Source: Verrucomicrobiota bacterium
Lineage (GTDB): Bacteria > Verrucomicrobiota > Verrucomicrobiia > Verrucomicrobiales > DEV007
Length of the DNA: 46,319 bases
Reading direction: 5' to 3'
NCBI GenBank assembly: GCA_030625775.1
Contig: DAOUQC010000035.1
Span: forward strand, 1 to 46,319
Numbering within the stretch: the first letter of the stretch is position 1; each line of letters opens with the position of its first letter. This document shows positions 1 to 46,319 of this stretch, one piece after another. A program made the position numbers and the translations under genes. The notes beneath the pieces were generated by a model. That model was not told the DNA's origin, searched no databases, and worked only from the letters and a program-made list of their open reading frames with translations.

Positions 1-36
1 AACGTTCTCCTAAGAAAATAGGGCTTTCGTGCACGG
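1..36. repeat. Imperfect direct repeat, copy 1
   Basis: The first 36 bases match positions 706-743 with about 29 identical positions over a 38-column alignment. Both copies begin with the same 11 bases, AACGTTCTCCT, and share an AGGGCT core. The two copies bracket the DUF433/DUF5615 gene pair. The window starts exactly at the first repeat base, which fits an assembly or contig edge falling in a repeated sequence, though this is inference. Confidence 0.5.
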
Positions 37-62
37 ACGATTTCGCTCAGACATCACTCACC

Positions 63-272
63 ATGGCAGTGCTCGATCATTCTCCGATTACTTCATCTCC
101 CAATGTTCTGGGCGGAGCGCTCGTGTTTACCGGAACTAGAGTGCCAGTTCAGACGCTTCTCGATTATCTCAACGACGGCTTCACTCTGACCCAGTTCCTA
201 GAATTTTTTCCGTCCGTCCCACGTTCGGATGCCGAAGAATTTCTTCGTATCCTTGAGAACAAACCTGAATGA
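63..272 (+). CDS. DUF433 family antitoxin
   Basis: This 69-residue protein has the DUF433 pattern: an N-terminal segment with SSPNVLGGALVFTGTRVPV, then a short helical part (TLLDYLNDGFTLTQFLEFFPSV) ending in an acidic helix. In the family, such proteins are VapB-like antitoxins with a compact winged-helix DNA-binding fold. They bind the toxin encoded just downstream and usually autoregulate the operon. Its stop overlaps the next gene's ATG in an ATGA arrangement, so the two are translationally coupled. The ATG is the only sensible start. The family call is firm; the antitoxin role follows from the family and neighbour, not from data here. Confidence 0.88.
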   Translation: MAVLDHSPITSSPNVLGGALVFTGTRVPVQTLLDYLNDGFTLTQFLEFFPSVPRSDAEEFLRILENKPE

Positions 273-619
273 GAATCGTATTCGACGAGAACGTGCCGTG
301 GCCGTTGCGGAATTTTCTTCCAGATCACGATGTCACCAGCGTTCAGCGAGAAGGATTCGGTGGTATGGAGAACGGTGGGCTCTTGGGACATTTGGATGGA
401 GGTTTCGACCTTTTTATTCTGTGTGATAAGAATCTGAGATATCAGCAGAACCTTTCTGGCCGCGTCATTGCGACCATAGAACTGCCTACAAATCGGTGGC
501 CAGTGCTCATAAATCTACAAGTTGAGATCGTTCGTGCTGTAGCAAGTTCATTGTCTGGCTCATACCTGACCGTCGAAGAACCAGTAAAAGGAGAACCAGA
601 CGTCGAACCGAACACCTGA
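269..619 (+). CDS. DUF5615 PIN-like toxin
   Basis: This 116-residue protein starts with MRIVFDENVP, the first acidic motif of DUF5615 proteins. It continues with the family pattern ENGGLLGHLDGGFDLFILCDKNLRYQQNLSGR, which contains the central acidic residues and the NLRYQQNL signature. The fold is PIN/Mut7-C-like, and these proteins are the presumed ribonuclease toxins partnered with DUF433 antitoxins. It overlaps the antitoxin by 4 bp (ATGA), so it forms a two-gene operon. The last 15 or so residues are a charged, probably disordered tail. No truncation is visible. Toxicity and target are unknown. Confidence 0.87.
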   Translation: MRIVFDENVPWPLRNFLPDHDVTSVQREGFGGMENGGLLGHLDGGFDLFILCDKNLRYQQNLSGRVIATIELPTNRWPVLINLQVEIVRAVASSLSGSYLTVEEPVKGEPDVEPNT

Positions 620-678
620 CCCGCCTCCTGTTGAAACTCTTATGGCCATTAAATTATTAAACCAGAAGTCAAAGCGCG

Positions 679-695
679 CCCTCCGGTGAGGGTTT
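679..695 (+). terminator. Weak candidate terminator after the toxin-antitoxin pair
   Basis: A 5-bp GC-rich stem (CCCTC/GAGGG) closes a 4-base CGGT loop and is followed by only three T residues. It lies 60 bases past the toxin stop. The stem is short and the T tract is poor, so this could be chance. Confidence 0.3.
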
Positions 696-705
696 CGTAT
701 CCTTT

Positions 706-743
706 AACGTTCTCCTCAGTAATGAAGGGCTGTGGAGCATCGG
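706..743. repeat. Imperfect direct repeat, copy 2
   Basis: This is the second copy of the element at positions 1-36, lying 705 bp downstream and beyond the toxin gene. The 620-932 gap (313 bp) otherwise holds only the weak hairpin at 679-695 and a GGCGG/CCGCC hairpin near 804-823. I see no credible gene in it. An integron attC-type site was considered, but the needed paired inverted arms are not visible. Confidence 0.5.
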
Positions 744-932
744 TAGTGCAACTGGCTACCATCGCAATTTCATTCACGCTATTCGGAGGTGTTTGGCGGT
801 GTGTGACTCCGCCGTTGGACTTAGCGGTCCATCATTGCGGGTGCATCACTGACATCTCTCTTCAGCGGTTCGGGATGACCTGACAGTGGGCAAAAAATAA
901 GGGTTGCCTCGATGCAGCCACTGGCAGACGGG

Positions 933-2039
933 CTAGCGTTCATTGCTCAGTGGACTTAATGCCCCGATGCGGACAAATTTGAGTGGCCAGCTGGCGTTGG
1001 AGGCGAACTGGGCAACATAGAGATTGCCCTTGTGATCGAAACACAGGCCGTGCGGGTGATAAAATAGGTGGCTGGAATGCTGCATGGATTTGAGTTTACC
1101 CTGAGCATCGTATTCCGGCGGATCACCCCCGAGATTGGCGATGACTTTGAATTTTGAGTTGAGCACGGAAATGTAACCAGCAGAATTTTTGTCCTTTGGC
1201 CACTGGTCACCCAAATGAGGGATTACGATATGCCCACGATGAAAAACCACGTCGCGAGGGTTGCTGCCGGGCAGACTGATGGTTTCAAGCCAGGTGCCGT
1301 CGAGGCTGAAGCGTTTTACTTTGTTCTTATCACTCAGGGCCAGGATGATGGAGGGCTTTTCAGCTTCCGAAAAATCAAGGCCGCCGCCGTGTGGGCCATA
1401 GTGCTCGAGGCGTGCTTCGCCTTTACCCAGGTTACCACCGAAGGAGCTCAGGTATTTTCCCCCGGCGGTGAAACGGTGAATGTAATCCTTGCCATAACCA
1501 TCAATCACAAAAAAATCCCCATTCGGCAGGTGCAGGGGTTTGGACGGGCGGAATTCCTTTGGATCTTCATATAAACCCGATTCCATCGGGCAGGAGACAG
1601 TCATGAGGATTTCCCCGTCGAGGGTGGTTTTGAAAGCCTTGCCGTCACGGCTGTTGTCGGTGATGAACAAAGCTTCGCGGCCTTTTTCTTTGACCACGGA
1701 TAAGCCGTGGGCGCCGGGAGCAAAGGAGCCCCAGGCATCCAGAACTTCCCCTGTGGGGCTCAGGGCGATGAGGCAGTGTTTTTTGCTGGCGTTGAGCAGC
1801 AGGATTCTGCCCCGGTTGTCTTCGGCCATGGCGTGACAGTGACCGAGTGGGTATTGGCTGTCGTTTTCTGTCGCCCAGGCGGGAACAAGTTGGTAGCGGA
1901 ACTCGCCCTGGCCAATGATGAGCGGCTTGCTGGGAGGTCTGTAGTCGCTGGCGGTCGGGTGGGTTTGTCCGGGTTCATGAGCAGACATTGAACCGCACGA
2001 GAGACTTAGAATCAGTGCAGGCAGAGTGAAATATTTCAT
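933..2039 (-). CDS. Secreted NHL-like six-bladed beta-propeller protein
   Basis: This 368-residue protein opens with a signal peptide (MKYFTLPALILSLSCGSMSA). The mature part has repeated blade-like segments: GHCHAMAEDNRGRILLLN, GAHGLSVV, PSKPLHLPNGDFFVIDGYG, YIHRFTAGGKYLSSFG and FYHPHGLCFDHKGNLYVAQF. The HPHGLCFDxxGNLYVA pattern is typical of NHL/SMP-30-like propellers, including peptidylglycine alpha-amidating lyase homologues. It probably acts in the periplasm or outside the cell, binding or hydrolysing an unknown ligand. Catalytic residues cannot be assigned. It is transcribed divergently from the glycosyltransferase, and its first 14 coding bases form a palindrome. Confidence 0.75.
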   Translation of the reverse strand: MKYFTLPALILSLSCGSMSAHEPGQTHPTASDYRPPSKPLIIGQGEFRYQLVPAWATENDSQYPLGHCHAMAEDNRGRILLLNASKKHCLIALSPTGEVLDAWGSFAPGAHGLSVVKEKGREALFITDNSRDGKAFKTTLDGEILMTVSCPMESGLYEDPKEFRPSKPLHLPNGDFFVIDGYGKDYIHRFTAGGKYLSSFGGNLGKGEARLEHYGPHGGGLDFSEAEKPSIILALSDKNKVKRFSLDGTWLETISLPGSNPRDVVFHRGHIVIPHLGDQWPKDKNSAGYISVLNSKFKVIANLGGDPPEYDAQGKLKSMQHSSHLFYHPHGLCFDHKGNLYVAQFASNASWPLKFVRIGALSPLSNER

Positions 2040-2100
2040 GGGTGTTTGCTTAGCTTTGAATCGACATTTGCAGTTTGCGATGAATAGTGGCGACAGGCAA

Positions 2101-3474
2101 ATGGCGGAAAAGAAAAAAAATGATGACGGTAAAATCAGAGTTCATGTTTATGTGATCTGCTGGAATGAAGCGGTGATTTTGCCGCATTTCCTGAAGCATT
2201 ATGCTTTTGCGGAGAAGATTGTAGTGCTTGATAACGGGTCGGATGACGGCAGTCAGGCTTTGGTGGAAGCTTCGGCCAACGGGGAGGTTCGTTCGTATTC
2301 AACGGGCGGGGTGTTGAGTGATGAACGTTATATAGAGATTAAAAACTCGGTGTGGAAGGAAAGCCGGGGGAAAGCAGATTTTGTAATAGTCTGTGATGCG
2401 GATGAGTTTCTTTATCACCCCGATCTGTCTGCCGTTTTGGGTGCGATGAAAGAACGCAAAGCAAGCGTTCTCTGGCCGGCTGGATATGAAATGGTGGGGG
2501 ATCGTATTCCGGCACCGGAAGAGGATCTACTTAAGCTTACTCCTGAGGGTATGCGGTTGCACACTTACGACAAAGGGTTGTTGTTCGATCCGGATCTCGT
2601 TGATGAGATTAATTACGACATGGGTTGCCACCTCTGCAAACCTCAAGGAAAGATCGAGTATTATCGATGCCCCGGTCTGGTCCTGCTGCATTATAAACAT
2701 CTGTCACCCGAATACGTCTGGGGGCGCTATGAGATCTACCGCAAGCGAATGACTGAGAAAGATATCGCAGCGGGAAATGCTCCGCATTACCAGATCACGC
2801 GGGAGCGTTTTGATCACCGTTATGAGATGATGCGAGGGAAAAAAACGAAGATCATTGCCTTGGCAGATGAGCAGGCGGGAGATGGGAAGTGGAGGCAGCA
2901 GGCGGAAGACATGAGGGTTCTCTATGAGCGGGCAATGGATGCTTTTACGAAGCAGGATTTCGAGAGGGCTTATGAGCGGATTGAAGAATTCGCCAACTGG
3001 CAGGTGGGGCGCTATTTTGTGCATGCCGCCCTGGCGGTGATTTTTTCCCGCAAAAAAATACGCAGCGAATATGACGCCAAGGTTCAGCAGGCGTTTATTT
3101 CAGTGGAGCAAGGCTACTCCGTGCAACGGGCTTTGGTTTTAGCTGAAGCTGATGGTTCCAGACTGGAAGCACTGTTAGTGGTCGCACGTTTTTTTAATCA
3201 ACTGGGTTATTTTGATCTTGGTTTGCCCTGCCTGGAAAGTGCCCACGAGTTAGCTCCAGAGCGCGTGGACATTCTTTTCAAGGTGGCCTTTGCCACCTAC
3301 AAAAGTGGGGATCTGGACAAAGCGATGGAACATTGTGCGCAGGTGATCAAGGAACACCCGCAGGAAGCCGGAGCTTACGAATTATCGGGCATCTTATTGC
3401 GTGAGTCGGGGCAGACGGAGGCAGCAGAGAAGTTTTTTGCCTCAGCGAAACGCTTGCGTGCACCGGCCGGCTAG
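2101..3474 (+). CDS. Family 2 glycosyltransferase with C-terminal TPRs
   Basis: About 457 residues. The N-terminal half is a GT-A fold of the Glyco_tranf_2_4 type: VYVICWNEAVILPHFLKHY, the nucleotide-binding segment VVLDNGSDDGS, and the metal-binding motif CDADEFLY at residues 98-105. From about residue 330 the protein turns helical, with at least two TPR-like repeats (ALVVARFFNQLGYFDLGLPC and FKVAFATYKSGDLDKAMEHC). There is no signal peptide, so it is cytoplasmic, probably transferring a sugar to a cell-surface glycan. The start at 2101 (MAEKKKNDDG) is preferred because the ATG at 2026 lies inside the divergent neighbour's start codon. ATG 2080 is possible. No clear Shine-Dalgarno is visible. 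Confidence 0.82.
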   Translation: MAEKKKNDDGKIRVHVYVICWNEAVILPHFLKHYAFAEKIVVLDNGSDDGSQALVEASANGEVRSYSTGGVLSDERYIEIKNSVWKESRGKADFVIVCDADEFLYHPDLSAVLGAMKERKASVLWPAGYEMVGDRIPAPEEDLLKLTPEGMRLHTYDKGLLFDPDLVDEINYDMGCHLCKPQGKIEYYRCPGLVLLHYKHLSPEYVWGRYEIYRKRMTEKDIAAGNAPHYQITRERFDHRYEMMRGKKTKIIALADEQAGDGKWRQQAEDMRVLYERAMDAFTKQDFERAYERIEEFANWQVGRYFVHAALAVIFSRKKIRSEYDAKVQQAFISVEQGYSVQRALVLAEADGSRLEALLVVARFFNQLGYFDLGLPCLESAHELAPERVDILFKVAFATYKSGDLDKAMEHCAQVIKEHPQEAGAYELSGILLRESGQTEAAEKFFASAKRLRAPAG

Positions 3475-3496
3475 GGGTGCACCTCATCTGCAAAGA

Positions 3497-4354
3497 CTAG
3501 TTTTTACGAAGCCGGGAACGTTGGTTGGTGAATGGCAGGCTGATGAGATACAGGGCGGCGGCTATCAGTACGGTGACGGGGCCGGTCGGGGTTTCACTGG
3601 AATAGCTGAGGGCAAGTCCGCCAGTGGTGCAGAACATCGACAGGATAACGGCAATGAGCATGACTTTTGACAGCCGGTCGGTCAGGCGACTGGCTGTTGC
3701 TGCTGGCAGAACAATGAGGGCGATGGCGAGAATGATGCCGGTGAGTTGAACCAGAAGAACGACGCAAATGCCGACCAGGCAAAGCAGTAGCAGGTAGTAG
3801 AAAGAAGCATTCACTCCACGGAGGCGGGCGAATTCTTCATCAAAACAGACGGCGAGAAGTTTGTTGTAAAATAACAAGCTGATGGTGATCACCACCAGTC
3901 CGAGAGCAGCAGTGATGATGAGATCAGAGCGGGTGGTGAATAGTATATTACCAAAGATGTAACTCTCCAAATTGACTGCAGGAGCCGGGGTGTAGTGGAT
4001 GAATAGCAGGCCGATAGCCATGCCGCTGGCCCAGATGGTGCCGATGATGGTGTCTTCACGTTCCTTGGCAGTGAGGCTGACGATGCCGATGATGAGGGCG
4101 GAAATTATTGCCGCAGCGAGTGCGCCAATCGTCGGAGTGAGCCAGGGCAGATCATAGCTGCGCTGGAAATAGAGGGCAGCTCCGATACCGCCAAGTACGC
4201 TGTGGGCAATGGCGGCGGCGATATAACTGATTCGTCGGGCGACGACATAAGTTCCGACGATACCAAAGGTGAAAGATGCGATTAAGCCTGCTAATAAAGC
4301 GTAGCGAAGGAAGGACGCGGACGGGTCGAACAGGGCTTGCAGAAAATCAATCAT
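3497..4354 (-). CDS. znuB: Zinc/manganese ABC transporter permease
   Basis: This 285-residue polytopic membrane protein is of the ABC-3 (ZnuB/MntB) family. Features are the start MIDFLQALFDPSASFLRYALLAG, the coupling-helix region YVVARRISYIAAAIAHSVLGGIG, and about eight hydrophobic segments, including LLLLCLVGICVVLLVQLTGIILAIALIVLPAA near residues 190-220. It forms the translocation pore for divalent metal delivered by the upstream lipoprotein. It is the last gene of a three-gene minus-strand operon, 12 bp after the ATPase gene. Zinc is favoured over manganese because the neighbouring binding protein has a His-rich loop and the ATPase a His-rich tail. Confidence 0.88.
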   Translation of the reverse strand: MIDFLQALFDPSASFLRYALLAGLIASFTFGIVGTYVVARRISYIAAAIAHSVLGGIGAALYFQRSYDLPWLTPTIGALAAAIISALIIGIVSLTAKEREDTIIGTIWASGMAIGLLFIHYTPAPAVNLESYIFGNILFTTRSDLIITAALGLVVITISLLFYNKLLAVCFDEEFARLRGVNASFYYLLLLCLVGICVVLLVQLTGIILAIALIVLPAATASRLTDRLSKVMLIAVILSMFCTTGGLALSYSSETPTGPVTVLIAAALYLISLPFTNQRSRLRKN

Positions 4355-4366
4355 GGTAAGTTAGCC

Positions 4367-5140
4367 TTAAGAGTGATTGCAATGGGAATGATCACCTTGT
4401 TGATGAAGCGTTCTTTGCTCGTGCTCAATACGGCGTTCGCTGCTGTAAATTTCTCGAATGGCATCACCGGTGAGATCGCCGACCGCATGGCGGTGGACAT
4501 GACGGTTTACACACAGGACGTAGTCATCGGTGATGTGCGAAATAAGGTCGAGGTCATGCGATACCATGATGATGCTCATTCGCACGCGAAGTTTTTCGAG
4601 GGTTTCAAGCAGACGGGCCTCAACGGAGAGATCGATATTGGCTGTGGGTTCGTCGAGCAGCAACAGTTCTGGCTTGCAGGCGAGAGCGCGGGCGATGAGA
4701 ACACGTTGGCGCTGCCCGCCGGATAGATCGGCAAAGGGGCGATGAGCTGCCTCAGTCATGTTTACCTCGGCGAGGGCTTCCCAGGCACTTGCTTTGCAGT
4801 CGCTGCAATAACGCCCGAATCTTAGATGATCAAGACGACCCATGAGAACGATGTCGAGAGCGTTGACTGGGAAAAGCGGGTCAAAGCGAATATGCTGGGG
4901 AACATAGGCCATTCGCCGGCGAACCCGCGACGGGCGTGAGCCGAAGATTTGCACACTGCCTTTGTTTGGGCGTATCAAGCCCAGTATCAGCCGCAAGAGA
5001 GTCGTTTTGCCTCCGCCGTTGGGACCGATCAGGCAGGTTGATTGGCCGGCGGCAATTTCGAAAGAAACGTCTTCCAGCACCGGGCCAATGCCGAAGCTGC
5101 GGGAAACGTTCTCAAATTTTATGACGGGTGTCTCAGCCAT
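4367..5140 (-). CDS. znuC: Zinc ABC transporter ATP-binding protein
   Basis: This 257-residue ATPase shows Walker A GPNGGGKTT at residues 39-47, the ABC signature LSGGQRQRV at 139-147, Walker B LLLLDEPTANID at 159-170, and the switch histidine in SHDLD. It energises the ZnuB permease at the cytoplasmic face. The C-terminal tail EHEQRTLHQQGDHSHCNHS is rich in histidine, as in many ZnuC proteins, and may sense cytoplasmic metal. It sits between znuA (24 bp gap) and znuB (12 bp gap), consistent with one transcript. Confidence 0.9.
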   Translation of the reverse strand: MAETPVIKFENVSRSFGIGPVLEDVSFEIAAGQSTCLIGPNGGGKTTLLRLILGLIRPNKGSVQIFGSRPSRVRRRMAYVPQHIRFDPLFPVNALDIVLMGRLDHLRFGRYCSDCKASAWEALAEVNMTEAAHRPFADLSGGQRQRVLIARALACKPELLLLDEPTANIDLSVEARLLETLEKLRVRMSIIMVSHDLDLISHITDDYVLCVNRHVHRHAVGDLTGDAIREIYSSERRIEHEQRTLHQQGDHSHCNHS

Positions 5141-5164
5141 GAACTTATCAGAATATAGAGGCCT

Positions 5165-6082
5165 TTAGTGGTCTGCCTGGGAAAAGGCATCAAGTAATGT
5201 GTCGGCAATATGTTGTAAGTTGGCAAGCACATCTTCAGCCAGGGGGTCAATGGTGACGACCTCACCGCCGATGGCTCTGGCTATCATGTGTGCGCTTTGT
5301 CCGTCAAACTGGGGTTGCACGAATACCACTCTGGTCTTGTCCTGTTGCGCTTGTTTGATAATTTCACGAAGGCGTTTGGGATCGGGGGAGGCATCCCCGG
5401 ATTGGATGGTTTTTTGGGAGAGGCTGTAGGTGTGGGCAAAGTGTTCCAAGGCATTGTGGAATATCAAAAACGACCGCCCTTTGTGAGGAGCAAGTTGCCG
5501 GGTTAGTTTTTTGTGCAGCGCTGCAATTCCCCTCCCCAGATCACGGGCTCGTTGCTGGTAGAGCGATGTGTTATCCGGATCGAGTTGACTGAGAACTTCA
5601 GCTATTTGATGAGTTTGTTCGATGAGCAGTGGGGGGGACAACCAGTTATGCGGGTCTGATCCAGAGTGATCATGGTGGGCTTGGGGTGGATGGGTGCCGG
5701 GGCTTGGGAAAATTTGTGGAGGGTTTTGTGTGGCACGGATTTTGGGAAGCAGATTGTGTTCGAAAGGCAGTTCTGCGGGCCACCAGGCGGCGGCTTTGCT
5801 GAGGGCAAGGATTTGTTTGGGGGCGGGCAGCCAGTGGTGGGGGTCCTGGTCTGCATCGATCAAGGTTCGAACTTCAAATTCTGGTCCGGCGATGAATTTT
5901 AATAAAAAAGCCTGGGGAGGGACGGAGGCGAAAAGGACGGGTGGTTTCGGTGTATTGTTTGTAATGTCACGCTGTGCCCTTTCGCCTTGTGGGTGGCAGG
6001 AAAAAAACAGGCAGGCAACAGACAAGGCCAGGCATCGTTGTAACTGCCTGAAGAATGGCAAAAATGAGCGATCGTGCTTCAT
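5165..6082 (-). CDS. znuA: Zinc ABC transporter substrate-binding lipoprotein
   Basis: This 305-residue cluster A-I metal-binding protein has a hydrophobic leader ending in SVACLFFSC, so Cys29 could be lipidated although the lipobox is not canonical. Candidate zinc ligands are His82/83 (DPHHW), His145 (DPHNW), His209 (FHNALEHF) and Asp279 (TIDPLAED). A short His-rich loop around residues 131-145 (HPPQAHHDHSGSDPH) is the usual mark of ZnuA rather than a manganese-binding homologue. The protein captures zinc outside the cytoplasmic membrane and passes it to ZnuB. It is first in the operon and has candidate operator repeats directly upstream. Confidence 0.9.
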   Translation of the reverse strand: MKHDRSFLPFFRQLQRCLALSVACLFFSCHPQGERAQRDITNNTPKPPVLFASVPPQAFLLKFIAGPEFEVRTLIDADQDPHHWLPAPKQILALSKAAAWWPAELPFEHNLLPKIRATQNPPQIFPSPGTHPPQAHHDHSGSDPHNWLSPPLLIEQTHQIAEVLSQLDPDNTSLYQQRARDLGRGIAALHKKLTRQLAPHKGRSFLIFHNALEHFAHTYSLSQKTIQSGDASPDPKRLREIIKQAQQDKTRVVFVQPQFDGQSAHMIARAIGGEVVTIDPLAEDVLANLQHIADTLLDAFSQADH

Positions 6083-6097
6083 TTGGTAACTAGTAAA

Positions 6098-6124
6098 ATT
6101 CTCTATATATTCTCTATATAAGAG
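6098..6124. promoter_or_regulatory. Candidate metal-regulator operator upstream of znuA
   Basis: Between the divergent znuA and FKBP genes lies a perfect tandem repeat of ATTCTCTATAT (6098-6108 and 6109-6119). The second copy is part of the near-palindrome CTCTATATAAGAG (6112-6124). It lies 16-42 bases upstream of the znuA start. An AT-rich dyad here is what a Zur/Fur-type repressor would bind, and TATATA could overlap the -10 region. The assignment rests on position and symmetry only. Confidence 0.45.
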
Positions 6125-6258
6125 GCGAGAGGTGGGAAGATAGGAGCAATGTGTGTGTGAGCAAGTGTGGATCTTTAAATGGAAATTCTTGCGTTGGCTA
6201 TAGAACTCTGTAGTTTGGGCGGCTCACCCCAATAAAATTTATCTAAAAAAACCGTGTT

Positions 6259-6927
6259 ATGCAAAAAATTACATTATTCACCCTTGTCGGGAGCTTGCTG
6301 CTAATGGCTGGTTCCGTTAATGCCCAGGAAGCGGCCAAACCGGAGAGTTTGAAAGAACGGGCGGGTTACGCCTTTGGTGTCATGATTGGCACCCAGTTGA
6401 AAAATTCCGGACTGGATTTGGATGCCGACCAGTTTGCTACAGCTCTCAAAGCTGTTATGAAAGGAGAAAAACCTACTATGAGTGAAGAAGAACTACAGAA
6501 GACCCTGAAGGAAGCCCAGGATATAGCGACAGCCAAACAAGCTGAAGTCGGCACCAAATGGCTAGCTGATAACGCCAAAAAAGAAGGTGTGAAAGCAACC
6601 GACAGCGGCTTGCAGTATCAAGTGCTCAAAGAGGGTGACGGGAAAACCAAACCGAAAGCGACCGACAAAGTGAAGGTTCACTATCACGGCACTTTGACCG
6701 ATGGCACCGTGTTTGACAGTTCGGTAGATCGCGGTGAGCCGATTTCATTTGGCTTGAATCAAGTGATCCCGGGTTGGACTGAAGGGGTGCAGTTGATGAC
6801 TAAGGGCGCAAAGTATCGTTTTTTCATCCCTTTCAACTTGGCTTACGGTGAGAGGGGATCACCACCAAAAATCCCGCCATTTGCCGCTTTGGTATTTGAA
6901 GTGGAATTGCTTGGAATTGGCGAGTAG
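6259..6927 (+). CDS. Secreted FKBP-type peptidyl-prolyl isomerase
   Basis: This 222-residue protein has a signal peptide (cleavage probably after SVNA, residue 22). An N-terminal helical dimerisation domain (FKBP_N, about 30-105) precedes an FKBP core (about 110-222). The core shows [20 protein letters not shown], the loop [21 protein letters not shown], and [23 protein letters not shown], the full set of active-site segments of FkpA/Mip-like proteins. It catalyses cis-trans proline isomerisation and acts as a periplasmic folding helper. It is monocistronic, divergent from znuA, and ends in a strong terminator. Confidence 0.92.
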
Positions 6928-6944
6928 ATTTTGTTTTTTACATG

Positions 6945-6982
6945 GGCACCTTTGGAACGCAAGTTCTGGAGGTGCCTTTTTT
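6945..6982 (+). terminator. Rho-independent terminator after the FKBP gene
   Basis: GGCACCT at 6945-6951 pairs with AGGTGCC at 6970-6976. Extra pairing of GAAC with GTTC inside the loop lengthens the stem. The hairpin is followed immediately by six T residues. It begins 17 bases past the FKBP stop codon. Confidence 0.88.
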
Positions 6983-7062
6983 GTTTCTGTCTATCAACTT
7001 GAAGAGCGGCTGGAAGAGAAGTATGGGGGACGTATGGCACGGAATATGCTGAATTCTGGTTT

Positions 7063-7092
7063 CACAGGGATCATCTACACAGGAATCATCTA
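7063..7092 (+). repeat. Tandem 15-bp duplication in the glgP leader
   Basis: Positions 7063-7077 (CACAGGGATCATCTA) and 7078-7092 (CACAGGAATCATCTA) are tandem copies differing at one base. They end two bases before the glgP ATG. Each unit carries an AGG(G/A) core that can serve as a weak ribosome-binding site, so the leader has a duplicated candidate Shine-Dalgarno. Confidence 0.75.
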
Positions 7093-7094
7093 AA

Positions 7095-9617
7095 ATGAGC
7101 AAAGCAATTAAGGAGAAAAAGAAGGCAAGTGTTGCCGCGGGCTTGAAGCGTTCATCAAAGGCGAATGGGGCTTTCAAAACGATTTGTTCCGTAGAGGAAT
7201 TCAAAGTATCCGTCCGCAACCATTTGGTACGCACTTTGGCCCATAACCCGGCCGCCGCCACCCAGACAGACTGGTGGATTGCTGTGAGCCTGGCGGTGAG
7301 GGATCAAATCCTCGAACGTTCGAGCGAGTCGATGACCGTGCACTCCGAGCAGAACGTGCGGCGAGTGTATTATTTGTCTCTGGAGTATTTGATGGGGCGC
7401 TTGTTGGAAAATAATTTGATCAGCACGGGCTTGATGGAAGTTGCGAGCGAGGCTTTGCGGGAACTGGATGAAGATCTCGATGGTTTGTTAAAAGAGGGGC
7501 CGGACATGGGTCTGGGCAATGGAGGGCTGGGGCGTTTGGCGGCTTGTTTCATGGATTCCCTTTCGACGCTGGATTACCCGGCGGTGGGTTATGGCATCCA
7601 TTATGAGTTTGGTTTGTTCCGCCAGGAAATTGTCAATGGTGAGCAGATGGAGAAGCCGGACGCGTGGAGACGCTTTGGCAATCCCTGGGAAATCGTACGA
7701 CCGGAGTATGCTGTAAAAGTTAATTTGTATGGCAAGGTGGAGACCCATTTTGATGACATGGGAGAAGGGCGTCCTGTTTGGGGGGACACCCGGTCGATCG
7801 TCGGAGTGCCGTGGGACATCCCGGTGGCGGGTTATGGCTGCTCGACGGTGAACTTTTTGCGCTTGTGGGAGTCCCGGGCTTCGCGTGATTTTGATCTGAA
7901 GGTTTTTAATGACGGGGGTTACGTTGAAGCAGTCCAGGAAAAGGCGGAAAGCGAAAGTGTGTCGAAGGTGCTCTACCCGAACGATGAGACTGAAGCGGGG
8001 AAAGAGCTGAGATTAGTGCAGCAATACTTTTTTGTTGCCTGCTCGCTCAGTGATATCATTCGCCGTCACCAGCGTAGCAATAACACCTGGGACAGCTTTC
8101 CGGAGAAGGTGGCGGTACAGCTCAACGACACCCACCCGGCAGTGGCGATTGCCGAGTTGATGCGCTTGTTGCTCGACGAGGAGGTGCTGCCGTGGGACCA
8201 GGCATGGGCTATTTGCCAAAAAACTTTTTCCTACACCAATCACACCTTGTTACCCGAGGCCTTGGAGCGTTGGAGCGTGCCTTTGTTTGAGAAAGTACTG
8301 CCGCGTCATTTACAGATCATTTTTGAGATCAACCGGAGGTTTTTGAAAACTGAAGTTGAGAATAAGTGGCCGGGTGACAGCGATAAAAAACGCACCTTGT
8401 CACTGATTGAAGAAGGTCATCCACGGATGATCCACATGGCACATCTGGCCATTCTAGGCAGCCACAAGGTCAATGGGGTGGCGGCGATGCACACCGACCT
8501 GTTAAAATCGTATCTGTTTCCTGAATTTGCCGAACTGTATCCTGATCGTTTCACCAATATGACCAATGGGGTGACCCCGAGACGTTGGTTGAAGGTGTGC
8601 AATCCCGAGTTGGCAGCGTTGATTGATCGTACGATTGGTGTTGACTGGCCCAAGGATTTGGATTGCCTGCGGGATTTGGAGGAATCTTTGCATGATAAAA
8701 AATTCTGCAAAGAGTTCGCCGAAATCAAGCGGGACAATAAAGTTCGCTTGGCTGAGTTGATCCAGCAGCAGTGCGGTATCGAAGTCAGCCCGGACGCTAT
8801 TTTTGATGTGCAGATCAAACGTTTGCATGAGTACAAACGCCAGCATCTGAATCTCTTGTATATTTTGACTCTCTACCGGCGTTTGCTCCGGGATCCGGAT
8901 TTGGACATTGTTCCGCGGGTATTTATTTTTGGTGCTAAAGCGGCGCCGGGTTATGTTTTAGCGAAGGAGATCATCCATGCGATCAATGCCGTGGCGGATA
9001 AAATCAATAATGACGAGCGTATTCAGGACAAGATCAAAATTGCTTTTATTCCTAACTACGGAGTGACGATTGCGGAAAAGATCATTCCGGCTGCCGATGT
9101 CAGTGAGCAGATTTCCACGGCGGGCAAAGAGGCATCGGGAACGGGCAATATGAAGCTGGCTTTAAATGGAGCCTTGACCCTGGGAACTCTGGACGGAGCT
9201 AATGTTGAGATTCTGGAGGAAGTGGGTGAAGACAACATATTTATCTTCGGCTTGAAGGAAGCGGAAGTGGAGACTTTGTGGAAAGATGGATATTCTTCCT
9301 ATGACTACTACTGGGACAATGAAGAGTTGCGGGGTGTCATTGATTGGTTGAGTTCGGATTATTTCAGCGGCGACAGTAATGATTTTGCAGGTATTCGTCA
9401 CAGCCTGCTCGACGGTGGTGATCCTTACCTCGTGCTTGCGGATTACGCAGCCTATGTGGAGGCCCAGAGAGAAGTGGACCTGGCTTATCGTAATCAGGAT
9501 AGTTGGGTGAAAAAGACAATTCTGAACACTGCCCGGATGGGAAAATTTTCATCAGACCGTACGATCAAGGAATATGCGGAAGTTATCTGGAAATTGTCAC
9601 CAGTGCATGTGCCTTAG
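7095..9617 (+). CDS. glgP: Glycogen/starch phosphorylase
   Basis: This 840-residue GT35 enzyme releases glucose 1-phosphate from glycogen or maltodextrin. Diagnostic segments are [42 protein letters not shown], the NGVTPRRWL block, [15 protein letters not shown], and the pyridoxal-phosphate site [14 protein letters not shown] with the Schiff-base lysine at Lys687. Length matches the family (about 800-850), and the N-terminal 30 residues are a lysine-rich extension. It acts in the cytoplasm. It stands alone in its orientation after the FKBP terminator. No other glycogen gene is in the window, so the pathway must be scattered. Confidence 0.96.
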
Positions 9618-9633
9618 AGCTGAATATAGATAG

Positions 9634-9654
9634 AAAACAATGCGCTTGTGTTTT
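9634..9654. terminator. Weak candidate bidirectional terminator
   Basis: In the 48-bp gap between the convergent glgP and sulfatase genes, AAAACAA and TTGTGTTTT form an AT-rich imperfect hairpin around TGCGC. With A and T flanks it could terminate in either direction. The stem is weak. Confidence 0.25.
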
Positions 9655-9665
9655 GGATTGAACCG

Positions 9666-11264
9666 TTAAGGAACAAGCCATTTGGGTGCAATCTGATCCG
9701 GGGCATCGGCCGTCACCATCCAATGCAGTAGCTTGGTTTTCATTTCGTGTTCGATGTGCGTGTGATCCGGTCTGCCCGCTAGATTGTTGTACTCGTCCGG
9801 ATCGGTTTTCATGTTATACAATTCGCTGTAGCCGTCCGGGTAATAAATATATTTCCAGCGTCTGGTTCGAATCATTTTTGCGTCAGGATAGCGAACACCC
9901 TTGATGCCCTTGCCCTTTTCAAAATAAAAATCCTGCCCTCGAGTGATCACCTCGGGTATAATATTTTCACTGAAGACAGCATCACGCGGCCTGTAATTTT
10001 CCCCGGTGTCACTGATAAGAGGTGCCAAGCTGCGCCCCTGGTTTTTTTTGGGCTCAGGTAAACCCGCCAGCTCGAACAGAGTAGGCATCAAATCGATGGT
10101 CTCCACTAATTCGTCGTACTGTTTTGGACGAACGTGCCCGGGGTAGCTGATGATGAAAGGCACTCGTACGGATTCTTCGAAGAAGGCATTTTTCCCCATC
10201 ATGCCGTGTTTCAGCAACTGGTCGCCGTGATCGGAACTGAAGGCGATGATGGTATTGCCGGCTTGCCCGGTTTCCTCCAGAGTTTTCAGGATCAGGCCTA
10301 TCTCCTTGTCAATCTGGCTGATGGCGGCGTAGTAACTACGGTAGATCCATTGCAAGCGTTTGCGATCCATGTCATGTGGAGGTTTTTTGCCACGCAGGAT
10401 TAATTTTTGCAGCGGAGGAGGCAGGCGTTTGATATCTTCCAGCGTAGTTAATTTGGGTAGGGGAATATCGATCTTGTTGTACATCCGGTCGTATGGAACC
10501 GGAATCTCATAGGGCGAATGCGGTTTCCAGAATGAGCTGTAGAGAAAGAATGCTTTGTCTTTGGATGCCAATTCCTTGAGATGGTGCCGGGTGCGTTGGC
10601 CAACCCATGCGGTATCGGTATAAGCTTCATCGATGGCGGCCCGGAAGGGGTTGCTTCCAGCTTCGATATTTTTTGCGTAAGCCCGATAACGAATCTTTTT
10701 GTGTGGGTCGTGTTGATCGCGCCATTTCACGTAATCGGAAAATTGATCGAGATAAGGGACGGCATCGTGGAGTTCGACAATATCAAATCCGGTGCGTTTT
10801 GCTTCTTTAACCGTTGGAGGGAACAGGTGCAGTTTTCCTACAGAAGCGGTGGTGTATCCAGCATCCTTGAGTCGTGCCTGCATCAGAATCTCACCTTTAT
10901 CCAGCGGGGTGTAGTTGACCCGGTTTTTGTGCGAATGCGGATAACGTCCGGTGAAAAAGCTCACTCGGGATGGCACGCAGACCGGGGATTGCACAAAAGC
11001 ATGAGTGAAGTTGGCAGATTGTCTGGCCAGTCGATCCAAATTGGGGGTAAGGATGATCTTGTTGCCGTTTGCACCCAGACAATCCCAGCGTTGCTGGTCG
11101 GTCATGATGAAAAGGATGTTGGGACGACGGTGGGGAGCTTGGTCGGCAGCAATGGCGGGGGATAATCCCGAAACCAAAAGCCAGGCAGCGAAAATTGTTT
11201 TAAGAGTGCAAAAAAGGCCCGTGTTTAATCCATTCATGTTCCGATGCTTTATATTTTTTCTCAT
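9666..11264 (-). CDS. Secreted sulfatase (type I, formylglycine)
   Basis: This 532-residue protein has a leader that ends around AIAA (residues 37-40). The alkaline-phosphatase-fold sulfatase domain starts at RPNILFIMTDQQRWDCLG, with metal-binding aspartates near residue 55. The sulfatase signature is C96-V-P-S-R100 followed by VSFFTGRYPHSH; Cys96 would be converted to formylglycine. Other expected segments are SVGKLHLFP, SFWKPHSPYEIP and IAFSSDHGDQLLKHG. It hydrolyses a sulfate ester, probably on a polysaccharide, outside the cytoplasm. It lies 60 bp downstream of the GH123-like gene in the same direction, suggesting joint action on a sulfated glycan. The alternative start Met10 keeps the leader. 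Confidence 0.92.
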   Translation of the reverse strand: MRKNIKHRNMNGLNTGLFCTLKTIFAAWLLVSGLSPAIAADQAPHRRPNILFIMTDQQRWDCLGANGNKIILTPNLDRLARQSANFTHAFVQSPVCVPSRVSFFTGRYPHSHKNRVNYTPLDKGEILMQARLKDAGYTTASVGKLHLFPPTVKEAKRTGFDIVELHDAVPYLDQFSDYVKWRDQHDPHKKIRYRAYAKNIEAGSNPFRAAIDEAYTDTAWVGQRTRHHLKELASKDKAFFLYSSFWKPHSPYEIPVPYDRMYNKIDIPLPKLTTLEDIKRLPPPLQKLILRGKKPPHDMDRKRLQWIYRSYYAAISQIDKEIGLILKTLEETGQAGNTIIAFSSDHGDQLLKHGMMGKNAFFEESVRVPFIISYPGHVRPKQYDELVETIDLMPTLFELAGLPEPKKNQGRSLAPLISDTGENYRPRDAVFSENIIPEVITRGQDFYFEKGKGIKGVRYPDAKMIRTRRWKYIYYPDGYSELYNMKTDPDEYNNLAGRPDHTHIEHEMKTKLLHWMVTADAPDQIAPKWLVP

Positions 11265-11324
11265 AAGCTCAAGAGTAAATTTGAGGGGTGTGAGCTAAAA
11301 CAGGTTCTTCAGAAAAAAATGCGG

Positions 11325-14093
11325 CTATTTTTCAAAAAAGGGTCCTGCTATGGCCTCAAGCACCTGGCTTGATTCTGAACACAATTCGCCCGAAGCGCTG
11401 GTGATCTGCATTTTGAGTGAGTAAGTTCCGGGGCTGAGCTTGAAGGTGTCGAGCGCCAGTTGCGCGTTACTCATCAGATCTTGTTTTTGAACCGTCTGGA
11501 TTTCCCCTTTATCATCAAGCAAGGATGCCGTCATCGTGTGGCTGCCCTTTTTTACAGAACTCAGGCCAATGACATCAAAGGAGAGCGGGAGCTTTGATGC
11601 AGGCAGGAGCAAGTGTCGCGAGGCTTCTACCCGGGAGATAAGCGGTTTGGAGGCAGCCAGCAATTTTGCGGATCCGATATCAAAAGTGATTGAAGTTTTG
11701 TCCAGATAGTCGGATTCAGAAATGAAAAGTTGGAGGGTTTGGATGTTTTTCCAAGGGGCGGATCCGAGGGCGGTGGTATCGATCAATTCCCGGATGGAAA
11801 ACCGAAGGGGGATCCAGACCCGTTGTTGGTCACCAAGATCTTTTCTTATTTCATAGAGTCTTCCGGGCTCACCGTAATTTCTGATGCTGAGACCGAAGGG
11901 TGTTTTGTCATCGGCTACTTCGTCACGATCTGAATCGATGCGAATCATAAATTCCAGGAAATCATAAGAACTGAGATCCAGGTCGCCATCTTTAAAAATC
12001 CGTCGAATCCGAGGCCAGCCAACGAGGTAGGCGGCATTGCCGCCTTTGCTGTGATCGACTTTGACTTTCCAGCGTAGGCCGAGTTTTCCGTCCGGGGAGG
12101 CGTCATTGGATATTTTAATTTGTCCTTCAATGGTGTCATTTTTCCATTCGGTAAATCCTCCGCCGACATCGCGAGAGGTCACCAGACCTTTTGCTATCGC
12201 ATCAACAAGGATCGTCTCGGCATTCGTCTGGTCTTTTGCTTGTGTATTGCCGACCAAAACAGAAGGAGCCGGCCCCTTTTTTTCAGCAGGATAAACGAGC
12301 AGATCTTCAATCATCGTGGCTAGACGCCAGCGGCGGGCATTGAATTCTTCTGATGGCCACATGCCGCCGGACAGGTAGCGTTGTTGCACTTGGATGGCAT
12401 CCCAATTTTCTTGCAGCATGGCTTTGGCTGCGGCAACTTGCTGTTGGCATTTGGGATTGCTCGAAGTTTCGCGTTCAAAGACGGCTTGTTGCAAAGTGTA
12501 GAGATAACGGGCGTCATCACGGCCTTCCCGAAAACATTCCCAGTAAATCGGAGGAATGATCTCGCCGGCTTCGTCAATTCGCACACCGCAGCCCGATTGC
12601 AGGCTGCGCAGATAGTCGAATGGGTCGGGGGCCATCGTCCATGACCAATGCCAGGGAATGAGCGTTGTGTAGCCGCTGCGCCAGAAACCAAAGCCGTAAG
12701 TCATCCGCCCTCCTTTGCACATGATGAGCCGGTTTTTTCTCTCCCCTGCATTGTGATTCGGGTAGCTCCAGTATTCGTGGCGTTTTTGACTGATAATTTT
12801 ATTAAAAGGGATGGCGTAAGGTTGAGAGCACCAGACATCGACGTAGGGGGCGTAATCGAGGGCGTCGGGAGCAGTGGGAAATTTTGTGATGTAGGTTGGT
12901 ATGCCGGCGGCGTGCACGGCTTGGAACACCTTGATCCCAAATTCCTTGTGTGAAGCAGCCACTTCGTCGAGCGGACAACAGATCATCGGTGGCAAACCTC
13001 GTGCGATGCGGTCTTTTTCGAAGTCGCGGAAAAGTTTTGTCAGTCGCTGGTAAAATTCGGGTGGTGGCATTTTATTGATTTTCCAATGGCTCTCCCTTTT
13101 CCCTCCGGGAGTCGTTTCCCGGTAAATTCGAGCGATGGCATTGCCGCCAAGGATGGGGATTCGGCCTTTCATTCCGCTGGCTTTCAGGCGTTCGATTTCT
13201 TCCTCGTTTTGAATCAATATCTTGCTCGCATCTTTGTTGGTGATCAGGTAGAGGGTGGGATACTGGTCGATACCGTATTCGCGCATGGCGCGGAATTCGT
13301 TGGTGCTGGCTTTCTGGTAAAAGGCTTCGTCTTTGTCTTTGTAGCTTGGTCGGTCCCGTGTTCGGTAGTAAGCCGTATAGTGTTTTGCGGGATCTTGTTT
13401 CAGTGGGAAACCCAGCACCCGCAGCGACAGGGGGATTTTTACAAGCTGACCGGAAGCATCGTCTTGAAGACTTACTGTTCCCCGGTAAATACCGGCGGTG
13501 GCGTCATCAGGCACATGAATCTGAATCCACCAACGTTGGCTTTCGCGAGCGGGTGAACTGTGGACGTCGATACGTTCAAGTAATTCGGGAACCCGCCGGT
13601 AGGTTTCGCGTGAGGCGTAGCGAGGGTAGCCGATGTTCCAATAGGTTTGCAGTCGAACGGTTAGCTGCATTTTATTGATTTTTTTCCCACTGGGGCCGGT
13701 CAGATCCGAAACCTGGACACGGAAGTTTTTGAGATCCCGCAGCGGGTAAATACTGAGTGTGACGGGCTCCCATTCTCCGGGAGTGGCGAATGCGCTCAAG
13801 TCTCCGAGCAAGCGCTCACTTTCCAGTGGGCGGGTATTGGCTTGAACAGGCTCGGTGATGGGGCGTTTAAAGAGAATGTAGCCGCGCTTTTTTTCCTCTT
13901 TTGTAGGTATGGGGATTGGGGCGGTTTCCACAAAAGGCATCTCACGGTAGTTGTCGGGAACCGTCGCTTGTTTGCGAGCCTGTCGATTTGCTTGGTCAGT
14001 CGCAGTAAGAGAGGTAGACAAAGTTCCCGAAAAGATGATCAGAGTCAGGGTGCCTGCAAGAGGAAGAAGGGAAGGCTTGATAGGTGAATTCAC
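11325..14093 (-). CDS. Secreted GH123/DUF4091-like glycoside hydrolase
   Basis: This 922-residue protein has a signal-type N-terminus. A beta-sandwich region (about 90-230) carries GEWEPVTLSIYPLRDLKNFRV and VPDDATAGIYRGTVSLQ, as in the N-terminal domain of GH123/DUF4091 proteins. A TIM-barrel-like region (about 235-560) follows, with PPMICCPLDEVAASH; the adjacent Asp376-Glu377 matches the catalytic Asp-Glu pair of GH123 beta-N-acetylgalactosaminidases. SYPNHNAGERKNRLIMCKGG and the DUF4091 segment YWECFREGRDDARYLYTLQ come next. The C-terminal 350 residues look like carbohydrate-binding beta domains. It likely cleaves a hexosamine-containing or sulfated glycan, with the sulfatase 60 bp downstream. 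Substrate is unproven. Confidence 0.78.
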   Translation of the reverse strand: MNSPIKPSLLPLAGTLTLIIFSGTLSTSLTATDQANRQARKQATVPDNYREMPFVETAPIPIPTKEEKKRGYILFKRPITEPVQANTRPLESERLLGDLSAFATPGEWEPVTLSIYPLRDLKNFRVQVSDLTGPSGKKINKMQLTVRLQTYWNIGYPRYASRETYRRVPELLERIDVHSSPARESQRWWIQIHVPDDATAGIYRGTVSLQDDASGQLVKIPLSLRVLGFPLKQDPAKHYTAYYRTRDRPSYKDKDEAFYQKASTNEFRAMREYGIDQYPTLYLITNKDASKILIQNEEEIERLKASGMKGRIPILGGNAIARIYRETTPGGKRESHWKINKMPPPEFYQRLTKLFRDFEKDRIARGLPPMICCPLDEVAASHKEFGIKVFQAVHAAGIPTYITKFPTAPDALDYAPYVDVWCSQPYAIPFNKIISQKRHEYWSYPNHNAGERKNRLIMCKGGRMTYGFGFWRSGYTTLIPWHWSWTMAPDPFDYLRSLQSGCGVRIDEAGEIIPPIYWECFREGRDDARYLYTLQQAVFERETSSNPKCQQQVAAAKAMLQENWDAIQVQQRYLSGGMWPSEEFNARRWRLATMIEDLLVYPAEKKGPAPSVLVGNTQAKDQTNAETILVDAIAKGLVTSRDVGGGFTEWKNDTIEGQIKISNDASPDGKLGLRWKVKVDHSKGGNAAYLVGWPRIRRIFKDGDLDLSSYDFLEFMIRIDSDRDEVADDKTPFGLSIRNYGEPGRLYEIRKDLGDQQRVWIPLRFSIRELIDTTALGSAPWKNIQTLQLFISESDYLDKTSITFDIGSAKLLAASKPLISRVEASRHLLLPASKLPLSFDVIGLSSVKKGSHTMTASLLDDKGEIQTVQKQDLMSNAQLALDTFKLSPGTYSLKMQITSASGELCSESSQVLEAIAGPFFEK

Positions 14094-14305
14094 GTTTTAT
14101 CCATAGCGTCAGGGAGGAGTATTTCAAGATTCGATTCTGTCAGGCTCATTTTGTGCAAATCTTGCCAGTGCTTGCCCAATAGTTGCTTGCTTCTACTAGC
14201 AATGCACAGGGAGAGCTTCTACCTATGGGGAAAATTGGGTAGACTGGTTACATATTCATGTCCATCTGTTGAGCGCTAACGCTGCCGGACAGTCCAATTT
14301 TGCCA

Positions 14306-15853
14306 ATGAAAACGCTGTCTGCCATTCTGTTCATTTTTCCATTTGCTGGAGCCCTGTTTGCGCAGGATGCGGGTGATGGAGTCAAGGCAAACACCAAGCA
14401 GGGAGGGGGTGAATGGCAAAAAGCTAAAAAAACGCCATCCGCCCTTTATCTCAGGCAAAGTCCTGGGGGTGTAGCCGATGATTACAAGGCCAGCGATTTT
14501 GGCCTGGGGGACAACTACATCGACAAGTTGATTCCCTATCCTCCCAGTGACAAAGGGGTGCGTACGCCTTTTGATCTCTGGCGATATGGTGGGAAAGATG
14601 GCTCGTCGTTCACTACTCCCTCACTGCCGATGTCGTGGCAGAAGTGGGTGATATTCCACCAGAAGCAGAAGCCGGAACTGATGCAGGATGTGCGGGAATA
14701 CATGAAGTTGCGTTATAAGCTTGATGGCACGGCTATTACTGGAAAAAAAATGTCCGGGGGCCGTAAAAAAATCATGGCCGGACCGGTGGCACGTTTGCCG
14801 GAGGGACTTGAGAGCTTTGAAGCTCTTGTCGGAATGTCGGCAGATGAAATTCGCAAACGGGATTTTTTCCCCTACAAACCTTTGGCCCACCCGCTTCATT
14901 CGACGGCGCACATGGTATTCCCTGACATGTGGATTCAAGCGCATCCGGAGCATGAACGCTTCGACGTTGGACACGATTTTCCGGATGCCTATTTGCCTGA
15001 ATTTCCTCCTCCTCTGTTCCTGACTACCCACAAGGAAATGGGTGACGTGAGTCGGGGCAGGGAGATCACTATGGGCAATTATTGGGAAATATTCGAAGGC
15101 TTGCTGACTCCCGAGCAGATGGAGGGCTTGAAGGAGCTTCTGCGCCCTACGCCAACCACTTGGTTTAACCAAACATCCCATCGTGTTACTCTTGAGCCTA
15201 GTATTGGTGTGAGTTGTATGGATTGTCACGTGAACGGACATACCAACGGGGCTTTCGAATTGGCGCCGGACACGCGCCCCAATCAATCACGTCTGCGGGT
15301 GGATACGCCGAGTATGCGCGGCAATTACAATATGATGCAATTGTCTTCAAAGCGGTCCGTGCGCAGTATGGATCATTTTTCGGAGATCGAAGAATATTTT
15401 GACGGTGATCCGGGCATGATGCAGCACATTGGCCCCCGTGGGGCGCAGCGTTCAGTGACCAACAGGATGGGGGATTTTAATGCGATCATCGATTTTTCAC
15501 CTGCTCCAAAATTGGGGCCACTGGGAAAGCTGTTTGCTGAAAAAGCGACCGAGCAGGAGTTGCGGGGGGAAAAGCTTTTCCACGGCAAGGCCCGTTGTGT
15601 CCAGTGCCACTACGGGCCGGCTTTCACGGATGACTACATGCATGATTTGCAGGTGGAACGTTTCTACACCGGGCGTCCAGAGGGGCCGATCAAGACTTTT
15701 GCATTGCGGGGTATTAAGGATTCTCCGCCGTACTTGCACGATGGTCGCTGCCCGACTCTGCATGATGCGGTTGAGTTTTTTAATACGGTGCTCGAATTGA
15801 AGCTCGGTAAACAGGAAAAGGAAGATCTGGTGGCCTTTCTGCTTTGTTTGTGA
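14306..15853 (+). CDS. Periplasmic diheme cytochrome c, peroxidase/MauG-related
   Basis: The protein has 515 residues with a signal peptide ending at ALFAQ (residue 20). Two heme c sites are present: CMDCH at 304-308 and CVQCH at 431-435. The C-terminal part, FALRGIKDSPPYLHDGRCPTLHDAVEFFN, is the hallmark of the bacterial cytochrome c peroxidase/MauG superfamily. The 280-residue stretch before the first heme is unlike the short lead-in of classical CcpA and contains many His and Met residues. A role in periplasmic redox chemistry is likely; the electron partner is unknown. ATG 14306 is chosen over the TTG six bases upstream because it starts a clean signal peptide. The 14094-14305 gap shows no gene. 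Confidence 0.82.
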   Translation: MKTLSAILFIFPFAGALFAQDAGDGVKANTKQGGGEWQKAKKTPSALYLRQSPGGVADDYKASDFGLGDNYIDKLIPYPPSDKGVRTPFDLWRYGGKDGSSFTTPSLPMSWQKWVIFHQKQKPELMQDVREYMKLRYKLDGTAITGKKMSGGRKKIMAGPVARLPEGLESFEALVGMSADEIRKRDFFPYKPLAHPLHSTAHMVFPDMWIQAHPEHERFDVGHDFPDAYLPEFPPPLFLTTHKEMGDVSRGREITMGNYWEIFEGLLTPEQMEGLKELLRPTPTTWFNQTSHRVTLEPSIGVSCMDCHVNGHTNGAFELAPDTRPNQSRLRVDTPSMRGNYNMMQLSSKRSVRSMDHFSEIEEYFDGDPGMMQHIGPRGAQRSVTNRMGDFNAIIDFSPAPKLGPLGKLFAEKATEQELRGEKLFHGKARCVQCHYGPAFTDDYMHDLQVERFYTGRPEGPIKTFALRGIKDSPPYLHDGRCPTLHDAVEFFNTVLELKLGKQEKEDLVAFLLCL

Positions 15854-16045
15854 AGGCAAGGGCAGGAGTTTGCTGGATTTCCGGCTGGTTTTGTGGGTAG
15901 CGATAGGAAGATTTGCATGCCATTGGCGATGACAATAGCTTCGATCTTTGCTTAAAATTTATTATTCCGCCGATATGGCTGTTGGAATGGTCTAAGGTGA
16001 TTTGCCGTTTGCCCGAGGGGACAGGGCGTGGAAGATTTACACAGG

Positions 16046-16807
16046 ATGAAAAAGGCAGGTGTTCACAAAAGGGGAATCGCGCGTGTTTGCACGGTGGGGC
16101 AGTGGGTAAGGGTTGGTGTATTGGGGCTTGGAATGGCTCTGCTTTCCCCGCTATCCCAAGCGGCGGATGATGAAAAAAAGGAAAAGGACAAAAGTTCTTC
16201 ACTTGGAGGTTTGTTAAATAGCCTGAAAGATCTCAAGGTACCGGATTCGGTTTCGAAACTGCCTGAGCAGTTGAAGGAATTGAAAGATGCCTATTTGAAG
16301 ACGGCTCAAACGGTGGAGGATTTGCAGCAGGAAGTTGATGCTTTGCGCAAAGAGGTGAAATCCTTGCGAGAGGAACAGGCGCAGAAAAAAGACACGGTGG
16401 TGACAACTGGAGAGTCACTGCAAGTGCAGGAAGTGACAGCAGAACAGTTGGTGGCAGCTTTTGAAGAGGACAGTGCTTCCGCCAAGCAGAATTTCAAGGG
16501 GCGGTATATGAAAGTGGAGGGGGCTATCCAGGGATTTGAGACGAGAGTGAAGGAAATTGTGATTTTTTTACGTGCGGAAAGTTCGGATTCAAGGGTGAAG
16601 TGCAGTTTCAAACGCGATAATAATTTTCATGTGGAAGTGGTCAGTAATCAGGGGCGCTTAGTGAGTCGAAATGATCGGACAACCTTACTGACGATTGGCC
16701 AGCCCCTGACGATTGTGGGCACTTGCACTGGACGCGATATCGATGTGACCTTGGTGAATTGTCATGCGGAGGGCCTCGATGCAAAAAGAAAATTTGAGAG
16801 TGAGTGA
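16046..16807 (+). CDS. Secreted coiled-coil protein with OB-fold (tRNA_anti-like) domain
   Basis: About 253 residues. A basic n-region (MKKAGVHKRG) and hydrophobic core (VGVLGLGMALLSPLSQA) form a signal peptide. Residues around 60-110 are a heptad-rich coiled coil (EDLQQEVDALRKEVKSLREEQ). The C-terminal 125 residues fit the tRNA_anti-like OB-fold of exported proteins: AEQLVAAFEEDSASAKQNFK, GRYMKVEGAIQGFE, and GQPLTIVGTCTGRDIDVTLVNC. The ligand is unknown. A GTG at 16028 has a better Shine-Dalgarno (GAGGGG) but adds acidic residues before the leader, so 16046 is preferred. It is followed 25 bp later by the DUF3108 gene in the same direction. Confidence 0.6.
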   Translation: MKKAGVHKRGIARVCTVGQWVRVGVLGLGMALLSPLSQAADDEKKEKDKSSSLGGLLNSLKDLKVPDSVSKLPEQLKELKDAYLKTAQTVEDLQQEVDALRKEVKSLREEQAQKKDTVVTTGESLQVQEVTAEQLVAAFEEDSASAKQNFKGRYMKVEGAIQGFETRVKEIVIFLRAESSDSRVKCSFKRDNNFHVEVVSNQGRLVSRNDRTTLLTIGQPLTIVGTCTGRDIDVTLVNCHAEGLDAKRKFESE

Positions 16808-16832
16808 GATCGCAGGTGAATTCTAACACTAC

Positions 16833-17837
16833 ATGGGGATGAGGGTCTGCTTAGGAAGAGGGGTATATATTGCCGGCATTGTGCTTTCTCTGGCGGGGAT
16901 GGCATGGGGGGCTGATGATGGAGATGACAAAACAAAAAGCAAGCCGCCACCGGCCTGGTTGAAGACGGTCACTCTGCTCGAAGCAGGCAAAGAACCGGCA
17001 TTAAAACCCTGTCGAATTCGATACAGTTTGAGCTGGAATCATCTGATCAATGCCGGAGAGGCTTCGATTGTGATGAGAAATGGAGGCAAGACCGGTGAGG
17101 CCTCGAATGAGCTTCTGACAGGAGAGGCGAGTGCTCGCAGTTCGGGAGGTGTCCGGCTTTTATGGGCTTATGACTGCGAGCTGAAATCCCAGGTAGACAA
17201 AACCCAGCTTCGACCAATGTGGTTCGAACATTCTGAAACAGAAAACGGGGAGACAGTTTCGTATCGAACCGATTTTAAACCCGGTAGAGTCGAGACTCGA
17301 CGCTATCAAACGGAAGCAAAAACAGGGAAAATAAAAACAAAAAAGCGCACTTTTAAATATGCGCATGTTTACGATTTATTGTCTTCTATTTTGTGTTTGC
17401 GTAGCCTGCCTTTGAAGACTGGAGAGACCCTGACCGGAGTGGTTCAACCCTTTGATGCTCCTTATCTGGTGAGTTTTGCAGTGCAAGGCCGGGAGAAGCG
17501 GGACTATCTGGGAAAAAAAAAGGATACGATCAGGTTGGGAATCAAAGTGCAGAAGATCAACAAGGACCTGTCTTTGAAAAAGTATAAAAAAATGAAAACG
17601 GCCACCCTGTGGGTGAGCGAGGATGAATACCGCCTGCCCTTGGAACTGCGTGCTGATATTTTTGTCGGTTATGTAGCGGCAACGCTGGTTGAGCGGGATT
17701 TTTTAGTTGGCTCGAAGGGGCTTATCGAGAACAAAAAAACTGCATCAGTGAAATCAGTAGAGGGGGACTTGGTCAAGAAGCCTGCAGTTGAAGTCGAACT
17801 GAAAAAAAAGAGCCTGCAATCAAAGGCCGGGGAGTAA
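16833..17837 (+). CDS. DUF3108 family periplasmic protein
   Basis: This 334-residue protein has a signal peptide (MGMRVCLGRGVYIAGIVLSL, cleavage near AWGA). The body has the DUF3108 plan: an early RIRYSLSWNHLINAGEASI strand pair, a central YDLLSSILCLRSLPLKTGETL segment in which processed substrate-like extensions are measured, and a final TLWVSEDEYRLPLELRADIFVGYVAATL block. Family members are predicted beta-barrel-like periplasmic proteins of unknown function. A lysine-rich tail follows. It is likely co-transcribed with the OB-fold protein 25 bp upstream. Function cannot be assigned. Confidence 0.7.
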   Translation: MGMRVCLGRGVYIAGIVLSLAGMAWGADDGDDKTKSKPPPAWLKTVTLLEAGKEPALKPCRIRYSLSWNHLINAGEASIVMRNGGKTGEASNELLTGEASARSSGGVRLLWAYDCELKSQVDKTQLRPMWFEHSETENGETVSYRTDFKPGRVETRRYQTEAKTGKIKTKKRTFKYAHVYDLLSSILCLRSLPLKTGETLTGVVQPFDAPYLVSFAVQGREKRDYLGKKKDTIRLGIKVQKINKDLSLKKYKKMKTATLWVSEDEYRLPLELRADIFVGYVAATLVERDFLVGSKGLIENKKTASVKSVEGDLVKKPAVEVELKKKSLQSKAGE

Positions 17838-17848
17838 AAGACAGGGGC

Positions 17849-18463
17849 TCAGCTGGTTTGCCCCGCCTCTTTGTCAGGCTCGGGTTCCGTGTCGGGATTT
17901 GCTTCGCAATCGGGACTGGAATCCGGATCGCTCGGAGCAGCTTTTTTTGCAGTGTTGTCCTGGTCGAGTAATTGGGAAACTTCTTCTTGTATTTTTTCGA
18001 CCTCGTCGAGTTTCAAGCGGGGATCGCGGATGACAAAGACGTCGCCGCTGGCCCGGTGCTCGTAGAGCAGCAGACGGCTGGAATCGGTTTCCTTAACTCC
18101 GACCGGGTGGAGGTTTTTTTTGCGCTCCAACATGAGGGTGAGGATGTAGCGGGCGTTTTCAGTGCTTGCCTCGTCTTCCTCGATCATACGACGGAGCATG
18201 GTCTCTGCCGATTCGTTCCCCAGCACTTCGACTTGGGTTTCTTCCTGTGGGTATTTGCAGGTTGTTTTCCAGAATGAGAATGGTTTGAAGGTCTCGGCCA
18301 GTTCCTTCCAAGCGGCTTCAGAAAAATCTTTCCTTAGAAAGCCCTCGCCTTCTGGGTCGTCAAAAATACAGGTGTAAAAGGACTGTCCATCAGCAAATTT
18401 TTTACCAGAGTGGGTACATTTGTTGTGTCGGCGGCTGATTTTCCAGTCTTGTTGAATGGCCAT
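17849..18463 (-). CDS. Conserved protein of unknown function, acidic C-terminus
   Basis: This 204-residue cytoplasmic protein begins MAIQQDWKISRRHNKCTHSGKK. The early CTHSGKKFADGQSFYTCIF has two cysteines 14 residues apart, and a later TTCKYP adds a third. A helical middle (ESAETMLRRMIEEDEASTENARYILTLMLERKK) leads to DVFVIRDPRLKLDEVEKIQEEVSQLL. The last 35 residues are Asp/Pro/Glu-rich and probably disordered. I recognise the type as a conserved unknown that may bind a metal through the N-terminal cysteines, but no function is supported. It lies 59 bp downstream of the LptF/G-like gene in the same direction. Confidence 0.7.
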   Translation of the reverse strand: MAIQQDWKISRRHNKCTHSGKKFADGQSFYTCIFDDPEGEGFLRKDFSEAAWKELAETFKPFSFWKTTCKYPQEETQVEVLGNESAETMLRRMIEEDEASTENARYILTLMLERKKNLHPVGVKETDSSRLLLYEHRASGDVFVIRDPRLKLDEVEKIQEEVSQLLDQDNTAKKAAPSDPDSSPDCEANPDTEPEPDKEAGQTS

Positions 18464-18522
18464 GGGTAAAAGTTGAAAGGGTCGAGTTGAAAATGAATGA
18501 AAGCTTTTCCGAACCTGTGTTT

Positions 18523-20280
18523 TTAAGCAGAGGACAGGTTGAATAGTTTGCGAAAGTAAGTCCCGTCAAGAATGGATTTGATATTGGGTGGTTGCCGGTT
18601 CTGGGAGCGGTAATAAAGCAGCATGGCTCCAACCCCGGCAAAAATAAAGTTGGTGGCCCAGGCGGCAACAAAGGGGGGAAGCTGTCCGCTTTGGCCAAAA
18701 GCCAGAAAGGTGCCTCGTAAAAGATACATGGCCGCAAAAATAAAGATCGAGGCAGCAACTCCGCCGAGTACCCCGCGGCGGGAGTAAACGATTCCCAGTG
18801 GGGCTGAGACGAGAACCATCACCAGGCAGCTCAATGGTTCCGCCCAGCAATACCACCAGTTGGTTCGATAGGGAGCGAGTTGCTTCCGATCATAATCTGC
18901 ATTTGTTCTTAGATAAGTAGTTAATTCCGGAATGCCCATGTATTCTGGATTGAGCGAAGCACTAACAACTTTCCAAGGAGTCTCCCGCCAGCCGGGGATC
19001 TCCAGGGATTCCCATGATTGAATGCTGGGGATGCCATCCGGACCGTAGGTGTAAGTTTTACCCTTGTACAGTTTCCAGGTGCGGTTACCAAAGAACCAGG
19101 TGGCAGAGTTGCCTCTCCAGCTGGTCAAAAGATTTTGCTCTTTATCGAATTGCCAGATAGCAACAGACCCCATGGTTTTCTGGGTGAAGTCGAGAGGCAC
19201 ACGGCCGACAAACCAAGTCCGCTTGTCTACTGGATTGACATACATCCAGCCGAGTTTAGCCCAGCGGCTGGATTTCTTTTTTTTCTTACTGCCGCCGCTT
19301 CTTTCTTCCTTGAATTCGCCGTCATGAATAGCCTGCAGGAGTGCTTCTTTTGTACCAACAGATTTTGGAGCCCAATGGTATTTAAAAACCAGACAGACCA
19401 AGGAACAATATAAGCCGATAATGAACAGCGGTTGTAGTACACGCATCATGCTACGGCCTGCCCCCAGCATGGATATCAGTTCGTTGGAGGCTGACATCCG
19501 GCTGAGTGAGTAGAGTAGGGAAAGTAGTAAGGTTACCGGGAGAACAAACAATATGACTTGCGGCAATTGAATAAAATAAAATTCGAGAATGGTAATGAGA
19601 TTGACTTTGGCGTCAGCAAAATCCGGCCCATTATCAGTGAGATCAAATATGAGCCAAATGGCTACAAACCCGATAAGGGTGAAAGCAAAGGGAGCCAGGA
19701 ATACGCGTACTACATACTGGTCCATGATGCTGGAGTGGAAGTGCAAGCGGGCCATTAGAGGGAAACTGAGGATAAGGATTCCGATCAGGAACAGCTTGCC
19801 TAAGTAGGCAATCACAGAGGGGTCTTCGCCGATTCGGCTGACTTGTATGTCTCTGAAGTTAGTGGTGAAATCAGTCGGTAACCATGCTGCCAGCACTCCG
19901 ATGGCAGCGATCCACATAACAATTTGGGTGATTCGTGATCGACGGATGGCTGATAGTCTTTTGCGAAGGCTGAAGATGGATATGAATAAACCTATGCTGA
20001 CAACAAGGGCCCCGAGGGTTTGAGCAAGGGCAATCCCGATGGGCGGGGTATCGCTGGGGTGCACCTTGCCTATACTCAGTTTTTCCTGATACTCTTCACT
20101 TAAATCGGAATAGGTTTCCCAAGACTCCCCACAGATCACAATCATCGACAGCAAGATGACAGCAAGGCTCAGCTGCAGCCAGAGTGCGCGTAAATTCCAA
20201 GTCTTTACACGTTCGGCCGAGTTGACAGAGAGTTTGGTCAAGCTGGCAACAAAAGGTTGATTTAGGATTTTTTTAATCAT
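18523..20280 (-). CDS. LptF/LptG family permease with extra N-terminal membrane domain
   Basis: The protein has 585 residues. The LptF/G (YjgP/YjgQ) core starts at about residue 186 with MDQYVVRVFLAPFAFTLIGF, followed by LPVTLLLSLLYSLSRMSASNELISMLGAG, a periplasmic beta-jellyroll-like region (about 340-480), and three C-terminal membrane helices. The family forms the inner-membrane half of the lipopolysaccharide export ABC system with LptB and LptC. Residues 1-185 are an extension with four more hydrophobic segments (about 33-50, 80-103, 117-134, 158-176), absent from classical LptF/G of about 360 residues. A lysine cluster (GGSKKKKKSS) lies in the periplasmic loop. RecO is upstream on the same strand. 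Confidence 0.85.
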   Translation of the reverse strand: MIKKILNQPFVASLTKLSVNSAERVKTWNLRALWLQLSLAVILLSMIVICGESWETYSDLSEEYQEKLSIGKVHPSDTPPIGIALAQTLGALVVSIGLFISIFSLRKRLSAIRRSRITQIVMWIAAIGVLAAWLPTDFTTNFRDIQVSRIGEDPSVIAYLGKLFLIGILILSFPLMARLHFHSSIMDQYVVRVFLAPFAFTLIGFVAIWLIFDLTDNGPDFADAKVNLITILEFYFIQLPQVILFVLPVTLLLSLLYSLSRMSASNELISMLGAGRSMMRVLQPLFIIGLYCSLVCLVFKYHWAPKSVGTKEALLQAIHDGEFKEERSGGSKKKKKSSRWAKLGWMYVNPVDKRTWFVGRVPLDFTQKTMGSVAIWQFDKEQNLLTSWRGNSATWFFGNRTWKLYKGKTYTYGPDGIPSIQSWESLEIPGWRETPWKVVSASLNPEYMGIPELTTYLRTNADYDRKQLAPYRTNWWYCWAEPLSCLVMVLVSAPLGIVYSRRGVLGGVAASIFIFAAMYLLRGTFLAFGQSGQLPPFVAAWATNFIFAGVGAMLLYYRSQNRQPPNIKSILDGTYFRKLFNLSSA

Positions 20281-20410
20281 TCCGTGGAGCAGATCCGCAT
20301 CCAGTGTTCGTTGTCATGGCCGGGTGCGACCGAGCAAGGATGAGATGGAATGGTGCGCGAGCGGGGGCATTGGGTCAAGTGCTTGTTGGCTGCAGTTCTG
20401 GAATTATCCT

Positions 20411-20944
20411 TCAGTTGCTTGTCATGTCGAGAAGCTCCTCGCGCTGCTTGGGCAGCTTGCCAAAGGTGTTGGAGATACTGATGGCGGGGCTTCGGGAGGG
20501 GTGGACGATTCCCAGACAACGAGCGAGTTCTTTTTCGAAATGCAGCACAGCTCGCTGAGTGGGGCGGTTTTGATCCAAATAGCCGAGGGATCGCTCTAGA
20601 AGATCGGTAAGCTCGGGGATGGGGGTGGCTGATTCGGCCACCTGCTCAATCAATTTCACGAAGTAGGCCGCTGCCAGGGTTTGCACATAAGAATCACGAA
20701 TGCCAACCCGGGTTTGAAGGATGGCGACGTCTTTCAAGATGTGGAGGTCGCTTTTCCTGCTACGGACAATTTCGATCTCGCAGAGGAAAAAGAGATCCAA
20801 CTTGCCCGCAAAGCGGTTTTTAGGTCTGCGGGCTCCTTTGGCCACGGTTTTGATCAAGCCCTGGGAACCGGAGCACCAGTGAATGATCAGGCTGGTTTCG
20901 GTCAGAGGAAAGCGTCGGATAAGGCTGGCAGTTGTTTTTTCCAA
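20411..20944 (-). CDS. recO: DNA repair protein RecO
   Basis: This 177-residue protein starts MEKTTASLIRRFPLTETSLIIHWCS and continues GLIKTVAKGARRPKNRFAGKLDLFFLCEIEIVRSRKSDLHIL, the N-terminal OB-fold of RecO with its basic AKGARRPK motif. The C-terminal helical domain (SYVQTLAAAYFVKLIEQV, RAVLHFEKELARCLGI) is present but shorter than in the 242-residue E. coli protein, and the zinc-binding cysteines of some RecO proteins are absent. It helps load RecA at gaps with RecR. The 130 bp between its stop and the LptF/G start show no convincing gene, though a short frame there ends in an ATGA overlap with the permease start. Confidence 0.85.
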   Translation of the reverse strand: MEKTTASLIRRFPLTETSLIIHWCSGSQGLIKTVAKGARRPKNRFAGKLDLFFLCEIEIVRSRKSDLHILKDVAILQTRVGIRDSYVQTLAAAYFVKLIEQVAESATPIPELTDLLERSLGYLDQNRPTQRAVLHFEKELARCLGIVHPSRSPAISISNTFGKLPKQREELLDMTSN

Positions 20945-21067
20945 TGCAGGTGGATGTAGGGAGTCTGTTGCTGGAGTCGATTACGGTTTGCAGAATCTGC
21001 TTGCGTGTCGAACAGTAGAGACAAATCGGAGAAGGGGGAACTAAAACCGTCGTCTGGGAACAAGAAA

Positions 21068-22162
21068 ATGGATTGGCAGGAAATTAATATAGACAAGCTG
21101 AAGGGGCGTCTGGATGACTTGAAGAAGTATGTGGATCTTCCCAAGCTGGAGAGCCAGCTGTCTGAACTGGAAGGGAAAATGAGTGCCCAGGATTTCTGGG
21201 ACGACAAGGAAGTTGCCCAGAAAACAGTGGCTGAGGTTTCCCGTATCAAAGGAAAGCTGACCCCCTTACGCGCTTTGGATAGTCGCATGGAAGATCTTGA
21301 GGTGCTGCTGGAGATGGCTGCTGATGATGAGGACTCGGCGAGCGAAGCCGAATCAGAATACGCTGCGCTGGCAAAAGATTTGGATGCGGTTGAACTGCAA
21401 ACATTACTGAGTGGCCGCCATGATGCAGAAAATGCCTTTGTGACGATTCATTCGGGAGCGGGTGGTACGGAAGCCTGTGACTGGGCGGATATGCTGTTGC
21501 GAATGTACCAGCGGTGGGGGGAGCGCAGAGGTTTTGGGGTTGAGATTGTGGATTTCCAGGGAGGGGAAGAAGTGGGCGTGCGCTCGGTGACCTTGAAGGT
21601 GGTCGGGGAAAATGCCTATGGCTATCTGAATACTGAAAACGGCGTACACCGCTTGGTCAGGATTTCACCTTTTGATTCGCAGGCGAGGCGACACACTTCT
21701 TTTGCCAGTCTGGATGTGATTCCAGAACTCGAAGACGATGATGAGATTGAAGTGAAGAAAGATGATTTGAAAATTGTGACGGCTCGCAGTGGTGGCAAGG
21801 GAGGTCAGAACGTAAACAAAGTTGAAACGGCTGTTCATCTGACTCACATCCCCACAGGAATTATTGTTCGTTGCAGTGCGGAGCGTAGCCAGCTTAAAAA
21901 CCGGGTGCTGGCGATGAAGTTACTGAAGGCCAAGTTGTTTAAACTCGAGGAAGACAAAAAGCGCTCGGAGATGGAACGTCAGTATGGGGAAAAAGGGGAA
22001 ATCGCCTGGGGAAGCCAGATCCGCTCCTATGTGTTCCAGCCCTACCAGATGGCAAAAGATCACCGTACCGGTTTCGAGATGGGCAACATCCAGGATGTGA
22101 TGGATGGCAATATCGATGGATTCATCGAGGCGAAGTTAAGAGGCCAGACTCCGGATAAGTAG
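21068..22162 (+). CDS. prfB: Peptide chain release factor 2
   Basis: 364 residues. The codon-recognition tripeptide SPF is at 200-202 ([16 protein letters not shown]) and the peptidyl-hydrolysis motif GGQ is at 245-247 ([20 protein letters not shown]). SPF identifies RF2 (UAA/UGA) rather than RF1 (PxT). The start ATG 21068 gives [23 protein letters not shown], which aligns with the E. coli RF2 N-terminus. A GTG at 21005 would add 21 residues with no better ribosome site. The reading frame runs through the place where many prfB genes have a programmed +1 frameshift, so autoregulation by frameshifting is absent here. It converges with the MFS gene at a 4-bp gap. Confidence 0.95.
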
Positions 22163-22166
22163 GGGC

Positions 22167-23438
22167 TCAATCCGCTTCTGCCGTCTCGTCCCTGAAGAAT
22201 AAGCCGAAGACGATAGCAGTGGCCAGGGCGATGAGGGCATTCACTTTCCAGAAAAAGGCAAAACCGGCGGTGGATATTTCCTTGGTATTTTCACCGATGA
22301 TACCAGTCAGGTAGCCGTTGAGCCAGCTGGCGGTGAGCGGACCGATACCAAGCATGACGAGCATGAACAGGGTTTGGGCAGAGTTCTTGATTTGCGGGGG
22401 CGCCACTCGATCTACGTAGATGAAGGCGGCTGCAAAAAAACCGGCAAAACAAAAACCATGTATGACCTGGGCACTGACATAAGCGGAGAGAGGCAGGTCG
22501 GTGATTGCGCAAATGCCATAACGCAGGGCATAGGCCAGTGCGCCGAAGGTAATGACGGCCCGGTAGCCGAATTTTGACAGACACAGGCCCAGCATGCCCA
22601 TAACGGCGATTTCCGAAAACTGTCCGATCGACATGGCAGGCATGATGTCGGATTGATCCAAGCCGTTGGCTTTGAGAAAGGGAGCCATTTGGAAAAAATA
22701 AATAGTGTGGATGGTAGCGATGGCGAGTCCGCACAACATCAGAATGGCAAAGGAGCGTTTGCGTAGCAGGCCAAGCGCTTCGATCAGAACAATTTTTTTG
22801 GATTGATTAGGCACAGGCGGAGTGGGGGGCAGAATGAACCAGCAGAAAACGGCGTAGACCATACACAGAACCCCGGCGATTTTCAGTGAGTCGAGCATGC
22901 GGGCGGTGATGTCCGTGTGTTCGATGCCCTTGAGGAAAGGGGGGAGCCATTGGAAGTGCAGGCCATGCTGCAGCCAGATCATGGAAAACCCCCAGCCAAC
23001 GGCTATCCAGGCGATGGTTCCCCACACGCGCACTCCCGGGAATTGGGTTTTCGGGTCTTTCAAATGGCGCATGGCCAGGGAATTGGTGAGTGAAACGGTG
23101 GGCAAATAAAGGATGGTGAAGGCGATGGAGAAACCCATCCATCCGGAAAAGGTGTTTTGGTAGGAGAGAAGGATTTTGATGATGCCGGTGAAAAATAATA
23201 GCACGGCGAGGATTTTTTCGGTAGGCAGATAACGATCGCAGATTTGGGCAATGAAGGGCGCGCAGATAGCACCGATAGCCATTGGAACACCAATGATGAG
23301 GCCTTTTTCCCTTTGCGTGAAACCGAGACCACCATCGACGATTGCCACCGTGAGGAAAAAGCCTGCCAGGGGAAACCAGAGCCCCTTGACGGCATACTCA
23401 AGGAACATCATGGCGTTGAGGCGGAAACGGAGGGGCAT
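22167..23438 (-). CDS. MFS transporter, nucleoside/sugar proton-symporter type
   Basis: This 423-residue protein has about twelve hydrophobic segments. The start is MPLRFRLNAMMFLEYAVKGLWFPLAGFFL, and the loop GFTQREKGLIIGVPMAIGAICAPFIAQICDRYL matches the loop 2-3 region of the nucleoside:H+ symporter (NupG/XapB) and LacY-like groups. VRVWGTIAWIAVGW and ALRYGICAITD fit the same family. It probably imports a sugar, nucleoside or derived compound. The Gfo/Idh/MocA oxidoreductase gene ends 50 bp upstream on the same strand, so the two may handle one substrate. The specific substrate cannot be read from the sequence. Confidence 0.82.
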   Translation of the reverse strand: MPLRFRLNAMMFLEYAVKGLWFPLAGFFLTVAIVDGGLGFTQREKGLIIGVPMAIGAICAPFIAQICDRYLPTEKILAVLLFFTGIIKILLSYQNTFSGWMGFSIAFTILYLPTVSLTNSLAMRHLKDPKTQFPGVRVWGTIAWIAVGWGFSMIWLQHGLHFQWLPPFLKGIEHTDITARMLDSLKIAGVLCMVYAVFCWFILPPTPPVPNQSKKIVLIEALGLLRKRSFAILMLCGLAIATIHTIYFFQMAPFLKANGLDQSDIMPAMSIGQFSEIAVMGMLGLCLSKFGYRAVITFGALAYALRYGICAITDLPLSAYVSAQVIHGFCFAGFFAAAFIYVDRVAPPQIKNSAQTLFMLVMLGIGPLTASWLNGYLTGIIGENTKEISTAGFAFFWKVNALIALATAIVFGLFFRDETAEAD

Positions 23439-23488
23439 TTAACAATTAGGAGTTAGTATTTATGCGCATCGTTGTCGAAGCGTATGAA

Positions 23489-24739
23489 TCAGGACGACAG
23501 GCCATGGTGTTGGTCGATGGGGATCTGGTAATCCCGTAGATCGCCGGACAGGACTTCTTCAATGGTGACGGTACGTCCGGCTTTTGCAGATTCGACGATG
23601 GCGTAGGCGCAGGCCAGATCCATGAGGCCTTCGCGCCCAGAGGTCTCTGGTTGACGCTTTTTGCGAATAGCCTGCATCCAGTCTTCCTGATTGAGGGCAA
23701 AGCTGTTGTCGAGTCCATAGGGAAAATGTTTTTTGCTGAGTTCGGCGGGGGCCTCGGCCCGGTAAAGGTCGGCCAGGGATCGGGTAGAGGGTTCGTTGTC
23801 CAAATGGATATTTCCGCCGCTTACGCGGCCTTTGCTGCCATAAAAAACCGGCCCGTCACCGACGACGGTATTGGTGCCGTGACCTGACCAGCCTCCAAAT
23901 ACAACTCCGCTTGCTCCCGAGGCTGTGCCGAAGGATGCGTAGAATGTGTCATCGGCATCACAGTCGATGGGATCAACCCGTTGGCCGTCCCGGAGAATAT
24001 AACGGGTGCTCTCGACGACGGATGTGCGGGCCGAGACATCCAGGATATCACCAGAGATATAACGGACGAGGTTGAACATATGGGGGCCGAGATCGAGGGC
24101 GATGCCGCCTGCTTCAACCAGTTCGTGCCGCCAGGGAGTCTCTGCGACAATGAGGTCGGGAGCCCACCAGGTGCCGATGTTGCCGAGCAGGGCCATCTGG
24201 AAATCACCCGCTGGGCCTTGAGGTGAAAATGCCCAGTGGAGGTGGCGGGTGGCGGGATCAAAACGCACGTTTTCGAATACTCCAAAAGTTACGCCAGCCT
24301 CATCGGCCTGGTCGCACATCTGGCGGGCGGCCTTCATGGTGATGGCAAGCGGTTTCTGGCTCATCAGGTGCTTGCCGTGCTGGAAACAAAGTTCAGCGAT
24401 CTTGTGGTGCAGTGAGTGAAGGGTGAAGTCATTGATAGCATCAACCGGGCCATGGGCGATCATTTCTTCGTAGTCGGTGAAGACTTCCACATCAGCATCA
24501 GGCTGGAAGTCGGACAGGTATTCATCATCAATAGCGAGGGGGTCGCCGGGCATGTCGCTGACCGCTTTTCGCTGCGGCGGGCCAGCTCCCCTTTGCACAT
24601 AACTCTGTGCGTCTTCTGCCTTGCGCGCACAAAGGGCGGTAATTTGAAAATTATCAACTCCTGCTTCACGAAGCAGGCGGTAACCCTGAAGATGGGCGGC
24701 TAGAATCCTGCCGCAGCCTATAATGCCGATACGAATCAT
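23489..24739 (-). CDS. Gfo/Idh/MocA family NAD(P)-dependent oxidoreductase
   Basis: This 416-residue protein has the dinucleotide-binding glycine motif at the N-terminus (IGIIGCGRILAAHLQGY) and ITALCARKAEDAQSY after the second strand. The KPLAIT motif of the family follows (LMSQKPLAITMKAARQM), with a C-terminal alpha/beta domain containing GGIALDLGPHMFNLVRYISG. It likely oxidises or reduces a sugar or inositol-type hydroxyl in the cytoplasm. It is upstream of the MFS transporter on the same strand. Length is above the common 340-390 because of an inserted segment near residues 60-85. Confidence 0.88.
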   Translation of the reverse strand: MIRIGIIGCGRILAAHLQGYRLLREAGVDNFQITALCARKAEDAQSYVQRGAGPPQRKAVSDMPGDPLAIDDEYLSDFQPDADVEVFTDYEEMIAHGPVDAINDFTLHSLHHKIAELCFQHGKHLMSQKPLAITMKAARQMCDQADEAGVTFGVFENVRFDPATRHLHWAFSPQGPAGDFQMALLGNIGTWWAPDLIVAETPWRHELVEAGGIALDLGPHMFNLVRYISGDILDVSARTSVVESTRYILRDGQRVDPIDCDADDTFYASFGTASGASGVVFGGWSGHGTNTVVGDGPVFYGSKGRVSGGNIHLDNEPSTRSLADLYRAEAPAELSKKHFPYGLDNSFALNQEDWMQAIRKKRQPETSGREGLMDLACAYAIVESAKAGRTVTIEEVLSGDLRDYQIPIDQHHGLSS

Positions 24740-24809
24740 AGTGGTAAGCTAGACAGGAAACTCGCTGTTGTGGCAAGCAATTATCGGTCTTAATGCGATG
24801 TCAACATTA

Positions 24810-27200
24810 TCACAAACTCTCAACATTGACGGTGACCGAAGTGCTGTAACCGTTGGAGGGGGAAGTGGCGGTGAGTCGGTGGGTTCCAGGTTTGAGGATG
24901 GCGATAGAGGGGGCATCCGGGTGGTGTTCGATCTGCAAGGTTGGGGAAGTCCAGTGGATGCGGGATGTAGGCGAATTTGTCTTGAGGGTGAAAATTTGTC
25001 CTCCATTGGGAAGGTCGTCATCGAGGTAGACTACAGTGTTGGCCATGGGGCGGAGGATCTGGAAAGGTGTATTTTCTCCGGGAGAGTTTGCGGGGGGAAG
25101 GATGGAAGCTCGATTATGCAAGGCATGTTTAGCCTCAGAAAACCAGGCAGCGTATCGGGCCGGGAGCAGAGTGCGTCCCTGTTGGTCATAATCCAAAGGA
25201 GAGGCGAAGGAGGGGTGGTTTTGGTCGCGGAAAATCTCCAAGCGGCTATGTCGTGGATGGATAGGCGTGGCATTGGGTTCAGGGGAGGTCAAACGTTTGC
25301 CGTTCAGCGGATCTATACGGGCAGAGGTGATATGAGCCGGGCGGGTGTACCAGCTTGGTTTGCGAGAGGGGTCGGAGTAAAGATGGGCAAAAATGTCGTG
25401 AAAGATAGGCCCGGCTCCGATGACACCCGAGATATGGGGCATGGGCTGGTTGTCAAAGCAACCGACCCAGACACCGACGGTGTATTGGGGGGTGAAGCCG
25501 ACAGTCCAGTTGTCTCTGAAGTCGGTGCTGGTTCCGGTTTTGCAGGCTACTTTGAAGGGTAGGTTGAGTGGTGAATTTAAACCGAAAGCAGATACCCGGG
25601 CTTGTCGATCACTGAGAATGTCAGCAAGGATGTAACAGGCATCGGGATCAAATAATTCGCGAGTGACAAGTGGGGCGGGTTCGGAGACTGATGATAAACG
25701 GTAGTCGGCATGGCGCCCGAGGCGGGCAAGGCAGGCGTAGGCATTGCTCAGCTCCAGCAAACGGACTTCTGCTGTGCCGATGGTCAGGCCCAGGCCGTAA
25801 AAAGAAGGCTTTTTGTTCAAGCTGGTCAGGCCCAGGTCAAGCAGTGTCTGGTGGAGTACGGAAGCTCCGCCCAGGTCATTGAGCAGGCGAATGGCGGGGA
25901 TGTTGAGGGAAGTCGCCAGCGCTTCACGCAGAGTCACCGGGCCACGAAAACGGCGGTCATAATTAACTGGCCGGTAAGCGCCGGTGGGGGTCATGAATTC
26001 AAGCGGCAGGTCATCGAGGATGGTGGCGGCCGAGTCTCCGCGTTCCAAGGCCATCAGGTAGGTGAAAGGCTTGAGCGCCGATCCGGGTGAGCGAGCTGTC
26101 CAGGCACCGTTGATCTGCCCGCTGCCCGAGTTGAAATAACTGCGTGAACCAACGAGGCTCAGCACTTCGCCGGAGCTATTGTCGATAATCACCGCGGCGG
26201 CTTGAAGGGAAGAGGCGTGAGAACTGCTTTGCTCCAGGAGCTGAAGTTGACTGCGAATGGATTGCTCGACAAAATGTTGTAGGTGAAGATCGATGGTGGT
26301 TTTGATAGGAGCTGAGCTTTTGTCGGTCGATTCGATTGAGGCAGGGGGGGCATTCAAAATCAGGTCGACCAGATGAGGGGCTTCAAAGGTGGATTGGCTT
26401 GAGGATCGGATTTGAATGTCCTGGCTGACAGCATGTTGATATTGTTGCTGGGTGATTCTGCCGGTTTTCAGCATGCGCTTGAGCACCCAGCTCTGGCGTT
26501 TTTTGGCAGATTCCATATGGCGATAGGGGTTGAATCTGCTTGGTTGGTTGGGCAGCCCTGCCAACAGACTGCATTCAGCGAGGGAAAGATCGGATAAGGG
26601 TTTATTGAAATAGCCTCTGGCCGCCGCCCGGCAACCGGTGAGCAGATTCCCGTAAGGCAAGCGGTTCAGGTAGGCGACGAGAATTTCATCTTTGCTCCAT
26701 GCCATTTCGAGTTTTCGGGCGTAAAGGGTTTCGACGACCTTGTTGCGGACATTGCGCGGTTTTGAGGGTGAGGTGATTTTGATGAGTTGTTGACTGATGG
26801 TGGAGGCCCCTGAAACCAGGCGGCCTGCCCGGAGCGAATCATATCCAGCGCGTGCGATTCCAAGGGGGTCGATGCCGTTGTGCTGTCTGAAGCGCGCATC
26901 TTCGACTGCCAGAGTGGCTTCGATGAGGTTGCCAGGAATTTCTTCCAGGGTGGCTGGTGAATCGATGGCCAGGTCTTTATTGAGTAAACGTCGCAAAGAG
27001 GTGCCGTTGCGATCGGTAAAATACTGTCCTGGCTCCTGGGGCTTGGTTAGTTCCTCAGGCAGGCTGAAAAACAGCGGGGCGATATAGATAAATATAAAAC
27101 CAGTGACGAGCAGGGATAAGGCCGATGCAAGCACGAAGCGCAGTCCCGGGTGGAGTCCGGTGAGCCATGAATAGAGCATGTGGAAGTTGTGTTTTTTCAT
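24810..27200 (-). CDS. pbpC: Penicillin-binding protein 1C
   Basis: This 796-residue bifunctional class A PBP has one membrane anchor (about 20-45). The GT51 transglycosylase domain shows E100-D101 in VEDARFRQHNGIDP, then GASTISQQLIK. The transpeptidase has S374-A-L-K377, S431-L-N433 and K554-T-G556. The C-terminal part after residue 690 resembles the BiPBP_C beta domain typical of PBP1C. It polymerises and crosslinks peptidoglycan outside the membrane. The start overlaps the stop of the alpha-2-macroglobulin gene by 4 bp (ATGA). The pbpC/alpha-2-macroglobulin pair is a well-known bacterial arrangement, thought to link wall repair to protease trapping. Confidence 0.94.
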   Translation of the reverse strand: MKKHNFHMLYSWLTGLHPGLRFVLASALSLLVTGFIFIYIAPLFFSLPEELTKPQEPGQYFTDRNGTSLRRLLNKDLAIDSPATLEEIPGNLIEATLAVEDARFRQHNGIDPLGIARAGYDSLRAGRLVSGASTISQQLIKITSPSKPRNVRNKVVETLYARKLEMAWSKDEILVAYLNRLPYGNLLTGCRAAARGYFNKPLSDLSLAECSLLAGLPNQPSRFNPYRHMESAKKRQSWVLKRMLKTGRITQQQYQHAVSQDIQIRSSSQSTFEAPHLVDLILNAPPASIESTDKSSAPIKTTIDLHLQHFVEQSIRSQLQLLEQSSSHASSLQAAAVIIDNSSGEVLSLVGSRSYFNSGSGQINGAWTARSPGSALKPFTYLMALERGDSAATILDDLPLEFMTPTGAYRPVNYDRRFRGPVTLREALATSLNIPAIRLLNDLGGASVLHQTLLDLGLTSLNKKPSFYGLGLTIGTAEVRLLELSNAYACLARLGRHADYRLSSVSEPAPLVTRELFDPDACYILADILSDRQARVSAFGLNSPLNLPFKVACKTGTSTDFRDNWTVGFTPQYTVGVWVGCFDNQPMPHISGVIGAGPIFHDIFAHLYSDPSRKPSWYTRPAHITSARIDPLNGKRLTSPEPNATPIHPRHSRLEIFRDQNHPSFASPLDYDQQGRTLLPARYAAWFSEAKHALHNRASILPPANSPGENTPFQILRPMANTVVYLDDDLPNGGQIFTLKTNSPTSRIHWTSPTLQIEHHPDAPSIAILKPGTHRLTATSPSNGYSTSVTVNVESL

Positions 27201-30200
27201 CGGACAGCGATAGGAGTGGGGGCTTTGCCTGGGGCTTTCATTGCGGATGCACTGAGGCGTTGAGTGGCAGAGAGTCCGTAGCGCTGGGGTTCATACATGG
27301 CCTCTATTTTTGCCGGTGGTGCGGTGGCGGAACCTGGAGCAATGACGCGGGCGAGATACTGGATCACGTAGTCCCCCCCCTGATAAAGATAATCCTGGAA
27401 AAAGAGGATACGGTCTTTTCTGATCTCGGTGTGATTGGTGTAGAGGCGTTTCCACTTGCCTTGTCGGGCCGATTTTGAAGTCTGTGATTTGAAGGATGGA
27501 TTGATCGCTTCAAAAATGGAGGGCAGACGATCTTCAATGGCAAGGTAGTGTTGTTTGTCATCGATGGTTGTATGGAGGGTGACGAGGATGAGGTCGCCAA
27601 TGCCCAAGTTCTCTGCAGGAGTGAGAGAGCCGTCGTTTTTAATCTGCTGATAGGTGCGGCGAATGGAGAAACCGTGATCCTGTGCCTCAAAGGGGAGCAG
27701 TTCAGGCTGAGTGGAAACTTCAATATGGGCGTAGAGCCGGGCGTTGGCTTTTGTGCTGACTTCCAGGCTTGGATTTTTTTGCCCAGCGGTGAAAGGGAAT
27801 TGGTATTCCTGACTGCCCGGGGATTGGTCAAATTTTACCTGCTGTTTGTTGCCAGCGAATTGAATCTGGAAGCTTTGGCCACTTTTGAGAAGGGATGTTT
27901 CCTTGCTGTGCTGTGCCATGGCGAGCATGGGCCAGGCATTGTTGTAGGTGCTGCCCCAGACATGGGGGCCGTGTTTCAATTTGAGCAGACGTCCGGCCAG
28001 TGCATCGGCCTGCTCTCCCTCGGGCTGAAGTTTTGTCCAGGCGAGCAGTTGAGTGGCTAGGGTGTAAGGTTTGCCGTACCAGGTGACCTGGCTGTTGGGG
28101 GCATCGGTTTGTGCTTCGGTGAGCAGTTGTCGAGCATGGGCTTGATTGCTTGTTGAGGCCTCGGATTCGAGCATGGCCAGCGCCAGCAGTGCCCGGGCTT
28201 CGAGGGGGAGTTGCCGGCGTTTTTCGAACAGCAAATCCTGATAACCGGTTTCCGGGTGGCCTGCCAATGAGAGGGTGTAAACTGCCAGGCAACGTTGGGA
28301 GAGGGAATAAGCATCGGTGATTTTTCCAGAATTCTGGAGCTGGCTGGAAAGGTATTTCCACAGCGCCTTGAGGCTGTCTGCAGGCAGCTCGGTTCCGCTT
28401 TTTTCGGCCAAAGCCAGAGCCATTCCGCCGTAGGCGCTGCCCCAGAGAACCGAGTCAGAAGATCCGGGCCAATAGGCCAGTCCACCATCCTGTGTTTGCA
28501 TGGATAAAAGGCGTTGGGCCCCGTGGGAAATCGCATCGGAAATTTCCTCGGGGCTGCGATTGAGAGCGGGCAGGGTCTGGTTGAAATTTTGTGTGGATAA
28601 CCAGGGCAGGGTGCTGGAAGTGGTTTGCTCGACGCAGCCGTAAGGGTATTTCAAGAGGTAATCCACCGCATCCAGAGCTTCGAGCATTCTCGAGTTGGAG
28701 AAAGTGACACGAATAGATCCTTGTCCCTTGAACATATCAGAGTCCACTGCATCAAGCAGGTTGAAGGAGTGAGAGGGCTTGGAATTTTTATGATACAAAC
28801 TTTGCCGATGGGAATGCCGTAACAGGGGGATGGGGTAAGTCACAGGGATTGATGATTCGATCTGGTCAGAGAGATTGTCATGGTTCAAGGCGCGGGCGCT
28901 CCAGATCCATTTTGCGTCACCTACTCCGGTGAAAATGATGGGTAAATTGAGCGATGATGTTTTTCCGGCAGCGATATGAACCTTCTGGATTCTGATCAGT
29001 TCATCGGTTTTGGGAAGCAAGCCGCCGGACGAAGAGGTTGGGACGAACGCCGGTTGCAGGTTGAGGAATTTTGCAGTGGAATCGAGTTTAACCATCACCT
29101 CCAGGTCCAGGTTTTTTTTGGTGTTGTTATGGAGGATTGCGCTGAGGTCGATCTGATCCCCGACATTGCCAAAAACCGGTAGAGAGGGTTCGAGGGTGAG
29201 AGGTTTCTGGACAACAATTTTGTCAGTGGCGGAAGCAAAACGATTTTCGTGATTCACCACTGCGATAACCCGGTATTCGGTGAGATTATCCGGAGCTGGA
29301 AAAGAGGCCCGGATTTTCCCGTCATTGTCGGTAATGAGAGAGCCATTCCAGTAGGCCAGGGCTTTGAAATTCTTGCGGATGCGGGTGAGTCCACCGCCTT
29401 CGCTTTCGCCGCCGCCGCCGATGACGTAACCCTTATTGGCAAAATCCAGATCGTTGGGATTTTCGGGCAGTAGAGCTGAGATGGACTGGCCGGTGTAAAC
29501 AGAAAGGGGATAGGGGGCATGAAACAATGCCGACGGATCCGGGTTGCTGTATCCGGTCAGGCTGAGCACCCCTTCGTCGACGGCATACAAGGTCACTTCA
29601 GCATTGGAGACAGGTTGTTTCAGGTGATCAGTGATGTGCGCGCTGAGTTCGACCACTTGCCCGGGTTTAACGGTTTTTGGAGGAGCGGAGAGTTCAATCG
29701 AAAGTTTTGCCGACAGATCATCCACCTGCAATTGTGCGTAACCGAGGCGATACTCGGTATCAGGATGCTGGTGAGTGCTGTCTACAAGACCCCGGATGAT
29801 GAGCACCGAGACAAACACATTGGGTGCATCTTCATCTTCGATCGGGATATCAATGACGCTTTGCTGGGTGGAAATTTTCCGGGTGAAGGAGCGGCGTATG
29901 CCCTTCCGCTCCACGGTGACCAGCGCGTGGCCCGTGATGGGGGTTTTTACCAGAAGTTTGGCAGTTTCTCCGGTTGCATAATTCTTTTTGTCAGGAATCA
30001 CATCAATGCGCATGCCATCGTGTCGTGACCAGTTTGGGTTTTGGTCTTCTCCATAGACGGAGACTTTTTGTTTGGTGACGATACGGCGGTCGTTGGCATC
30101 CCGCGCAGTGATGGTAAAAAGGTAGTCGCCGCTTTCCTCAAGCTGTAACCGGGTGCTTGAGGGTAGCACTGTGCCGGTTTCCGGATGGGTGCTCATCACG

Positions 30201-32671
30201 ATTTCGAGCTTTTTCTTCAGGACGGGGATTTGTTGGCTTTCGTTGCGGTGGGAGATGCTTCCTCCGGCACCGCGAACCTTCACCGTGTTCCAGACAATGC
30301 GTTCCACCCTGAGTTCGGCAGCAATGGTTTCGGGGTAGTATTTTCCATCCTGGCCAATGGAAGCCAGGGAGAGGGAAAAGGCCTCCTTTGCTCGCAGGGT
30401 TTCGTTGGGCAGTAACATGCCCAGATAAAAGTCCGAGCTGTGAATCATGAGGGAGGAATTGGTGGCGACTGTTTGCTGATTGATATCAGTGATTTCAGTG
30501 TTGAGATACAGTCGCAGAGGCAAGGGGGAGTCGCTTGGAGGAGGCAGGACCAGTTGGATTTTCCCGTTGCCTTTCGAAGAAAGGTCAAGAGTTTCGCTGA
30601 GTGAGATAGAGGAGGAAGAACGCGTTGTGCTGTCACCGAAAATGTAATCATCAAAATCGCTTGTCCGGGGGTAGTGTGTGCCTGCGGAGGCATGCCAGCG
30701 GAGACGTGCTGATGACAGGGCTTTGCCCATGAAATATTTTGCTGAAACAGGGATGGTGATTTTGTCCTCCGGCTTGCTCGGAAGCTGATAGTGGTCTTTT
30801 GTTGCGAGCTTGATCTCGAAGGTGTTCGGCCGGTATTCAGCAACCAGGAAGGAATGGCTGAAAATGTTTTGCCGATTCCGGCGGGTGGATTTGGAGGAGG
30901 GGTTGAAATCGATGCGGATCCGAAAGCGACCCAGTGTGTTGTCGGGCAGTTTGATGTCCTGATCGATGCTGCCGTATTTTGAAACCGTTATTTTACGGCT
31001 TAAAATAGTCCGGTTGCGGCTGTCGCTGACAGTGAGCTTTGCCAGAGTCTGGTCAGCGGAAGGGGGGAGCAACTGTTTGTCGTCGGTGAGGCGGGTCAGG
31101 CATTTCAGGTGGACGATTTCGCCTGGTTTATAAACGGGGCGGTCAGTGAAGATCATGGTGCGTCGATGTGTGTCGCCGGCATCGTTGTAGCGGTAGGGGA
31201 CATTGAAACGCCAGAGGCTCAGGGTATCCATGTCTTCATCAATTTCGAGAATGTGTCGATCTTCTTTGAAACGTATTTCCAGCCAGCGGCCACGATCCGT
31301 CGCCTCGGGAGCCTGGAAATCGATAGTGGTGAGTCCCTGGTTGTCGGTTCTGCTTTGCTGGAGAGGAAGGGCATCATTATCGAAGAGGGTAATGCTTGCG
31401 TTGGGCAGAGCCTGGCCGCTTCGTTGCGAGAAGGCATAGAGGAGGGTTTGCTGCTTGGATTTTTTCCAGGCCAGACCGATGTCAGTGAGTTGGATCAGGG
31501 CTTGTGCGCCCACTGCGTCACTGTAGCGAACTTTGGAATCGGCTTCTGCGCAGAGGTAATAGGCCCCTGGTGCATCTGTTTTGAGAAGTGAGTTCCAGTT
31601 CAGTTCAATTTTTTCGCTGCGATCGAGCACACTGTTTTGTTGCCAGTTTTTTTTGTAGATGGTGCGTCCTGGAACCATCTCGAAGGGGATGCTGCTGCTT
31701 CGATTGAGGTAGGTGCTGTAGCCCCGGAGAGCAAAGATGAGATCTTTTCCCTCTAGTTGTTTGATGCGAATCGAGGTGTTTTTCGTATTACCGACAGTGA
31801 CGGAAAAATGTTTCTTCCCTGAGAGACTTTGAGCGGTGCTGAAGGCGGGCAGGTGGACAAAGGCTTCGTTGGGTGAAAAAACCAGGCTGTGCTGACTTGG
31901 CTGTTGGCAAAAAGTCTGATCCGAGGCGGGCAGGCCTGCATTAACGGTGACCAGATATTTTTGTTCGTAGCGAAAATCACCGGTGATACCGATACCGGAT
32001 TGGTAACGATGGAATTTGAGGGAATTGGGTTTCGGTGAAATAGTCACATATTGAGGGATCGTTTCAGGAGTGATGATCTGGTGCAGCTTTTTATTAAAAT
32101 TAAGCTGAATGGAATGGACCCCATCGTAAGGGTTGTTGGTTAGGGCATTGCGCAAGCTGAAGTCCCTGAGCCGTCCCAGCCTGCTGACCAGATCCGTCTC
32201 CACCTTCGTTTTTTCATCACTGCTGCTGAAACCTTTGGAAATGACAAGATTCCATCGATGGCCGGTGGGGAGTTGGTTCAAGGGTTGGACCAGGAGGAAA
32301 TGGGAGAGTGAAAAATTCTCTTTGTGCTCCCTGTCCCGGGGGTAGGGCTGCAAGTTGAGGGCGTATTTTTTCGAGGGGCGGCTGAGTTTAGCTGGGATTT
32401 TCAGATTCGGAGAGGATCCGTTGGAGAAGTGGATCTTCTGCGAGGCCTGATTGATTTTGACCGGGACGTTGAAGCGTAGCAGGACGGTTGGTTGGGGGGT
32501 GAGGGGGTTTGAGTAGGATGAATAATAGGAGGGGTAGCGTTCAAAGGTGAGTTTGTTTGAGGGAGCTGTGGCTGCAGAGAGCGAACAGGAATGGCAAAAC
32601 ACGGGGATGACTGCCGTGACCGTGTAGAGCAAATTTTTGAGAGTAGGTCGCAGGAGTGTGGTGAATTGCAT
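27197..32671 (-). CDS. yfhM: Bacterial alpha-2-macroglobulin (thioester type)
   Basis: 1824 residues from ATG 32671. That start begins a signal-type leader (MQFTTLLRPTLKNLLYTVTA), whereas the frame upstream to 32749 is polar and adds nothing. The protein has serial macroglobulin beta domains, including FTDRPVYKPGEIVHLKCLTR, typical of MG3. An AVDEGVLSLTGY motif precedes the bait region, and LTEYRVIAVV the thioester domain. The thioester motif C1346-V-E-Q is intact in YPYGCVEQTTSSTLPWL, with the helical thioester domain after it. Such proteins trap attacking proteases in the periplasm. The stop overlaps pbpC. A lipid attachment site is unclear because the cysteines near residue 27 are not in a standard lipobox. 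Confidence 0.93.
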   Translation of the reverse strand: MQFTTLLRPTLKNLLYTVTAVIPVFCHSCSLSAATAPSNKLTFERYPSYYSSYSNPLTPQPTVLLRFNVPVKINQASQKIHFSNGSSPNLKIPAKLSRPSKKYALNLQPYPRDREHKENFSLSHFLLVQPLNQLPTGHRWNLVISKGFSSSDEKTKVETDLVSRLGRLRDFSLRNALTNNPYDGVHSIQLNFNKKLHQIITPETIPQYVTISPKPNSLKFHRYQSGIGITGDFRYEQKYLVTVNAGLPASDQTFCQQPSQHSLVFSPNEAFVHLPAFSTAQSLSGKKHFSVTVGNTKNTSIRIKQLEGKDLIFALRGYSTYLNRSSSIPFEMVPGRTIYKKNWQQNSVLDRSEKIELNWNSLLKTDAPGAYYLCAEADSKVRYSDAVGAQALIQLTDIGLAWKKSKQQTLLYAFSQRSGQALPNASITLFDNDALPLQQSRTDNQGLTTIDFQAPEATDRGRWLEIRFKEDRHILEIDEDMDTLSLWRFNVPYRYNDAGDTHRRTMIFTDRPVYKPGEIVHLKCLTRLTDDKQLLPPSADQTLAKLTVSDSRNRTILSRKITVSKYGSIDQDIKLPDNTLGRFRIRIDFNPSSKSTRRNRQNIFSHSFLVAEYRPNTFEIKLATKDHYQLPSKPEDKITIPVSAKYFMGKALSSARLRWHASAGTHYPRTSDFDDYIFGDSTTRSSSSISLSETLDLSSKGNGKIQLVLPPPSDSPLPLRLYLNTEITDINQQTVATNSSLMIHSSDFYLGMLLPNETLRAKEAFSLSLASIGQDGKYYPETIAAELRVERIVWNTVKVRGAGGSISHRNESQQIPVLKKKLEIVMSTHPETGTVLPSSTRLQLEESGDYLFTITARDANDRRIVTKQKVSVYGEDQNPNWSRHDGMRIDVIPDKKNYATGETAKLLVKTPITGHALVTVERKGIRRSFTRKISTQQSVIDIPIEDEDAPNVFVSVLIIRGLVDSTHQHPDTEYRLGYAQLQVDDLSAKLSIELSAPPKTVKPGQVVELSAHITDHLKQPVSNAEVTLYAVDEGVLSLTGYSNPDPSALFHAPYPLSVYTGQSISALLPENPNDLDFANKGYVIGGGGESEGGGLTRIRKNFKALAYWNGSLITDNDGKIRASFPAPDNLTEYRVIAVVNHENRFASATDKIVVQKPLTLEPSLPVFGNVGDQIDLSAILHNNTKKNLDLEVMVKLDSTAKFLNLQPAFVPTSSSGGLLPKTDELIRIQKVHIAAGKTSSLNLPIIFTGVGDAKWIWSARALNHDNLSDQIESSIPVTYPIPLLRHSHRQSLYHKNSKPSHSFNLLDAVDSDMFKGQGSIRVTFSNSRMLEALDAVDYLLKYPYGCVEQTTSSTLPWLSTQNFNQTLPALNRSPEEISDAISHGAQRLLSMQTQDGGLAYWPGSSDSVLWGSAYGGMALALAEKSGTELPADSLKALWKYLSSQLQNSGKITDAYSLSQRCLAVYTLSLAGHPETGYQDLLFEKRRQLPLEARALLALAMLESEASTSNQAHARQLLTEAQTDAPNSQVTWYGKPYTLATQLLAWTKLQPEGEQADALAGRLLKLKHGPHVWGSTYNNAWPMLAMAQHSKETSLLKSGQSFQIQFAGNKQQVKFDQSPGSQEYQFPFTAGQKNPSLEVSTKANARLYAHIEVSTQPELLPFEAQDHGFSIRRTYQQIKNDGSLTPAENLGIGDLILVTLHTTIDDKQHYLAIEDRLPSIFEAINPSFKSQTSKSARQGKWKRLYTNHTEIRKDRILFFQDYLYQGGDYVIQYLARVIAPGSATAPPAKIEAMYEPQRYGLSATQRLSASAMKAPGKAPTPIAVR

Positions 32672-32801
32672 TGGAGTGGTATTTGTATTTTGGGAGACAG
32701 GGATGCTCTTGTTGACAGGAATACGAGGGGCTGGGCAGGGGTCTTTCAAAAAAAGTGAAAGAGTTCACGAATCCGGTGATCCGTGGTAGAGTGGGGCTCA
32801 A

Positions 32802-33482
32802 ATGCCAGTGAAAAAACCACAGCAGCAGGAAAGCTTGAACGCAGGCTATGAGCGGACGCGTAAAAGTCTGATCGACCGGCTTGACGATTGGGAGGATCAG
32901 AAGGCCTGGAATGAGTTCTATCGAACCTATTGGCGCTTGATCCACCGGTTTTCTATTAAAGCAGGTTTGCCCAGCGATGAAGCTTTTGATGTGGTTCAGG
33001 AAACCGTGCTTACAATTGCGAAACAGTGGAAAAAGGGGAAGACCTATGACGCGGGAAAAGGGTCATTTAAGAACTGGCTGATGAATGTGGCTCGTTGGAG
33101 GATTGCTGATCAGTTTAGAAAGCGGAAAAAAAATCCAGCGGCTTTGGCGGTAGCCTCTGGGTTTCATCGTTCGGATTCTGATGAATCCACCGGGCGGGGG
33201 ACGGCCACCATTGAGAGATTCGCTGATCCGAATGATGACCTTGAAAAAGTGTGGGATGTGGAATGGAGTAAAAACCTGACGAAAGTGGCCCGTAACAAGG
33301 TAAAAGAAAAGGTGTCACCGAAGCAGTTCCAGATTTTTGACTGTTATGTCATGAAGGAATGGACAGCGGCAAAAGTCAGAGAGGAATTGGGTGTCAGCAT
33401 GGCCCAGGTATATCTGGCAAAACACCGGGTAGGGGGATTGATGAAGAAAGAGGTGGAGGCTTTGAATGAACAGAAATTTTGA
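32802..33482 (+). CDS. ECF-type RNA polymerase sigma factor
   Basis: 226 residues. Region 2 is AWNEFYRTYWRLIHRFSIKAGLPSDEAFDVVQETVLTIA, followed by GSFKNWLMNVARWRIADQFRKRKK. Region 4 is SPKQFQIFDCYVMKEWTAAKVREELGVSMAQVYLAKHRV with a helix-turn-helix. The linker (about 115-150) is long and polar. ECF factors of this look in Verrucomicrobiota and Planctomycetota are often encoded beside Ser/Thr kinases rather than an anti-sigma factor, and here a kinase follows about 30-160 bp downstream. It would redirect RNA polymerase to an unknown regulon, perhaps controlled by phosphorylation. It diverges from the alpha-2-macroglobulin gene. Confidence 0.88.
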   Translation: MPVKKPQQQESLNAGYERTRKSLIDRLDDWEDQKAWNEFYRTYWRLIHRFSIKAGLPSDEAFDVVQETVLTIAKQWKKGKTYDAGKGSFKNWLMNVARWRIADQFRKRKKNPAALAVASGFHRSDSDESTGRGTATIERFADPNDDLEKVWDVEWSKNLTKVARNKVKEKVSPKQFQIFDCYVMKEWTAAKVREELGVSMAQVYLAKHRVGGLMKKEVEALNEQKF

Positions 33483-33514
33483 ACAATGGCAGAGCTAGAG
33501 GTAACGATGAATAA

Positions 33515-33646
33515 GGCGGGCGTTTTGAACGTTTAATAACCAGGTGTGAGTTCACTATAAACAGGCTTATCGAAAGGAAAGACAACAGGCCGGAAATTCC
33601 GGATTATGAGATCCTGCGCAGGATAGGCGGAGGTTCGTACGGAGAG
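33515..33646 (+). other. In-frame kinase N-lobe coding sequence upstream of the first usual start
   Basis: The frame of the following kinase stays open from the TAA at 33512-33514. Its translation just before GTG 33647 reads PEIPDYEILRRIGGGSYGE, the conserved first strand and glycine-rich loop of a protein kinase. No ATG, GTG or TTG lies in frame here. A short frame at 33486-33536 (MAELEVTMNKAGVLNV) is a plausible true N-terminus joined by a -1 shift between 33515 and 33533. Confidence 0.75.
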
Positions 33647-36262
33647 GTGTGGCTGGCTCGGAGCGTAACGGGATTGATGCGGGCGGTGAAGGTGGTTCAG
33701 CGTAAGGATTTTGATCTCGAACGCACCTATCAGAGGGAGTTCGAAGGGATCAAGAAATACGAGAATGTTTCCAAGGGGCATCCGGCTTTGGTGGATGTGT
33801 TGCATGTGGGTCGGAATAAGGAAAAGCAATTTTATTTTTATGTCATGGAGTTGGGGGACGACCAGTTTCACGGCCAGGAGATTGACCCCAACTCGTATGA
33901 GCCTCGCACTTTGAGCTCCGATCTACGGGCGCGGCAGACCACGGATGTCCAGAACGGGGTGACTTTGGGGATTAGAATCGCTGGTGCCCTGGGGCATTTG
34001 CACCAGAACGGATTGACTCATAGGGATGTGAAACCTTCGAATGTCATTTTTGTGAATGGGAAAGCCAAGCTGGCGGATATTGGTTTGGTGGCTCACAGCG
34101 GTCAGCGTTCTTTTGTCGGTACCGAAGGTTATATGCCACCGGAGGGTCCGGGCACGGCATCGGGTGATCTTTACAGCCTGGCGATGGTTCTCTATGAAGT
34201 AGCGACGGGGAAGGATCGGCTGGATTTTCCTGAGTTGCCAACCAATCTTGAGTTGTCGCCGACAGTGAACCGTGATGAGTGGAGAATGTTGAATGCTGTC
34301 ATTTGCCGAGCGGGAGCTCCCAATGCCCGCAAACGTTACTCGAGTGCGGAATCACTGACGCTTGCGTTGGAAGCCGTAAGGGAGGAGGAAGAAAAATCAG
34401 AGGCTCGCTGGCATGGGCGGGCTTGGATGGCGGCAGCGCTATTGTTTGTTTTGTTTTTGGGCGGGGCGGGAGCCTTTGTTTATTACAGTATCCCGCCAGC
34501 GTCAGCCCCCCCCCTCGAGCTCAGCAGTGTTGAGGTGGATGATGATGACATTGATCCGGTCAGGCAGACAGCAATGTCTAGCGGGGGGAATACACCTGTT
34601 ATACGTGATTTTTTTCCTGCAGGAGGAGAGCTGTCTGTGTTTGCGGGTCTCAAAAGCATGCCTACAGAAACGGGACAAAAAGAGGGAGGGAATACGGCAT
34701 CATTTGACTCAGGGACGGGATCGGACAAACCACCCAAACCCACGCCTGAGAAAAAACCGGAAATGGCTGAGTTCAAAGTATTCAGCCACCCGATTGGTGC
34801 GGTTGTGATGCATGAGGGGAAGGAGGTCGGGAGGACACCGACTCGTTTTTTGAGCTTCCCCCCCGGTCAGGTTAAATTGGTGCTGCGGCTTCCGGGCTAT
34901 CAGGAGAAGGTATTGTCCAGGAACCTGGTTGTCGGGCGTCAGTATGAAAATGCTACCATGATACATGACCGGCGTCCGATCGAGGGAAGTCTGTGGGTGA
35001 ATCATTTGGGGGTTCGTTTTGAAGCCGGGGACGGCACCCATGTTTCAAGTGAAATCTCCCGTGAGCAGTTCGGCTTGTTTCTCGAAAAGACAAACAGGCC
35101 TTTTGCGGTGGCCGGGAGACAGGGCCTGGTATTGGCTACAGAAGAGGATCAGTGGGCTTTCTGTGACTGGATGACCCAGCAGGACCGGGTGGAAGGTTTT
35201 CTGGGGGAGAATCAATATCACCGCCCACAAATTTCGGGAACTCCGGGCAGGGAAGGAACTTTTTTTTGTGTGATTGATAATGTGTTCGGGCGGGCTTTGG
35301 TGAATAGCGGGCCACCAGGGGCAGGTGTCTACATAAGGGGACAATTGATTGGCCGGACGCCGATGGAGTTGAGAGAGGTCCGGGCCGGGCCGTTTACTGT
35401 TACTTTGAAAAAAGAGGGGCATGCTGATGAAACCCGTAGCGGTAAGATTCAACAAGATAGCGAATTACTAGTTGGTGTGGATTTGCAGAGGGATGGCAGT
35501 GTGATTTTTGGCGAGGCTTGGAAAAACAGCATGGAAATGGAATTTGTCCCTGTCGGTAAAAGTTTAATGGTATCGATTTATGAAACCCGGGTGATGGATT
35601 TTGATGTCTATCGGCATGATGTTGCTCCGGCTGGCGGGAAACCTGCGGTTGGCTTTGATCAGGACCCGGATCATCCAGTGGTAGGGGTGAGCCTTAAGGA
35701 TGCCAAAAATTTTTGTCAGTGGTTGACTGAAAAAGAGAGGGTTTTAGGGAGGATAGGGCAGGATGAGGAGTATCGTTTGCCGACTGACCTGGAGTGGAGC
35801 CAGATGGCGGAATTGAGTGATGAGACCGGGGAGACTCCAGAACGCCGGGACAGCAAGGTGCGTGAACATTTTCCATGGGGAGCCGACTGGCCACCACCGC
35901 CGGGAAGCGGGAATTTTGCAGATAAAAGTGCCAAAGGCAGATACGTCTTGAAAGGCTATGATGATGGTTTTGAAAAAACATCGCCGGTGGGGGAATACAA
36001 AGCAAACTCCCTGGGTATTTATGATTTGGCGGGGAATGTCTGGGAGTGGGTGAGTGATGCCTACAGCGGTGATACGGGGCTGCAGGTGGTGCGTGGCGGT
36101 GCGTGGAATGTGTCGGAGCGGGATTTGTTGCTGACATCGTATCGGAACGCTGTGCCGCCGACGATACGGGAAGGGTTGTATGGCTTTCGCTGTGTTCTTT
36201 CGAAGGTTCCTGAAGGTGGAGGACAAAGCACTGTTTCAGTGTCAAATGACCGCAGGCGATAA
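33647..36262 (+). CDS. Membrane Ser/Thr kinase with PEGA and SUMF1 domains
   Basis: 871 residues from GTG 33647, but the real protein must start upstream (see 33515-33646). The kinase domain has Lys15 (AVKVV), H125-R-D-V-K-P-S-N132, and the metal motif as D144-I-G rather than DFG. A transmembrane helix is at about 260-281. Outside are PEGA-like repeats near 375-440 (GKEVGRTPTRFLSFPPGQVKL) and 547-615 (GQLIGRTPMELREVRAGPF). A complete SUMF1/formylglycine-enzyme-like domain runs from about 628 to 858 (YRLPTDLEWSQMA, GIYDLAGNVWEWVSD, VVRGGAWN). Between the PEGA repeats lies a degenerate half SUMF1 copy. It probably senses an extracytoplasmic signal and phosphorylates cytoplasmic targets such as the sigma factor upstream. 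Confidence 0.87.
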   Translation: MWLARSVTGLMRAVKVVQRKDFDLERTYQREFEGIKKYENVSKGHPALVDVLHVGRNKEKQFYFYVMELGDDQFHGQEIDPNSYEPRTLSSDLRARQTTDVQNGVTLGIRIAGALGHLHQNGLTHRDVKPSNVIFVNGKAKLADIGLVAHSGQRSFVGTEGYMPPEGPGTASGDLYSLAMVLYEVATGKDRLDFPELPTNLELSPTVNRDEWRMLNAVICRAGAPNARKRYSSAESLTLALEAVREEEEKSEARWHGRAWMAAALLFVLFLGGAGAFVYYSIPPASAPPLELSSVEVDDDDIDPVRQTAMSSGGNTPVIRDFFPAGGELSVFAGLKSMPTETGQKEGGNTASFDSGTGSDKPPKPTPEKKPEMAEFKVFSHPIGAVVMHEGKEVGRTPTRFLSFPPGQVKLVLRLPGYQEKVLSRNLVVGRQYENATMIHDRRPIEGSLWVNHLGVRFEAGDGTHVSSEISREQFGLFLEKTNRPFAVAGRQGLVLATEEDQWAFCDWMTQQDRVEGFLGENQYHRPQISGTPGREGTFFCVIDNVFGRALVNSGPPGAGVYIRGQLIGRTPMELREVRAGPFTVTLKKEGHADETRSGKIQQDSELLVGVDLQRDGSVIFGEAWKNSMEMEFVPVGKSLMVSIYETRVMDFDVYRHDVAPAGGKPAVGFDQDPDHPVVGVSLKDAKNFCQWLTEKERVLGRIGQDEEYRLPTDLEWSQMAELSDETGETPERRDSKVREHFPWGADWPPPPGSGNFADKSAKGRYVLKGYDDGFEKTSPVGEYKANSLGIYDLAGNVWEWVSDAYSGDTGLQVVRGGAWNVSERDLLLTSYRNAVPPTIREGLYGFRCVLSKVPEGGGQSTVSVSNDRRR

Positions 36263-36342
36263 GGAAATGGGTTTACAAAAAACGCATGGAATATCCGGCT
36301 TATTACTTGCGCAGTCTACTCATTTGAAAAAGGGTAGGGGCT

Positions 36343-36948
36343 ATGGGGAATGAGAAAAACAAGGGGCGCGGTGCCCGCATCATTCTTGGCGTGACACTGG
36401 TTTTCGGGCTGGTGGGTATGGGCTCATTGCTGGCTGCGGTGAGTGGCGTCAAGATGATGGAATTCGGCGTGCGGATATATGGTTCCGTTGCTGCCCATCT
36501 TTCGACGTCGCTTACTATTCCTGCAGGTGTTTTTTATTTCTTACTGCTGGGTACGCTGCTGATAGTTTTTTTGATTGGCCGAAGTGTTTATAGAAAATTT
36601 TATGGGAAAAGTGAAGTGTGGCGTCGCTACCGGATAGACACATTTTTCTGGGTGGAATGGCAGTGGGATTATACCTGGAGAGGTAAGGTGAGGGGGTTGT
36701 GGTGTGAGTGTGATAAATGCGCGGAAGCTATGAAGCCCAAAGTGGTGCCTGACGGCGAGGATGGGCTCGGAGTGCGCTTTATTTGCAATCATTGTGGTAA
36801 GCAGAGCACCACGATTCGATCAGCCGAAAATGAGCAGCAGGCCTTTGAGCGGGTAGAGAAAAAAATTATGAGGAAAATCAGGGTAGGGAAGTACCGTGGG
36901 GAAATCGAGGGTCGCAAGTTGGACGGCAGTAAGATGAACTGTTTCTAG
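36343..36948 (+). CDS. Two-helix membrane protein with cytoplasmic zinc-ribbon-like domain
   Basis: 201 residues. Hydrophobic segments lie at about 13-34 and 58-79. A basic, aromatic stretch follows (RRYRIDTFFWVEWQWDYTWRG), then cysteines at 121, 123, 126, 148 and 151 (LWCECDKC and CNHCG), laid out like a zinc ribbon. The C-terminus is basic. I do not recognise the family. Position between the PEGA/SUMF1 kinase (80 bp upstream) and YjbQ (26 bp downstream), all on one strand, suggests a shared transcript. A purine-rich Shine-Dalgarno (AAAAAGGG) precedes the ATG. It might couple the kinase to an output, but that is a guess. Confidence 0.7.
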   Translation: MGNEKNKGRGARIILGVTLVFGLVGMGSLLAAVSGVKMMEFGVRIYGSVAAHLSTSLTIPAGVFYFLLLGTLLIVFLIGRSVYRKFYGKSEVWRRYRIDTFFWVEWQWDYTWRGKVRGLWCECDKCAEAMKPKVVPDGEDGLGVRFICNHCGKQSTTIRSAENEQQAFERVEKKIMRKIRVGKYRGEIEGRKLDGSKMNCF

Positions 36949-36974
36949 AGAGAGGCACATGCCCAGCTGTATCC

Positions 36975-37394
36975 ATGAAGGTTTTTACTGATAGTTTTTC
37001 ACTGAAAACAAGGGGCAAGGGAACCTATGAAATTACGGAGGAAGTTTCCCGTATTGTTGATGCGAGTGATGTAGCTAATGGGGTGGCGACCGTTTTTGTC
37101 TGTCACACGAGTTGCAGTCTGGTAGTGATGGAAAACGCCGATCCATCGGCCAGGACGGATTTGCATGCTTTTTTTGACCAGCTGGTACCGGAGGATACGC
37201 CCTATTTTGTGCATACCTATGAAGGACCCGATGACATGCCGTCCCACATTCGCATGTGTTTGACCGACGTGGATAAAAATATTCCCGTGATGGAAGGGAG
37301 CCTGGTTTTGGGAACCTGGCAGGGGCTGTTTCTTTTTGAGCACCGTCGAGCTCATCATACTCGTCGCCTGGTGATTTCAGTGATGGGTGAGTGA
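36975..37394 (+). CDS. yjbQ: YjbQ/UPF0047 family protein
   Basis: This 139-residue single-domain protein has the family signature S-L-V-L-G-T-W-Q-G-L-F-L-F-E-H-R (about 110-125), plus VFVCHTSCSLVVMENADPS and PSHIRMCLTD, whose His and acidic residues line the presumed active site. YjbQ proteins are small homotrimers with weak thiamine-phosphate synthase activity in E. coli; the real role is unsettled. It is the last gene of the sigma/kinase cluster and converges with the second kinase at a 4-bp gap. Confidence 0.92.
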   Translation: MKVFTDSFSLKTRGKGTYEITEEVSRIVDASDVANGVATVFVCHTSCSLVVMENADPSARTDLHAFFDQLVPEDTPYFVHTYEGPDDMPSHIRMCLTDVDKNIPVMEGSLVLGTWQGLFLFEHRRAHHTRRLVISVMGE

Positions 37395-37398
37395 AAAA

Positions 37399-38868
37399 TT
37401 AACGCTTTCGGGGAGGTGGGCGTGTCCCACCGCGGTGAGGCGGGAAGCCTGGAGGAGGGGGAGGAAGGGTATTGCTTGGAGTCGTTTTAGTGCTCGTAGA
37501 AGAGGGAGGGGTTTGTTTTTCAGGCCACTGGGCGGATGAAGCTGAGGTGGGTGTTGTGCTTGTAGTCGGGGGGGGAGTTGAAGTTGCGGTAGAGGTTGTG
37601 GTTTGCGTGATCATCCGGGAAATTCTTGGCCACGAGAAAAATGTGATTAAGCCCAATACAACTATGATTAGTAAGACGACTCCCATCGTCAGAACTGTTT
37701 TTGCCGCGGCGTAAAGGTCTGGCCAGAATGTGGAAGGTTCCCTTTGGTTAACGCTTGTTTGTGCGGCGGTCTGGGCAGCTTCGGTGGCAGCGCGTGCGGC
37801 TTCTATGACGGCAGCTTGGATGTCGGCTTGAGTGGCGGGCTTCAGTTCATCAGGCACAGCTACGGGTTTTGCGGTGGTAGATGCCCAGGGAAGGGACTGG
37901 TCAGGCGGTGATGCCTGTGGGGCGGCTTCCGGAGCGGATGTCGTGCTGGGTGCCGGGGCACCGATATCGAGTATGGCGGTGGAGAGTTCATTGGCATCCT
38001 GGAAGCGGTCATTGGGATCAGTGGCCATTGAACGCAGGATCAAGTGATCCAGACGTGGATCCAGGCCAGCCACCTTTTTGGAAGGCAAATCAAAAGCTCC
38101 GCGTGGTGCTTTGCCGGTGAGCATTTCATAAATCAGTACGCCAATTGCATAGAGGTCGGCTCGTTGGTCAACCGGAGAGCCCGATACCATTTGTTCCGGG
38201 GCGAGGTAGTCGATAGTGCCCATGACAATATGGGTGCCCGTAAGAGAAGGTTCCACCGTGGTGTCGGTGGAGACAATTTTAGCGAGGCCAAAATCGGCAA
38301 TTTTGACGTTGCCGTCCAAATTGAGCATGATGTTGGCAGGCTTGATATCCCGGTGGACGATGTTTTGCTCGTGGGCGTATTGCAGCGCTTCACAAATCTG
38401 GGTAACCACGGCAAGGATTTGATTTACGTCCAGAGTGGCGGTTTTGATCAGGTAGTTCAGATCAGCCCCTTCGACATACTCCATGACAATGTAGAGCAGG
38501 GGCTCCTCAGTGCTGGATTCCGTTTCGCCAAATTCAAAAACGGTGATAATCCCGGGGTGGTGGAGTCGGGCCATCGCCCTGGCTTCCCGTTTGAAGCGTT
38601 CCTTGAATTCGTATTTATCATCCAGGCCAGTCGGCAGGATTTTGATGGCTACGATCCGGTCGAGTCCAGGTTGACGAGCTTTGTAAACAGCTCCCATACC
38701 GCCGGCCCCTATTTGATCGAGTATTTCGTATTGAGGCAGAAGCTGTTGAAGGTCTTTGACGCTGGGTGCGGTGAACCCGCCCATGCTTGGTGGGGTTTTA
38801 TCGGTGGCAGCGATGGTAGACGGGTCGGACACAGGGCTCGGAAATATAGTTTCAGGCAATAAAAACAA
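37399..38868 (-). CDS. Membrane-anchored Ser/Thr protein kinase, Pro/Thr-rich tail
   Basis: 489 residues from a TTG at 38868. The kinase domain (about 47-310) has IGAGGMGAVYKA, Lys76 (AIKIL), H172-R-D-I-K-P-A-N179 and D192-F-G, so all catalytic residues are present. An Ala-rich linker leads to one transmembrane helix (about 389-413). After it comes a low-complexity Thr/Ser/Pro tail ending GGTRPPPRKR, outside the membrane. No PASTA or other sensor domain is visible. The start is uncertain: no Shine-Dalgarno precedes the TTG, and Met29 (MGGFTAPSVKD) would also keep the whole kinase domain. It converges with yjbQ. Confidence 0.9.
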   Translation of the reverse strand: MFLLPETIFPSPVSDPSTIAATDKTPPSMGGFTAPSVKDLQQLLPQYEILDQIGAGGMGAVYKARQPGLDRIVAIKILPTGLDDKYEFKERFKREARAMARLHHPGIITVFEFGETESSTEEPLLYIVMEYVEGADLNYLIKTATLDVNQILAVVTQICEALQYAHEQNIVHRDIKPANIMLNLDGNVKIADFGLAKIVSTDTTVEPSLTGTHIVMGTIDYLAPEQMVSGSPVDQRADLYAIGVLIYEMLTGKAPRGAFDLPSKKVAGLDPRLDHLILRSMATDPNDRFQDANELSTAILDIGAPAPSTTSAPEAAPQASPPDQSLPWASTTAKPVAVPDELKPATQADIQAAVIEAARAATEAAQTAAQTSVNQREPSTFWPDLYAAAKTVLTMGVVLLIIVVLGLITFFSWPRISRMITQTTTSTATSTPPPTTSTTPTSASSAQWPEKQTPPSSTSTKTTPSNTLPPPPPGFPPHRGGTRPPPRKR

Positions 38869-38987
38869 TATTAAGGATAGGGGGGATTCAGGGCAAGGCT
38901 AGAATGGGCTTACATTCACGACTCAAAATAAGATTGAGATGCTTGCCTGGAAGGACCGGTGGTGGTAATCTGACCGGCATGAGAGGT

Positions 38988-38992
38988 GGAGG
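38988..38992 (+). promoter_or_regulatory. Shine-Dalgarno that fixes the start at 39000
   Basis: GGAGG lies 7 bases before the ATG at 39000. It is one of the few strong ribosome-binding sites in the window and supports that start over the in-frame ATG codons upstream. Confidence 0.7.
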
Positions 38993-38999
38993 TCGTCAG

Positions 39000-39368
39000 A
39001 TGAGAGCTGAAAGGGGAAGCCTGAGAGTGTTGGCTGCGGGACTGTGTTGGTGGCTGTGTGCCGGAGTGGCGCCGGTTTCAGTAGAAGCTGAAATAGTGCA
39101 GCGTGATCTAGGTAAGAACGATAAAGGGCAGACGGTCAGCGGTTATGTTTTTCAACCGGGACGCTCCAACCGGCGGCGGCCCAGGAGCTCAAATTCTGTC
39201 TTTGGGGGGCGGAGGGATTATTATCGCAGGGGGCGTGGGATTGATTATGGATATGGCTACCCCGTTTACGCTTCTTCATTTTATTACTACGTGCCCCGGA
39301 CTTATTCTTATCCCATTCATCATCATTATCGCGGTGGAGGGAGCCTGTCCGTCTATGTGAGCTTCTGA
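39000..39368 (+). CDS. Small secreted Arg/Tyr/Gly-rich protein
   Basis: This 122-residue protein has a leader MRAERGSLRVLAAGLCWWLCAGVAPVSVEA. The mature part begins EIVQRDLGKNDKGQTVSGYVF. The last 60 residues are strongly biased to Arg, Tyr, Gly, Ser and His: RRDYYRRGRGIDYGYGYP, then ASSFYYYVPRTYSYPIHHHY. No family is recognised. Such tails occur in envelope-associated or nucleic-acid/polysaccharide-binding proteins, but nothing here decides. It diverges from the second kinase, with about 130 bp between the starts. Confidence 0.6.
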   Translation: MRAERGSLRVLAAGLCWWLCAGVAPVSVEAEIVQRDLGKNDKGQTVSGYVFQPGRSNRRRPRSSNSVFGGRRDYYRRGRGIDYGYGYPVYASSFYYYVPRTYSYPIHHHYRGGGSLSVYVSF

Positions 39369-39377
39369 TTTTCAGTT

Positions 39378-40262
39378 TTATCGCACGGTGATGCTGACTG
39401 AGTAGCTGGGCGGGACCTTTGCAGGGTCGGGGGAGTAGTGGAATACGCGTTTGGCTGGTTTTCCGGCATCTTCAGCAGCGTAGATACCGATCTCGAGCCT
39501 TTTGGGCAGAGTGCTTTTGGTGGCAACCGGAGAGATCAAAAGGCTGATGGTATTCTGACCTTTCATCAAGCCCCCGATAATCAGATCGCGGCCGTCATCA
39601 TTTATAAGGCGGCTCTTATGGTTGCCGTTGTTGATGTTGACAGTCACATCAAAGCCATTGGCGGCGATCCATAATTCTGCCAGATAGGCCGGAGCTTTCA
39701 CCGGCTTGGCAACGAGCGGGGCCACACCGGTCGGTTGAAAGGCGGGATCCTGAAGGAAAGAGAAGTCGGCATTGCGAATTTTGAGCAGCAAGTCCGGGTC
39801 ATTGCCAAATTTGATAATGCGCAGGTTATCAAATTTCCATAGCCCGGATTCGCGGATGTATTTCAGCACGATGAAGTTGTCGCTGACTTCCTGATTGCCT
39901 GCGAGGCCAAAATCAGCTTTACCATAATAGATGGCATTGGCGGTGTCGCCTTTGGCAAAAATATTCAAGAGAGTCAGTTGGGAGAGGGAGGGAGCCTGGA
40001 CAGGAATTTCAAACAAAGCTTCGGGATAGCGTAGACGTTGGGAGATGATGCGGTTTCGAGTCTCCATCTGGCGATAGACAGCACTTGCCGATTGCAAGGC
40101 ATTGTAGTCTTTTGTGATCATGGCCTGACGCCAGGCATGATAGGCAGTCTCCAGAGTAGTTTGTAGTTCGGGAGATGCCTTGTTGGCAGGATCGGCGGCC
40201 GGGCTGTTGCCTGGCAGCAGGCAGCAGAGAAGAAAACAAATGAGTGTGGATCGCGCTTTCAT
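39378..40262 (-). CDS. Secreted protein of unknown function
   Basis: 294 residues from ATG 40262, which begins a clean signal peptide (MKARSTLICFLLCCLLPGNSPA). The frame extends 23 residues upstream, but that part precedes the leader and is not needed. A helical N-terminal region (ETAYHAWRQAMITKDYNALQSASAVYRQMETRNR) leads to a nuclear-transport-factor-2-like mixed region (GDTANAIYYGKADFGLAGNQEVSDNFIVLKYIRESGLWKFDNLRII). The C-terminal 100 residues look like a beta-sandwich (AELWIAANGFDVTVNINNGNHKSRL, GQNTISLLISPV). Family unknown. It converges with the Arg/Tyr-rich protein at a 9-bp gap. Confidence 0.65.
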   Translation of the reverse strand: MKARSTLICFLLCCLLPGNSPAADPANKASPELQTTLETAYHAWRQAMITKDYNALQSASAVYRQMETRNRIISQRLRYPEALFEIPVQAPSLSQLTLLNIFAKGDTANAIYYGKADFGLAGNQEVSDNFIVLKYIRESGLWKFDNLRIIKFGNDPDLLLKIRNADFSFLQDPAFQPTGVAPLVAKPVKAPAYLAELWIAANGFDVTVNINNGNHKSRLINDDGRDLIIGGLMKGQNTISLLISPVATKSTLPKRLEIGIYAAEDAGKPAKRVFHYSPDPAKVPPSYSVSITVR

Positions 40263-40411
40263 GATCAGAGTTGTTGTTGCTACCATGGCACAGTTTTTTG
40301 CATTGTGCTCAACAGAGTATATAGGAGACACGAAAAGCTTGTTCCGCTGGCTTGAATAATGCCCTGACCCCTATAGAATAAATTATTTTAAATTTTGTTA
40401 CAGAAAACCAC

Positions 40412-41287
40412 ATGAGACCGGCGATCAATGCAGTTGTCGACCGGCAGAACGAGTTGCTCGCCCAGGCGCAGAGCTTCGTTTACAAAAAGATCGAACACGG
40501 TCCGGATCTGCATGCCCATGTCTATTATCCTGGGGGTATGAAACAGGGGGAGAATCGGCCGGTAGTCATGTTTTTTTACAGCAGCAGCTGGGATCAGGGT
40601 GAGGTCACTCAGTTTGGTCCGCACAGTTTGTATTTTGCTGATCGAGGTGCCATCACGATGTTGGTGGAATACCGGGTTAATTCCACTCATGGCACCGGGC
40701 CGCTGGAGGCGATGGCCGATGCGCGGACAGCAATTCGTTGGGTTCGTTACAATAAGGACCATTTCGGAATAGATGAATTCAAGATCGTTGGGGCCGGGGG
40801 AATGGCCGGGGCCCATTTGGTTTTGACTGCAGCGATGATCAAGGACTTCGCGGATGATGAAACGGATGTCCAGCTCAGTTGCGTGCCGGATGCGATGATT
40901 CTTTTCAGTCCGATTGTAGACATTTCAAAAAAGGGATATGGGCTGGATCACTTCAAGGACGCCAGGGAAGCTCGCAAGGCCAGTCCGATGAAATACCTCC
41001 AGAAAAAACTGCCTCCCAGTATTATATTTCATGGCACCGCTGACCGGATGGTGCCATTCAATGGGGTTGATAAGTTTGTCCGCAAGATGAAGTGGCGGCG
41101 CAACGTGTGCGAATTGGTGGATTTCGAAGGCCAGGACCACAGCTTTTACAACATGAATGTGGATGTGGTCGCCTATGAGGGAACCATAAGCGCCGCCGAT
41201 CGGTTTTTAGTGGATCAGGGTTTCCTGGGTTCCAACGAGGAAGATGACGGCACGCCGAGATTGTTGTCCTGGCGGGAGCGGGAGTAA
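40412..41287 (+). CDS. Alpha/beta-hydrolase, probable catalytically dead acetyl-esterase homologue
   Basis: This 291-residue cytoplasmic protein is related to the acetyl-esterase/BD-FAE (Aes) group: VEYRVNSTHGTGPLEAMADARTAIRWVRYN, SPIVDIS, and the late triad residues Asp211 (HGTADRMVPF) and His243 (GQDHSFYN) are all in place. The nucleophile elbow, normally GGSAGGHL, reads GGMAGAHL, so Met131 replaces the serine. The oxyanion HGGGW segment reads YSSSW (56-60). Both changes should abolish ordinary esterase chemistry. The frame is otherwise intact, arguing for a kept non-catalytic role. No signal peptide is present, and an in-frame TAA lies 36 bases upstream. Confidence 0.82.
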   Translation: MRPAINAVVDRQNELLAQAQSFVYKKIEHGPDLHAHVYYPGGMKQGENRPVVMFFYSSSWDQGEVTQFGPHSLYFADRGAITMLVEYRVNSTHGTGPLEAMADARTAIRWVRYNKDHFGIDEFKIVGAGGMAGAHLVLTAAMIKDFADDETDVQLSCVPDAMILFSPIVDISKKGYGLDHFKDAREARKASPMKYLQKKLPPSIIFHGTADRMVPFNGVDKFVRKMKWRRNVCELVDFEGQDHSFYNMNVDVVAYEGTISAADRFLVDQGFLGSNEEDDGTPRLLSWRERE

Positions 41288-41318
41288 ATTATCTATCTCA
41301 TCCTTGTGCCGCCAGTCA

Positions 41319-42803
41319 CTATTTCTTCTTCCCCTTTTTTTTCTTCGCAGCGGGAATTTTCCATTTAGGATCGTGCTGATGCCCTTCTTGCATGTATTTC
41401 ACTGCACGTTTGACGATGTCCGGGTGTTGCTCTGCAACATTTTTATCTTCGCCGAGATCACTGGACAGATCGTAAAGTTCTACCGGCCCGGTCAGCATGG
41501 GTTTGCGGATGGCTTTCCATTTACCAAATTGGACGGATTGCTTGCTGCCTTGCTCGTAGAATTCCCAGTAGAGGTAGGGGTGTTTTTTTTGTTGCCTCTC
41601 ATTTCCTAACAAGGTGGGCAATAGGCTGACGGATTGAATATTTTTCGGTGCTTTGCCACCAGAAATATCTGCAGCAGTGGCCATAAAATCACCAAAATAA
41701 GCTGGCAGCCGGCTGGTTCTGTCAGGTGCGATTTTGCCGGGCCACCAGAAGATGCCGGGAACCCGGGTGCCGCCTTCGTAGAGTGCGCGTTTGATTCCCT
41801 TCAGGGGGCCACTGGCATTAAAAAATTCAGGATGGTTGCCTCCTTCCTTGTGCGGGCCATTATCTGAAGTGAAAATAACCAGAGTGTTTCCGGCGATTTT
41901 TTTCTGCTCCAACAAAGTGAGGATGCGGCCAATGTCACGGTCCATGAGAGTGATCATCGCTGCCTGGCCTTTATCCGGTTCGGGCCAGTCTTTATCAGAG
42001 TATATACCGTGGTCGGGCACGTCCTGGCCGTTGCCGGTGCCGCGGGTGCCTTCATTGTTGGCGTGGGGTATATTGAAAGCAAGATAGAGAAAGAAGGGTT
42101 CATTGGGCTTGGTTTTTCCAATGTAGTCCAGGGCTTCCTGGGCAAACAGACCATGGGCATAGTCGATGCGTCCCTCGGGAGTGGCCCAGCCTGCTCCGTC
42201 ATTCGGCAAGCCTTTTTCTTTTCTCAAGGCAGTGTAGGCCGGGTCGGTGATATTGCGCAGTTTTACGATCGCCGAGTTGCGGATTAAAAATTCAGGGTAG
42301 TGATTGTGGGCGTGGCGTTGATTGAGGTAACCAAAAAAGTAATCAAATCCCTGCTTGTTCGGGTGGCCGGATGAATTCAGTTCGCCGAGGCCCCATTTGC
42401 CGATCAGGGCAGTTTTGTAACCCGCGCCTTTCAGAACTTCTGCGACGGTGACATCTTTTGGCCGTAGAGTTTGAGAAGCCTTGTTGTCGCGGCCCGCATT
42501 GCCGCGCACCCAGGTTCGGCCGGTGTGCTGGCCGGTCATCAAAACCGATCGGGAGGGGGCGCAAACGGTTGATCCGGCATAGAAGTTAGCGAACTTGAGG
42601 CCTTCCCTGGCCATGCGGTCCAGATTCGGAGTTTTGATCAGCTTCTGACCATAACAGCCGATGTCGCCATAACCCAAATCATCGGCCAGGATGAAGATGA
42701 TATTGGGTTTCCCCTTGTGTTGCGCTTCTGCCTGAGTGGTGAAAAGGCACAGCAGCACTGAGAGGACCAGCACGGAAAGAGTGGGAATATTAGAGAACTT
42801 CAT
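41319..42803 (-). CDS. Secreted arylsulfatase (type I, formylglycine)
   Basis: 494 residues from ATG 42803, which starts the signal peptide ([20 protein letters not shown], cleavage near AEAQ). The sulfatase domain begins [21 protein letters not shown] with the metal-binding aspartates. The signature is C81-A-P-S-R85 followed by [11 protein letters not shown]; Cys81 would become formylglycine. Later segments [26 protein letters not shown] and [15 protein letters not shown] hold the usual catalytic Lys/His and metal ligands. It desulfates a glycan or small ester outside the cytoplasm. The lysine-rich tail ([10 protein letters not shown]) is unusual. It faces the pseudo-esterase gene, 31 bp away. 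Confidence 0.94.
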
Positions 42804-42876
42804 GATGCATTCATTGAAACGGATTGGCAAGATCTCTGCAACATACGCAATGACGCTATTTGCCTTGTTCTATTCT

Positions 42877-44115
42877 CTATTGACTCAGGCTTTTGCTGAT
42901 GCGGCGGCAGACCTCCTCGACGTTTTCCTTTGTATTGAAAGCCGAGATACGGAAATAACCTTCACCCGCAGCGCCAAAGCCGGATCCCGGAGTCACCACG
43001 ACATTGAGCTCGTTGAGCATCTTGTCGAACATGGCCCACGAATCGATGCCGTCCGGACAGGCGACCCACACGTAGGGTGAATTGATCCCACCATAAACCG
43101 TGAGACCAGCTTTCAGGCAGGTTTCGCGAATGAGGTCGGCATTGCCCATGTAGTGATCGACCAGATTTTTGACCTGCTTCTTGCCGGCATCGCTGAATAC
43201 GGCTTCGGCCCCGCGTTGAATCGGATAGCTGGCACCATTGAATTTGGTGCTTTGGCGTCTCGACCACAAAGGGTGGATCGCCTGGCGTTCGTCGTTCACT
43301 GTTTTTCCGGTCAGGCTTTTGGGAATAATAGTGTAGGCACAGCGTACCCCGGTGAAACCAGCATTTTTTGAAAAGGAACGGAATTCAATGGCACAGTCGC
43401 GGGCGCCATCGATTTCAAAAATGGAATGGGGAACGCCGTCTTCGCGGATGAAGGCTTCGTAGGCCGCATCGTAGAGGATGATGGCATCGTTCTCCTTTGC
43501 AAAAGCAACCCAGGCGGTGAGTTGTTCGCGGCTGATCGTTGTGCCGGTTGGATTGTTTGGGTAACAAAGATAGATCAGATCGATTTTTTCACCTGTTGGG
43601 ATAGCGGGCACAAAATCATTCTCTGCAGTGCAGGGGAGATAGAGAAGGCCGTCGTAATTGCCGGCTTCATCGGAATCCCCTGTATTACCAGCCATGACAT
43701 TGGTGTCGACGTAAACCGGGTAAACCGGATCAGTGATAACGATTTTGTTTCCGGGGCCGAAAATATCGAGAATGTTGCCGGTATCACATTTGGCCCCATC
43801 GGAAATAAAAATCTCATCGGCACTGATGTTGATTTTCTGGAATTGGTTGTCAGCGATGGCTTCCCGCAGAAATGCATAACCCTGTTCCGGACCGTAACCG
43901 TGAAAATCTTTACGGGTTCCCAGGTCGTCGATGGCAGCATGCATGGCATTGCGACAGGCTTCGGGAAGAGGTTCGGTTACGTCACCGATGCCACAACGAA
44001 TCAAATTTTTGGCGGCTTCGGGATTGGCTTCGGTGAAAGCGCTGACGCGGCGTCCGATTTCAGGGAAGAGATAACCGGCTTTCAGTTTCAGGTAGTGATC
44101 GTTGATTTGTGGCAT
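42877..44115 (-). CDS. dapL: LL-diaminopimelate aminotransferase
   Basis: This 412-residue fold-type I PLP enzyme has the N-terminal [24 protein letters not shown] typical of Dap[52 protein letters not shown] and [11 protein letters not shown] follow. The Schiff-base lysine is Lys250 in [16 protein letters not shown]. It converts tetrahydrodipicolinate directly to LL-diaminopimelate for lysine and peptidoglycan, bypassing DapD/DapC/DapE. The pathway is known from plants, Chlamydiae, Verrucomicrobia and others, so it supports the taxonomic guess. The superoxide dismutase gene upstream is separated by a terminator. Confidence 0.95.
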
Positions 44116-44159
44116 GGGAAGAAGGCTGTAGGTGTTTAGACTGTAGGCTATAGGTATGT

Positions 44160-44195
44160 AAAAAAAGGCGCGATCCGCAGATACGGAGCGCGCCT
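44160..44195 (-). terminator. Rho-independent terminator after the superoxide dismutase gene
   Basis: Read on the minus strand, GGCGCG pairs with CGCGCC and CCG with CGG around a small internal loop, giving a GC-rich hairpin at 44167-44194, followed by seven T residues (A at 44160-44166 on the plus strand). It lies 26 bases past the sod stop and separates it from dapL. Confidence 0.9.
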
Positions 44196-44221
44196 CTATA
44201 TTGAATTACTTTTGTTATAGA

Positions 44222-44836
<615 letters not shown>

Positions 44837-44943
44837 GTTATTTGTGGTTTGAATTTATTCTGAGGTTTCGCAGTCCACAATCCGCAGATGTTCGGACAGC
44901 AGCAGAGGGCTATCTTAGTGCCAGCTGGTGGAAACGGCAATGA

Positions 44944-45627
44944 TCATTTTAGCCCGTGATTTTGTCCTTTTAGCCATTGTTTTCCCCCTTGGATAAATGA
45001 ATACAAGTAAGTAGCGAAGAAAGATGCGGCGATAAATGGGGCTAGGCTTGGCACGAGCCAAGCCCCTATCAGCACGACGTTCACCAAAGTAATTGCAGTA
45101 GCGCTGTTTGCCCGGCCCCGGATGAGGAAGGTTAATTTGAATGGCACCAGCATCGTCACTGTGTGGAAAATAAATATCAGTACCAGATAAGGCTTGGGAT
45201 CGGCCTCATACATTCCTGTCAGCAAGAGAACGAAGAGCATGTGGCGCATGAGTTCGTTTGTCGGGGTGCCGTTTCCTGACACTTCATCAGGATTGAGACG
45301 ACCTGTTAGGCGGACTATGATGGCGGTCGCAGCAATCATGCCGACGAGTAATATTCCCATTCCGAAGTGGGCGCTCACTATCAGGACCAAGCTTACATGG
45401 ACAACCGTGTCGCAGACATTGTCGAGGTGGGCGCCTAGTTGGCTGCGGATTTTCAGTTTACCTGCCAGGATGCCATCGAGGTCATCCATGACATTATTAA
45501 AAATGATGAATGGGACCAGGTATCGATAGCCACCTTCCAAGAACAGTAAGCCCAATGGCAGTACACCTAAAATCGATGTTGCATTCGCCAGGTTCCGATA
45601 GACAAAGTTTCCCCGAGCTTTTCCCAT
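44944..45627 (-). CDS. CDP-alcohol phosphatidyltransferase family enzyme
   Basis: This 227-residue membrane protein has about six hydrophobic segments. The CDP-alcohol motif is D48-D-L-D51-G-I-L-A-G56...G65-x3-D69-x3-D73: spacing and the four metal-binding aspartates are perfect, but the usual arginine after the alanine is Gly56. The family transfers a phospho-alcohol from a CDP donor to a second alcohol at the membrane. The 17-bp gap to the upstream cytidylyltransferase on the same strand suggests that enzyme supplies the CDP-activated head group. The exact lipid product is unknown. Confidence 0.85.
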   Translation of the reverse strand: MGKARGNFVYRNLANATSILGVLPLGLLFLEGGYRYLVPFIIFNNVMDDLDGILAGKLKIRSQLGAHLDNVCDTVVHVSLVLIVSAHFGMGILLVGMIAATAIIVRLTGRLNPDEVSGNGTPTNELMRHMLFVLLLTGMYEADPKPYLVLIFIFHTVTMLVPFKLTFLIRGRANSATAITLVNVVLIGAWLVPSLAPFIAASFFATYLYSFIQGGKQWLKGQNHGLK

Positions 45628-45644
45628 GTATTTATCCGGGTCTT

Positions 45645-46319
45645 TTACCCAGGTAACAATTGATCCGATGTGGCGTCGCTTGTTGTGCGATTTGGGATGA
45701 AGCGGGACTTGGTGAACAGGATTTCGGCGGCGAGCAGATCCTCTCCGGTGTCAATCTCATACCACAGATCAGCTTCGAAAAAGACGGCTTCGAAAGAGAG
45801 GGTGCCGTCAGCGATCAGCTCGGCAAATACGATTTCGTAATAATCACCCAGTTTTTCATCGGCCACGTAGCGACTTAACCGGGTTTCGACTTTCTGCCAT
45901 GAAGCAAGGGACAAACTATAGACATTAACGGTTTTGTACTGGCGAGCTTCGTGATGTGAATCATCGCTCATGCGAAAAGCCGTGACCCGCTGTGTTGAAT
46001 CGAGTTCGACTGTTGTGCCGTTCATCCATGGAAGCATTTTGGAAATCGCCATTCTGTCAGGATAGAGCATGTGGTCCAGCAGGCTGGTTTCAAAAATAAG
46101 ATCGCTTTCCACCAGTAAAAAAGGCTCATTGATTTGTTCACGAGCCAGCCAGAGAGAGTAGAGGTTGTTGGTCGTGCGATAGACGGGATTGACAACGTAA
46201 TCAATCTGCATGTCTCCGGCGTAGAGCTGAAGGGCTTGCTGAATCTGGTCGCCCAAGTGTCCGATCACCACGATCAAACGTTTGAATCCCTGCTTACGCA
46301 AATTGCTGACCAGCCGCTC
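45645..46319 (-). CDS. Nucleotidyltransferase, LicC/PntC-like (5' end cut by window)
   Basis: The frame runs open to the window edge, so the N-terminal Rossmann part with the GxG nucleotide loop is missing. The visible 224 residues include RLIVVIGHLGDQI, YRTTNNLYSLWLARE, LLVESDLIFE (metal-binding region), YKTVNVYSLSLASW, YYEIVFAELIADG and WYEIDTGEDLLAAE. This is the pattern of phosphocholine or 2-aminoethylphosphonate cytidylyltransferases. It would activate a small phospho-compound with CTP for the CDP-alcohol transferase encoded 17 bp downstream. Choice between choline, phosphonate or another head group cannot be made here. Confidence 0.75.
   Translation of the reverse strand, partial: ERLVSNLRKQGFKRLIVVIGHLGDQIQQALQLYAGDMQIDYVVNPVYRTTNNLYSLWLAREQINEPFLLVESDLIFETSLLDHMLYPDRMAISKMLPWMNGTTVELDSTQRVTAFRMSDDSHHEARQYKTVNVYSLSLASWQKVETRLSRYVADEKLGDYYEIVFAELIADGTLSFEAVFFEADLWYEIDTGEDLLAAEILFTKSRFIPNRTTSDATSDQLLPG

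Follow-up and report, generated by a model that had tools for sequence, protein, structure and literature searches.

A conserved AUC codon as the proposed start of a Hanks-type kinase gene in Verrucomicrobiota

How is a Hanks-type kinase made from a reading frame that has no canonical start codon ahead of its ATP-binding loop? The question is raised by the window, the whole 46,319-nt stretch analysed here, a contig of a draft genome in 158 contigs. Its frame 33515-36262 encodes GGRFERLITRCEFTINRLIERKDNRPEIPDYEILRRIGGGSYGEVW and has no ATG, GTG or TTG ahead of GTG 33647. We consider it very likely, from comparison of orthologous sequences, that the kinase is translated from a conserved AUC at 33569 behind a sigma70-type promoter, without a Shine-Dalgarno (SD) sequence and probably from a leaderless mRNA.

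The kinase frame and its neighbourhood

A preliminary description had reported that ATG, GTG and TTG are all missing from the kinase frame before the glycine-rich loop. The frame was checked from its upstream stop onwards and this proved correct, as did the positions given for that stop and for a short ATG frame (Table 1), for ATT 33596-33598 and for GTG 33647-33649. This GTG is the Val of GEVW in the loop, so a start there would delete the loop, and gene callers limited to ATG, GTG and TTG would truncate the kinase past it. The encoded protein combines a Hanks-type kinase domain (Pfam Pkinase, E 1.4e-23), a hydrophobic, transmembrane-like segment, PEGA repeats (E 2.3e-18) and an FGE-sulfatase domain (E 6.8e-31). 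A second Hanks-type kinase gene lies about 1.1 kb downstream on the opposite strand (37399-38868, -). Also on the minus strand, a frame of 1850 aa at 27197-32749 bears a GCVEQ motif, and we take it to resemble a bacterial alpha-2-macroglobulin.

Immediately upstream is an ECF-type sigma factor gene. The two genes are adjacent in the window genus, in G017 and in most outgroups; in these outgroups they overlap or abut, with TTG, ATG or GTG codons available. In g2, g10, g12, g13 and g18 the sigma gene has a separate genomic location, and most genomes, also those with the pair split, retain one close copy of it. From the ancestral adjacency we infer that the kinase may act on the neighbouring sigma factor.

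Table 1. Features of the kinase locus, with one infC example from a related genome
Feature	Position	Strand	Basis
ECF-type sigma factor gene, adjacent	32802..33482	+	profile match and neighbourhood comparison
Short ATG frame, 16 aa, just 3' of sigma stop	33486..33536	+	not coding-conserved
In-frame stop TAA, 5' of kinase	33512..33514	+	read from sequence
TTAATA, weak candidate -35 box, 17 nt before -10	33533..33538	+	promoter scoring
TATAAA, predicted -10 box, 7 nt before ATC	33556..33561	+	score 7.4, p=0.017
ATC, proposed kinase start codon	33569..33571	+	orthologue conservation, onset of coding periodicity
Kinase CDS from AUC start, 897 aa	33569..36262	+	translation
Protein kinase domain	33605..34216	+	Pfam PF00069, residues 31-234 of open frame
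Glycine-rich loop IGGGSYGEVW	33623..33652	+	read in frame
PEGA domain, better of two stretches	35297..35488	+	PF08308
FGE-sulfatase (SUMF1-like) domain	35648..36196	+	PF03781
infC example L170	G000:C119:46835-47311	-	near-cognate starts read in related genomes

Conservation of the AUC codon and its promoter

Two congeneric species in separate assemblies (the named congeners are Verrucomicrobiota metagenome-assembled genomes) both carry the same ATC. One of the two (L012/L041) has no canonical start at all, and the other (L042) offers just a TTG, located 138 nt ahead of the loop in the region of the sigma gene. More widely, 69 distinct orthologues and one duplicate record were read, with one close kinase match per genome in the family. 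The homologous codon is ATC (32), ATT (2) or ATA (1) in 35 of the 69, spread over four genera; these counts do not represent independent events, since the orthologues share ancestry and the rows were anchored on the presence of ATC, ATT or ATA. The AUC-type codon stands exactly 18 codons before IGGGSYGE in 31 of the 35, and the four displaced copies are shifted by whole codons (-57 in G089 and G020, -69 in G091 and G092). In 23 AUC-type records, one of them the duplicate, the frame contains no canonical start from the upstream stop up to the kinase; in many g2 orthologues that stop (TAG or TAA at -66) forms part of the promoter -10 box. Compared with general Ile codon usage, ATC is only moderately over-represented at the start place.

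All AUC-type rows fall within a single clade of 42 rows that includes the window gene (support 100/98), and the start-type label changes six times on the tree, compared with a mean of 23.3 when shuffled. Six of the seven clade members of other types have a substitute close by: G042 has AAC in place of ATC with a GTG directly after it, G017 has an ATG start immediately 3' of the sigma stop, G014 and G090 have GTG/ATG nearby, and G094 and G098 have ATC/ATT 9 and 6 nt further in. The seventh, G097, has an assembly gap. The simplest history would be a single gain of the AUC start followed by few losses, or six label changes if every exception is counted. An AUC start appears, on this comparison, to be common to about 35 related Verrucomicrobiota species, and judged by the same alignments the missing canonical start is neither chance nor an assembly fault.

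When the 35 sequences are aligned on ATC, the consensus reads TGGAAA-N17-TANNNT-N5-[CT]ATC, with TGGAAA at -34..-29, TANNNT at -11..-6 and a pyrimidine at -1 in 31 of 35. The sigma70-type promoter score is 7.15 at the ATC, compared with 4.2-4.8 at all other offsets and 5.2 in non-AUC control genes; in tests against shuffled sequences, 33 of the 35 individually reach p<0.05. About 5-7 nt lie between the end of the -10 box and the ATC, which places the expected transcription start on the A of AUC or next to it; the fixed promoter spacing looked for in leaderless genes was found, strongly so in g2 and g12. Reading the promoter as ECF-type (GGAAA...CGTT) was dropped because the spacing would be too short; the sigma70 spacing of 16-18 fits. 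No conserved purine-rich SD was found when the 20 nt preceding the ATC were compared across the 35 sequences of the alignment; the columns conserved there are those of the -10 box. The first 45 nt are weakly folded in all 35 sequences, with a mean folding energy of -3.4 kcal/mol versus -11.1 kcal/mol downstream, a difference uncontrolled for composition.

In the window itself the predicted -10 box belongs to a block that is identical in congener G002. The -35 box of the window genus is weak and unconserved among congeners, whereas its g2 equivalent, TGGAAA, is well conserved. Given this weak -35 box and the promoter score of congener G001, which is not significant, the mRNA may carry a short leader in the window genus. 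The kinase mRNA is probably leaderless, the promoter spacing arguing strongly for this in g2 and moderately in the window genus.

A rather unlikely alternative keeps the AUC start and gives the mRNA a leader, either as a sigma-kinase transcript or as a short leader, with SD-independent initiation in an unstructured start region. The sigma gene of the window genus still ends 86 nt upstream on the same strand, the -35 boxes there are weak, the genomes are SD-scarce, and about 9-12 nt separate the -10 box from the AUC/AUU in G094 and G098, all of which would suit a leader; yet g2, g10 and g12 have no sigma gene in the 1.5 kb upstream, and in most orthologues a -35/-10 pair lies at a fixed distance from the ATC.

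The coding boundary and other ways to begin the frame

Substitution rates at the three codon positions, taken from pairs of close relatives, are 0.38/0.44/0.44 upstream (-33..-1), 0.14/0.13/0.33 in codons 2-9 and 0.05/0.04/0.43 in the kinase. Pooled Fisher tests of codon periodicity, in which the pairs are not independent, gave p values of 3e-11 for codons 2-9 and 0.21 for the upstream sequence. The codon periodicity of substitutions starts at ATC 33569, and the sequence before it shows none. Positions 1 and 2 of the ATC are invariant, which says little alone because the rows were anchored on ATC, ATT or ATA; the periodicity and promoter results are independent of this anchoring.

The preliminary description had offered a rare start codon, a -1 frameshift or a sequence error as explanations, and had suggested comparing orthologue N-termini. 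That comparison favours the first, through the common ATC, and speaks against the other two. It had the kind of start right and the codon wrong, having named ATT 33596. This is codon 10, just 5' of the kinase domain, and it encodes Ile in 30 of 31 orthologues, but it is ATT in only 15 of 31 (variants are ATC, ATA and, in G038, GTT), and codons 2-9 before it already evolve as coding sequence. The same Ile-Pro is present in an orthologue whose start is an upstream ATG (G017), and is thus kept for the protein. A start at ATT 33596 or at some other near-cognate codon is on these grounds very improbable.

A -1 frameshift would fuse the short ATG frame to the kinase frame, and we find this scarcely credible. 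The two frames do overlap at 33515-33536 and their offset is equal (mod 3 = 2) in all three congeners, but no X_XXY_YYZ slip site occurs within the overlap, candidate slip sites and short-ORF peptides are unconserved even inside the genus (the peptides of the three congeners, of 16, 24 and 11 aa, have no similarity), codon periodicity is missing upstream, and 13 of the 35 AUC-type orthologues lack any ORF that overlaps in a different frame. An ATG after the sigma stop (TTGAACAATG, 33476-33489) is retained in the window, G002 and G001, and the short ORF is not; the ATG and its short frame may be left over from the kinase start of the ancestral operon, as seen in G017. That the sequence is misread or misassembled, or the gene decaying, has next to no probability even in a draft genome, as the same architecture recurs in 35 distinct orthologues, independent assemblies of many species exclude an error, and the kinase, which is full length in most orthologues, evolves under strong purifying selection.

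Initiation in these genomes and in known systems

Near-cognate initiation is to be expected in these cells, since infC, the gene for IF3, has AUC, AUA or AUU as its first codon in the majority of the 29 related genomes examined (L148-L176), often with GGAGG upstream. IF3 proteins of the AUC-kinase clade score 159-175 bits with the infC model, against 175-203 bits elsewhere; the lower-scoring loci (L169-L176) are the infC genes of G017, G000, G013, G002, G003, G001, G011 and G014. The clade IF3 looks shorter in an N-domain loop (for example YKEVNIVMQT versus VDGETNHQIGVMT), which may be just a lineage mark. SD-like motifs are not enriched before predicted genes of G000 (19 versus 18) or G096 (13 versus 13) in stretches L177-L216, and PMC10783764 lists some Verrucomicrobia among SD-scarce bacteria. 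In G096 the region about 9-15 nt upstream of ATG is enriched in TANNNT, which suggests further leaderless genes. A scan for start-less genes covered about 0.79 Mb of G096 and G000; its codon-score version missed both positive controls, and a looser version yielded many false candidates. An initiator-like tRNA with a GAU anticodon was considered and rejected: among the 30 best tRNA loci typed by ARAGORN, with 13 weaker hits outside them, there are three CAU tRNAs and one GAU tRNA, the latter beside tRNA-Ala.

IF3 discriminates against AUN starts and, when abundant, against leaderless mRNAs (PMC9410913, PMC9031893, PMC10158994), so that little protein should be made from a leaderless AUC mRNA, in an amount that varies with IF3 and 70S ribosome levels. 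In vitro, IF3 disfavours AUC when the anticodon pairs weakly with it (PMC10158994), and leaderless translation in E. coli strongly prefers AUG (reviewed in PMC9031893). With the leaderless AUC start that we favour, a sigma70-type promoter located downstream of the sigma gene and ahead of the kinase would drive an mRNA beginning at the AUC or a few nt from it. Pairing with the initiator tRNA would be limited to positions 1 and 2 of the codon, with a mismatch at position 3, so that initiation would be weak and sensitive to the IF3 level and 70S availability, as for infC. The outcome that we infer is a low supply, dependent on the translation state, of a membrane kinase ancestrally paired with an ECF sigma factor. 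More tentatively, and with less confidence than doubt, we propose that the leaderless near-cognate AUC serves as a translational sensor, so that kinase output reads the IF3 level and free 70S ribosomes through a kind of start shared with infC.

Near-cognate starts are known from infC and pcnB of E. coli (AUU) and from infC of S. aureus (AUA) (PMC9410913, PMC13009471). Like these genes the kinase has a conserved near-cognate AUN start, which limits expression in infC and pcnB; infC and pcnB differ in that a translation factor rather than a signalling kinase is concerned, and in several infC genes of the genomes studied here an SD-like GGAGG precedes the AUC, whereas the kinase mRNA is predicted to be leaderless and without an SD. 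In common with the AUN-start class, the kinase has a conserved AUN and no AUG, GUG or UUG at its coding boundary; the strong or extended SD of the S. aureus members was not found. Conserved AUA or AUU starts also occur in ccpN of S. aureus and B. subtilis and in cvfC1 of S. aureus (PMC13009471), where the weak codon lowers expression and is supported by an extended SD; the kinase shares the conserved weak codon, but it has no SD and its codon is AUC. Programmed -1 frameshifting is marked by a slip site and an upstream frame that are both conserved in relatives, and neither is conserved in the kinase family. The locus resembles the ECF43 pairs EcfP-PknT and EcfK-PknS (PMC13147305) in having a kinase gene beside an ECF sigma gene. 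Unlike the kinases of those pairs, the window kinase bears PEGA and FGE-sulfatase domains, and the region 2.2 motif of its sigma neighbour, EAFDVVQE, has acidic residues (judged by eye) where ECF43 has the uncharged QTTA type.

With bacterial leaderless genes (PMC9031893; for mycobacteria, PMC4633059) the kinase shares a -10 box 5-7 nt before the start, the lack of an SD and a start predicted to lie at the mRNA 5' end or close to it; leaderless genes described so far start with AUG, GUG being efficient in some actinobacteria, whereas the kinase has AUC. Our search, which covered open-access papers and few subscription ones, turned up no conserved leaderless AUC start. Both near-cognate starts and leaderless genes have precedents; what appears to be new, within that literature, is their conserved combination in a kinase. 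If our reading is true, an AUC kept at a leaderless-type start in about 35 species would be a natural counter-example to the rules drawn from E. coli, and the AUC-start kinases would offer a ready system for testing start-codon choice in SD-poor bacteria.
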